In this document: piece by piece, positions 1 through 41,480 of the stretch
Layout of the letters: each line of letters starts with the position of its first letter
How positions within the stretch are numbered: position 1 is the stretch's first letter
Source of the DNA: Myxococcota bacterium
GTDB lineage: Bacteria; Myxococcota_A; UBA796; CAJQPC01
Direction: 5' to 3'
DNA length: 41,480 nucleotides
NCBI GenBank assembly: GCA_023150845.1
Contig: JAKLKD010000027.1
Location: forward strand, 1-41,480
Notes under the pieces: model-generated
What the model was told of the DNA's origin: nothing
Seen by the model: the letters and a program-made list of their open reading frames with translations, nothing else
The model's database searches: none
Made by a program: the position numbers and the translations under genes

Positions 1-3000
1 TACAGCGTCGCGGGGCTCGGGGACATCAGCGGTGATGGCCTGGACGACGTCGGGATGAGCGCCGCGAGCTACAAGGTGACGTCGACGACCTACGGCGCGG
101 CATACGTCTACTACGGTGACCCGGCGGGCCCCTCGACGTCCGTGCATGACTGGGCGACGTTCAGCGCGGGCTCACATCTCTACGGCATAGAGCTGATGAG
201 CGGAGGGGACATCAACGGAGACGGCGTGAAGGAGCTCGTGATCGCGTCCTCCTCTTCCGCGCCGTCCAGCGACGGCGACCAGCTCACGGAGGTGTTTTTT
301 GGCACCTCCGTCGGACTTGAGCCTTCGGCGAGCTGGACCTACTCGCATCCACGGTCGTTGGTCTACTGCGGCAGTGAGGTGGGCGCTGGGGGTGACATCA
401 ACGGGGATGGCCTCGACGACCTCGTCGTGATCTGCACCGACAAGAGCGGGAGCGGAACGTCAACAAAAGCTCGAACCTTCTACGGCGACAGCGCGGGCCT
501 GAGCGAGACCTACGAGGAGGAGGACACGGTCTCTTCGGGCCAAACGTTGTCCTTCGTTGGAGACATTGACGCCGACGGAGACGACGAGCTGCTGTATGGC
601 GGCAGCTCAACGATCATGTACCACGGTAGCCCCGATGGGCTCACCACGCCTGACCTGTATGACTGGTCGGTGTCTTGGACGCGGGCGACGTACGGAGTCT
701 TCACGTACGCGGGCGACCTGAACGGGGATGGCTATGGTGACGTGGCCATCGCCGAGGCGCCTGGGAGCACCGTCACCCAAGTCAACATCTACTTGGGCAG
801 CGCGACCGGGTTTCTTGATACGGCCAGCACCTCCCTCACCCTCGTCACGACGAGCACAACCTATGGATCCGCGCTCGCCGGAGGTTGCGACATCAACAAC
901 GACGGGTACGATGACCTGATCGTCGGCGACTCGGCCTACGGGAACGGCTACATCTGGGTCCACTACGGCAGCAGCACGGGTGTCTCCAACACGAACTATG
1001 GGTCTGTTGCCGGAACACAATCAGGCGCGCAGTTCGGGGAGTCCATCTCGTGCGGAGACGTCAACGGCGACAACCTCGATGACGTGCTCGTCGGGGCGAC
1101 GAAGTATGACGACGGGCAGACCGACGAGGGCGTGGTGTTCTTGTACCTCGGCGTCTCTTACGGCCTCAACCCCACCGCCGCATGGAGCAAAGGCGCTGAC
1201 CAAGGCAGCGCCCGGCTGGGGAACCCCGTGAAGATCATGCCGGATCTCAACGGAGACGGCTATAACGACGTCGCCGCTGGCGCCGCGCAGTGGGACGGGA
1301 GCTACACCAACGAGGGCGCGATCTTCGTCGCCTACGGCAGCGCCAGCATCCCGGGCTCGTTCACGACGCGGATTCAGGGCGGTCAGACGAGCGGGTTATG
1401 CGCCGTGGTGGATCCGGTCGGCGACTACAACGGAGACGGGATCCAAGATCTCGGCTTCGGCTGCCCCTACTGGGACGCCAGCTCGCTCACCAACGCCGGG
1501 AAAGCGGAGATCTATCTCGGCTCATCCAGCGGGGTCTCAACCACCCCCACGCGCCAGTTTATCGGCACGACAGGCGGTGGGTTAGGGTCAGCCTTTGCGG
1601 GCATGGGAGACACGAACGGCGACGGCTACGACGAGCTCGCCATCGGTGACTTCACCGAAGGAGACCTCTATTATTACATGAGCCCCGGCGCCTCAACCTC
1701 GCCCTCTCCGTTCTTCGTGCTGTTGGACTCGTTTGGAGAGATTGACGAGATCACGCAGGCGCCGGACGTCGATAACGACGGTTTCACTGAGCTCATGTTC
1801 TCCATCAACGGCAGCACGCTGTACCTCTTGGAGCTGACCGACCTCGACAGCGACGGCTACTTCTACCTGCTGGACTGTGACGACTCGGACACATCGGTCT
1901 ACCTCGGCGCCGCAGAGATCTGCGACGGTCTTGACAACGACTGCGACGGTACAGCCGATGACGACCCGCCCACCTGGTATGGCGACGCCGACGGTGATGG
2001 TTTTGGGGACTCATCCGCGACGATCTCCTCCTGCACGGCACCTTCGGGGTCAGTCGCGACTGGAGACGACTGTGACGACTCGGATCCGGCGGTCGTCAAT
2101 GGCCACGAGTGGTACGCGGACGCCGATGGAGACGGGTACGGATCCATGGATGTCGGCGCCTTCGTGTGTGACGCCCCCGCTGGCATGACCGGCGTCTCGG
2201 GTGACTGTGACGACGACGCGACCAACACCTACCCCGGCGCCCCCGAGGTCTGGTACAACGGGCTGGATGAGGCCTGTGACGACGGCTCGGACTTTGACGC
2301 AGACGGTGATGGTTACGACTCCTCAGGTTACGGCGGCACGGACTGCGACGACGCCCGTTCAGACGTTTACCCCGGCGCGCCGGACGTGCCCTACGACGGT
2401 CTGGACACGGATTGTTCGACACGTTCGGACGACGACGCGGACGCAGATGGCTTTGACTCAGTGACGATGGGCGGAACAGACTGTGATGACTCCCGGTCCG
2501 ACGTCCACGTCGGGGCCGACGAGGTCTGGTACGACGGCGTCGATCAAGACTGTGACGGCAATGACGATGACCAGGACCTCGACGGGTTCAGCCTCGGCGT
2601 GGATTGCGACGACGCGAGCGCGGCGGTCAACCCCGACGCCGTCGAGGTCTGGTATGACGGCGTCGATCAGGACTGTGACGGCGCGTCGGACTATGACGCG
2701 GACGGCGACGGTTATGAGGCGGTCTGGGGCGGCGGCGACGACTGCGACGACGAGCGCGCTGACATCTCGCCGAGCGCGGAGGAGATCTGGTACGACGGCG
2801 TCGATCAGAGCTGCGATGGCAACGACAACGACCAGGACGGCGACGGCGCGATCTGGGGCGTAGACTGCGACGACACCAACCCCGACATCGCGACCTGCGA
2901 AGGTGACGAGACCACGGACACGGGCATGGGCGGCGGAAAGCGCTGCCAGGCTCCTGCTGGGCCGATGAGCTTGCTCGGCGCGCTCATCAGCCTCGGCCTC

Positions 3001-3021
3001 GCCCGGCGTCGGCGGTCCTGA
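1..3021 (+). CDS. FG-GAP repeat protein with MopE-type metal-binding repeats, 5' truncated
   Basis: The reading frame is open from the first base, so the gene starts before the window; 1006 residues are visible and the first ATG at 55 is internal. The first about 600 residues are a tandem series of FG-GAP/integrin-alpha-like units, each with a Ca-binding loop such as GDINGDGLDDL, GDLNGDGYGDV or GDTNGDGYDEL; I count about eleven. From about residue 613 the protein changes to Asp/Cys-rich units (DCDD...PGA.E...DG.D.DCDG) of the putative metal-binding kind known from MopE and many myxobacterial surface proteins. The tail has a Thr/Gly linker, a KRCQAP motif, a hydrophobic stretch and RRRRS, which resembles a MYXO-CTERM sorting signal. 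It is therefore probably a surface-anchored beta-propeller adhesin or matrix protein. The ligand is unknown. The stop is followed by a strong hairpin. Confidence 0.9.
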   Translation, partial: YSVAGLGDISGDGLDDVGMSAASYKVTSTTYGAAYVYYGDPAGPSTSVHDWATFSAGSHLYGIELMSGGDINGDGVKELVIASSSSAPSSDGDQLTEVFFGTSVGLEPSASWTYSHPRSLVYCGSEVGAGGDINGDGLDDLVVICTDKSGSGTSTKARTFYGDSAGLSETYEEEDTVSSGQTLSFVGDIDADGDDELLYGGSSTIMYHGSPDGLTTPDLYDWSVSWTRATYGVFTYAGDLNGDGYGDVAIAEAPGSTVTQVNIYLGSATGFLDTASTSLTLVTTSTTYGSALAGGCDINNDGYDDLIVGDSAYGNGYIWVHYGSSTGVSNTNYGSVAGTQSGAQFGESISCGDVNGDNLDDVLVGATKYDDGQTDEGVVFLYLGVSYGLNPTAAWSKGADQGSARLGNPVKIMPDLNGDGYNDVAAGAAQWDGSYTNEGAIFVAYGSASIPGSFTTRIQGGQTSGLCAVVDPVGDYNGDGIQDLGFGCPYWDASSLTNAGKAEIYLGSSSGVSTTPTRQFIGTTGGGLGSAFAGMGDTNGDGYDELAIGDFTEGDLYYYMSPGASTSPSPFFVLLDSFGEIDEITQAPDVDNDGFTELMFSINGSTLYLLELTDLDSDGYFYLLDCDDSDTSVYLGAAEICDGLDNDCDGTADDDPPTWYGDADGDGFGDSSATISSCTAPSGSVATGDDCDDSDPAVVNGHEWYADADGDGYGSMDVGAFVCDAPAGMTGVSGDCDDDATNTYPGAPEVWYNGLDEACDDGSDFDADGDGYDSSGYGGTDCDDARSDVYPGAPDVPYDGLDTDCSTRSDDDADADGFDSVTMGGTDCDDSRSDVHVGADEVWYDGVDQDCDGNDDDQDLDGFSLGVDCDDASAAVNPDAVEVWYDGVDQDCDGASDYDADGDGYEAVWGGGDDCDDERADISPSAEEIWYDGVDQSCDGNDNDQDGDGAIWGVDCDDTNPDIATCEGDETTDTGMGGGKRCQAPAGPMSLLGALISLGLARRRRS
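1837..2907 (+). repeat. Tandem MopE-type Asp/Cys repeat region within the FG-GAP gene
   Basis: About seven or eight coding repeats of roughly 40-50 codons each contain a DCDD motif, a W-Y-x-G/D-G-x-D core and a DxDGDG loop. The last three copies (around 2521, 2644 and 2782) are nearly identical in DNA over the segment encoding E-(V/I)-W-Y-D-G-V-D-Q, which suggests recent unequal duplication. The repeats are protein-coding and are not a CRISPR. Confidence 0.8.
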
Positions 3022-3030
3022 CTCCAGCCC

Positions 3031-3062
3031 CCCGGCGCGATCCCCCGCTGGGTCGCGCCGGG
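3031..3062. terminator. Strong hairpin between convergent genes (candidate bidirectional terminator)
   Basis: Ten perfectly complementary bases (3031-3040 CCCGGCGCGA and 3053-3062 TCGCGCCGGG) extend by three further pairs, one of them G-T, leaving a six-base loop. The hairpin starts 10 bases after the stop of the FG-GAP gene and faces the 3' end of the TPR gene at 3139. There is no T-run, so if it terminates transcription it is of the GC-hairpin type. Confidence 0.55.
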
Positions 3063-3138
3063 CGTTGGCGCAGGATGGCCAGCCCGTCCCGCGTCTCAGC
3101 GCGGCTTGTCGCTCACCCAGCGGCCGTTAGGGGCGTGC

Positions 3139-4308
3139 TCAGCGCAGCGAGCGCGGGGCGGCGGCGCCGAAGTGGCGGTAGAGCACGCGGCGCAGGCCCA
3201 GCTCAGCGCGCAAGGGGGCGAAGGCGGGGTCGAGGGCGAGGTCGCGGCGGAGCTCGACCTGCAGGGCCTCGGGCAAGGCGCCACGGGCGGCGACGGCGTC
3301 TTCGACCAGCGCCAGGGCCTCGTCCTGATCACCGATGAGCGCGTGGTACATCGCCCCGTAGAGCGCGACCATGGCGTGATCGGGGCTGAGCTGACGCAGG
3401 TGGTCGAGCTGGGCCGAGGCCCGGGCGTACTCGCCGAGGCGCGCCAAGGCCACCGCCCGACCGCCCAGCGCCGTGACGCTCTGCGGTGAACGGCGGAGCG
3501 CCCGGTCCCAGAGCTCGATCTCGGCGCGGTGACGGCCGAGCCTGCGCATACAGGCCGCGAGGCCCTCCAGGGCCCGCACGTCGTCAGGGCGGTCGCTCAC
3601 GAGCGCCCCGTAGAGCCGCGCGGCCTCCTCGAAGTTGTCGTTGTTGTACTCCCCCCGGGCGACCTGGTGGCGCAGCTCGGGGTCGTTCGGCTGGCTCAAG
3701 AGCTTGAGGCGCGCCAGCTCGGCGTCGATGGTGCCCGGCACGGCCTGGCGGTACCAGGCGAAGTAGCCCCAGCCGGTCACGTCGTCGTCAGGCGCGGCCG
3801 CGCGGGCGTCACCGCCAGGGGCCACGGCGTCTGGGGCGAGGGTGAGCCCGCGGGGCTGCACGGCGGCGGTGCGCTCCTGGCGAGGATCAACGTCGTCTCG
3901 GTGCGCGTCGGCGCGTAGGCCCACGGCGCGGCTGACCTCGACGATCCGCGGCGCGTCGCGCAGGCTCGTCAGCGTATCGACCCAGAGGCCCCCGACGCTC
4001 ACCGCCAAGGCGATGAGCAAGAAGCGTGGGTCCACCGGTGAGGTAGACGGCATCCGCAGGCGCGTCGGCTCGGTGTGCTCCACCTCGACCTGCACCGCGC
4101 CTAAGGAGAAGCCCGTGCTCTGCCCCTCCGCGAGGCGGCGGCCGCGCACATCGAGATAGTCCCCGACCCGGTAGATGACGATGGAGGCGCCGGGGAACTG
4201 GAGCAGGCTGTTGACCTCGTCGCCGAGTCGCACCGCGCCGCGCACCGGGACCGTTCGGTCCTCGATGACTCGCCCGTGGTACGCCACCGTGACGTGGAGA
4301 TCACCCAC
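3139..4308 (-). CDS. TPR membrane protein with N-terminal FHA-like beta domain
   Basis: The 389-residue protein has three parts. Residues 1-80 are beta-rich and read like an FHA or FHA-like module (GDLHVTVAYHGRVIEDRTV, later LGAVQVEVEH). A single transmembrane segment lies near 93-112 (FLLIALAVSVGGLWVDTL). A long linker is followed by TPR repeats from about 215 to 350. The C-terminal ELRRDLALDPAFAPLR matches EFRQDIRLDPAFGVLR in the upstream gene, so the two are paralogues. The start is a GTG with GGAGG five bases upstream, and it overlaps the end of the previous gene by 8 bases, implying translational coupling. The architecture (cytoplasmic beta domain, one membrane pass, TPRs) resembles myxobacterial AgmX/Glt gliding-complex or polar scaffold proteins, but that link is only inference. 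The substrate or partner is unknown. Confidence 0.8.
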   Translation of the reverse strand: MGDLHVTVAYHGRVIEDRTVPVRGAVRLGDEVNSLLQFPGASIVIYRVGDYLDVRGRRLAEGQSTGFSLGAVQVEVEHTEPTRLRMPSTSPVDPRFLLIALAVSVGGLWVDTLTSLRDAPRIVEVSRAVGLRADAHRDDVDPRQERTAAVQPRGLTLAPDAVAPGGDARAAAPDDDVTGWGYFAWYRQAVPGTIDAELARLKLLSQPNDPELRHQVARGEYNNDNFEEAARLYGALVSDRPDDVRALEGLAACMRRLGRHRAEIELWDRALRRSPQSVTALGGRAVALARLGEYARASAQLDHLRQLSPDHAMVALYGAMYHALIGDQDEALALVEDAVAARGALPEALQVELRRDLALDPAFAPLRAELGLRRVLYRHFGAAAPRSLR

Positions 4309-5800
4309 CTGCGCCTCCGCTCAGGTCGATCCCAGGCTCGGGACCGTTGACATAGTATCGCACGAGAAGGTCGTTAAAGCGCGGATCTTCGCGCAGAACC
4401 CCGAAGGCCGGGTCGAGGCGGATGTCTTGACGGAACTCGATGTTGTGCAGGGTGTCGAGGCGCTGCATGCCGGCCAGGGCGTCGTCGAGGAGCTTCAGCG
4501 CGGCGTCCGCGTCGCCTCGGCTGGCGTGAATCTTGGCCCGGTGCAGGTCCCCGTAGGGATCGTTGGGCTCCAGGCGATCAAGGCGCTCCATGATCGCCAA
4601 GGCCTCGTCGTAGCGCTCCTGGTGCGCGAGGTTCACGGCGAGGTTGTTGAGGGCGTGGGTGTTGTTGGGCTCTAACGCCAAGGCCAAGCGGTAGTACCCC
4701 TCCTCTTTTGTGTACTCGCCGTTCCGTTTGTAGACCAAGGCGATGTTGTTGTAGCCCGCGGCGCTCGACGGCAGGAGCTCGATGAAGCGGTTGTAGCTGC
4801 GCAGCGCGCCCTCGTAGTCGCGGCTGAGGTACTGGTAGTAGGCGAGGCGCTGGATGAGGTAGGGGTTGTTGGGGTCGAGCTTGATGCGCTCGTTGGTCGT
4901 GGTGAGCTCCTGGAGGATCTCCTCCTGGTCGCGGCGCGCGTCCTCGGCGTCGTACCAGTCCTCCAAGCCCCAGCCCTCACGGATCGCCGTGCTCTGAGGC
5001 TCCTCATCCTTGGACTCGGCCTCGTCCTCCAGGCTCGACGGGCGGAGCTGCTGCTCGTCTTGCACCCCGTCTAGCGGCGCGGGCTGGGCCGGGGTCTCCG
5101 CCGCGGGGTCGATGGTCGGCGTCGGGCGGAGGGGCTGCAGCGCCGGTGTAGCGCCCTCCCCCACACGTTTCTCGTCGTCTACCCGCGCGGCGCCGCCCGC
5201 GTAGTCCAAGGCCCCGTCGGCCCCGGCGGGCACAAAGATGTCGCGGAGGCGGACCTCACTCTCAGGGCGTGGGTCTGTCGGCACCGCGCCCTGCTCCGCG
5301 CCGTCGAGGTCGTTGCGCATGAGCCGCGCGATGAGCTCGGGGGGCACGTCGGGGTTGACCTCAACGACGGCGCCTTGGCTGTCGAGGAGCAGCTGCAAGG
5401 CGAAGGCGAGGGTCGTCATCACCATGAGCGTGCCCAAGAAGACCACGTCGGCCTCAAGGGTCCAGGGGAGCACACGGTGCTGGGGGTTCAGGCTCAGGCG
5501 CAGGCGCAGCGGGCCATGGCCAATCTCGGCGGGCTCGTGGGGCGTGACGCGGATCGGCGGGGCGTCGGGGAGCAGCACGTCAACGGCGGCGCGGCCCCGC
5601 CAGATCACCCGGGGCGCGGCCTCAGCGCCGTCCAGGGGCGGGAAGCCGAGGCCCAAGGACTCGTCGTCGAGGCGCACAGCGACGGCGGAGGGCTGGAGCA
5701 AGACCTCGTCCACCACCGCGCCATGGAAACGGGCGGAGATTCGGAGCGCGTGTCGCTGTTGGCTGGTCGTCGGTGCCACAACCTCGTCCGACCTTCCCAC
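4301..5800 (-). CDS. TPR membrane protein, paralogue and partner of the downstream gene
   Basis: The 499-residue protein has a beta-rich N-terminal region (about 15-110) that looks FHA-like but degenerate. One membrane segment follows at about 117-139 (VVFLGTLMVMTTLAFALQLLL), then an acidic and Pro-rich linker of about 150 residues. At least four TPR units lie between about 300 and 450 (LDPNNPYLIQRLAYYQYLSR, LEPNNTHALNNLAVNLAHQE), and the closing DIRLDPAFGVLREDPRF motif is a typical TPR-domain end. The start at 5800 is a GTG with no good ribosome site; a second GTG at 5779 is possible. It lies 33 bases downstream of the M64 peptidase and overlaps the next gene by 8 bases, so all three may be co-transcribed. 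A scaffold or assembly role at the envelope is inferred; no enzymatic motif is visible. Confidence 0.8.
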   Translation of the reverse strand: MGRSDEVVAPTTSQQRHALRISARFHGAVVDEVLLQPSAVAVRLDDESLGLGFPPLDGAEAAPRVIWRGRAAVDVLLPDAPPIRVTPHEPAEIGHGPLRLRLSLNPQHRVLPWTLEADVVFLGTLMVMTTLAFALQLLLDSQGAVVEVNPDVPPELIARLMRNDLDGAEQGAVPTDPRPESEVRLRDIFVPAGADGALDYAGGAARVDDEKRVGEGATPALQPLRPTPTIDPAAETPAQPAPLDGVQDEQQLRPSSLEDEAESKDEEPQSTAIREGWGLEDWYDAEDARRDQEEILQELTTTNERIKLDPNNPYLIQRLAYYQYLSRDYEGALRSYNRFIELLPSSAAGYNNIALVYKRNGEYTKEEGYYRLALALEPNNTHALNNLAVNLAHQERYDEALAIMERLDRLEPNDPYGDLHRAKIHASRGDADAALKLLDDALAGMQRLDTLHNIEFRQDIRLDPAFGVLREDPRFNDLLVRYYVNGPEPGIDLSGGAGG

Positions 5801-5831
5801 CCGCGCGAGGGTTCCCGCGTCGTAGGGAAGA

Positions 5832-5848
5832 TCTCAGCATAGCTGAGA
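5832..5848 (-). repeat. Perfect inverted repeat spanning the stop codon of the M64 gene
   Basis: TCTCAGC-ATA-GCTGAGA has seven-base arms and a three-base loop. It covers the last codons and the TGA of the M64 gene. It could be a weak terminator hairpin, a translation or mRNA-stability element, or an operator for the downstream TPR genes. Its centre also contains TATGCT on the minus strand, a -10-like hexamer. Confidence 0.5.
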
Positions 5849-7387
5849 ACGACGCCGCCTCGCCACAAGGATCGCCAGGATCGCCGCCGAGAGGCCCCCA
5901 GGAGCGGTGAGCCCCGCGCAGCCGCAGCGCCCTCCCCGCTTGTCGCCGCCAGACACGCTGTCACCGCCGCCCCCGGCGCTGTCGCCCCCGGCGCCGCTGT
6001 CTTCAGCGACCGGCGGGCAGGCCGTGGTGTCGAGGCTCCACACACGCTCGTCCGAGGTGACCCCCGCCTCATCCACCCGCACCCAGGCCGTCGGGTCGAG
6101 GGCCCGCACCCGGAGCGCGGCGCCGGTAACGCAGCCCTTGAGGGTGAACTCCGCGCCTTCGCCGACGTCTTTGCCGTCGATGTCCCAGACCACGGCCAAG
6201 GAGCCGTCGTCGGGTCCGAGGGTGCTCACGCTGAGGCTGTGATCGACGTCGGGGGCCAAGGTGAGCGTGCCCTGGGCGGGGCTCTCGGCGTAGATCACGC
6301 CGGGGAGCTGGCCGTAGATCGCCAGGACCGCCTGCTCACGGCAGACCGGGCAGTAGTCGTCCTGGAGCGTGTTCATCATGCAGGCGTCGTTCGTCGGCCG
6401 GTAGAGGTTCGTGTACGAGCAGGGCTTGAAGGCGTCTACGCCGTCCTCACCGAGCCAAGCCGACCACTGGGGCGCGTCGCCGTCTTTCGCGCAGTTCGGC
6501 GCCCCTTGGGCCGAGCCGCTCGTGCCGTAGCTGTACTCGTCCCAGAGGCCCACCAAGGAGTGCCCGAGCTCGTGCGCGGCGACCAGGGAGCCGTAGGGGT
6601 CGGCGGTGTAGGAGGTCGCGTAGGAGAAGCCGCCGGACCCGCCGTAGGTGGGGTCGTTCACCAAGACCATGACGCCGTCGTAGCCGGGCACGGCGGCGCG
6701 CACCTCGTCGAGCACGGCGTCGTCGTCGCAGCAGATGAGGCGGTCGATGCCGCCGCAGCCGTAGTAGCAGCCGTACGCGGTGTCGCGCACGTCGGCGGGG
6801 TTGGACTCGTAGTGGCTCGCCCCAGACTCGTCGGAGGCCTGATCGACACGCCAGATGTTGAACAGGCCGGTGTAGGCGCCGTAGGGCTCGACCCTGAGCA
6901 GATAAGCGACGATGCGGTCCACGTCAGCGGCGAATGTGTCGAGCTGGGACTCGGTGTAGCCGTCGCCCAAGAACACGAGGTCGAGGCGCTCTTCAGGGGG
7001 GCCCGCGCTCTGCACCGCCACGGCGACGCCCGGCGCGGGCGGCGGCGGCGGGCTCGGCCGCAGCGCGCGGCCGTCGAAGGAGGCGTACGCCGCGCCGTCG
7101 GGCCAGGGCAGCTCCACGACGAGCTGGCCTCGGGTGAGGGTCGCGCTCGCGCCGCCGCCCTCGGGGAAGATGACGCTCCGCAGCGCCGTCGTGGGCAGCC
7201 GTGTGGTCAAAAGCGCCCGGCCCGCGGCGTCGTTCACCGTCAGCGTCGGGCCGTCGCCGGGGGGCGGCGCTTGGACCTGCCCAGGGACCCGCTGGGCGTC
7301 AACGACCTGCACGGCGCCGTCCTGGATCTCTATGGTGAGGCGTAAGGACTCGGCGAAGGCAAAGCTTGAGAGAAGAAGCGCGATCAT
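5834..7387 (-). CDS. Secreted M64-family metallopeptidase with MYXO-CTERM-like tail
   Basis: The 517-residue protein starts with a short hydrophobic signal peptide (MIALLLSSFAFAES). A beta-rich N-terminal region is followed by a Pro-rich linker and a metallopeptidase domain that begins near LDLVFLGDGYT. The zinc motif is H272-E-L-G-H276 followed by GLWDEY, the HExxH...GLxDEY pattern of peptidase family M64 (IgA peptidase-like). Many cysteines (YGCYYGCGG, LICCDDD, YCPVC) suggest disulfides, as expected outside the cytoplasm. The C-terminus has a Gly/Ser/Asp-rich spacer, GGRCGC, a hydrophobic stretch and RRRRSQLC, so it is probably processed and anchored by the myxobacterial sorting system. The substrate is unknown and IgA itself is very unlikely. 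It leads a minus-strand group with the two TPR genes. The start is an ATG with GGAG eight bases upstream. Confidence 0.88.
   Translation of the reverse strand: MIALLLSSFAFAESLRLTIEIQDGAVQVVDAQRVPGQVQAPPPGDGPTLTVNDAAGRALLTTRLPTTALRSVIFPEGGGASATLTRGQLVVELPWPDGAAYASFDGRALRPSPPPPPAPGVAVAVQSAGPPEERLDLVFLGDGYTESQLDTFAADVDRIVAYLLRVEPYGAYTGLFNIWRVDQASDESGASHYESNPADVRDTAYGCYYGCGGIDRLICCDDDAVLDEVRAAVPGYDGVMVLVNDPTYGGSGGFSYATSYTADPYGSLVAAHELGHSLVGLWDEYSYGTSGSAQGAPNCAKDGDAPQWSAWLGEDGVDAFKPCSYTNLYRPTNDACMMNTLQDDYCPVCREQAVLAIYGQLPGVIYAESPAQGTLTLAPDVDHSLSVSTLGPDDGSLAVVWDIDGKDVGEGAEFTLKGCVTGAALRVRALDPTAWVRVDEAGVTSDERVWSLDTTACPPVAEDSGAGGDSAGGGGDSVSGGDKRGGRCGCAGLTAPGGLSAAILAILVARRRRSQLC
5836..5841 (-). promoter_or_regulatory. 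-10-like hexamer TATGCT upstream of the TPR gene pair
   Basis: The hexamer lies 36 bases before the GTG at 5800 and inside the inverted repeat at 5832-5848. The flanking octamer AGCTATGC resembles GCTACGCT found before the genes at 16145 and 41443. No convincing -35 box is visible. Confidence 0.25.
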
Positions 7388-7412
7388 GGCGCCAACTCCG
7401 CGCGGTTTCGGA

Positions 7413-7419
7413 CTATGAG
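7413..7419. promoter_or_regulatory. -10-like element shared by the divergent M64 and CinA-domain genes
   Basis: The 38-base divergent gap holds one -10-like patch. It reads TATGAG on the plus strand (7414-7419), ending 6 bases before the ATG at 7426. It reads CATAGT on the minus strand (7413-7418), about 25 bases before the M64 start. On the plus strand the spacing would give a leaderless or nearly leaderless message. Confidence 0.25.
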
Positions 7420-7425
7420 TGAGTC

Positions 7426-8178
7426 ATGGACAGCAGTCACGCCACCGGCCAGCCCGCCGCCCGGATCCTGAGCGCGGCGCTCATCATCATCGGCGACGAG
7501 ATCCTCAGCGGCAAGTTCGCTGACGAGAACGGCCCTTATCTCATCAAGAAGCTGCGGGAGATCGGCGTGTCTCTGCGGCGGGTCGTCATCATCAGCGACG
7601 GCCTGGACGAGATCGCCGAGGAGGTCGCGCGCGCGGCGGCCCGCCATGACCTCGTCTTCACCTCCGGCGGCGTCGGGCCCACCCACGACGACCTCACCCT
7701 GCCCGGGGTCGCCCAGGCCTTCGGTGTGGGCCTGGAGGAGCGCGAGGAGCTCGTCGAGGCCATCCGCGCCCACATGGGCGGGGCCGTCACCGAGGCCGCC
7801 CTGCGTATGGCCCGCCTGCCCGTCGGCGCCCGCCTCGTCTGGGGCGAGGGCCTCCGATACCCGCTGGTCATCATGCAGAACGTGCACGTCTTGCCCGGCG
7901 TGCCGTCGATCTTTAAGCGTAAGCTCGACGCTGCTTTGGCCGCGCTCCCCCGCCACCCGGTGAGCTGCGCCCGGGTCACGACGGATGAGGCCGAGGTGTA
8001 CATCGCGGCCCGGCTGGAGGAGGCCGTCGCCGCCTGGCCCGAGGTGAGCATCGGCTCCTACCCGCGCTACGACGAGGGCCCCCACTTCGTGATCATCACG
8101 ATGGAGGGCCAGAGCGCCGAGTCCGTCGAGGCCTGCCGGGCGTTTCTCGCCGCGCGCCTGCGCCCCCGGAGCGCATAA
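7426..8178 (+). CDS. CinA N-terminal-type (MoCF) domain protein
   Basis: The 250-residue protein is a single molybdopterin-cofactor-binding-type (MoCF/MogA-like) domain, as found at the N-terminus of CinA competence/damage-inducible proteins. Diagnostic segments are IIIGDEILSGKFADEN near the start, FTSGGVGPTHDDLT around residue 75-90, and LPGVPSIFKRKLD around 155-165. The C-terminal PncC-type nicotinamide-nucleotide amidase domain of full CinA (about 400 residues) is absent. In related proteins this domain hydrolyses ADP-ribose or binds pterin nucleotides; which applies here cannot be told. There is only a weak ribosome site before the ATG. The gene converges on mutY with a nine-base gap. Confidence 0.9.
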   Translation: MDSSHATGQPAARILSAALIIIGDEILSGKFADENGPYLIKKLREIGVSLRRVVIISDGLDEIAEEVARAAARHDLVFTSGGVGPTHDDLTLPGVAQAFGVGLEEREELVEAIRAHMGGAVTEAALRMARLPVGARLVWGEGLRYPLVIMQNVHVLPGVPSIFKRKLDAALAALPRHPVSCARVTTDEAEVYIAARLEEAVAAWPEVSIGSYPRYDEGPHFVIITMEGQSAESVEACRAFLAARLRPRSA

Positions 8179-8187
8179 ACGCGCCGG

Positions 8188-9282
8188 TCAGACCTTGTAC
8201 TCGACGGTAGGCTGGGCCGCGAAGAGCGTGGTCTGGGCGCCGAAGCCGACGAGCTCCAAGGACCGCCGGGCCAAGGTCGAGACCCCGAGCTCGACGAGCT
8301 CCTCCGGGGCCACGAGGCGCGCGGCGCTGTACCCCTGGTGCTGAGGCGGCGGCGCGCCGTCCCCGTCGAGGAGCCAGACTCCGAGGGTGAGCTTTCGGTG
8401 GGTGAAGATGTGCCGCACCTGGCCGAGCCGGGCGACGGGCTTGACCTGGAGGCCCAGGCGCTCGGAGAAGGCCCGGATGAGCGCCAGGGGCTCGGGCTCA
8501 TCCGCGACGAGCTCTTGACCGGGGAGCTCCCAGAGGCCGCCGAGCAGGCCCTCGTCGGGGCGCCGGGCCATGAGCACCCGCCCGCCGGAGAACCACGCGC
8601 CGCAGACCCCACGCACCTCGGGGCTCTCCCCCTTTCGAGGCTTGTTGGGCAGGCTCTCCGGGTCGCCCGCGCGGTAGGCGCCGCAGCCCGCGCTCAGGGG
8701 GCAGCGCTCGCAGCGTGGGCGCCGAGGGGAACACACCGTGGCGCCGAGCTCCATGAGCGCCTGGTTCCAGTCCCCGGCGCGGCCTGGCGGGAGGTGCGCC
8801 CGGGCGAGCTCCCAGAGGCGGCGCTGGGTCGCCGGGGCCCGGGCGTCGTCGGTGATGTAGTGCCAGCGGGTCAACACACGCTCGACGTTGCCGTCTACCA
8901 AGGGCTCATCGGCGTTGAACGCGATGGAGGCTACGGCCCCGGCGGTGTAGCGGCCGACGCCGGGGATCTCCATCCAGCCCTCAGCGGTGCTGGGGAAGCC
9001 GCGCTCGCTCAAGGCCTTCGCCGCGGCGTGGAGATTACGCGCCCGAGTGTAATAGCCGAGGCCGGACCAGGCCGAGAGCACGTCGTCGAGCTCCGCCTGG
9101 GCGAGATCGTTCACCGTCGGCCAACGCTCCAAGAAGCGCTGCCAGTACGGCAACATCGTCTCGATGCGGGTCTGCTGGGCCATGATCTCCGAGAGCCACA
9201 CGGCGTAGGGATCAGGCCGCTCGCGCCACGGCAGAGGCCGCGCGTTCTCACGAAACCAGCTCAGCAGCGCGTCGGTGTTCAT
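8188..9282 (-). CDS. mutY: A/G-specific adenine DNA glycosylase MutY
   Basis: MutY removes adenine mispaired with 8-oxoguanine in base-excision repair. From the chosen ATG the protein is 364 residues, a normal length. The catalytic Glu is E32 in SEIMAQQT. The helix-hairpin-helix is at IPGVGRYTAG (106-115), and the catalytic Asp is D130 in VDGNV. The iron-sulfur loop follows the C-x6-C-x2-C-x5-C pattern (C-SPRRPR-C-ER-C-PLSAG-C). The last about 120 residues form the NUDIX-like 8-oxoG recognition domain. A frame extension to 9342 adds 20 residues unlike any MutY start, so the ATG at 9282 is preferred. It is divergent, with a 25-base gap, from the membrane protein gene at 9308. Confidence 0.96.
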   Translation of the reverse strand: MNTDALLSWFRENARPLPWRERPDPYAVWLSEIMAQQTRIETMLPYWQRFLERWPTVNDLAQAELDDVLSAWSGLGYYTRARNLHAAAKALSERGFPSTAEGWMEIPGVGRYTAGAVASIAFNADEPLVDGNVERVLTRWHYITDDARAPATQRRLWELARAHLPPGRAGDWNQALMELGATVCSPRRPRCERCPLSAGCGAYRAGDPESLPNKPRKGESPEVRGVCGAWFSGGRVLMARRPDEGLLGGLWELPGQELVADEPEPLALIRAFSERLGLQVKPVARLGQVRHIFTHRKLTLGVWLLDGDGAPPPQHQGYSAARLVAPEELVELGVSTLARRSLELVGFGAQTTLFAAQPTVEYKV

Positions 9283-9292
9283 CGGCGCGGAG

Positions 9293-9298
9293 TAACAT
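9293..9298 (+). promoter_or_regulatory. -10-like hexamer TAACAT upstream of the membrane protein gene
   Basis: It lies nine bases before the ATG at 9308 in the 25-base divergent gap with mutY, so the transcript would have almost no leader. No clear -35 box is visible, and the proposal rests on position and on similar elements elsewhere in the window. Confidence 0.25.
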
Positions 9299-9307
9299 GC
9301 TCCGGCG

Positions 9308-10684
9308 ATGTACGGCCCCCCGCCTGACCCACGACAGCTCACGCTCCTCTACACCTTCGGCGACGACTGGTGGAGGTATGCGATATGCCTCATGATCTGC
9401 CTCGGGTTCAGCGGGATCGCCACGATCCGCCGCGTCCCGGCGGAGCTGCGGCTTTTGACCTTCATCGTCGGCCAGGTCGTGCTGCTCACCGCGCCCTTCG
9501 CGGCGACGATGACCGAGGCCGTCTACGGGAGCTTCCCCACCATCGACAAGTCGGGCTCGCTCCTCTTTTACCTCGACGGGGTGCACCAGCGGGTGCTCCT
9601 GAGCCCCGCGAACGCGGTGAACGACCCCGCCGCCCGGCTCATCGGGGCCCACGTCGGGCACCTCTGGCTCACGGCGCTCTTTGACGTCGTGCTGGAGCCC
9701 TTCGCGGCGTTCAACGCCCAGGCGATGTTTAACCTCTGCCTGGGCTGGTGGGCCGCGGCGCTCTGGGCTCGGGCGCTGGGGGCGTCGTGGACGGCGGCGG
9801 CGCTCTTGGGCGCGCCCTTCGGCATGGGGCTCCACGTCTTTCGGGATCTCAACTGGTACACCATCGAGAAGTCCGCCGTGGGCTGGCTCGCGCTCTACGC
9901 CTGGGCGGCGCTGCAGGCGGCGCGGCGTGGGGGCTGGGCGTGGGTGGTGGCGGCCTCGGCGCTCTTTGGGACCTCGGCGTTTATGAACTGGTACTGGGCG
10001 ATGGTTGAGGCCGCCGGGCTCGGGGCGGTCACCTTGGCCTGCGGGATCCGCGCGCCGCGGGCTGAGGTCACCCGGCGCCTCGTGCTGGTCGGCCTGGGCT
10101 CTATCGTGGCCGCCGCGCCCCTCGTCGTGCTGCAGCTCGCGCTGCTCCGCGGGCCCCAGACCCTCGGGGATCCCGAACGTTTCCTCGTCGAGCGCGCCGC
10201 CCTAGACAGCGTCTCGCTCTGGCCGCCCCTGTGGAACCGCCTGGAGCTGACCCGCGCCCTGAGCCTGCCCGTCGTCTTGCTCGCGGCCTGGGCCGCCCGG
10301 TCCCGGCGCGACGGCGAGACCTGGGCGCTCATCACCCTCGCCGCCGCGCTCTTCGCCTTGAGCTTAGGGCCAGCCCTGCTCCCCGGCGTGCCGAACCCCG
10401 TCTACTTCGCCGCCCGGGCCGTCGTGCCCGGCTTCTGGCGCGTCGCGAAGCCCGAGGTGTTCTTTGAGGGCGTCTACCTCGCGCTCATCGGCCTCGCCGC
10501 CATCGCCTGCCGGGGGCGGGACGCGCCGCGCTGGCTCTACCCGATCTGGGCGCTGGGCTGGCTCTTGATCGTGCGCACACACCCGGTCTTTCCTGGATTC
10601 TCCGCGCCGATCGAGCAGCGCCTCGCCCCAGACTGGGCCGAGCACATCCCGGGGCTCACCGGAGATCCGCCGAAGACGCCGTGA
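9308..10684 (+). CDS. Polytopic membrane protein of unknown function
   Basis: The 458-residue protein consists mainly of hydrophobic segments, about nine to eleven likely transmembrane helices. A first loop after helix two carries a likely soluble stretch (SFPTIDKSGSLLFYLDG, then NDPAARLIGAHVGHLW). The pattern of an early extracytoplasmic loop followed by Trp/Ala-rich helices recalls membrane glycosyltransferases of the PMT/GT39 or YfhO type. However, I see no confident DD or DE catalytic motif, so this is only a suggestion. The ATG has no strong ribosome site and may be read from a nearly leaderless transcript. It precedes the macroglobulin genes in the same direction with an 80-base gap and may be independent of them. 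Confidence 0.8.
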   Translation: MYGPPPDPRQLTLLYTFGDDWWRYAICLMICLGFSGIATIRRVPAELRLLTFIVGQVVLLTAPFAATMTEAVYGSFPTIDKSGSLLFYLDGVHQRVLLSPANAVNDPAARLIGAHVGHLWLTALFDVVLEPFAAFNAQAMFNLCLGWWAAALWARALGASWTAAALLGAPFGMGLHVFRDLNWYTIEKSAVGWLALYAWAALQAARRGGWAWVVAASALFGTSAFMNWYWAMVEAAGLGAVTLACGIRAPRAEVTRRLVLVGLGSIVAAAPLVVLQLALLRGPQTLGDPERFLVERAALDSVSLWPPLWNRLELTRALSLPVVLLAAWAARSRRDGETWALITLAAALFALSLGPALLPGVPNPVYFAARAVVPGFWRVAKPEVFFEGVYLALIGLAAIACRGRDAPRWLYPIWALGWLLIVRTHPVFPGFSAPIEQRLAPDWAEHIPGLTGDPPKTP

Positions 10685-10699
10685 TCCCGGCTGCGGGTG

Positions 10700-10705
10700 T
10701 AAGCT
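10700..10705 (+). promoter_or_regulatory. -10-like hexamer TAAGCT upstream of the macroglobulin genes
   Basis: It lies in the 79-base gap between 10684 and 10764. The same gap holds two short GC inverted repeats: CCCGGC/GCCGGG (10686-10691 with 10707-10712) and CGGGC/GCCCG (10709-10713 with 10717-10721, followed by TTT). These could end transcription from the membrane protein gene. Confidence 0.25.
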
Positions 10706-10763
10706 TGCCGGGCCGCGCCCGTTTGGGCAGCCCGAGCAGGGCGACGCGACGCGAGAGGTGTGG

Positions 10764-13700
10764 ATGACACGGACGAAGAAGGTGCTGGGCGGGATGGCCT
10801 TCCTGATGGGCCTCTGCGCCTTGGGCTGCCTGGGATCGGTGGTCTGCCTCCCGGCCTACCTTGAGCACGGGATGCTCGTGAACACCTGCCCCGATGGGGA
10901 GGTTCGAGGCGCGCTCTCGGTGAACACCTACGGCCTTGAGCGCGGGCGCGTCGGCTCCGTCGAGGTGGACCTCAACGGCATCTACCTCGACAAGTACGGC
11001 AACACCCACGAGGCCGGGGTCGGGCGCGGCGACGTGAGCCTCGTCCTGAGCCGCGACGGCCGCGAGACCCCCCTTGACTGCGAGTGGGACGACCCCTGGC
11101 GCGGCCGCTACAGCTGCCCCCTTGAGCTCCCCGAGGACCTCACCGACGGCGACTACCTCCTGCGGGTGAGCGTCGATGGCCCCCTCGTCGATGACCCCAG
11201 CGTCGAGGTGAAGCTGCCGCTCTACGCCCCGGCCATGGCCCAGGTGATGACGGACCGGCCGCTCTATGAGCCCGGCGACACCCTGCTCTTCCGGGCGATC
11301 ACCTTGCGCCGCAACGACCTGGCCCCGGCCGACGACCGCCCCGGCGAGTGGCACGTCATCGACCCCAACGGCGAGCAGCTCCTGCGGGAGCGCAGCAAAG
11401 GTGGGCCCTGGGGCATCACCGAGTCGAGCTTCCCCCTGAGTGACGACGCGACGCCGGGCCTGTGGACCATACGCTGGGTCTCCGGCGCGGTCACCACCGA
11501 CACGGTGGTGCGCGTCGAGCCCTTCACCCTGCCGCGCTACACCGTTGAGGCGAGCCCCAACCGCACCTGGCACAAGGCCGGGGACACCCTGAGCTTCGCG
11601 GGCGTGGCCCGGTACACCTCCGGGGCCCCCGTCGCGAACGCAGAGGTCAAGGTGACGGTCTCTGGCGACGGGGACTGGCCGCCGCCGACGGAGTGGCTTG
11701 AGGCGCGTGAGCTTAAGACCGACGCTTCAGGGCGCTTCACCCTGAGCTTCGGTGAGGTGCCCGCGGACCTCATCGGCCAGGCGAGCCTGCGGGTGCTCGC
11801 GGTCGTGACCGACAGCGCCGGGGACGTGCAGCGGGGCCAGGCCGCCGCGACGCTCTCGAAGGATCCCGTGCTCGTAGACGCCGTCACCGAGCTGGGCGAC
11901 GGCCTGGCCCCGGACTTCAACAACCGCGTCTACTTACGCCTCACGAGCCCCGACGGGGCGCCTCTGGCCAACCGCCAGGTCACGGTGACGAACGCCTGGG
12001 CCGCGGTGAAAGAGCCCAAGACCTCGTCCACCGACGCCGACGGCGTCTTGGCGATGCAGCTCGACCCGGGCCAACCCGTGAGCCTCGTCACGCCGCCGCC
12101 GCCTTACCGGCCACAGCCCCGGGCGGTGACCCAGGCCGTACGATTTGCGGGCGGGAACGAGCACTTCGACGGCCGCGAGCTGAGCTACGAGGAGCGTGTG
12201 GCCCTGGAGTCCGTCGCCCGGCGCGCCCAAGAGTGCGGCGTCTGGGCGGCGGCCGGGCCCCAACGCGCCCAGGTCGTGCTGGAGCTCTCCGGCGACCGCC
12301 TCGTGCGCGCGACGAGCGACGGATCGGGCCTCGGCGACTGCGTCCGCGGCAAGCTCGGCGCCCTTCCCGGCGACGGCGAACGTATGCTGAGCGTCAACTT
12401 CACCGCCGCCAACCCCGAGATCCCCGCGCTTAGCGCCTCGCTGGAGGACGTCATCGGCGGCGTCGCGCGGCTCATCGAGCCGAGCCTCTCCCCCCGGATC
12501 CCGCTGGCGAACCTCTGCCTCCTGCGCTCCGCCGCCGAGGGCCAGTCCTCCCGGCAACTCGTCTTGACCGCCCGGGCCGGCTCCACCGAGCTGAGCCAGC
12601 GCTGGGTGGACAGCGACGCCGGGACAAGCTGGGCGGAGGCGGCCTGCGTGGCCCAGGCCATCGGCACGCCCCGGCTCTCCGCCCCGGCGACCTCGGACGG
12701 CGTGGCGCTCGTCACCTTCGACTTGAGCCAGCCCGCCTCGGCCCGGGGCGCGCGCCCTCAGGCGACGGTCAGCGACGGCTTTGAGCTCACCGTTGACGTC
12801 GAGGGCGTCGGCGGCACCCGCTGGCGGTCCGCGCCGGGCGCCGTGCCGACCCTGCGGCTCCGGCCCTCGGCGGTGCTGCTGAGCCCCGGCGACGAGCTGG
12901 AGCTCGAGGTGCTGCGCGGCCCGGACTACAGCGGCGACCTCCCCGACACCCTGACGATTCAGCAAGGCACGCAGTTCTCGATGACCTGCGCCCGGCACCG
13001 CAAGGCGCTCAAGCTGCTGAGCAAAGAGGACCGCGCCCGCTGCCCGGAGCCCAAGGACGACAACCGGGTGCGCTTCACCTTGCCCAAGGACCGCGACGGC
13101 TTCTTCACCGCGGAGTGGGGCGGCGCGCGGACCATGGTGTACGCCCGGCCGGCCTCGACCTTGAGCCTCACGATGACCACGGACAAGCCCGTGTACCGGC
13201 CCGGGGAGCGCGGCGAGCTGCGCCTCAAGGCCTCGTCCCAGGCCGTCGTGAGCGTCGCCGGGGTGGACTCGACCTTGGGCACCTTGGCGCCGCTCGTGGC
13301 CCCGAACGCGCTCAACGCGGCGCTGCAGAAGGTCCACAGCGATCAGCCCGCCTTCGGCCTCTTCGACGCCTTGGCGCTGACGTCCGGCGGCGTGCGCGGC
13401 GAGGCGGCGGCGATGGCGACGATCTTGCGGGTGAGCAGAGTGGACCTCATCGACCCGCTCTCGCCCCCGGTGAGCGCGTCGGCGAGCTGGCGCGCCCCTG
13501 TGGATGAGGAGCTGCTCGACGTCTTCTACTCCGTGCTCGCCGACGCCCGGGCCGCCGTGCGCGCCTGGGAGCGCGCCGCGAAGCCCGACGAGCTGCTCAC
13601 CCACGCCCGCGCCAAGGAGCTCTGGGACAGCACCCTCGACGCCCGGGAGGCCGCCGGCCGCCCGGTGAACGACCCCTACGGCCGCCGCCTGGTGCTCCAC

Positions 13701-13820
13701 CAGCTCAACGAAGACCTCCTGGCGAAGACCCAGCCGAACCTGCTCGTCCGCGACGCCGCGCGGCTCCCCGAAGACAACGAGCCCTGGGCCGCCTGGGTCC
13801 AGGACGAGGACAACCAATGA
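10764..13820 (+). CDS. Alpha-2-macroglobulin N-terminal half (MG domains)
   Basis: The 1018-residue exported protein begins with a basic and hydrophobic signal (KKVLGGMAFLMGLCALGC) that may be a lipobox. MG-type beta domains follow. The MG2 hallmark TDRPLYEPGDTLLF is near residue 160, another MG domain starts around 258 (YTVEASPNRTWHKAGDT), and a late repeat of the hallmark, TDKPVYRPGERGEL, is near 805. Between about 460 and 650 there is an extra region with two Cys-pair units that is not typical of macroglobulins. The bait-like and C-terminal part (after about 870) is helical. Bacterial macroglobulins trap proteases in the periplasm or on the surface. The A2M and thioester-like domains are encoded by the next gene, which overlaps by four bases (ATGA). 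GAGAGG lies five bases before the ATG at 10764; an in-frame GTG at 10758 is less likely. Confidence 0.88.
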   Translation: MTRTKKVLGGMAFLMGLCALGCLGSVVCLPAYLEHGMLVNTCPDGEVRGALSVNTYGLERGRVGSVEVDLNGIYLDKYGNTHEAGVGRGDVSLVLSRDGRETPLDCEWDDPWRGRYSCPLELPEDLTDGDYLLRVSVDGPLVDDPSVEVKLPLYAPAMAQVMTDRPLYEPGDTLLFRAITLRRNDLAPADDRPGEWHVIDPNGEQLLRERSKGGPWGITESSFPLSDDATPGLWTIRWVSGAVTTDTVVRVEPFTLPRYTVEASPNRTWHKAGDTLSFAGVARYTSGAPVANAEVKVTVSGDGDWPPPTEWLEARELKTDASGRFTLSFGEVPADLIGQASLRVLAVVTDSAGDVQRGQAAATLSKDPVLVDAVTELGDGLAPDFNNRVYLRLTSPDGAPLANRQVTVTNAWAAVKEPKTSSTDADGVLAMQLDPGQPVSLVTPPPPYRPQPRAVTQAVRFAGGNEHFDGRELSYEERVALESVARRAQECGVWAAAGPQRAQVVLELSGDRLVRATSDGSGLGDCVRGKLGALPGDGERMLSVNFTAANPEIPALSASLEDVIGGVARLIEPSLSPRIPLANLCLLRSAAEGQSSRQLVLTARAGSTELSQRWVDSDAGTSWAEAACVAQAIGTPRLSAPATSDGVALVTFDLSQPASARGARPQATVSDGFELTVDVEGVGGTRWRSAPGAVPTLRLRPSAVLLSPGDELELEVLRGPDYSGDLPDTLTIQQGTQFSMTCARHRKALKLLSKEDRARCPEPKDDNRVRFTLPKDRDGFFTAEWGGARTMVYARPASTLSLTMTTDKPVYRPGERGELRLKASSQAVVSVAGVDSTLGTLAPLVAPNALNAALQKVHSDQPAFGLFDALALTSGGVRGEAAAMATILRVSRVDLIDPLSPPVSASASWRAPVDEELLDVFYSVLADARAAVRAWERAAKPDELLTHARAKELWDSTLDAREAAGRPVNDPYGRRLVLHQLNEDLLAKTQPNLLVRDAARLPEDNEPWAAWVQDEDNQ

Positions 13821-16069
13821 CCGCCCGTCTCTACGCCACCTCCTTGGTCCCGCTGTTGGCGCTCTCCTGCGGCCAGATGGACGCTGAGCCGTCGATGGCG
13901 CCTCCTGCCGAGCAGCAGGCGAAGAAGAGCATGGACGAGGACCGGGCAGGCGGCGGCGCCCCCGCTGAGCCCGCCGGGAACTTCGCGCGGAGCGAGATGG
14001 CCCCGGCCGCGCCGAAGCCGGGCGGAATGGCCATGGAGGAGGCCGAGGGCGGCATCGCCCCCGCCGCCGAGGCTCCCGCGGATGTCGCGGAGCGGGACCA
14101 AGCCCAAGGCGGCGAGGACGCCCCAGCCACCCGAGCGTGGTTCCCCGAGACCTTCTTGTGGCGTCCCCTCGTCATCACCGATGAGTCCGGCCAGGCCTCG
14201 GTGAGCTTCACCGTGCCCGACACCTTGACCACCTGGCGGGTGCTGGGCCTCGCGGCGAGCCGCGACGGGGCGCAGGCCGGTTCCGTCACGAGCTTCTTGA
14301 GCACCCTGCCGGTCTACGTCGATCCCGTCGTGCCTGAGAAGCTCCGCCTCGGCGACCGGGTGACCTTGCCCGTGCAGGTCGTCAACACGACCGATTCGAG
14401 CGTCTCCGGGCTGCTCACCGTCGAGGGCGTCGGCCTCACCGCTAGCGGCGCCGGTCAGGTCACCGTCGGGCCCGGCGGCGCCCTGGTCGAGCGTGTGACC
14501 GCCGTGGCCGCGCAGCCTGGGCCGGGCCGCCTCGCCGTGCGTTTCGCCTCGGCGGACGCCGCGGTGAAGGAGCTCGTGATTGAGCCCACCGGCCGCCCCG
14601 ACGCCCAGTCCCGCGGCGGGCTCCTCGTCGGCGCGGCGTCGATGGACCTCGCGACCCCGGCGAACACCGAGCACGCCGAGCTGCGCGTCACCCTGCACCC
14701 CGGCCCCTTGGGCCTGCTCCGCGCTGAGCTTGACCGCACCGCCGGGGCCAGCGCGTATGACGCGCCGTTCACCTTCGCCTTGGGCGTAGACGGCGCCGCG
14801 ACGCTCACCGCCTTGGGCGCGCCCCCAGACGAGGCGGCGACGGCGTCTCTGCGCGCCGCGCGGATCCGCGGCTACCAGAGCCTCGTGCGGCAGCTCCGTG
14901 AGGTCGGCCCCGACCAGGCCCTCGCGATCGCGGCGATCTCCCGGGCCCCCGAAGACGACGAGCTGGCGACGCGCCTCGCCGAGCTGAGCCGCCAGCGCCT
15001 CGCCGAGGCCCAGCGCCCGGACGGGACCTGGACCGTGCCCCAAGGCTCGACGGTGCAGCGGCTCCTCGTCACCACCTCGGCCTGCGCCTGGGCCGTTGAC
15101 GACGCGGGCAGCCGGGTGCTCGCCGCGGGCGCCGTGGAGCGCCTCTACGACGTGGCCTTCGCCCCGGAGGTCGCCGACGCCTACACCGCGGCCTGGGTGC
15201 TGCGCGCGGGCCTCACCGACGCCGCCACCGCCGAGGCCCTGCGCGGCGTCGTGAAGGACGCCGTCTCGATCGGCGGCGACGGCCTCGCCCAGGTGAACCT
15301 GCCCGCGGGGGTCGTCGGCCCCGACGGGCGCCCGCCTCAGGCCGCTGAGGTCTTGGCGCTCGCCGCCTTGGCCCTGGAGGGTGACGAGCGCCCTGCCCTG
15401 CTCGCCGCGTTGATGTCCGCCTGGGCGCCTGGCCGGGGCTTCGGCGGCCCGGCGGCCTCGGTGGCGGCCTTAGACGCCCTCAAGCTCGCGAGCGTCGGCA
15501 CCAAACCCGAGTCTATGGCCGTCGTGCTCAAGATCGACGGCGTAGAGGTCACCCGGCACACCCTGCGCGCTGAGGCCGTCGGTGAGGTCGTGATGCTCCG
15601 CGCCACGGCGCCGAAGGTGGGTGAGCACCACTACGAGCTCGTCGCGGACGGCGCCTGGCCGGGGCTCGCGTACCGCGTGGACCTCACCGCCTGGACCCCC
15701 TGGACCGGCGAGGCCGGGCGCTCCGGGCTCAAGGTGATCGTCGGCCATGATGAGCTGCTCGTCGGCGATCCGGCGCAGATCACCCTCACCGTGAGCGGCC
15801 CTGAAGGGGAGTCGCTGCTCGTCGAGCACCGCCCGCCGGTCGGGTTCCGTCTTGACGGGTCAAGTCTCTCCGGGGCTGAGCTCGTTCGTGTGGACGACGA
15901 GTCCATCGTCGCCCGGGTGCGCTTGGGCCCGAGCGGCCTCGCGACGGTGGGCGTGCTCGCGACGCCGACCTTGGCCGGGGTGCTCTCGACGGGGGCGACC
16001 TCAGTGAGCCTAGAGTCCAACCCCAACGTGATCGGCGTCACGCCGCCGACGCCTTGGACCATCGACTGA
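13817..16069 (+). CDS. Alpha-2-macroglobulin C-terminal half, lipoprotein without thioester motif
   Basis: The 750-residue protein starts with a lipoprotein signal (lipobox LALSC, Cys18). An Ala/Pro/Met-rich linker follows to about residue 110. The A2M domain hallmark comes next (WFPETFLWRPLVITDESG, FTVPDTLTTWRVLGLAASRDG), then an MG domain. A helical alpha/alpha-toroid (TED-like) domain follows (RQRLAEAQRPDGTW, YTAAWVLRAG, GFGGPAASVAALDAL). A final beta domain (about 610-750) corresponds to the receptor-binding MG domain. The Cys-x-Glu-Gln thioester expected at the start of the toroid is missing: the equivalent stretch is GASAYDAPFTFALG. It therefore cannot crosslink protease covalently, as in the non-thioester MagD/YfaS-like group. 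Residue 20 is not Asp, so outer-membrane sorting is likely. It is translationally coupled to the upstream half. Confidence 0.88.
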   Translation: MTARLYATSLVPLLALSCGQMDAEPSMAPPAEQQAKKSMDEDRAGGGAPAEPAGNFARSEMAPAAPKPGGMAMEEAEGGIAPAAEAPADVAERDQAQGGEDAPATRAWFPETFLWRPLVITDESGQASVSFTVPDTLTTWRVLGLAASRDGAQAGSVTSFLSTLPVYVDPVVPEKLRLGDRVTLPVQVVNTTDSSVSGLLTVEGVGLTASGAGQVTVGPGGALVERVTAVAAQPGPGRLAVRFASADAAVKELVIEPTGRPDAQSRGGLLVGAASMDLATPANTEHAELRVTLHPGPLGLLRAELDRTAGASAYDAPFTFALGVDGAATLTALGAPPDEAATASLRAARIRGYQSLVRQLREVGPDQALAIAAISRAPEDDELATRLAELSRQRLAEAQRPDGTWTVPQGSTVQRLLVTTSACAWAVDDAGSRVLAAGAVERLYDVAFAPEVADAYTAAWVLRAGLTDAATAEALRGVVKDAVSIGGDGLAQVNLPAGVVGPDGRPPQAAEVLALAALALEGDERPALLAALMSAWAPGRGFGGPAASVAALDALKLASVGTKPESMAVVLKIDGVEVTRHTLRAEAVGEVVMLRATAPKVGEHHYELVADGAWPGLAYRVDLTAWTPWTGEAGRSGLKVIVGHDELLVGDPAQITLTVSGPEGESLLVEHRPPVGFRLDGSSLSGAELVRVDDESIVARVRLGPSGLATVGVLATPTLAGVLSTGATSVSLESNPNVIGVTPPTPWTID

Positions 16070-16090
16070 GCCGCGTCCACCCGTCGCGGC
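16070..16090 (+). terminator. Short GC hairpin after the macroglobulin operon
   Basis: GCCGCG (16070-16075) and CGCGGC (16085-16090) can pair around a nine-base loop directly after the TGA. There is no T-run. It is a weak candidate for ending the macroglobulin transcript before the promoter-like element at 16110. Confidence 0.3.
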
Positions 16091-16109
16091 GGCGCCCGCC
16101 TGGGGATGC

Positions 16110-16115
16110 TACGCT
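16110..16115 (+). promoter_or_regulatory. -10-like hexamer TACGCT upstream of the AAA+/VWA pair
   Basis: The context is GCTACGCT (16108-16115), the same octamer as at 41401. It lies 29 bases before the ATG at 16145. Because it overlaps the alternative start at 16106, it supports 16145 as the true start. Confidence 0.35.
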
Positions 16116-16144
16116 TAGGCGTCGTCCCCGCCGGAGCCTTCGGA

Positions 16145-16915
16145 ATGGTCTATTACCGCCCCGTTCACAACGAGGTTCAGCTCTTTGAGCTGGCCGCGAA
16201 GATGCGCCTGCCCGTGCTGCTCAAGGGCCCCACGGGCTGCGGAAAGACGCGGTTTGTGCGCTACATGGCCGAGCGCCTCAACCGGCCGCTCATCACCGTG
16301 GCCTGCCAAGAGGACCTCAGCGCCGCGGATCTCACAGGGCGTTTCACCTTGGAGGGCGGCTCGACGGTGTGGCGAGACGGCCCGCTCACGACGGCCTTGC
16401 GCCAAGGCGCGATCTGCTACCTGGACGAGGTCGTCGAGGCCCGGCCTGACGTGCTGACCGTGCTGCACCCGCTCACCGACGATCGCCGCTCTTTGCCCCT
16501 GGAGCGGCTCGGCGAGGAGCTGCACGCCAAGGACGGCTTCTTGGTCGTGATCTCCTACAACCCCGGCTACCAGTCGGTGACGAAGGAGCTCAAGGAGAGC
16601 ACCCGCCAGCGCTTCGTGAGCCTCCGCTTCGACTACCCGCCTGAGGCTGTCGAGGCCGAGATCGTCGCCGCCGAGTCCGGCTGCGCCCCCGACGTCGCCC
16701 GGCGCCTCGTGAGCCTCGGCCGCGCCTCCCGAAACCTCCGCGCCCACGGCCTCGCTGAAGGCGCCTCGACGCGCCTCATGGTCTACGCCGCGCGCCTCGT
16801 CGCAGGGGGCCTCTCCTTGCCTGAGGCCTGCGAGAGCACCCTGGTCGGCTCCTTGACCGACGACCCGGAGATGTCCAAGGCCCTGCGTGAGCTGATCCGC
16901 TCCGTGCTGGGTTAG
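16145..16915 (+). CDS. MoxR-type AAA+ ATPase of the CbbQ/NorQ/NirQ family
   Basis: The 256-residue protein opens with [15 protein letters not shown], like the conserved N-terminus of CbbQ/NorQ. Walker A is GPTGCGKT (residues 28-35) and Walker B is [12 protein letters not shown] (about 95). The C-terminal helical lid is present and the length is normal for the family. These hexameric ATPases work with a VWA-domain partner to remodel or activate metalloenzymes, for example RuBisCO (CbbQ-CbbO) or cytochrome-type nitric oxide reductase (NorQ-NorD). The partner is the next gene, 12 bases downstream. The ATG at 16145 has GGAG eight bases upstream; the ATG at 16106 would sit inside a promoter-like element. 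No RuBisCO or Nor gene lies in the window, so the client is unknown. Confidence 0.88.
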
Positions 16916-16927
16916 GCGGGGCCGCGC

Positions 16928-18955
16928 GTGGGAGCCCCGACCTGGCCGCCGACGCCGGAGGAGGCCCACCGCCTCACGATGGAGGAGTACGGGCTCTCCG
17001 AGGCGGAGCTGGGCTTCGCCCCGGCGGAGGACGCCGAGGCCGAGCGCGCGCTCTTGAGCGCCTTGCTCTTCGCCCGCCCGGTTCGGGTCTTGAGCCACAG
17101 CGGCAAGCAGGTCGGCACCACCCTCGCCGAGCTGCAGCGCCGCCTGGGCGCCTGGCTCCGCCTCGTGAGCGGCTTCGACGTGAAGCTCGCCGCGTCCGAC
17201 CCGCCCTCCACCGACGGCACGACGCTCTACCTGCCCATCGCCGTGCCCGCCCCGGCTGAGCCCGAGCTCGACGAGCGCCTCTACCGCGCCATGGGGCTGA
17301 TGCAGCTCGGCCTCTTGCAGCTCGGGTTCTTGGAGCGCCGGGAGGTGCTCGCCGAGATCTACCGGGACTGGGTGCTGCGCTCGATCTACCACCTGCTCGC
17401 CGCCCGGGTCGTGCTGCGCCACTGGTCCACCCGTTACCCCGGCGTCGCGAAGGACCTCCTCAAGATCCCCCTCGTCGAGAAGGCCGGTGAGCTGCGGGTG
17501 AACGTCACCCCTGTCCCCCGGGACGGCCTGCCCGACGTGTTCATCCCGCTCTACTCGGGCCTGACGGTCAACCTCAACTGGCCCAAGCAGCCGCCCGGCG
17601 GCGCGGAGACGGCGGCGGCGGTGGCGGCGGTGGACAGCGCCCCATCGATTGAGGCCGCGAAGCTCGTCGTCTTGGGCCGAGCGCGCTCGTTGCGGCAGAC
17701 CTTCGCCCGGCTGCGGGTGGGCGCGCCGCCGATCCCCTGGTGGATCGGCGTCATCCGCCCGGAGTGGATCCTCGCCGACCTCAGCCGTGACCTCGCCTAT
17801 GAGCAGGCCTGGATGAAGGGCACGAGCCGCACGATGGAGCTGCTCAACGAGGCGATGGCGCGGAACGCCAAACGTATCCCCACCCCGACGCTGCCCGGCG
17901 CCGAGCGCCCCAAGGGCCTGCGAGAGCGCCTCAAGGAGCGGATCCTCGGCGGCCCGCCCTCGCCGGAGCTGGCGAAGATGCCCGCTTATGGTGTGGCCCG
18001 AGACGAGGCCCAGGCGAAGGCCGCCGCCGCCGCGAGCGCCGCCGAGGCCCCAGCGAGCCTGGCCCGGCCCGAAGACGACGGCGGCGTGGCCTATGACGAG
18101 TGGGATCACCAGGCCGGGGTCTACAAGGTGAACCACACCCGGGTCTTCACCCCGGAGGCCCCGGCGGGGGCGCTGTCGTCCTACCAGAAGGTCGTCACGG
18201 CGAACGCCCAGGCCATTGCCCGGATCCGCCGCCGCTTTGAGGCCCTGCGGGTGGAGGAGCGCTGGCAGGGCGGCCTGCAGGACGGGCCAGAGATCGATCT
18301 CGACCGCGCGCTCATCGCCTACGCCGACCTCGTCGCGGGGCAGCAGCCCAAGGAGGACTTCTACCGGCGCTTCGTGCGGCAGCGCCGGGATCTGTGCGTG
18401 ATGACCCTCGTAGACCTCACGGGCTCGACCCAAGGGCAGGTGCTCCACATGGAGCAGGAGGCCGTGATCCTCTTCGCCGAGGGCCTGCGGGTCTTGGGCC
18501 TTCCCCACAGCTTCTACGGGTTCAACTCCGAGGCGCCGGATCGCTGCAACCTCTGGCGGCTCAAGGGGTTTGAGGACAGCTACGACGAGCGCACCCTGCG
18601 CCGCTTGGGGAGCCTACGCGCGGGCGGCGCCACACGAATGGGCGCCTTCTTGCGGCACGCCGGGGCGCTCTTGGCGCGGCGGGCTGAAGGGCGGCGGGTG
18701 CTCATCCTGCTCAGCGACGGCAAGCCGGAGGATCGGGGGGAGTACCGCGGCCGCTACGGCGTGCTCGACGCGGCCATGGCGGTGCGGGAGCTCGCCCGAG
18801 ACAACGTGCAGGTGCACACCATCAGCCTCCGCCGGAGCGAAGGGGACGACGCCTGGCTCGGCGAGATCTTCGGGCCGGGCCGCACCCTGTCGCTGCAGAG
18901 CGTCGAGCTCCTCCCCGAGCGCCTGCCCGAGCTGTTTAGAGGCCTCATCAAGTAG
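16928..18955 (+). CDS. VWA-domain protein of the CbbO/NorD type
   Basis: The 675-residue protein has a long helical N-terminal region and a central charged linker with Ala-rich low complexity around 345-380. A C-terminal von Willebrand factor A domain starts near residue 490. Its metal-ion-dependent adhesion site is D496-L-T-G-S-T, with the downstream Thr in GGATRMG and the Asp in LLSDGKPED, so the site looks intact. The order AAA+ ATPase then VWA protein, and the sizes, match CbbQ-CbbO and NorQ-NorD, in which the VWA protein bridges the ATPase to the target enzyme. The start is a GTG, 12 bases after the ATPase stop. The protein has no signal peptide and should be cytoplasmic. The client enzyme is not apparent from the neighbourhood. 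Confidence 0.85.
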   Translation: MGAPTWPPTPEEAHRLTMEEYGLSEAELGFAPAEDAEAERALLSALLFARPVRVLSHSGKQVGTTLAELQRRLGAWLRLVSGFDVKLAASDPPSTDGTTLYLPIAVPAPAEPELDERLYRAMGLMQLGLLQLGFLERREVLAEIYRDWVLRSIYHLLAARVVLRHWSTRYPGVAKDLLKIPLVEKAGELRVNVTPVPRDGLPDVFIPLYSGLTVNLNWPKQPPGGAETAAAVAAVDSAPSIEAAKLVVLGRARSLRQTFARLRVGAPPIPWWIGVIRPEWILADLSRDLAYEQAWMKGTSRTMELLNEAMARNAKRIPTPTLPGAERPKGLRERLKERILGGPPSPELAKMPAYGVARDEAQAKAAAAASAAEAPASLARPEDDGGVAYDEWDHQAGVYKVNHTRVFTPEAPAGALSSYQKVVTANAQAIARIRRRFEALRVEERWQGGLQDGPEIDLDRALIAYADLVAGQQPKEDFYRRFVRQRRDLCVMTLVDLTGSTQGQVLHMEQEAVILFAEGLRVLGLPHSFYGFNSEAPDRCNLWRLKGFEDSYDERTLRRLGSLRAGGATRMGAFLRHAGALLARRAEGRRVLILLSDGKPEDRGEYRGRYGVLDAAMAVRELARDNVQVHTISLRRSEGDDAWLGEIFGPGRTLSLQSVELLPERLPELFRGLIK

Positions 18956-18958
18956 GGC

Positions 18959-19004
18959 CTTGACGCGCCCATTCACGGTGGCAGGCACGACGCGCCGGGT
19001 CAAG
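18959..19004 (+). terminator. Imperfect hairpin after the VWA gene
   Basis: CTTGAC (18959-18964) can pair with GTCAAG (18999-19004), and GCGC (18965-18968) with GCGC (18992-18995) across a small bulge, starting four bases after the TAG stop. The rest of the 279-base gap to 19234 holds a TATGAT at 19089-19094 with no -35 partner, and otherwise nothing I can identify. Confidence 0.3.
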
Positions 19005-19234
19005 CGCGCTCTTGTCCTCAAAGGGCCAAGTTCTGTCCGCCCCACGCGGCGACCGCGCCGAGCCGCGCCGGGCGCGCCGCGGGCGGGATATGATGAGATC
19101 CTTCCGCCGCCGCTCCGCCGCCAATCGGCTACAAGGCTCCGCGCCTCCTCGTCCCCGACGCCCCTCCGCTGTCCGCCCCTCCCCTCGCGCCTCTCTCGTC
19201 TCTTCCCCCTCACCCTCCACCCCACGACGCCGTT

Positions 19235-22200
19235 ATGGGCTCACTGACGCTGTTGCTTGGCCGCACCCGCTGGCGTCGCCGTGAGGCGCTGCCCGTCGGG
19301 GTCTTACACGCCGACGCCGTGAGCGGTGTCGGCCGCCCCGCGGCGCTGTTCCTCACCGACGCGCCTCTCGGCGAGCGCGCGCTTGAGCGGGAGCAGCTCG
19401 AGGCCCAGGCCGATCGGTTCACCTTTGAGCCCCAGCTCAAGGTCTACACGGCGCTCTTGGAGGAGCTGGCCACCCGGCATGGCGGCGGCCGCGCCATCCT
19501 CCCCGACCGCAGCCTCGCCTTGATCGCCCAGCGGGTCGTCGAGCAGTCGCCCCAGCGTTTCCCTTGGATGCGCCAGATGGGCGCGACGCCCGCCCTGGGC
19601 CAGGCCCTCGCTCAGCTCCACCAGGCGGCCTTGGAGTCCGACCGCGACCCCATCGCCGGGGCCCCCCACGAGGACGAGCTCCGCGAGGCGATGTCCGCCA
19701 TCGACCGCGCCGTGGAGCGTGTCCCCGGGCACCGCACCCGCGCCCGGGCCTTCCGTGAGCTGCTCTCCGTCGTCGAGCGCCCCCCCGCCGCGCTGCGGGA
19801 CTGGCTGCGCGCCCAGCGCACCGTCGTCGTCTCCGACCTCCTCCAGCCCACCGCGCTCCGGCGCAACCTGCTCATCGCCTTGTCCCGGGCCTGGGTGAAG
19901 GAGGGCTGCGAGGTCATCATCACCTTCGAGATCGGCGTCGATCTCGCCGGGCAGGCCGCGGCGCGCTTCTTTGACTACGAGGATCTCGACGGCGAGGCCT
20001 GGTCGCTCAAGGCCTTCGCCGCGACGCGGCGCCTGCGTAAGGAGCTCTTTGACGCCTTGGTCGGCGAAGGAGACGCGCGGGTCGTCGTCGCGGGGCCCGA
20101 CGGCCTCGTCGAGGTGGAGCCCGGCGTCGATTACCCCGGCGAGTCCGACCCCGACCTCACCGATCTCATGTTCCGCGACGCCCCGCTGCAGGTGGAGGGT
20201 GACCCCTACGCCTTCGCCCGGGCCCAGCTCGGCGACGGCCGGGTGCGCCTCGCCCGCCTGGCCGACCCCGACGCCGAGCTGCGCTTCATCGCCCGAGAGG
20301 TGAAGGACGCGCTCCTCGCCGGGACCCGCCCCAAGGACTGCGTCGTCGCCTTGGCCGACCTCTCCGCCCGGGCCGACCGCCTGCGCGCCGTGTTCAACGA
20401 CCACGGCCTGCCCTTCGCGCTGTCGTCTGGGCAGCCCCTCGGCTCAAGCCCCGTCGCCCGGCTCGTCCTGCGCATCGCCCGCCTCGCGCTCCGCGACTTC
20501 CCCGCCGAGGACCTCCTCGACGTGCTGCGCTCCGAGCTCGTGCGGCCCTCGCCCCCGCTCCGCCCGGCGCAGATGGCCGAGTGGTGCCGGGCCGCCGGTG
20601 TGCGCGGAGGTGACCCCGCCACCTGGGAGGCGCCGCTCCGGGCCTGGCTCGGCCTGCGCTACAAGGGGGACGACCTCGACGCCAAGGTGAAGAACCTCCC
20701 GCGGAGCCTCGACCTCCTCAGCCAGATCACCGGGTGGATGGAGCCTTTGGCCCAGCCCGCCACCGCCGAGGAGTACCGTGATCGCCTGCTCTTCGTCACC
20801 GACAAGCTGCGGCTCTCCCAGCGTGTCGGCGCCTGTGAGGAGGATCCCGAGGTCGCCCGGGCGAACCTCCAGGCCTGGGGCGCGACCTTACGGCAGCTCG
20901 ACGGCATGGTGCAGGACCTCCGGGTCGTCACCGCCGATCGTTGGCCGGCGATGGAGCTCTACAAGCAGCTTGAGGCCGCGATCCAAGACGGCGCGTGGCA
21001 GCCAAGCCAGGCCGGGGCCACCCGGGTGCAGGTGATGTCCGCCGCCGAGCTGCGTGGGCTCACGCCCAAGCGCCTGTGGCTCGGGGGCCTCGTGCGCAGC
21101 GCCTTCCCGCCGCCGCCGGGGGTGCCGTTCTTGGTGCCCCGGAAGAACCTCCGGGACGCCCAGCCCGTCGATCCTGTCGCCGAGGCCCGCTACCTGTTCT
21201 GCTCCTTGCTGCGCAACACCCTGCGGGGCCCTGAGCCTGACCGCTTGACGCTCTCTTGGGCCGCCGCTGAGGACGGAAAGACCCTCGCGCCCTCGCCGAT
21301 CGTCGAGGAGCTGCTCTCCGTCCCCCTCAACCTCCCCGCCGAGGCCGAGGCCCGCAGCTTCGGGCGTTATGCCGTCGATGACATCGACCTCGACGGCGTC
21401 CCGCCCCGCTCCCGCTCCGACGCGCTCCGCGCCGCCGCCGATGAGCCCGCCTGGCGCGCGCTCTTGCCCGCCGCCGATCTCACCCTCGCCGATCTCCACG
21501 ACGAGGTGGTCGCCGACCGCGCCGCCGAGGCCCCCTTCGGCGCCCGGGACGGCCTGCTCTCTACGGCGCCCGCGCCCCCGGAGGAGATCGCCGTCACCGC
21601 GCTCGAGTCCTACCTGCGCTGCCCGGCGCGGTACTGGTTCAGCGCCGTCTTGCACCTCGGCCCCCCTGAGGAGTGGAACGCCGAGGTCGCCGCCACCCGC
21701 CGAGGGACCGCGCTGCACGAGGTGCTAGAGAGCTTCTTTAAGCGCCGCGGGCTGGCCCCGGTGCGCCCAGGTGAGCCCGAGGAGCGCGTAGCCAAGGAGC
21801 TCTACGACGCCGCGACCGAGGTGTTTGACCGCGTGGAGGCCGAGGGCAACTTCGACCGTGAGCTGTTCCGCTGGCAGCGCGCCCGCTGGGTCGCCGGGCT
21901 CATCGACGACGAGCCCAAGGGTGTGCTCGCCTGCTGGCTCGCCCGTGAACAAGAGAACGGCCTCGACGCCGAGCCTATGGCCGTCGAGCACGAGTTCCGC
22001 GGCCTGCAGGTCGGCCCGCTCTCGGTGCGCGGCAAGATCGACCGTGTCGATCGGGTGCCCGGCGGGCTCCTGCTCACCGACTACAAGACCGGGAAGGTGC
22101 AGAACGCCAAACGCCTGGAGCGCGGCTTGCTCATCCAGCCCGTGCTCTACGCCGAGGCCCTCACCCAGGCGAACCCCGGCCAGCCCGTGGCGGCCTGTTA

Positions 22201-22525
22201 TTACGAGATGAAGGCCCCCAAAGAGATGGGTCGGGTCGGCTGGTCCGGCGACGGTGAGCTCGTCAAGAAGCTCGCGGGCCCCCGGGTTCAGCCCGCCATC
22301 TTTGACCACACCCGAGGCCGGGCCTACCTCGACCACGCCGCCCGGGCCGCCGAGCGCCTCAGCCGGGGTCGTTTCCACCCCACCCTCGCCGGGGACCGCG
22401 ACGCCGACTGTGAACATTGTGACTTCTCTCGGGTGTGCCGGGTCTCCCATGAGCGCTCGGAGCGCCTGCGGCCCCACGCCGAGGGTTTGGATCTCCAGGC
22501 CCCCCTGCGGGACGACGGCCCGTGA
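19235..22525 (+). CDS. addB: AddB-like subunit of a helicase-nuclease (PD-(D/E)XK, Fe-S)
   Basis: The 1096-residue protein matches AddB in length and plan. The N-terminal two-thirds is a helicase-like fold without a usable Walker A motif: the N-terminus reads LLLGRTRWRRREAL where a P-loop would be expected. The C-terminal third is a RecB-family nuclease, with G-x-x-x-H (GTALH), DYKTGK, and LIQPVLYAEAL as the Q-Y motif. It is flanked by an iron-staple set of cysteines, C796, C1059, C1062 and C1068 (C...C-x2-C-x5-C), as known for AddB. AddAB-type enzymes resect double-strand breaks for RecA loading. The partner helicase AddA starts 18 bases downstream, so the two are an operon. The ATG at 19235 has no visible ribosome site. 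Confidence 0.85.
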   Translation: MGSLTLLLGRTRWRRREALPVGVLHADAVSGVGRPAALFLTDAPLGERALEREQLEAQADRFTFEPQLKVYTALLEELATRHGGGRAILPDRSLALIAQRVVEQSPQRFPWMRQMGATPALGQALAQLHQAALESDRDPIAGAPHEDELREAMSAIDRAVERVPGHRTRARAFRELLSVVERPPAALRDWLRAQRTVVVSDLLQPTALRRNLLIALSRAWVKEGCEVIITFEIGVDLAGQAAARFFDYEDLDGEAWSLKAFAATRRLRKELFDALVGEGDARVVVAGPDGLVEVEPGVDYPGESDPDLTDLMFRDAPLQVEGDPYAFARAQLGDGRVRLARLADPDAELRFIAREVKDALLAGTRPKDCVVALADLSARADRLRAVFNDHGLPFALSSGQPLGSSPVARLVLRIARLALRDFPAEDLLDVLRSELVRPSPPLRPAQMAEWCRAAGVRGGDPATWEAPLRAWLGLRYKGDDLDAKVKNLPRSLDLLSQITGWMEPLAQPATAEEYRDRLLFVTDKLRLSQRVGACEEDPEVARANLQAWGATLRQLDGMVQDLRVVTADRWPAMELYKQLEAAIQDGAWQPSQAGATRVQVMSAAELRGLTPKRLWLGGLVRSAFPPPPGVPFLVPRKNLRDAQPVDPVAEARYLFCSLLRNTLRGPEPDRLTLSWAAAEDGKTLAPSPIVEELLSVPLNLPAEAEARSFGRYAVDDIDLDGVPPRSRSDALRAAADEPAWRALLPAADLTLADLHDEVVADRAAEAPFGARDGLLSTAPAPPEEIAVTALESYLRCPARYWFSAVLHLGPPEEWNAEVAATRRGTALHEVLESFFKRRGLAPVRPGEPEERVAKELYDAATEVFDRVEAEGNFDRELFRWQRARWVAGLIDDEPKGVLACWLAREQENGLDAEPMAVEHEFRGLQVGPLSVRGKIDRVDRVPGGLLLTDYKTGKVQNAKRLERGLLIQPVLYAEALTQANPGQPVAACYYEMKAPKEMGRVGWSGDGELVKKLAGPRVQPAIFDHTRGRAYLDHAARAAERLSRGRFHPTLAGDRDADCEHCDFSRVCRVSHERSERLRPHAEGLDLQAPLRDDGP

Positions 22526-22543
22526 GCATGACGAGGTTTGATC

Positions 22544-25500
22544 ATGCAGCTTGATCTGCGCGGGCCGAGGGTCCGGTTAGACGTCGCCGATCCCGCGCTG
22601 AAGCTCACCGAGGCCCAGCGCGCGGCGATGCAGACCGACCGCGAGATCCTCGTGAGCGCGGGCGCGGGCGCGGGCAAGACCCACACCCTCGCCTTACGAT
22701 ACGTCGCCTTGTTGCTGGAGATCGCTGAGGAGGCCGTCTCCCGCGAAGGCGTGCCGCGCCCCGACATCGAGTCTGTGCTGGTCTTGACCTTCACCGAGAA
22801 GGCCGCTGAAGAGATGTCGGAGCGCTGTTACCAGCGGCTCTTGGGCCTCTCCTCCGCGCTCCGCCGAGCCCAGGACGAGCTCACCGCGCGCCACGGCGAC
22901 CTGCGCGCACGGCGCCTCATCGCCGCGGTGGACCACCTCGTCGACACCTTCAACCTCGCCCGCATCTCCACCTTTCACGCCTTCTGCGGGCGGCTGTTGC
23001 GGGAGTTCCCCGCGGAGACCCGCACAGACCCGGGCTTTGAGGTGCTGGAGCCGTCTCAGGCCGAGCGCCTGCGCGCCGACGCCGCCGAGCGCGCCCTGGC
23101 GGAGCTCGCCAAGACCCAGTCCCCGGACTTTCCGCTGCTCCTCGACGCCTTCGGCAGCCGCCGCCAGGTGCTCGCCGCCTTAGACGCGGCCTTGTCCGAG
23201 CGTGGGGCCCTCGCCGAGCGCCTCACGGAGCACGCCGCAGGGCGGGTGACCGTCGATGATCTGGTGCGCCGCGCCGCGATGCGCCCGGAGACGGTCAAGG
23301 CCTTCCTGAACAACGAGGCCCTCCCCGTGCTGGAGCGTGTGGCCTCGGTGCTCTCGTGGGTGACGCGGGAGGGCTTCTGGGCCCACGACGAGCTCAAGCC
23401 GCTCATCGAAGCGCTGCAGCGCCTCCCCGACGATCCGCTCCGACTGTACGAGCTCTACCAGCGCTCCTTGCTCGTCATGCTGCGGACGAGCGACGGCTCG
23501 CTCAAGGTGAAGGGCTTCACCACCTGGACGGACATCGACAAGGCCGACGCCTGGCCACGAAAGGAGCTCTTTAAGGCCGCCAAAGAAGAGCTCGGCGCCT
23601 TGGCCGCCACCTTAGGCGACTGGCCCGAGCGTTATCGAAAGGCCCGTCGTCTGCCCGTGCGCGCTGACGGCACGCTCCTCGACGTGCTCCGCGCCTTGGG
23701 CCGCCTGTTCTTGGCCGCCCAGGAGCACCTGCAGGAGTCCCTGCTCGACCGCGGCGCCTTGGACTTCTCCGAGCTGCAGGCCCGGGCCGCGCGCACCATC
23801 GCCGAGAAGCCCGCCTTGGTGGAGCAGCTTCAGCGCCGCTTCCGTTACCTCATGGTCGATGAGTTCCAGGACACCGACGAGGTGCAGTGGGGCATCGTGC
23901 GGGCCATCGGCCGCCCGGGCGGGGCGCCGAGCGACCGCATCTTTCTGGTCGGTGACGCCAAGCAGGCCATCTACGGCTTCCGCGGCAGCGACGTGACCGT
24001 GTTTCGTGGCGCCGAGTCTGAGCTGGGCATCAAGGCCCTGGAGTTCCCCGAGAACTTCCGCAGCGCGCCGGAGCTCATCGAGTGGTTCAACGACCTGTTC
24101 ACCCAGGTCTTGGGGCCGACGGGGCGCCCGGGCCCGGCGTATGAGGCCCGCTACAGCCCCCTGCGCGCGGCCGGTCCCGAACGAGACGGCACGGTGCGGA
24201 TCGTGCTGCATGGCGAGAAGGCCGGCGCGCAGTCCGCTCGCGCCGAGGCCGAGGCCGCCGCGTCCCTGCTCGCCGCGGAGATCCTCCCCGATCGTGGCGT
24301 CTACAAGGGCCTCGACGCGCTAAACCGGGCGCTCCACCCCACGCCGCCCATCGCCGTGCTGCTGCGCAGCCGCACCCACCTGCTCGTCTGGGAGGAGGCC
24401 CTGCGCCGCCGCGGCGTGGCCTTCGTCGTCGCGGGCGGCGTCGGCTTCTGGTCTCGTCCCGAGGTGGTGGACCTCGTCAACGCCCTTGACGCCTTGGCGA
24501 ACAACGACCGTCTGTCCTTGGTGGGGCTCCTGCGCTCGCCGCTCATGGGGCTCACGGATCAAGACATCCAAGACCTCTACGCCCAGGTGCTCCTCGACCG
24601 CTTCGCCACCCGGGAGCTCCCGCCGGGGCTCCACGAGCGGGTCTACGGCGCCCAGGCCCGCCTGCGCCGCCTCGCCCAGCTCCGTTACCGCGTGCCCGCG
24701 GCCTCGCTCATCGAGGCCCTGGTCTCGGGCTGCGCGGCCTGGCACCTCTACCAGCGTGAGGACAGCTCGGGCCAGGCCGAGGCCAACGTGCGGCGTCTCA
24801 TCTCTAAGGTGAACGCCCTGCACGAGCACGGCGGCGGCGGCGTCGAGGAGATCGCCCGGCTGCTCGTGCGGCAGGTCGAGCAGGCCCAGCGGGAGAGCGA
24901 GGCGAGCCTCACCCCGGCGGCGGCGCGGGTGGTGCTCATGACCGTACACGCCTCGAAGGGGCTCGAGTTCCCCGTGGTGATCGTGCCGGGTCTGGGCGAA
25001 AAATCCCCACCCAACACAGATCCCCTCATCGCCCGGCGCCTCGACGGCCGCTGGAGCATCGCCTGTAAGGTGCACGACCCCGAGTCCACCATCCAAGAGA
25101 AGGTCGATCCCGGCCTGTACGGCGAGCTGAGCCAGCGCCGCGGTGAGGAGGAGCTCGCCGAGCACAAGCGCCTGCTCTACGTCGCCGTCACCCGGGCCCG
25201 GCGGCACCTCGTGCTGCTCGGCGCGCCCACGGCCAAAGAGAGCGGCGCCGAGCCCCGCACCTGGATGGAGCTGCTGGAGCTTCACCACGGCAAGCCCCTG
25301 CTCACCGGCCCGCGCCTGACCGTGCTGGACTCTGGCGAGCTCGACGCCGCCGCCCAGGCCCCGGCCACGCCGAGCCCCCAGCCCGCGCCGCCGGGCCCCG
25401 ACGCCCGCCGCGCCGTAGGCCCCGTGCCTGCCACCATCGAGGTCGAGATCTCCCCCTCCAGCCTCGATCTCTTCATGGAGTGCCCGGCGCGCTGGTACCG

Positions 25501-26248
25501 CCGCCACCTCTTGAGCGTTCATGAGCACGTCAACCGCCGCCAGGTGCGGGACGAGCAGCTCGCCGCCGCCCGCGGCGAGGTGATTCATGGGCTCTTGGAG
25601 GACGATCTCGCCCACGACCGCGCCCAGGCCCGCCGCCGCTGGGAGGCCCGGGCCCACGCTGAGGGCTGCGCCCCCGCCGAGGTCGAGGAGCTCCTCGCCC
25701 GGCTGTATGAGCACCTCGACCGCAGCGCCGCCGACCCCTGGTTACGCCGGGTGCTCGACGCGCCGGGCTTCGCCGAGCTGCCCTTCCGGGTGCCCTTCCA
25801 CAACCTCGTGCTGCGCGGCAAGATCGACCGCCTCTGGCGCGACCCGGACTCCGGCCGCTGGTCTGTGCTGGATTACAAGTCCGAGGCCGTCACCGGCAGC
25901 CTCCGCGACGCCGCCGCGCGCCACGAGCGCCAGCTCCTCTCCTACGCCTGGGCCGCGAGCCGCGTCTTACGCTCCCAAGGGCTCCCCGAGGTTGAGGGCG
26001 CCCAGGTCTACTTCACCGAGCGCGCCGTGCCCGTGGAGCTCGGGCCCCTAGGCGCTGAGGCCCAGGCCGAGTTTGAGGGCCTGCTCGACCACATCAGCGA
26101 CGTCGCCGCGATGAGCTGGAGCCAGGTCGAGCGCCTCGCCGTGAGCACGCCTCGGGCCTGCCGCGACTGCGGCTTCTTTAAGCGCGGCTGTCGGGGGTAC
26201 GACCCCGAGGCTGAAGAGCGTGAGGACGACGAGGCCTCCGCCACCTGA
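22544..26248 (+). CDS. addA: AddA-like UvrD-family helicase-nuclease
   Basis: The 1234-residue protein has a complete superfamily 1A helicase. Walker A is SAGAGAGKT (Lys45), motif II is MVDEFQDTDEVQW, motif III is VGDAKQAIYGFRGSD, motif V is TVHASKGLEFPVV, and motif VI is LYVAVTRARRHL. The C-terminal PD-(D/E)XK nuclease has GEVIHG, GKIDRLW, VLDYKSE and a Q-Y motif (RQLLSYAWA). It thus supplies motor and nuclease for break resection with the AddB-like product. Unusually for AddA, cysteines C980, C1206, C1209 and C1216 sit where an iron-staple cluster would form (C...C-x2-C-x6-C). The ATG at 22544 has GAGG seven bases upstream; the TTG at 22538 is a less likely start. It converges on the amidase gene with a six-base gap. 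Confidence 0.9.
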   Translation: MQLDLRGPRVRLDVADPALKLTEAQRAAMQTDREILVSAGAGAGKTHTLALRYVALLLEIAEEAVSREGVPRPDIESVLVLTFTEKAAEEMSERCYQRLLGLSSALRRAQDELTARHGDLRARRLIAAVDHLVDTFNLARISTFHAFCGRLLREFPAETRTDPGFEVLEPSQAERLRADAAERALAELAKTQSPDFPLLLDAFGSRRQVLAALDAALSERGALAERLTEHAAGRVTVDDLVRRAAMRPETVKAFLNNEALPVLERVASVLSWVTREGFWAHDELKPLIEALQRLPDDPLRLYELYQRSLLVMLRTSDGSLKVKGFTTWTDIDKADAWPRKELFKAAKEELGALAATLGDWPERYRKARRLPVRADGTLLDVLRALGRLFLAAQEHLQESLLDRGALDFSELQARAARTIAEKPALVEQLQRRFRYLMVDEFQDTDEVQWGIVRAIGRPGGAPSDRIFLVGDAKQAIYGFRGSDVTVFRGAESELGIKALEFPENFRSAPELIEWFNDLFTQVLGPTGRPGPAYEARYSPLRAAGPERDGTVRIVLHGEKAGAQSARAEAEAAASLLAAEILPDRGVYKGLDALNRALHPTPPIAVLLRSRTHLLVWEEALRRRGVAFVVAGGVGFWSRPEVVDLVNALDALANNDRLSLVGLLRSPLMGLTDQDIQDLYAQVLLDRFATRELPPGLHERVYGAQARLRRLAQLRYRVPAASLIEALVSGCAAWHLYQREDSSGQAEANVRRLISKVNALHEHGGGGVEEIARLLVRQVEQAQRESEASLTPAAARVVLMTVHASKGLEFPVVIVPGLGEKSPPNTDPLIARRLDGRWSIACKVHDPESTIQEKVDPGLYGELSQRRGEEELAEHKRLLYVAVTRARRHLVLLGAPTAKESGAEPRTWMELLELHHGKPLLTGPRLTVLDSGELDAAAQAPATPSPQPAPPGPDARRAVGPVPATIEVEISPSSLDLFMECPARWYRRHLLSVHEHVNRRQVRDEQLAAARGEVIHGLLEDDLAHDRAQARRRWEARAHAEGCAPAEVEELLARLYEHLDRSAADPWLRRVLDAPGFAELPFRVPFHNLVLRGKIDRLWRDPDSGRWSVLDYKSEAVTGSLRDAAARHERQLLSYAWAASRVLRSQGLPEVEGAQVYFTERAVPVELGPLGAEAQAEFEGLLDHISDVAAMSWSQVERLAVSTPRACRDCGFFKRGCRGYDPEAEEREDDEASAT

Positions 26249-26254
26249 ACCCGC

Positions 26255-27727
26255 TCACGCGCCGGGCGGCGGCACCCAGCCGCCCAGGTCACGCTCAAGC
26301 ACCTGGGCGACGGCGAAGCAGAGGTGGTCCTTGCCTTGGCCCGCGGCCACGGTCACCGCCGTCGGCAGGCCCGACGGGTCGAGGCCCAGAGGCACCGCTG
26401 TGCCGGGCAGCTCCAGGGTGTTGAGCAGCGCCGGATAGGCCACCTCGGCGCGCCCCAAGAGCACCGTGCGCGCGACGGGGTCGCCATGGCGGGGCGCGAG
26501 TCGGGTGTAGGGCGGCACGAGCAGCACGCCGTCGTCGCCTAGCCGGGCGTTGATCTCCGCCTGCAGCGCCCGTGACTCCGCCGCGCGCCGCGCCATAAAC
26601 TCCGGGAAGAACCGCTTAAACAGCACCTCCCCGAGCCCGAGCAGGATCGCGCCGATGATGTGCTCCGAGCGCCCAAACGCCCAAGGCACGAGCTCAAGGG
26701 CCGCCCGGGCCGGGCTGTGGAAGCCCATACGCTCCATAAACAGCAGGGGGTTCGCCAAGAACAGGCGCGACACCCACATCTCGAAGGTGTGCCGGAGGCT
26801 CGGGTGCTCAAACACCTCCACCTTCGCCCCACGCGCCGCCAAGGCCGCCGCGGCCCGGCGCTGGGCCACCCGCACCGGCGAGGTCGGCCGCCAATAGCCG
26901 ACCTTCTCGACGAGGAGCACCCGAAGCCCCGCGACGTCGACCTCCGCCGGGTCGCCGAGCACGGGGTTCTCTAATGTCGTCGGGTCCTGGGGATCATGGC
27001 CGTAGGTGAGCTTGAGCAGCGGGTAGAGGTCCTCGGCGCGGCGGCAGATGGGGCCGACGCCGAGCATCCGGGCGTCCGAGGGCACCCCCTCAAAGATGGG
27101 GTGCATACCCGTAGACGAGCTGAAGCCCCCGGAGGGCTTGTGGCCGAACACCCCGCAGAACGCGGCCGGGATCCGGATGGACCCGCCGACGTCGGAGCCT
27201 ACGCCGAAGGGGCTGAGGCCCGCGCCGACGAGCGCGCCCTCGCCGCCGCTGCTCCCGCCGACGCCGCGCCGGGTGTCGTAGGGGTTCTTCGTGCGGCCAT
27301 AGACCGTGTTCACCGTCTCGGTCCACATCGCCAGCTCAGGCACGTTGCTCACGCCGAGGGGAATGGCCCCGGCGGCGCGCAGCCGGGCCACGGCGAAGGC
27401 GTCCTTCGTCGCGCGGAGGTCCTTTCGTGCGGGGAGCCCCCCGGAGTAGGGCATGCCGGTGAGCTCAAAGGTCTCCTTCACGGTGCAAGGCACGCCCTGG
27501 AGGGGCCCGAGGCTCCCCGGCGTCGCGGCGTCGGCGGCCTCGGCCTCGGCGACGGCGGCCTCAAAACGATCGGCGACCATCGCGTTCAGCGCGGGGTTTC
27601 GTTCGCGGATGGCGTCGATGTGGGCGAGCACCAGCGCGCGTGAGCGGAGGGCCCCCTCGCGGTGCAGGGCGGCGAGCGCCGTCGCGGAGAGGCGAAACCA
27701 GCTCGGATCCACTTGGGCGCGCTCCAT
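26255..27727 (-). CDS. Amidase-signature family hydrolase
   Basis: The 490-residue enzyme belongs to the amidase-signature family, which includes fatty acid amide hydrolases and many amidases. The Ser-cis-Ser-Lys triad is visible as Lys84 (CTVKE), Ser160 in GGSSGGEGA and nucleophile Ser183 in GSDVGGSIRIP. The spacing is as expected for the family. The early PCTVKETFELTGMPYSGG and the FGHKPSGG after the nucleophile also fit. No GatB or GatC gene is near, so it is probably a catabolic or lipid amidase and not the tRNA amidotransferase subunit. No N-terminal signal is seen, although one or two hydrophobic stretches near 340-390 could associate with membrane. An upstream frame extension to 27955 runs through the divergent gene and is rejected in favour of the ATG at 27727. 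Confidence 0.9.
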   Translation of the reverse strand: MERAQVDPSWFRLSATALAALHREGALRSRALVLAHIDAIRERNPALNAMVADRFEAAVAEAEAADAATPGSLGPLQGVPCTVKETFELTGMPYSGGLPARKDLRATKDAFAVARLRAAGAIPLGVSNVPELAMWTETVNTVYGRTKNPYDTRRGVGGSSGGEGALVGAGLSPFGVGSDVGGSIRIPAAFCGVFGHKPSGGFSSSTGMHPIFEGVPSDARMLGVGPICRRAEDLYPLLKLTYGHDPQDPTTLENPVLGDPAEVDVAGLRVLLVEKVGYWRPTSPVRVAQRRAAAALAARGAKVEVFEHPSLRHTFEMWVSRLFLANPLLFMERMGFHSPARAALELVPWAFGRSEHIIGAILLGLGEVLFKRFFPEFMARRAAESRALQAEINARLGDDGVLLVPPYTRLAPRHGDPVARTVLLGRAEVAYPALLNTLELPGTAVPLGLDPSGLPTAVTVAAGQGKDHLCFAVAQVLERDLGGWVPPPGA

Positions 27728-27772
27728 GCCTTGATCACTCCCGGGCGCCAGGTGGACGGCGCGACCACTGAG

Positions 27773-27778
27773 TATACT
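27773..27778 (+). promoter_or_regulatory. -10-like hexamer TATACT upstream of the haem-lipoprotein group
   Basis: It is a five-of-six match to the sigma-70 -10 consensus, 24 bases before the ATG at 27803 and in the divergent gap with the amidase. No good -35 box lies at 16-18 bases. It would drive the 27803-32405 gene group. Confidence 0.4.
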
Positions 27779-27802
27779 GCCCCAAGCCCAAGGAGGAGCA
27801 GG

Positions 27803-28144
27803 ATGCCCCTTACCCTCGTGTTGCTGTTGCTGAGCGCTTGTGATGAGCCGACGCCCGCAGAGAGCGCCGCCCCGCCGCTCTGCGAGACCGGACTCGACGT
27901 CACCTGGGACGGCTGGGCCGCGGGCTTTATGCTGAGCCAATGCCAGCCTTGCCACGCAAGCGCGGCGCCGAACCGCTACGGCGCGCCGACCTCGATCACC
28001 TTCGACACCTTGGAGGAGTGCCGGGCCCAGGCTGGCGCCATTGAGGACGCCGTGCTCACCCGGGGGTCGATGCCCCCCGCCGGAGGGATCACCGAGGACG
28101 AGCGCGCGCTCCTCGCCCGCTGGCTGGAGTGTGGCCTGCCCTAA
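27803..28144 (+). CDS. Small c-type-haem lipoprotein, copy 1
   Basis: The 113-residue protein starts with a short signal peptide and a lipobox (LLLLSAC, Cys13). One haem-binding motif C47-Q-P-C-H51 follows, then a C-terminal MPPAGG segment, whose Met may be the axial haem ligand, and a closing WLECGLP. Length and layout fit a single-haem cytochrome c-like lipoprotein. It is paralogous to the gene at 32055: both have the lipid Cys at residue 13, the haem motif at 47-51, the same spacing to MPP, and a shared T-W-D-x2-x-A/G-G-F motif. The start has AGGAGG-type sequence before the ATG at 27803. Frame upstream of this ATG is open but lies in the promoter. It leads the group of exported proteins and may carry electrons to or from them. 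Confidence 0.8.
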   Translation: MPLTLVLLLLSACDEPTPAESAAPPLCETGLDVTWDGWAAGFMLSQCQPCHASAAPNRYGAPTSITFDTLEECRAQAGAIEDAVLTRGSMPPAGGITEDERALLARWLECGLP

Positions 28145-28213
28145 ACTTTCTCGCCCTGGGCGCTGATTCGCCTTTCAGGAGCGGATGTCCGGCGTGTCCC
28201 TCAAGCACGGCGC

Positions 28214-28219
28214 TATCAT
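28214..28219 (+). promoter_or_regulatory. -10-like hexamer TATCAT upstream of the Tyr-rich lipoprotein gene
   Basis: It sits in the 104-base gap between 28144 and 28249, 29 bases before the ATG. A second promoter here would let the lipoprotein, DUF1588-like and DUF1501 genes be expressed apart from the first haem lipoprotein. Confidence 0.3.
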
Positions 28220-28248
28220 GTGCTCGCGCCAAGCCGTCTGGAGGCACC

Positions 28249-29190
28249 ATGATCTTCGTGTGGATGTTCGCCTGTCAGCCCGAGCCGACAGAGGTGACCG
28301 AGCCTGAGCTCACGCCGTCGCCCTACATCGTCGAGGAGGACGATCCTCCGGTGCCTGCCCTCACGAACGAGCAGGTCGGGGACGCCATCGGGGACGCCGT
28401 GAACCGGCTCTTCGAGTTCAACGCCGCCCCGGTCGTGCGCGCGTACAAGGCCGCCGCCGACACCACCGACGCGGCCTGCCCCGACTACTACAACGACGGC
28501 ACGAACACCTACTGGTACGACTACTGCTGGACCGAGTCCGGCACCTACTACGCGGGCTACGGCTTCTTGTACGAGTACCAGAACCTCGACGGCGGCGACG
28601 GCTACCTCTACAACGGCGACTACTTCTACCTCGTCGCCGACGTCACCAACGCCGCGGGCCACACCTTCTCCGGCAGCGGCGCGGCCTACGACGTGGTGCT
28701 GACCCACGAGGGCAGCGACACCAGCGCCCCGCACACGGTCTCTTACAGCGTCATCCAGGGCGTCTTCGCCTATGACGGCCCCGAGGTCGCGGGCACCTGG
28801 ATGACCGAAGGGGTCACCCCAGACCTCACCCTGTCTGTGTACGATGTGCCCGAGGCCACCTCGCCCTACTACTTCGGCCAGTACCTCACCATTCAGGGCG
28901 GCGTGAGCGGCCTCGGCGGCGACCTGGGCACGGTCATCTTCGACGGCGCGATCATCTTCTCGGAGATGATGGGCTCCACCTGCACCCTGGAGCCCTCGGG
29001 CACCATCTCCGCCCGGGACAACGCGGGCCAGTGGTACGACGTGCTCTTCGACGGCCCCACGGAGTACGGCGAGGCCGTTGACGCCGACCTCTGCGACGGC
29101 TGCGGCCAGGTCTGGTACCGCGGCGAGCCTCTGGGTGAGGCCTGCGTCGACTTCTCGCACCTCCTCGACTGGAGCGGCCGCCCATGGTGA
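28249..29190 (+). CDS. Tyrosine-rich lipoprotein of unknown function
   Basis: The 313-residue protein begins MIFVWMFACQPEP, a very short signal with a weak lipobox (MFAC), so it is probably a lipoprotein. An acidic, Pro-rich linker follows to about residue 45. The remaining domain is strikingly rich in Tyr, Gly and Asp (for example CPDYYNDGTNTYWYDYCW, YYAGYGFLYEYQNLDGG) and looks all-beta. Paired cysteines occur near 80 and 92 and again near the end (DLCDGCGQ). I do not recognise the family. It has GGAGG four bases before the ATG at 28249, and the frame extension to 28129 is not needed. The last codons overlap the next gene by 7 bases, which ties it to the DUF1588/DUF1501 genes. A surface or matrix role is possible but unproven. 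Confidence 0.72.
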   Translation: MIFVWMFACQPEPTEVTEPELTPSPYIVEEDDPPVPALTNEQVGDAIGDAVNRLFEFNAAPVVRAYKAAADTTDAACPDYYNDGTNTYWYDYCWTESGTYYAGYGFLYEYQNLDGGDGYLYNGDYFYLVADVTNAAGHTFSGSGAAYDVVLTHEGSDTSAPHTVSYSVIQGVFAYDGPEVAGTWMTEGVTPDLTLSVYDVPEATSPYYFGQYLTIQGGVSGLGGDLGTVIFDGAIIFSEMMGSTCTLEPSGTISARDNAGQWYDVLFDGPTEYGEAVDADLCDGCGQVWYRGEPLGEACVDFSHLLDWSGRPW

Positions 29191-30779
29191 CCCTCTTCAC
29201 GATCCTCATGGCCTGCGGCGCCGCCCCTGAGGAGCTCACCGACGATTCCTTGCCGGAGATGGCGCCCAGCGCGCTGCTCACGCGCATGAGCCTCGACCTG
29301 CGCGGCCGCCGCCCGAGCCCGGATGAGCTCGCCCGGGTCGAGGCCGACCCCGCCGCATTAGACGCGCTGCTCGACGAGATGATGGCCGATCCCGCCTTCG
29401 GCGGGCAGGTCCGCGCCCTCTTCTCCGAGATCTATCGCACACAGACGGAGTCCTACTACGTCTCGGCGAACTCCTACGGCATCACCGACAGCGCGGCGTT
29501 CTTGGCCGCGGTGGGCGACGAGCCCCTGCGTATCCTCTCCACCGTCGCTGAGGAGGACCTGCCCTGGACCACCTTGGTCACCGCCGACTGGACCATGGCG
29601 AACGAGGTCTTGGCCCAGGCCTGGCCCCTGGACTACTCCGGCGAGGGCTGGCAGAAGGCCCAGTACAACGACGGGCGCCCGGCGGCGGGCATCCTGAGCA
29701 CAAACGCGATGTGGTGGCGGTATGTGAGCACCGACTTCAACGCCAACCGCGCCCGCGCCAACGCCGTGAGCCGCATCTTCTTGTGCAACGACTACCTCTC
29801 CCGCCCCATCGACTTTGACCGCAACGTCAACCTGCTCGATCAAGAGGCCGTGGAGGAGGCGCTGCAGACGAACCCGGCCTGCGTGAACTGCCACCAGTCG
29901 CTGGATCCTTTGGCGAGCTACTTCTGGGGCTTCTACTACTACAACTACACCGACGCCGACGAGGCCCGGGTGTACCACCCCGAGCGTGAGCTGCTCTACC
30001 GCACCTACACCGGCATCGCGCCGTCCTACTTCGGTGAGCCCGGCTACACCCTGGAGGACCTCGGCCGCCAGCTCGCCGGGGACAACCGCTACGTCGAGTG
30101 CGCCGTCGAGCAGGTCTACGAGGGGCTCTTGCGCCGGGACAGCGCGCTCGCCGACCAAGACAGCCTCACCGCCCACCGCGAGGCGTTCTTGGCCGGTGAC
30201 CTCACCCTGCGGTCGCTCATCCGATCTGTGGTGAATGACCCCTACTACCGCGCCGGAGACACCGACGACGCGGGCGCCATCCCCAAGAAGATGGTCACCC
30301 CGGCGCTCCTCGCCAGCCAGATCGAGGCGCTGACGGGCTACCGCATGTCGCTCTACGGCTTCGATCTGATGACGACGGACACCTACGGCCTGCGCACCTT
30401 GGCCGGCGGCGCCGACGGCTTCAACGTCACCAAGAGCGCCACCTCGCCGAACACGACCCTCGTGCTCGTGCAGGAGCGCCTCGCCGAGGCCGCCGCCTGG
30501 TACGCCGTCTCCCGGGATCTGGCGGGCCCCGTCGGCGAGGGCCAGCTCCTCACCGTGGACCCCGCGGCCACACCCGACACAGACCGCGCGGCGATGGTCG
30601 CGCAGATCCAGGCCCTGCACCGTCTCATCTTCGGCACGACCGTCGCCGCCGATGGTGAGGAGGTCACCGCCAACCTCACGCTCTGGACCGATCTGTACTC
30701 GGTGGAGCGTGACCCCATCGACGCCTGGGCCGGCCTCGTCGCCGTCCTGCTCCGCGACCCCGACCTTCTGTTCTACTGA
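29184..30779 (+). CDS. Exported DUF1549/DUF1588-like protein with haem motif
   Basis: The 531-residue protein starts with a short lipoprotein-like signal (LFTILMACGAAPEE, Cys11). Near residue 30 it has LLTRMSLDLRGRRPSPDEL, the hallmark of DUF1549-type domains of planctomycete and myxobacterial exported proteins. The middle holds a single C233-V-N-C-H237 followed by QSLDP, the pattern of DUF1588. The C-terminal part (about 330-531) is helical and less conserved. Such proteins typically pair with a DUF1501 or DUF1552 protein, and here a DUF1501 gene starts seven bases after the stop. The function of these families is not established; redox chemistry at the haem is a reasonable inference. It overlaps the upstream lipoprotein gene by seven bases. 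Confidence 0.8.
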   Translation: MVTLFTILMACGAAPEELTDDSLPEMAPSALLTRMSLDLRGRRPSPDELARVEADPAALDALLDEMMADPAFGGQVRALFSEIYRTQTESYYVSANSYGITDSAAFLAAVGDEPLRILSTVAEEDLPWTTLVTADWTMANEVLAQAWPLDYSGEGWQKAQYNDGRPAAGILSTNAMWWRYVSTDFNANRARANAVSRIFLCNDYLSRPIDFDRNVNLLDQEAVEEALQTNPACVNCHQSLDPLASYFWGFYYYNYTDADEARVYHPERELLYRTYTGIAPSYFGEPGYTLEDLGRQLAGDNRYVECAVEQVYEGLLRRDSALADQDSLTAHREAFLAGDLTLRSLIRSVVNDPYYRAGDTDDAGAIPKKMVTPALLASQIEALTGYRMSLYGFDLMTTDTYGLRTLAGGADGFNVTKSATSPNTTLVLVQERLAEAAAWYAVSRDLAGPVGEGQLLTVDPAATPDTDRAAMVAQIQALHRLIFGTTVAADGEEVTANLTLWTDLYSVERDPIDAWAGLVAVLLRDPDLLFY

Positions 30780-30786
30780 GGTGCCC

Positions 30787-32058
30787 ATGTTCAACCGCCG
30801 ATCCTTACTCAAGGCCTCGGGCGCGGGGCTCCTCGCCGCGGGGCTCCCCGTCCCCTACACGGCCGCCGCCAACCCGCTCACGAGCGGCAAGCTCAAGTTC
30901 TTGTTCGTCTTCGCGGGCGGCGGCTGGGACACCACCCGCGTCTTCGCCAGCGAGTTCAGCAACCGCAACGTCGACATGGAGTCCGACGCCGAGCGCGCCT
31001 CGGCCGGGGATCTCCGCTGGGTGAGCCACTGGAGCCGACCGTCCGTAGACGCCTTCATGCGGGCTTACGCCAATGAGATCGCCATCGTGAACGGCATGAT
31101 GGTGCGCTCGATCTCCCACGAGATCTGCACGCTCATCGCCATGACCGGCACTACGGCCTCGGGCGCGCCGGACTGGCCGGCCATCTTGGGGGCCAACAAG
31201 CAGGCCGAGTACATCATCCCGCACATCGTGCTCTCTGGGCCGTCGTTCCCTGGTGATCTCGGCGTCGCCGTCGCCCGCACCGGCGGCGCGGGGCAGCTCG
31301 ACGCGCTCATCTCGGGCGACGTGTTCACGAGCCTCGATGTGCCCGTGACCGGCCCCAACCCCGCCGCTGAAGCCGTCATGGACCGTTACCTCGCCCGCCG
31401 GGTCGAGGCGAAGGCCCTGGGCGCCCGCAGCGCCGCGGAGATCCGCCTCACCTCCGATCTCAACCGCTCGTTTGACCAGGCCCGACGCCTCAAGGAGATG
31501 CAGTACCTCCTGAGCCTCAGCGCCTCGGGCGACCTCGCCAGCCAAGGTGCCATCGCCATCGAGGCCCTGGGCATGGGCGTGAGCCGCTGCGCGACCATCG
31601 CGCATTATGGCACACAGACGGGCTGGGACACCCACGCCGACAACGACGCCCAACAGGCCGTGCTCTGGGAGCAGCTCTTCGCGGGCCTCACCCAGATCAT
31701 GCTCACCCTGGAGGCCACGCCGGGCGAAGAGGCCGCGTCGTTGGCTGAAGAGACCGCCGTCGTGGTGCTCTCGGAGATGGGCCGCACCCCGCAGCTCAAC
31801 GGGTTCAACGGCAAGGACCACTGGCCCTACACGAGCGCGATGGTCATCGCCCCCGGCGTGCGCGGCGGCCAGGTCTACGGCGCGTTTGACGACCAGTTCT
31901 ACGGCGTGCCCGTAGACACCACGAGCGCCGAGACGGACGAAGACAACGGCCAGATCCTCTCCGCCGAGGCCTTAGGCGCCACGCTCTTGGCCTTGGCCGA
32001 CATCGACCCCAACGAGCACATGCAGGGGGTCGATCCGCTCATGGGGATGCTCCTGTGA
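30787..32058 (+). CDS. Tat-exported DUF1501 family protein
   Basis: The 423-residue protein begins MFNRRSLLKASGAGLLAAG, a classical twin-arginine signal (RRSLLK), so it is exported folded and probably with a cofactor or metal. The body is DUF1501 (alkaline-phosphatase/sulfatase-like fold). It has GWDTH (279-283), SEMGRTP (329-335) and KDHWPY (343-348), followed by VRGGQVYGAFD. These His and Asp residues could form a metal centre. The GAGG of the stop region of the previous gene (30778-30781) serves as the ribosome site for the ATG at 30787. The stop overlaps the GTG start of the next gene (GTGA at 32055-32058). DUF1501 proteins commonly sit with DUF1549/DUF1588/DUF1800 partners, as here. The substrate is unknown. 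Confidence 0.87.
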   Translation: MFNRRSLLKASGAGLLAAGLPVPYTAAANPLTSGKLKFLFVFAGGGWDTTRVFASEFSNRNVDMESDAERASAGDLRWVSHWSRPSVDAFMRAYANEIAIVNGMMVRSISHEICTLIAMTGTTASGAPDWPAILGANKQAEYIIPHIVLSGPSFPGDLGVAVARTGGAGQLDALISGDVFTSLDVPVTGPNPAAEAVMDRYLARRVEAKALGARSAAEIRLTSDLNRSFDQARRLKEMQYLLSLSASGDLASQGAIAIEALGMGVSRCATIAHYGTQTGWDTHADNDAQQAVLWEQLFAGLTQIMLTLEATPGEEAASLAEETAVVVLSEMGRTPQLNGFNGKDHWPYTSAMVIAPGVRGGQVYGAFDDQFYGVPVDTTSAETDEDNGQILSAEALGATLLALADIDPNEHMQGVDPLMGMLL

Positions 32059-32405
32059 TCAGCCTGAGCCTCATGTTGACGCTCCTCGGCTGCGGCGACG
32101 AGAAAGACGCCGCCGTCGAGGACACCGGCCCCTGTGCTGACGCCCCGGTGCTCACCTGGGACAACTTCGGCGCGGGGTTCATCACCCAGGAGTGCCAGTC
32201 CTGCCACGGATCCGACGTGCTCAACCGCCAGGGCGCCCCAGAGGACGTACACTTTGACTCCAGAGAGGAGGTCTGGGCCCAGGCCGACCGAATCTTGGCC
32301 CGAGCGGGCGGTGAGGAGCCCTCGATGCCCCCCTTCGGCGGCGTCGAGGCGGACGACCGGACACGCCTCACGCTGTGGTTGACGTGCGCTGAGCCGGGTA
32401 CCTGA
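32055..32405 (+). CDS. Small c-type-haem lipoprotein, copy 2
   Basis: The 116-residue protein starts with a signal and lipobox (MLTLLGC, Cys13), followed by an acidic linker (EKDAAVEDTG). The single haem motif is C47-Q-S-C-H51, and the C-terminus carries MPPFGG and a terminal WLTCAEPGT. It is a paralogue of the 27803 protein, with the key cysteines at the same residue numbers. The GTG start overlaps the DUF1501 stop by four bases, so its translation is coupled to that gene. It closes the five-gene group and converges on the M48 peptidase gene. Likely role: a membrane-tethered single-haem electron carrier for the DUF1588/DUF1501 pair (inferred). Confidence 0.8.
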   Translation: MISLSLMLTLLGCGDEKDAAVEDTGPCADAPVLTWDNFGAGFITQECQSCHGSDVLNRQGAPEDVHFDSREEVWAQADRILARAGGEEPSMPPFGGVEADDRTRLTLWLTCAEPGT

Positions 32406-32446
32406 TACGGACGTACTTCCCCTGCGAGTCTTGGCGCATCGCCGCA

Positions 32447-35400
32447 TCAGAGCGGCGGGCGCTCCCACGGCAGGAGCAAGGCCCGCGCCTCGTCTCGCCA
32501 GCGCTGGGGAGTCGCCGCGCCCATTCGTAAGGTCCCGACCATCAGGACGACCCCACGATGATGGGCCGTGGCTCCGACCAGTCGCTCGTCGACCAGGCGC
32601 TCTAGATCAGCCACGGGCGCGTCGAGCACAGGGCGCAGGCGATCGAAGAGCGCCGCGTCAGTCTGCGCCGCGAGGAGCTCCGCGGCGTCTCGCGGCGCCC
32701 CCAGAACGCTGAGGACCGCCAACCCGACCCACACGCTCTCTGAATTGACGGGCGTAGAGAAGGCCCTCTTTTTTGTCGTGTCCGACACACCGTCCGACGC
32801 GGCGATCAGCCAGAACGAGAGGGGATCGGGCTCGCTCATCCGCAACAGCTCCGACTCAGCCCGGGGCAAGTCCCCCGCCACCAACGCCCTGAGCGCCATC
32901 CCTTCGGACGACTTGGTGAGGTGAATCCCGGCCTCTGCGTCGATGAGGAGCTGCCAGATCGACGGCCCCAGACGTAAGGTTCGGGCGTCATCTCCGGACA
33001 CGCCGAGGCGACGATTCACACGTAGGCGCAGGAGCTCCGCGTCGAGGGCGATCTGGCCTGAAGGCTGTGAGAGGCCACGCAGCAGCTCCGCTGCGGCCTC
33101 CCAGCCACCTGCGGCGGCCTCGGCCTGGGCGAGCTCAAGTCGCGTCCAATTGTGCTCGGGATGACGCTCATTGAGCGCCCGAAGCGCGCCGAGGCGATCC
33201 TGGTCTGGCAGACAGCCAACGTTTATAAACGCCAGATCCGCGTCGTTTGGCGCGGCCCTGAGCCACTCCTGATGCTCCACGCAGGCACGCTCCTGAGAGA
33301 CGCGCTGCATGAGCGTCGCGAGCTCAACCTGGCGGCGCTCGGACTCGGGACGAGCACGGAGCGCGTCCCAGACAGCGTCGATGGGCGCCCCTGTTGTGAG
33401 CGCCCATCCCGCGAGCAGCGGATCGTCCACTGGATCCCAGCGCAGGTGCGCCGTCACCATCCCCAATCGTTCGTCGGGGGGCGTGTACTTGGCCTGACGC
33501 GCAGGCTCCTTATGTGGGAACAGGGTGAGCTGCGCGTGTGGGCCGTCACGCTCCTGAGACCTGGTCCTGCGTTGGGGCGGCTCATCAAAGATGTAGAGCG
33601 CTCGACTTAGAGACCACCGCCTCGCGCCGACCACCTCAGGCTCAGGGAGCCTCACCCCCGTCCCCCAATACCGAATCACCAGCAGGTCCGCGCCCGCGAC
33701 ATTGTACACATACGGCGTCCAGATCTTGGTCAGATCAACTACAAACTGCTCAACGAGCTGCCCATCGTGGGTGCGGGTGACGACCTCTACGCCATCCGCC
33801 ATCGGCAGGTTCAGCCGCTGATGCGCGCCGGGGACGAGGGTGAGCTCCTCCCCAGCGATCTGCACCACGACGGGCACACCGAGCCCATTCTTCGCGACGA
33901 TGGCGGCCTCCCCAAACGTGAGGCCAAAGGCCAAGGTGGGCGTGAGCACGAACCCAGCGGCGAGCACACGCCCAATGGCGGCCCAGGGTGAGTCCGATAG
34001 GATGAGCCGCTGTCTCAGCGTCAACGGGGCGCGCACCGGCTCAAGCAGACCCGAGTGCCAGAGGGTGAAGTCGGCGCCCGCCGTCGGCGCCCCGGGCGGC
34101 TCCGGGGCCTCCCCCAGCGACTCTCCGCCGAGGGCAGCGCGGGCCAGCTTGTCCTCCACCTCCAAGAGCGTCTCTAAGGTCACGAAGCGGACAGTCGCAA
34201 GCGCCGCGCTCGCGGAGCGTACCCAGGTGACCGCGGCGGGGAACCAGTCGTCGCGAGGCGCCTCATCCAGTGGATCAGTCAGCAAGAGCCGCTCATCCAT
34301 CAGCTCCGCGTACCGCGCGATCTTGAGGCGGCTGGTGAGAGAATCGCCGAGCCGCACCTTCGGAATACACGTCCAGATCTCGCTCAACGCGCTGTAAAGG
34401 TCCGAGTAGACCCCTAACAAACACAGACGTTGATCCTCGTTTAGCGCCGCGCCGGGTGGGAGGGCCCCGACGACCTCGGCGGCCTGCCGAAGACGGCACT
34501 GGAGCGTCACTTGGGCGCACTCGACATAATGCAGCAGCGTGACGAGCCCAGTGTGGTAGTCCTCCCATCCACTCCCCAGCGCCCTCGCCGCGGCGCGGTG
34601 AGCGGCCCGGACGGCGCGCTCGTGGCGGCTGCCCTCCTCAACGAGCTGCGCGCGTCTCGCCTCCGTCTCCTCGATGACCCGAGGGAGATCCCCACGACGC
34701 AGCGTCTCTCCCCGCAGACGGATCTCCCCGCCGGGCGCCTCCATGGCCTCGGTCTGGAGCGCCTTAAGCTGAACGAGCTCTGAGCTCAGCGCGCGGGTGA
34801 GCCGCAAGACCTCCGACAACGACGGCGGATAGAGGGCGTTGAGCGCCAAACGAAGCTCATCTTCTCCCGCGGGCGGAGCTCCAAAGAGGCGCTCGGGGGG
34901 CGCGTCAATGGTGGTGACGACCTGGCCGAGGTACATCCCACGATATTTGGGATGGAGCGCGAGGGCCTCGTACTCGCGCCTCGCGACGGCGGCCGTCTCC
35001 TCGTCGCTCAGCGGGTTCAAGGTCACCCCTTCTGGCGCGAGCTGCGCGATGACTCGCTCACTCATCTCGCGCCGAGTCCGCGTGGGGTCGGCGAAGAAGC
35101 TCCACGCGGAGGCCTCATCGAGAGGGGCATAGACGTAGGGGGTCTTGGCGCTGAGCTCCCGCTCGTGGTTGGGAGGGTGAGTGCTCCACATCTGCGGCGC
35201 CTGGGCGACACCAGGATCAAACAGTCGCCTCGTGGCGTCCCCTCCTGGCGGGAGCGGCGCCAAGGGGGCAACCCCACGAACAGCGAGGTTCTTCTCCATA
35301 CAGATCGACTGCATGGTGTACAGATCGGTGATGGCGTTCTGTTTGCCCAGCTCGGCGGAGAGGAGCCTGATCGTGTCGCTCATAGCCTCGTCGGCGTGCA

Positions 35401-36244
35401 TGAGCCTCCATAGCGCCATCACCGGAGCGTCGCTCCCCGTCGAGGCCACGGCGATACGGTCCGCCCGTAGCTCGTGGGCGCGTCGCACCGACCTCTCCAG
35501 TCGAATCACCAGGTCAAACGCGCCCCCAAGCAGGGTGCGTACGCTCCAGAAGAGGAGCTGAAACAACCACGCGACCCAGGCGATGCGCCAGTTGAGCCTC
35601 CCGAACCCGTCCAGGAAGCTGTCAACCCAGTCTCGATGGTTGACCACGGATCCGATGAGCCGGTCCGCACGATACACCCACGCGGAGAGGCGCTGGCCAC
35701 GCTGGCTGAAGTGCCCGAGCTCGTGGGCGATGACCGCCTTGAGCTCCGACCGATTGAGCACATTCACCAGGCCTAACCCCAGGGCGAGGGTCTTCGACGA
35801 GGGCCAGAAGAGCCCCCACAGCGAGGTCGGCCCGACGGCGGCGGCGTTTACGTTTGGGATTAGCACGATCGTCTGTGGGGGCGGCGCGCCGACCTCGGCG
35901 GCGACACGATCCACAAGCGCATAGAGCGCCGGCTCGGACTCCCGGCTCACTGGGCTGGCCAACGGGTAGGCCGGGACCTCACGATGCCAGAGCCCCTTGA
36001 GCAAGAACAGGATGACCAAGACCGGTGGCGTCGAGACGACCACCGCGACCACGAGCTGATAGCCACCCCAGGTGGCGACGATCAGCCGCGCAGGCACCGC
36101 GCCGAAGAGCAGCACCAGCCCGACATACATCACCAAGAACAGCACAAGCGCGAGCGCGGCCAGAACAAAGCGGAGGTGCAACGACGCGGGCGTCTGGGGG
36201 AAGGCTGGCAACGCTTCAGGACTTGGCGGAAAAGGGCGAATCAT
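32447..36244 (-). CDS. Very large membrane-anchored M48 metallopeptidase
   Basis: The 1265-residue protein (numbering here counts one extra N-terminal residue from a GTG at 36247) has two N-terminal membrane segments (about 27-50 and 62-85). An M48 zinc peptidase domain follows, with H175-E-L-G-H179 in VIAHELGHFSQRG and Glu259 in HELRADR as the third ligand. Another hydrophobic stretch, WVAWLFQLLFWSVRTLLGG, lies between them. After about residue 330 come about 400 residues with no family I recognise, then a further hydrophobic segment near 750 (IGRVLAAGFVLTPTLAFGLTFG). A beta-rich part follows, and a TPR-like C-terminus (about 960-1130). Ordinary M48 enzymes (HtpX, Ste24-type) are 280-450 residues, so this is a fusion. 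GAAGG lies a few bases upstream of the ATG at 36244. It follows the symporter gene by 52 bases. Confidence 0.87.
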   Translation of the reverse strand: MIRPFPPSPEALPAFPQTPASLHLRFVLAALALVLFLVMYVGLVLLFGAVPARLIVATWGGYQLVVAVVVSTPPVLVILFLLKGLWHREVPAYPLASPVSRESEPALYALVDRVAAEVGAPPPQTIVLIPNVNAAAVGPTSLWGLFWPSSKTLALGLGLVNVLNRSELKAVIAHELGHFSQRGQRLSAWVYRADRLIGSVVNHRDWVDSFLDGFGRLNWRIAWVAWLFQLLFWSVRTLLGGAFDLVIRLERSVRRAHELRADRIAVASTGSDAPVMALWRLMHADEAMSDTIRLLSAELGKQNAITDLYTMQSICMEKNLAVRGVAPLAPLPPGGDATRRLFDPGVAQAPQMWSTHPPNHERELSAKTPYVYAPLDEASAWSFFADPTRTRREMSERVIAQLAPEGVTLNPLSDEETAAVARREYEALALHPKYRGMYLGQVVTTIDAPPERLFGAPPAGEDELRLALNALYPPSLSEVLRLTRALSSELVQLKALQTEAMEAPGGEIRLRGETLRRGDLPRVIEETEARRAQLVEEGSRHERAVRAAHRAAARALGSGWEDYHTGLVTLLHYVECAQVTLQCRLRQAAEVVGALPPGAALNEDQRLCLLGVYSDLYSALSEIWTCIPKVRLGDSLTSRLKIARYAELMDERLLLTDPLDEAPRDDWFPAAVTWVRSASAALATVRFVTLETLLEVEDKLARAALGGESLGEAPEPPGAPTAGADFTLWHSGLLEPVRAPLTLRQRLILSDSPWAAIGRVLAAGFVLTPTLAFGLTFGEAAIVAKNGLGVPVVVQIAGEELTLVPGAHQRLNLPMADGVEVVTRTHDGQLVEQFVVDLTKIWTPYVYNVAGADLLVIRYWGTGVRLPEPEVVGARRWSLSRALYIFDEPPQRRTRSQERDGPHAQLTLFPHKEPARQAKYTPPDERLGMVTAHLRWDPVDDPLLAGWALTTGAPIDAVWDALRARPESERRQVELATLMQRVSQERACVEHQEWLRAAPNDADLAFINVGCLPDQDRLGALRALNERHPEHNWTRLELAQAEAAAGGWEAAAELLRGLSQPSGQIALDAELLRLRVNRRLGVSGDDARTLRLGPSIWQLLIDAEAGIHLTKSSEGMALRALVAGDLPRAESELLRMSEPDPLSFWLIAASDGVSDTTKKRAFSTPVNSESVWVGLAVLSVLGAPRDAAELLAAQTDAALFDRLRPVLDAPVADLERLVDERLVGATAHHRGVVLMVGTLRMGAATPQRWRDEARALLLPWERPPL

Positions 36245-36296
36245 CACCCTTCGCTAACCCAAGGCTGTGACCCCAGCCAAGGCGGAGAGGCGCGCC

Positions 36297-37724
36297 CTAC
36301 CCCACCTTCACCGGCACGAGCTTCGCCCCGATGAGCGCCACGGGGACGCTGAACGCCATGGCGATGATCGCCGAGACGCTGGGGTTGATGATGAAGCCCC
36401 CGATGCTCAGGGTGAAGTGCACCACCAGGGCTACCACGGCGCTCGCGGCGGCGGCGCTCGCGGGCAGGGGGCCCCGCAAGAACAGGCCCGCGAGGAGCGG
36501 CCCGACGGCGGAGGCCACGAGGCCGAGCACGCCCTGCTGGCCCAAGATGAGCACGACCTTGGGGGGGTTGATCGAGATGCCGATGGTCAAGACCGCGAGC
36601 ACGATGAGCACGAGGCGGTTGAGCCACACCCCGTGGAACCAGCGGCGCTCCCCGCCCTCGGCCTCATGCTGGGAGGCGCCGGGCAAGAAGTCGTTGGCGA
36701 CGGTGGCCGAGACGGCGACGAGCAGGCCGTCCATCGTCGACATCGCCGCCGCAAGAATCGCGACGGCCACGGCGGCGCCGACGGGCGCCGAGCTGAAGGC
36801 CTGGGTGAGGTACTGGGCCATCACCTTGTCTTGGGGGATGTCCGCGGGAAGGGTGATGCGGGCGTAGATCCCAGCGAAGAGCACGAGGCAGAACAGCGCG
36901 AAGGTCGTGATGCCGATGCCGATCGTGAGGTAGACCTCCCGCAGGTTCTTCACATAGAGCGCCTTCGTGAGCAGGTGCGGCTGGGTGGTGAGCGCGATGC
37001 CGGTCAAGAACGGCACGCCCCAGACCTCCCAGTGGTTGCGGTACAGGAGCGACTGCGGCGCCGTCCAGCCCGTCTCCTGCAGCTCCGCGATCACCGAGCC
37101 GTTCTGCCAGAGCTCCATCCCAGAGAAGAAGATGACGAGGCTCATCGCCAGCATCACCCCGCCCTGCATCGTGTTGGTGAAGGCGTGGGCGTAGACCCCG
37201 CCGAACGCGGTGTAGCCGAACACGAACACCACGATGCCGACGACGCTCCAGGCGTAGGGGATGCCCAGCGCCGCCTCCATGACGTAGCCGCAGCCCACGG
37301 TCACGAGCACCAGGTAGGCCACGTTGAGGAGCGTGAGCCCGGCGTAGAGCCGACGAAGGCCGTCGGACTTGTAGCGGGCGCCGATCCAGTGCGGCACGGT
37401 GAGCGCCTTGACCTCCTCACCCACCCGCTGAAAGGGCGGCGAGAACAACACGAAGCCCGCAGCGAGCCCGGCGATGAGCGGCAGCGAGAAGCCGATCAAG
37501 GCCGCGAGCCCGTCGACATAGACGAAGCCGGGGAAGATCACGAAGGTCGCTGAAGACGCGAGGCAGGCGCCCAGGGTGATGCCGGCCACGAGCGGGTTCA
37601 TCCGGCCGTCGCCGATGGCGAAGTCGGTGCCGCCGCTCACCTTCTTGCCGCCGAGGTAGGCGAGATAGCTCGTGAAGACGAGGTACAGGCTGAACAGGGC
37701 CCAGGCCCAGGGCGATCCGGACAT
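36297..37724 (-). CDS. Sodium:solute symporter family (SSF) transporter
   Basis: The 475-residue polytopic protein has about twelve or thirteen transmembrane segments and the features of the SSF family (PutP, ActP, PanF). The N-terminal LGGKKVSGGTDFAIGDGRMN, GITLGACLASSATFVIFPGF in the second and third helices, and VFVFGYTAFGGVYAHAFTNTMQGG are characteristic. It couples Na+ entry to uptake of a small organic solute in the inner membrane; the substrate cannot be read from the sequence. GGAGG sits seven bases before the ATG. It is divergent from an acyl-CoA synthetase, which suggests, but does not prove, a carboxylate substrate that is activated to a CoA thioester. The M48 gene follows 52 bases downstream and may share its transcript. 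Confidence 0.92.
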   Translation of the reverse strand: MSGSPWAWALFSLYLVFTSYLAYLGGKKVSGGTDFAIGDGRMNPLVAGITLGACLASSATFVIFPGFVYVDGLAALIGFSLPLIAGLAAGFVLFSPPFQRVGEEVKALTVPHWIGARYKSDGLRRLYAGLTLLNVAYLVLVTVGCGYVMEAALGIPYAWSVVGIVVFVFGYTAFGGVYAHAFTNTMQGGVMLAMSLVIFFSGMELWQNGSVIAELQETGWTAPQSLLYRNHWEVWGVPFLTGIALTTQPHLLTKALYVKNLREVYLTIGIGITTFALFCLVLFAGIYARITLPADIPQDKVMAQYLTQAFSSAPVGAAVAVAILAAAMSTMDGLLVAVSATVANDFLPGASQHEAEGGERRWFHGVWLNRLVLIVLAVLTIGISINPPKVVLILGQQGVLGLVASAVGPLLAGLFLRGPLPASAAAASAVVALVVHFTLSIGGFIINPSVSAIIAMAFSVPVALIGAKLVPVKVG

Positions 37725-37748
37725 TCACACCTCCGCAGGGAGCGGTAG

Positions 37749-37754
37749 AGTATC
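37749..37754 (-). promoter_or_regulatory. -10-like hexamer GATACT upstream of the symporter gene
   Basis: On the minus strand it lies 25 bases before the ATG at 37724. The inverted repeat at 37760-37774 covers the space where its -35 region would be, a natural place for a repressor to act. Confidence 0.3.
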
Positions 37755-37759
37755 GCCGA

Positions 37760-37774
37760 TGTTGCGATGCAACA
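37760..37774. promoter_or_regulatory. Perfect inverted repeat TGTTGC-GAT-GCAACA, candidate operator
   Basis: Six-base perfect arms around a three-base spacer lie in the 109-base divergent region between the symporter and the acyl-CoA synthetase. The region is otherwise the most AT-rich short stretch nearby (AACTTTTATTTTG follows). Size and symmetry fit a dimeric transcription factor of the TetR or similar type. No regulator gene is adjacent, so the protein is unknown. Confidence 0.4.
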
Positions 37775-37833
37775 ACTTTTATTTTGCGGCGCATGATCGC
37801 GGCTTCTCGGCCAAGAACGTGCTCCAATAGGTC

Positions 37834-39453
37834 ATGGCCCCCCTCGACCTCTCCTGGCTCCCTTCCTTGGCTCGGCTGATCCGCGGCGGCGCGTTGACCG
37901 ACGGGCTCACCCCGCAGGGCGCAGCCCGCCTCGCTGTGGCCTTGGCCAGCGGCCGCCGCGACCTCTACGCGGCCCTTGGCAAACACGCCGCCGAGCGCGG
38001 CGACGCCCCAGCCATCGACGACGGCGAGCGCCGACTCAGCTTTGGCGCGCTCTTTGAGTCCAGCGAGCGGGTGGCCGCGCATCTCTGGCGCCTGGGCCTG
38101 CGCCCCGGGGAGCGGGTGGCCATCGCGCTTGAGAACCGCGCCGAGCACCTGATCCTCCAGGCCGCGCTCTACCGCTTAGGCGCCGTGCCCGCGCCGATGA
38201 CCCCCGGTCAGCCCCCGGCGCGGCTCACCCGGCAGCTCATCGACGCCCGGGTCGCCGCGGCCTTGGTGGAGGCGCCCCTCGCCGAGGCCGCCCGGGACGC
38301 GCTGGCCGCCCTCGGCCGCTCCCCGCGCCTGCTCCTCACCCTCGACGGCGGCCTCGGCGGCACGTCGTTCTCCGCCCTGGAGCGCCCCTGCGCGCCCCTG
38401 TCGCCGCGCCTCGACCGCCGGGGCGACGAGGCCGACCTCTTGCTCTTCACCTCGGGCACCACGGGCCGCAGCAAAGGCGCCCGGGTCTCGATGCGAAGGG
38501 CGGGCCTGGGCCTCGCCTTCGTAACCCTCGACACCTTCGGCTTTCGCCCCGGCGACGGGCTCTACACCCCCTGCCCCGCCTACCACGCCGCGCCGACCCT
38601 GCTCATCGGCGTCGCCTTGATCTCCGGCGCCCAGGTCGTGCTGCGCCGCCGCTTTGACGCCGACGAGGCGCTGGGGCTCTTGGGCCCCGGCGGGCTCACC
38701 CACGCCTTCTTGGTGCCGACCCTGCTCGGCCGCCTCGACAACTTGTCCGACGAGGCCCTCACGCCGCTGCGCCAAGGTCGCCTTCGGGCGCTCATCAGCG
38801 GCGGCGCCCCGCTCCGCCCCGCCCTCAAGCGCCGCCTGCTCGACCGCCTCGGCCCCGTGCTCTGGGATCTGTACGGCGCCACGGAGCTCGGCGTGGTGAG
38901 CGTCGGCAAGCCCGAGGACCTCCACCGCCGCCCCGACTGTGTGGGGCGCCCCCTGCCCGGCCTCAGCGTGCGCCTCGTGCGGGAGGACGGCCAAGAGGCG
39001 GGGGTAGACGAGCCCGGCGAGCTCTTTGTGCGCAGCCGGGCCACCCACCTCGGCTACGAGGGCGACCCCGAGGCGACGGGCTGGGTGAGCGCCGGGGACG
39101 TCGCGGCGATCGGCGCCGACGGCCTGCTCCGTGTGCTCGACCGCAAGAAGGACATGATCTTGAGCGGCGGGGTGAACCTCTTCCCCGCGGAGATCGAGGA
39201 GGCGCTGGAGACCCTCCCCGGCGTGGCCGAGGCCGTCTGTGTCGGCGTGCCCGACCCGGAGTGGGGCGAGCGGGCCCGGGCCTACGTCGTGCTGACGCCG
39301 GGGGCGCAGCTCGACGCCGAGGCCCTACGCGCCGCCGCGGCGACGATCCTGCCCAAGACCTCGGTGCCGCGAGAGTTTGTGATTGTGACGGAGATCCCCC
39401 GCAGCCCCACGGGCAAGGTGCTGCGACGGGCGCTCAGGGCGAGTTCTCCTTGA
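37834..39453 (+). CDS. Acyl-CoA synthetase (AMP-binding, ANL family)
   Basis: The 539-residue enzyme activates a carboxylic acid with ATP to an acyl-AMP and then to acyl-CoA. The core motifs are present: the P-loop FTSGTTGRSKGAR near residue 208-220, YGATELG near 348-354, SAGDVA near 422, and the hinge DRKKDMILSGGVNLFPAEIEEAL near 435-457. The catalytic Lys is in RSPTGKVLRR near the end. Length and motif spacing match medium- or long-chain acyl-CoA synthetases. The substrate is not predictable from motif reading. The gene starts at an ATG with only a weak ribosome site and is divergent from an SSF symporter. Its last 20 bases overlap, tail to tail, with the L-domain lipoprotein gene. Confidence 0.93.
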   Translation: MAPLDLSWLPSLARLIRGGALTDGLTPQGAARLAVALASGRRDLYAALGKHAAERGDAPAIDDGERRLSFGALFESSERVAAHLWRLGLRPGERVAIALENRAEHLILQAALYRLGAVPAPMTPGQPPARLTRQLIDARVAAALVEAPLAEAARDALAALGRSPRLLLTLDGGLGGTSFSALERPCAPLSPRLDRRGDEADLLLFTSGTTGRSKGARVSMRRAGLGLAFVTLDTFGFRPGDGLYTPCPAYHAAPTLLIGVALISGAQVVLRRRFDADEALGLLGPGGLTHAFLVPTLLGRLDNLSDEALTPLRQGRLRALISGGAPLRPALKRRLLDRLGPVLWDLYGATELGVVSVGKPEDLHRRPDCVGRPLPGLSVRLVREDGQEAGVDEPGELFVRSRATHLGYEGDPEATGWVSAGDVAAIGADGLLRVLDRKKDMILSGGVNLFPAEIEEALETLPGVAEAVCVGVPDPEWGERARAYVVLTPGAQLDAEALRAAAATILPKTSVPREFVIVTEIPRSPTGKVLRRALRASSP

Positions 39454-41311
39454 TCTCCACCTCGCCGTCCACGGTCAACGCGGCGGCGAAGGCCTCGGCC
39501 TCGGCGGTGGGCAGCGCCGGGTTCCACGTCACGGTGAGATCTCCGCCGACTGACCGCAGCGCGTCCAGACCGTCGAGGGTCACGAGGCTCTCGTGCTGCG
39601 AGATCTTGACATCCCGATGAACCACGGTGAGCGCGTTCAGCCCCTCACAGGACGAGAGCGCGTTGTCGGAGATCAACTCCAGGGACCCGCCGATCTCGGT
39701 GAGCGAGGCAAAGCTCGGCAGCTCGGCTAAGTCGCGGCTTCCTTGAATGGTCAGGGAGCCCTCGATCATGACCACCGCGCCGACGCCCTCCACCTCGGTG
39801 AGATCGGTGTTGTTGAGGAGGGTGATGGATCCCGTGACCGTCTCCGGCAGCGAGGAGAGCGCCAACCGGGTGAGGCTGCCGTTCCTCTCGATCCACACGG
39901 ACCCACCCTCGCTCAGCGGCGCGGGCAGCGGCGCGTCCACGAGCGCGTCGTTGCCGATGAGGGCCACCCACCCGACCGATCGCAGCCCGGACACGCCCTC
40001 CACGCTCTGAAGCCGGTCGTTGTAGCCGATGTACAGCGTGCTCTTGACCTGCTTGAGGTTCTTGAGCCCGTCGAGGTTGAGGAGCGCCCGGTTGTTGTTG
40101 ATGTCCAAAAAGTCGACCGACTCCAGCCGCGAGAGCCCATCAAGATCCTTGACCTGGCCGTTGCGGTAGATGATCAGATCGCCGTCTACCCGCTCAAGGC
40201 CGTCCAGGCCGTCGACGCTCACGAGGCCGCTGTTGTTGAGCACAAACAGATCCCCGCCTACCCGCTGAAGCTGTTCCAGGCCGCGCAGATCAGTGAGTCC
40301 CCTGAGGGCCTTGAGCGCCAGGTTGCCCCCCACGTCGGTGAGCTCAGAGAGCGGGCTGAGATCGTAAAGCTCGGGCAAGAACTGGAGCCGCAGGGACCCC
40401 GAGACCGTGCTGAGCCCCGCCAAGAAGCTGAAGTCCGTGAGCGCGGGTTGCTCGGTCAGGCTCACCGTGCTCATGTTGGGCCCCGCCCGCACCGCGGTGA
40501 GATCCGTGAGCAGCGGGTTTGTGTCGAGCACGAGCAGCTCGGGCAAGACGAGCGGCCCGGAGAGCCCGTTCAGGCCGGTGAGCGCGTCGTTCATCTCCAG
40601 GGCGATCCCTCGGGTGATCTCGGTGATCCCACCCAATCCGCTCAGATCGTTCAGGACTGTGTTCTCTTTGAGCTTGAGCGCGCCGATCCGCTCTAGGCGC
40701 TCAAACCCCACGACGCGGGTGAGCATGGGGTTGTATTGAAGGTCGAGCTCCCCCGCGGACTCCAACGAACGAAAGCCGCCCAGCTCCGTGAGCGTCGAGA
40801 GATAACGCAGGATGATCCCGCCTTCCGCGTGGCGTAAGCCGTTGAAGGCGTCGATGGACTCGCCTTCAAACCCGGCGATGATGAGGTGCCCGCCCAGCTC
40901 GGTGAGGCCGTCAAAGCCGTAGATGTCCTGCTGGTTGCCGTGGCCGACGAGGTGCAGATCACCGCCGACCCGCGCGAGGCGATCGAGCCCCGAGACGTCC
41001 GTGAGGTGGTTGCCCCAGCGCAAGAACACCGAGCCCTCTACCTCGGTCACGCAAGAGAGCGCGTCGAGGTCGGTGAGCGCATTGTTCTCGATCACCAGGT
41101 CCCCCGTGACGCGCAGATCACAGACCCGCCTGCACGCCGCCGCGAAGCCGTCGGTGAGGTCGCCGACGTGCTCCGCTTGGTCCGCGGAGAAGGGCCCACA
41201 ACGATCCCCGCCGCACCCTACGGCCAAGACACACAGCGCGATGAGGGCCCACAGCTTCGCCAGGGCTCGGGCGGCACGATCGAGGCGTTGGGCTGGGTCA
41301 AAGGGCATCAT
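39434..41311 (-). CDS. L-domain / leucine-rich-repeat lipoprotein
   Basis: The 625-residue protein has an export signal ending in a lipobox (VLAVGC, Cys33), and Gly follows the Cys, so outer-membrane sorting is likely. A short Cys-containing region (CGPF, CRRVCDL) precedes about twenty tandem units of 22-25 residues. Each unit carries an alternating hydrophobic beta strand and a turn (GDLVIENNALTDLDAL, GDLHLVGHGNQQDIYGF, GSLRLQFLPELYDLSPL). The pattern L-x2-V-x-G-x-L-x-I-x3-N is that of receptor L-domains or LRR solenoids, a common ligand-binding shape. The ligand is unknown. ATG at 41311 or 41308 follows AGGAG; the ORF extension to 41383 is rejected. The stop overlaps the acyl-CoA synthetase gene by 20 bases. 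Confidence 0.87.
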   Translation of the reverse strand: MMPFDPAQRLDRAARALAKLWALIALCVLAVGCGGDRCGPFSADQAEHVGDLTDGFAAACRRVCDLRVTGDLVIENNALTDLDALSCVTEVEGSVFLRWGNHLTDVSGLDRLARVGGDLHLVGHGNQQDIYGFDGLTELGGHLIIAGFEGESIDAFNGLRHAEGGIILRYLSTLTELGGFRSLESAGELDLQYNPMLTRVVGFERLERIGALKLKENTVLNDLSGLGGITEITRGIALEMNDALTGLNGLSGPLVLPELLVLDTNPLLTDLTAVRAGPNMSTVSLTEQPALTDFSFLAGLSTVSGSLRLQFLPELYDLSPLSELTDVGGNLALKALRGLTDLRGLEQLQRVGGDLFVLNNSGLVSVDGLDGLERVDGDLIIYRNGQVKDLDGLSRLESVDFLDINNNRALLNLDGLKNLKQVKSTLYIGYNDRLQSVEGVSGLRSVGWVALIGNDALVDAPLPAPLSEGGSVWIERNGSLTRLALSSLPETVTGSITLLNNTDLTEVEGVGAVVMIEGSLTIQGSRDLAELPSFASLTEIGGSLELISDNALSSCEGLNALTVVHRDVKISQHESLVTLDGLDALRSVGGDLTVTWNPALPTAEAEAFAAALTVDGEVEIKENSP

Positions 41312-41330
41312 CTCACTCCTAGGTCCCGAC

Positions 41331-41336
41331 ACCATA
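41331..41336 (-). promoter_or_regulatory. -10-like hexamer TATGGT upstream of the L-domain lipoprotein
   Basis: Read on the minus strand, it lies 20 bases before the ATG at 41311, just ahead of the AGGAG ribosome site. No -35 box is clear. Confidence 0.3.
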
Positions 41337-41402
41337 CTGCTCTTGGGGCGGGGTCGCCCGCGCTTGGCCGCCCTTTGACGCACCAGGCGCCGTTGGCCGG
41401 GC

Positions 41403-41408
41403 TACGCT
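41403..41408 (+). promoter_or_regulatory. -10-like hexamer TACGCT near the window end
   Basis: The context GCTACGCT (41401-41408) repeats the octamer at 16108-16115. It lies 34 bases before the possible start codon at 41443. Confidence 0.3.
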
Positions 41409-41442
41409 GGGCTCCCGACCCCCGAGCCCGGAGCGCACGATC

Positions 41443-41480
41443 ATGGAGACCCCAGCCACGACGACCCGACCGCCTGTCCC
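41443..41480 (+). CDS. Possible start of a new gene, truncated by the window end
   Basis: An ATG with GGAG about nine bases upstream opens a frame (METPATTTRPP...) that runs to the last base, 34 bases after a promoter-like GCTACGCT. Only 12 codons are visible, so no product can be named. Confidence 0.35.
   Translation, partial: METPATTTRPPV

Follow-up and report, generated by a model that had tools for sequence, protein, structure and literature searches.

A conserved B-C-D-cytochrome gene module with DUF1501 and PSCyt/PSD-type proteins in Myxococcota

What is encoded by a tight group of genes for haem-motif lipoproteins that surrounds a DUF1501 gene in a Myxococcota bacterium, and does it represent an undescribed system? 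The group lies in a DNA stretch of 41,480 nt (contig JAKLKD010000027.1, hereafter the window). A sequence-only reading had described it as a DUF1501 partner and a DUF1549/DUF1588-like protein bracketed by two paralogous haem lipoproteins, and had proposed that the products form a surface redox complex. The redox-complex idea is plausible from the sequence. Here we ask what the conserved unit is, what its proteins are likely to be, and which functions are compatible with them.

Layout of the five-gene set

All five genes are on the plus strand. The first one, CYT1 (27803–28144, 113 aa), is predicted to encode a mono-haem c lipoprotein of the class I type and is an additional copy that precedes the core module. 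The core consists of B (28249–29190, 313 aa), a Tyr-rich lipoprotein; C (29184–30779, 531 aa), a cytochrome-type lipoprotein with a PSCyt2-PSD4-PSCyt3-PSD2 arrangement; D (30787–32058, 423 aa), a DUF1501 protein with a Tat signal; and CYT2 (32055–32405, 116 aa), again a class I-type mono-haem c lipoprotein and the core cytochrome of the conserved module. CYT1 and B are 104 bp apart, B and C overlap by 7 bases, C and D are separated by 7, and D and CYT2 overlap by 4, so neighbours among the last four genes either overlap or lie at most 7 bases apart, as first described. As the set is bounded on its two flanks by minus-strand genes for an amidase and an M48 peptidase, the transcription unit probably consists of exactly CYT1-B-C-D-CYT2. 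Neither a terminator nor a convincing promoter was found at the set. Between these boundary genes, neither a beta-barrel gene nor a multihaem gene is present, and the window's own operon has no glycan-binding gene. Genes for cytochrome c assembly are present in the same genome.

In CYT1 the first Cys is residue 13, the CxxCH motif occupies residues 47–51 and MPP is at 90; CYT2, which has a GTG start, shows Cys13, CxxCH at 47–51 and MPP at 91. The lipid Cys, the haem motif and the later MPP had been read correctly from the letters. As single sequences, both proteins gave weak matches to class I cytochrome c, below the Pfam cut-off. The CYT2-type profile aligned over its full length with c551, c6 and c552, and C47, C50, H51 and M91 were invariant among 52 CYT2 relatives. 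The CxxCH motif was kept in all 81 small cytochromes, which also retained one His and one Met; loss of the motif in orthologues, which would have spoken against the original reading, was not seen. By sequence, we assign the small cytochromes to class I with an invariant axial Met. Together with the motif of C, three haem motifs are present, in agreement, at the level of sequence, with the claim of at least three haems.

Protein B has the lipobox MIFVWMFAC and a Tyr content of 8.3%, as expected of the Tyr-rich lipoprotein noted before, and matched no family in Pfam or NCBIfam. Besides the lipid Cys9, six cysteines (77, 93, 245, 282, 285 and 299) are conserved in 49 relatives. A faint match of the B profile to the T4 gp5 spike was taken as a repeat-driven chance hit.

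A separate observation concerns the signals of B and C, at 28249 and 29184. The lineage has very short lipoprotein signals, with the lipobox Cys at residue 7–12 and no charged n-region (for example MILFLLAC and VILLLAC), and such signals were also seen at L070, L083, L096, L102, L135 and other loci. At some genes an in-frame stop lies just upstream, so the signal cannot be longer. Among 552 predicted genes in the neighbourhoods, 41 showed this pattern; for the internal-Met controls the count was 6 of 2951.

Conservation of the core and origin of the second cytochrome

We surveyed module order at 80 loci of public genomes and in 20 further regions, and B-C-D-cytochrome was the dominant order. 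Among the complete modules, i.e. those not cut by contig ends (n = 69), C preceded D in 66, either directly or with one cytochrome between them. A small cytochrome was present in 52 of the 69 and followed D directly in 43, whereas the search, within its limits, gave none in 17. With an improved B profile, B adjoined C on the upstream side in 76 of 87 non-edge cases. Median intergenic gaps were near zero. Because the same order recurs in dozens of genomes, the set is not a chance arrangement; the conserved unit is the four-gene core of B, C, D and one cytochrome, which is inherited as a unit.

The module is also multiplied within genomes. Four paralogous modules occur in the window's own genome, and the DUF1501 subfamily was found in 53 of 58 related genomes, with up to 15 copies. 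Across 237 sampled genomes of the phylum, members of the C subfamily were concentrated in the window's taxonomic order, with scattered copies elsewhere. Module-bearing genomes are mostly metagenome assemblies; the one cultured isolate, Paraliomyxa miuraensis SMH-27-4 (L076), carries a full B-C-D-cytochrome set. We also noted a variant module (L005, 9210–10199; L130, L066 and L122), in which a fused cytochrome of ~320–340 aa with an extra C-terminal part lies between C and D.

For 37 complete modules, the pairwise distances of D correlated with those of C (r = 0.96), B (0.92) and the cytochrome (0.73). None of 500 permutations reached these values, which are uncorrected for shared ancestry; shared ancestry of whole modules can give such correlations without physical contact. 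B was the least conserved member, with a mean identity of 26% compared with 41% for C and D.

Loss of gene order in relatives, the other outcome that would have spoken against the original reading, was not seen for the core, whose order is conserved. Most modules have only one small cytochrome, and among the sampled modules a cytochrome on both sides was seen in the window only. In the sister genome the same layout extends over two contigs (cytochrome-B-C on L191 and D-cytochrome on L194) with 87–88% DNA identity. The double cytochrome is common only to the window and this sister species, and bracketing is not the defining feature. The syntenic CYT1 orthologue in the sister genome (G001) is 82% identical; otherwise the nearest relatives of CYT1 were cytochromes of a different module type (48% for L126, 45% for L085 and L069), while those of CYT2 were the cytochromes of L132, L142 and L048. 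Since the two resemble cytochromes of different module types more than one another, a recent tandem duplication was rejected, and CYT1 was probably recruited from a module of another type.

Predicted properties of proteins D and C

Protein D matched DUF1501 (PF07394) with 85.4 bits against a cut-off of 27 (E = 5.8e-24). It carries the Tat motif NRRSLLK, and the twin-Arg motif was present in 97 of 105 D proteins; the description of a Tat-exported DUF1501 protein is borne out at the sequence level. The predicted structure of D (pLDDT 93) gave 116 PDB matches at E ≤ 1e-3 in Foldseek, the best being steroid sulfatase (1p49, E = 1.3e-6). The best 50 of these 116 were all sulfatases, LtaS/EptA/YejM-type proteins or phosphonate hydrolases, with probabilities of 0.99–1.00, and sulfatases, LtaS, EptA/MCR-1 and YejM were named among them. 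The model of D has the fold of the alkaline-phosphatase/sulfatase superfamily (Foldseek probability 1.00), with TM-scores to known enzymes of only about 0.4 and identities of about 10%. A profile search of the PDB with D gave no match, so the assignment rests on the model and Foldseek. Profile-profile comparison with sulfatases was weak (P = 0.011), the alignment being compatible with homology and not significant. The DUF1501 partner postulated earlier is present, and its proposed role as a catalytic or binding partner can be refined by this fold.

Next, we compared the conserved residues of D with those of the superfamily. Seven residues of polar or metal type (D48, H111, D281, H283, E330, R333 and H345) were invariant in 68 of 68 sequences, and S108 was kept in 67. 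The D, H and E residues among them are placed like candidate metal ligands. The residues at the nucleophile site differ from those of the superfamily, and the formylglycine signature [CS]xPxR is absent from the window's D. This motif was found in 10 of the 68 relatives, at other, scattered positions. In an alignment made by hand, which we regard as a lead, the sulfatase nucleophile falls at or next to the invariant H111, with S108 nearby. With the signature missing at the expected place and only a candidate nucleophile, D could be inactive. It might then be a catalytically dead protein of the alkaline-phosphatase fold whose part is to bind a glycan, sulfated or phosphorylated, that C then oxidises, and the conservation of Ser108 and His111 where the signature would be expected fits such a role. 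However, full invariance of the seven residues is typical of an active site, and their equivalents are present in the DUF1800-linked DUF1501 proteins of the same order. We consider a dead D improbable.

Protein C had been read as DUF1549/DUF1588-like with its own CxxCH. This was confirmed, and Pfam added PSD4 and PSD2: PSCyt2/DUF1549 (6.9e-8) and PSD4/DUF1592 (1.6e-5) were above the cut-off, and PSCyt3/DUF1588 (2.1e-4) and PSD2/DUF1585 (2.7e-4) were just below it. Of 62 C relatives, all had PSCyt2 and PSCyt3, 58 had PSD2 and 55 had PSD4. The lipobox Cys is Cys11. The single CxxCH (233–237) lies within the PSCyt3 match (168–247) and was kept in 102 of 102 C proteins. The predicted structure (pLDDT 94.5) is nearly all helix and had no solved counterpart in the PDB by Foldseek (best E 0.46); the matches to flippases and P450s (E ≥ 0.46, TM about 0.1) were discarded as noise. 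In the profile search of the PDB, one match fell below 1e-3, a cytochrome c555 trimer, and it covered only the haem-motif stretch.

No conserved second axial haem ligand was found in the alignment of C relatives. As the sole invariant His is H237 of the CxxCH itself and Met reaches at best 73% in any column (138, where the other residues are mostly V, I or L), C itself is unlikely to supply a fixed second ligand. From the sequences, this suggests that the haem of C is catalytic and does not serve purely in electron transfer.

These observations bear on the possibility that the set is an extracellular electron-transfer relay, in which three mono-haem lipoproteins carry electrons across the cell surface and D is merely a structural scaffold. 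Three haem motifs in adjacent lipoproteins, and the nature of class I His/Met cytochromes as electron carriers, would suit a relay. However, each haem member has one CxxCH, without the beta-barrel and multihaem genes of a porin-multihaem conduit, most modules have a single small cytochrome, C lacks the conserved second ligand, and D keeps its invariant residues of metal-ligand type. A relay thus appears quite unlikely.

Another possibility is that DUF1501 and PSCyt/PSD proteins form a non-enzymatic surface apparatus for the assembly or export of an exopolysaccharide or lipoprotein, the haem being a redox sensor or a structural addition. DUF1501 pairs elsewhere with DUF1800, including with chitin synthase genes (PMC5122149). 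Such pairs also occur in relatives of the window's genome; they are haem-less, yet have the DUF1501 motifs in common with D, so the haem is not essential to DUF1501 function in general. This pairing speaks for an assembly role. So would a faint resemblance of C residues ~316–368, in the PSD2-like part, to the helical domains of phycobilisome linkers and of the RsaA N-terminus (LPS-binding), which are assembly or anchor domains; this similarity was noted by two methods and is not significant (E 0.25–2.7). Against such a role, the haem motif is invariant in the 102 C proteins, more than an optional sensor would predict. Altogether we hold an assembly apparatus to be doubtful, though less so than the relay or the dead D. 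The link between C and DUF1800 is itself loose: none of 62 C members matched PF08811, and the profile-profile comparison (hhalign, P = 0.03) gave an alignment compatible with homology that is not significant.

Known relatives and a possible glycan-related function

In the literature searched, no paper assigned a function to DUF1501, DUF1800 or PSCyt/PSD proteins. The PSCyt/PSD proteins of PVC bacteria share with C the Pfam domains PSCyt2, PSCyt3, PSD2 and PSD4 and a CxxCH in the PSCyt3 part, and they too occur in many copies per genome, beside neighbour families without known function and glycan-binding domains (PMC5615132). The Myxococcota C differs in being a compact lipoprotein whose operon also encodes lipoprotein B, a new family dedicated to the module, and a small class I cytochrome as a protein of its own. 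DUF1501 genes of PVC bacteria are likewise found in clusters of exported proteins without known function (cited in PMC4452313); partners like B and the small cytochrome are not mentioned in the part of that description compared. In the DUF1800-DUF1501 pair (PMC5122149), a Tat-exported DUF1501 protein with the same motifs adjoins a larger protein, but the aligned DUF1800 proteins have no haem motif and C has no Pfam DUF1800 match. The original claim of an undescribed system holds in that no function has been assigned, and is limited by the clusters already described, also without function, in PVC bacteria. The B-C-D-cytochrome module is real, conserved and unexplained, and belongs with the known PSCyt/DUF1501 clusters rather than in a new category.

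In Verrucomicrobia, PSCyt proteins carry the glycan-binding domains PA14 and Laminin_G_3, and their genes adjoin sulfatases (PMC5615132). Around the Myxococcota modules, these domains are in separate neighbours and not fused: a PA14-like lipoprotein follows the cytochrome at 13 loci (PA14 was detected in 6), and a Laminin_G_3 protein adjoins some modules. MopE/beta-helix proteins, some with weak chondroitinase-B matches, also lie beside some modules.

A larger neighbourhood recurs around one module type (L006, L093, L100, L105, L108, L110, L114, L128 and L143). It contains a MopE/beta-helix protein and a right-handed beta-helix protein nearby, mostly divergent, and at most of these loci B is preceded by a lipoprotein of ~215 aa and the cytochrome is followed by the PA14-like lipoprotein. 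The window's order is rich in sulfatase-family genes (13–54 per genome in its own genome and 28 relatives), and one of them directly follows a module (G002:C45, L133).

We tentatively favour, at somewhat less than even confidence, an oxidative, glycan-processing surface system made of the four-gene extracytoplasmic module, joined here by an additional cytochrome that would have come from a second type of module. D would be exported folded by the Tat pathway, probably with a bound metal, and would act as a hydrolase or transferase of the alkaline-phosphatase superfamily on a glycan ester. C, lipid-anchored beside D, would carry out an oxidation of that substrate at a c-type haem whose sixth coordination site is open. 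Electrons would be transferred between C and the respiratory pool of the periplasm by the small His/Met cytochrome, and the fast-evolving, Cys-rich B may recognise the substrate or hold the complex on the surface. Several observations weigh against this reading: DUF1501 proteins paired with haem-less DUF1800 have the motifs of D, D could be inactive and its TM-scores to known enzymes are low, the window's operon has no glycan-binding gene, and a small cytochrome was missing from 17 of the 69 complete modules in the range searched. Of these elements, the gene order, domains, haem motifs, modelled fold of D and correlated divergence are direct results of the analysis, from which we infer surface location, haem loading, complex formation, the open haem site, substrate class and catalysis. 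A more specific version, an undescribed, lineage-expanded surface enzyme system in which an open-site haem c protein of new fold and a sulfatase-fold DUF1501 protein act jointly on one extracellular glycan while the fast-evolving B tunes each copy to a different substrate, we regard as rather unlikely.

Environmental bacteria have many PSCyt and DUF1501 proteins. The compact module provides a minimal gene set with clear limits, assigns a fold to DUF1501 and yields a confident PSCyt model without a solved counterpart, and the cultured relative Paraliomyxa miuraensis offers a host for functional work. Should the module indeed oxidise or de-esterify glycans, the turnover of environmental polysaccharides would gain a haem-based route.
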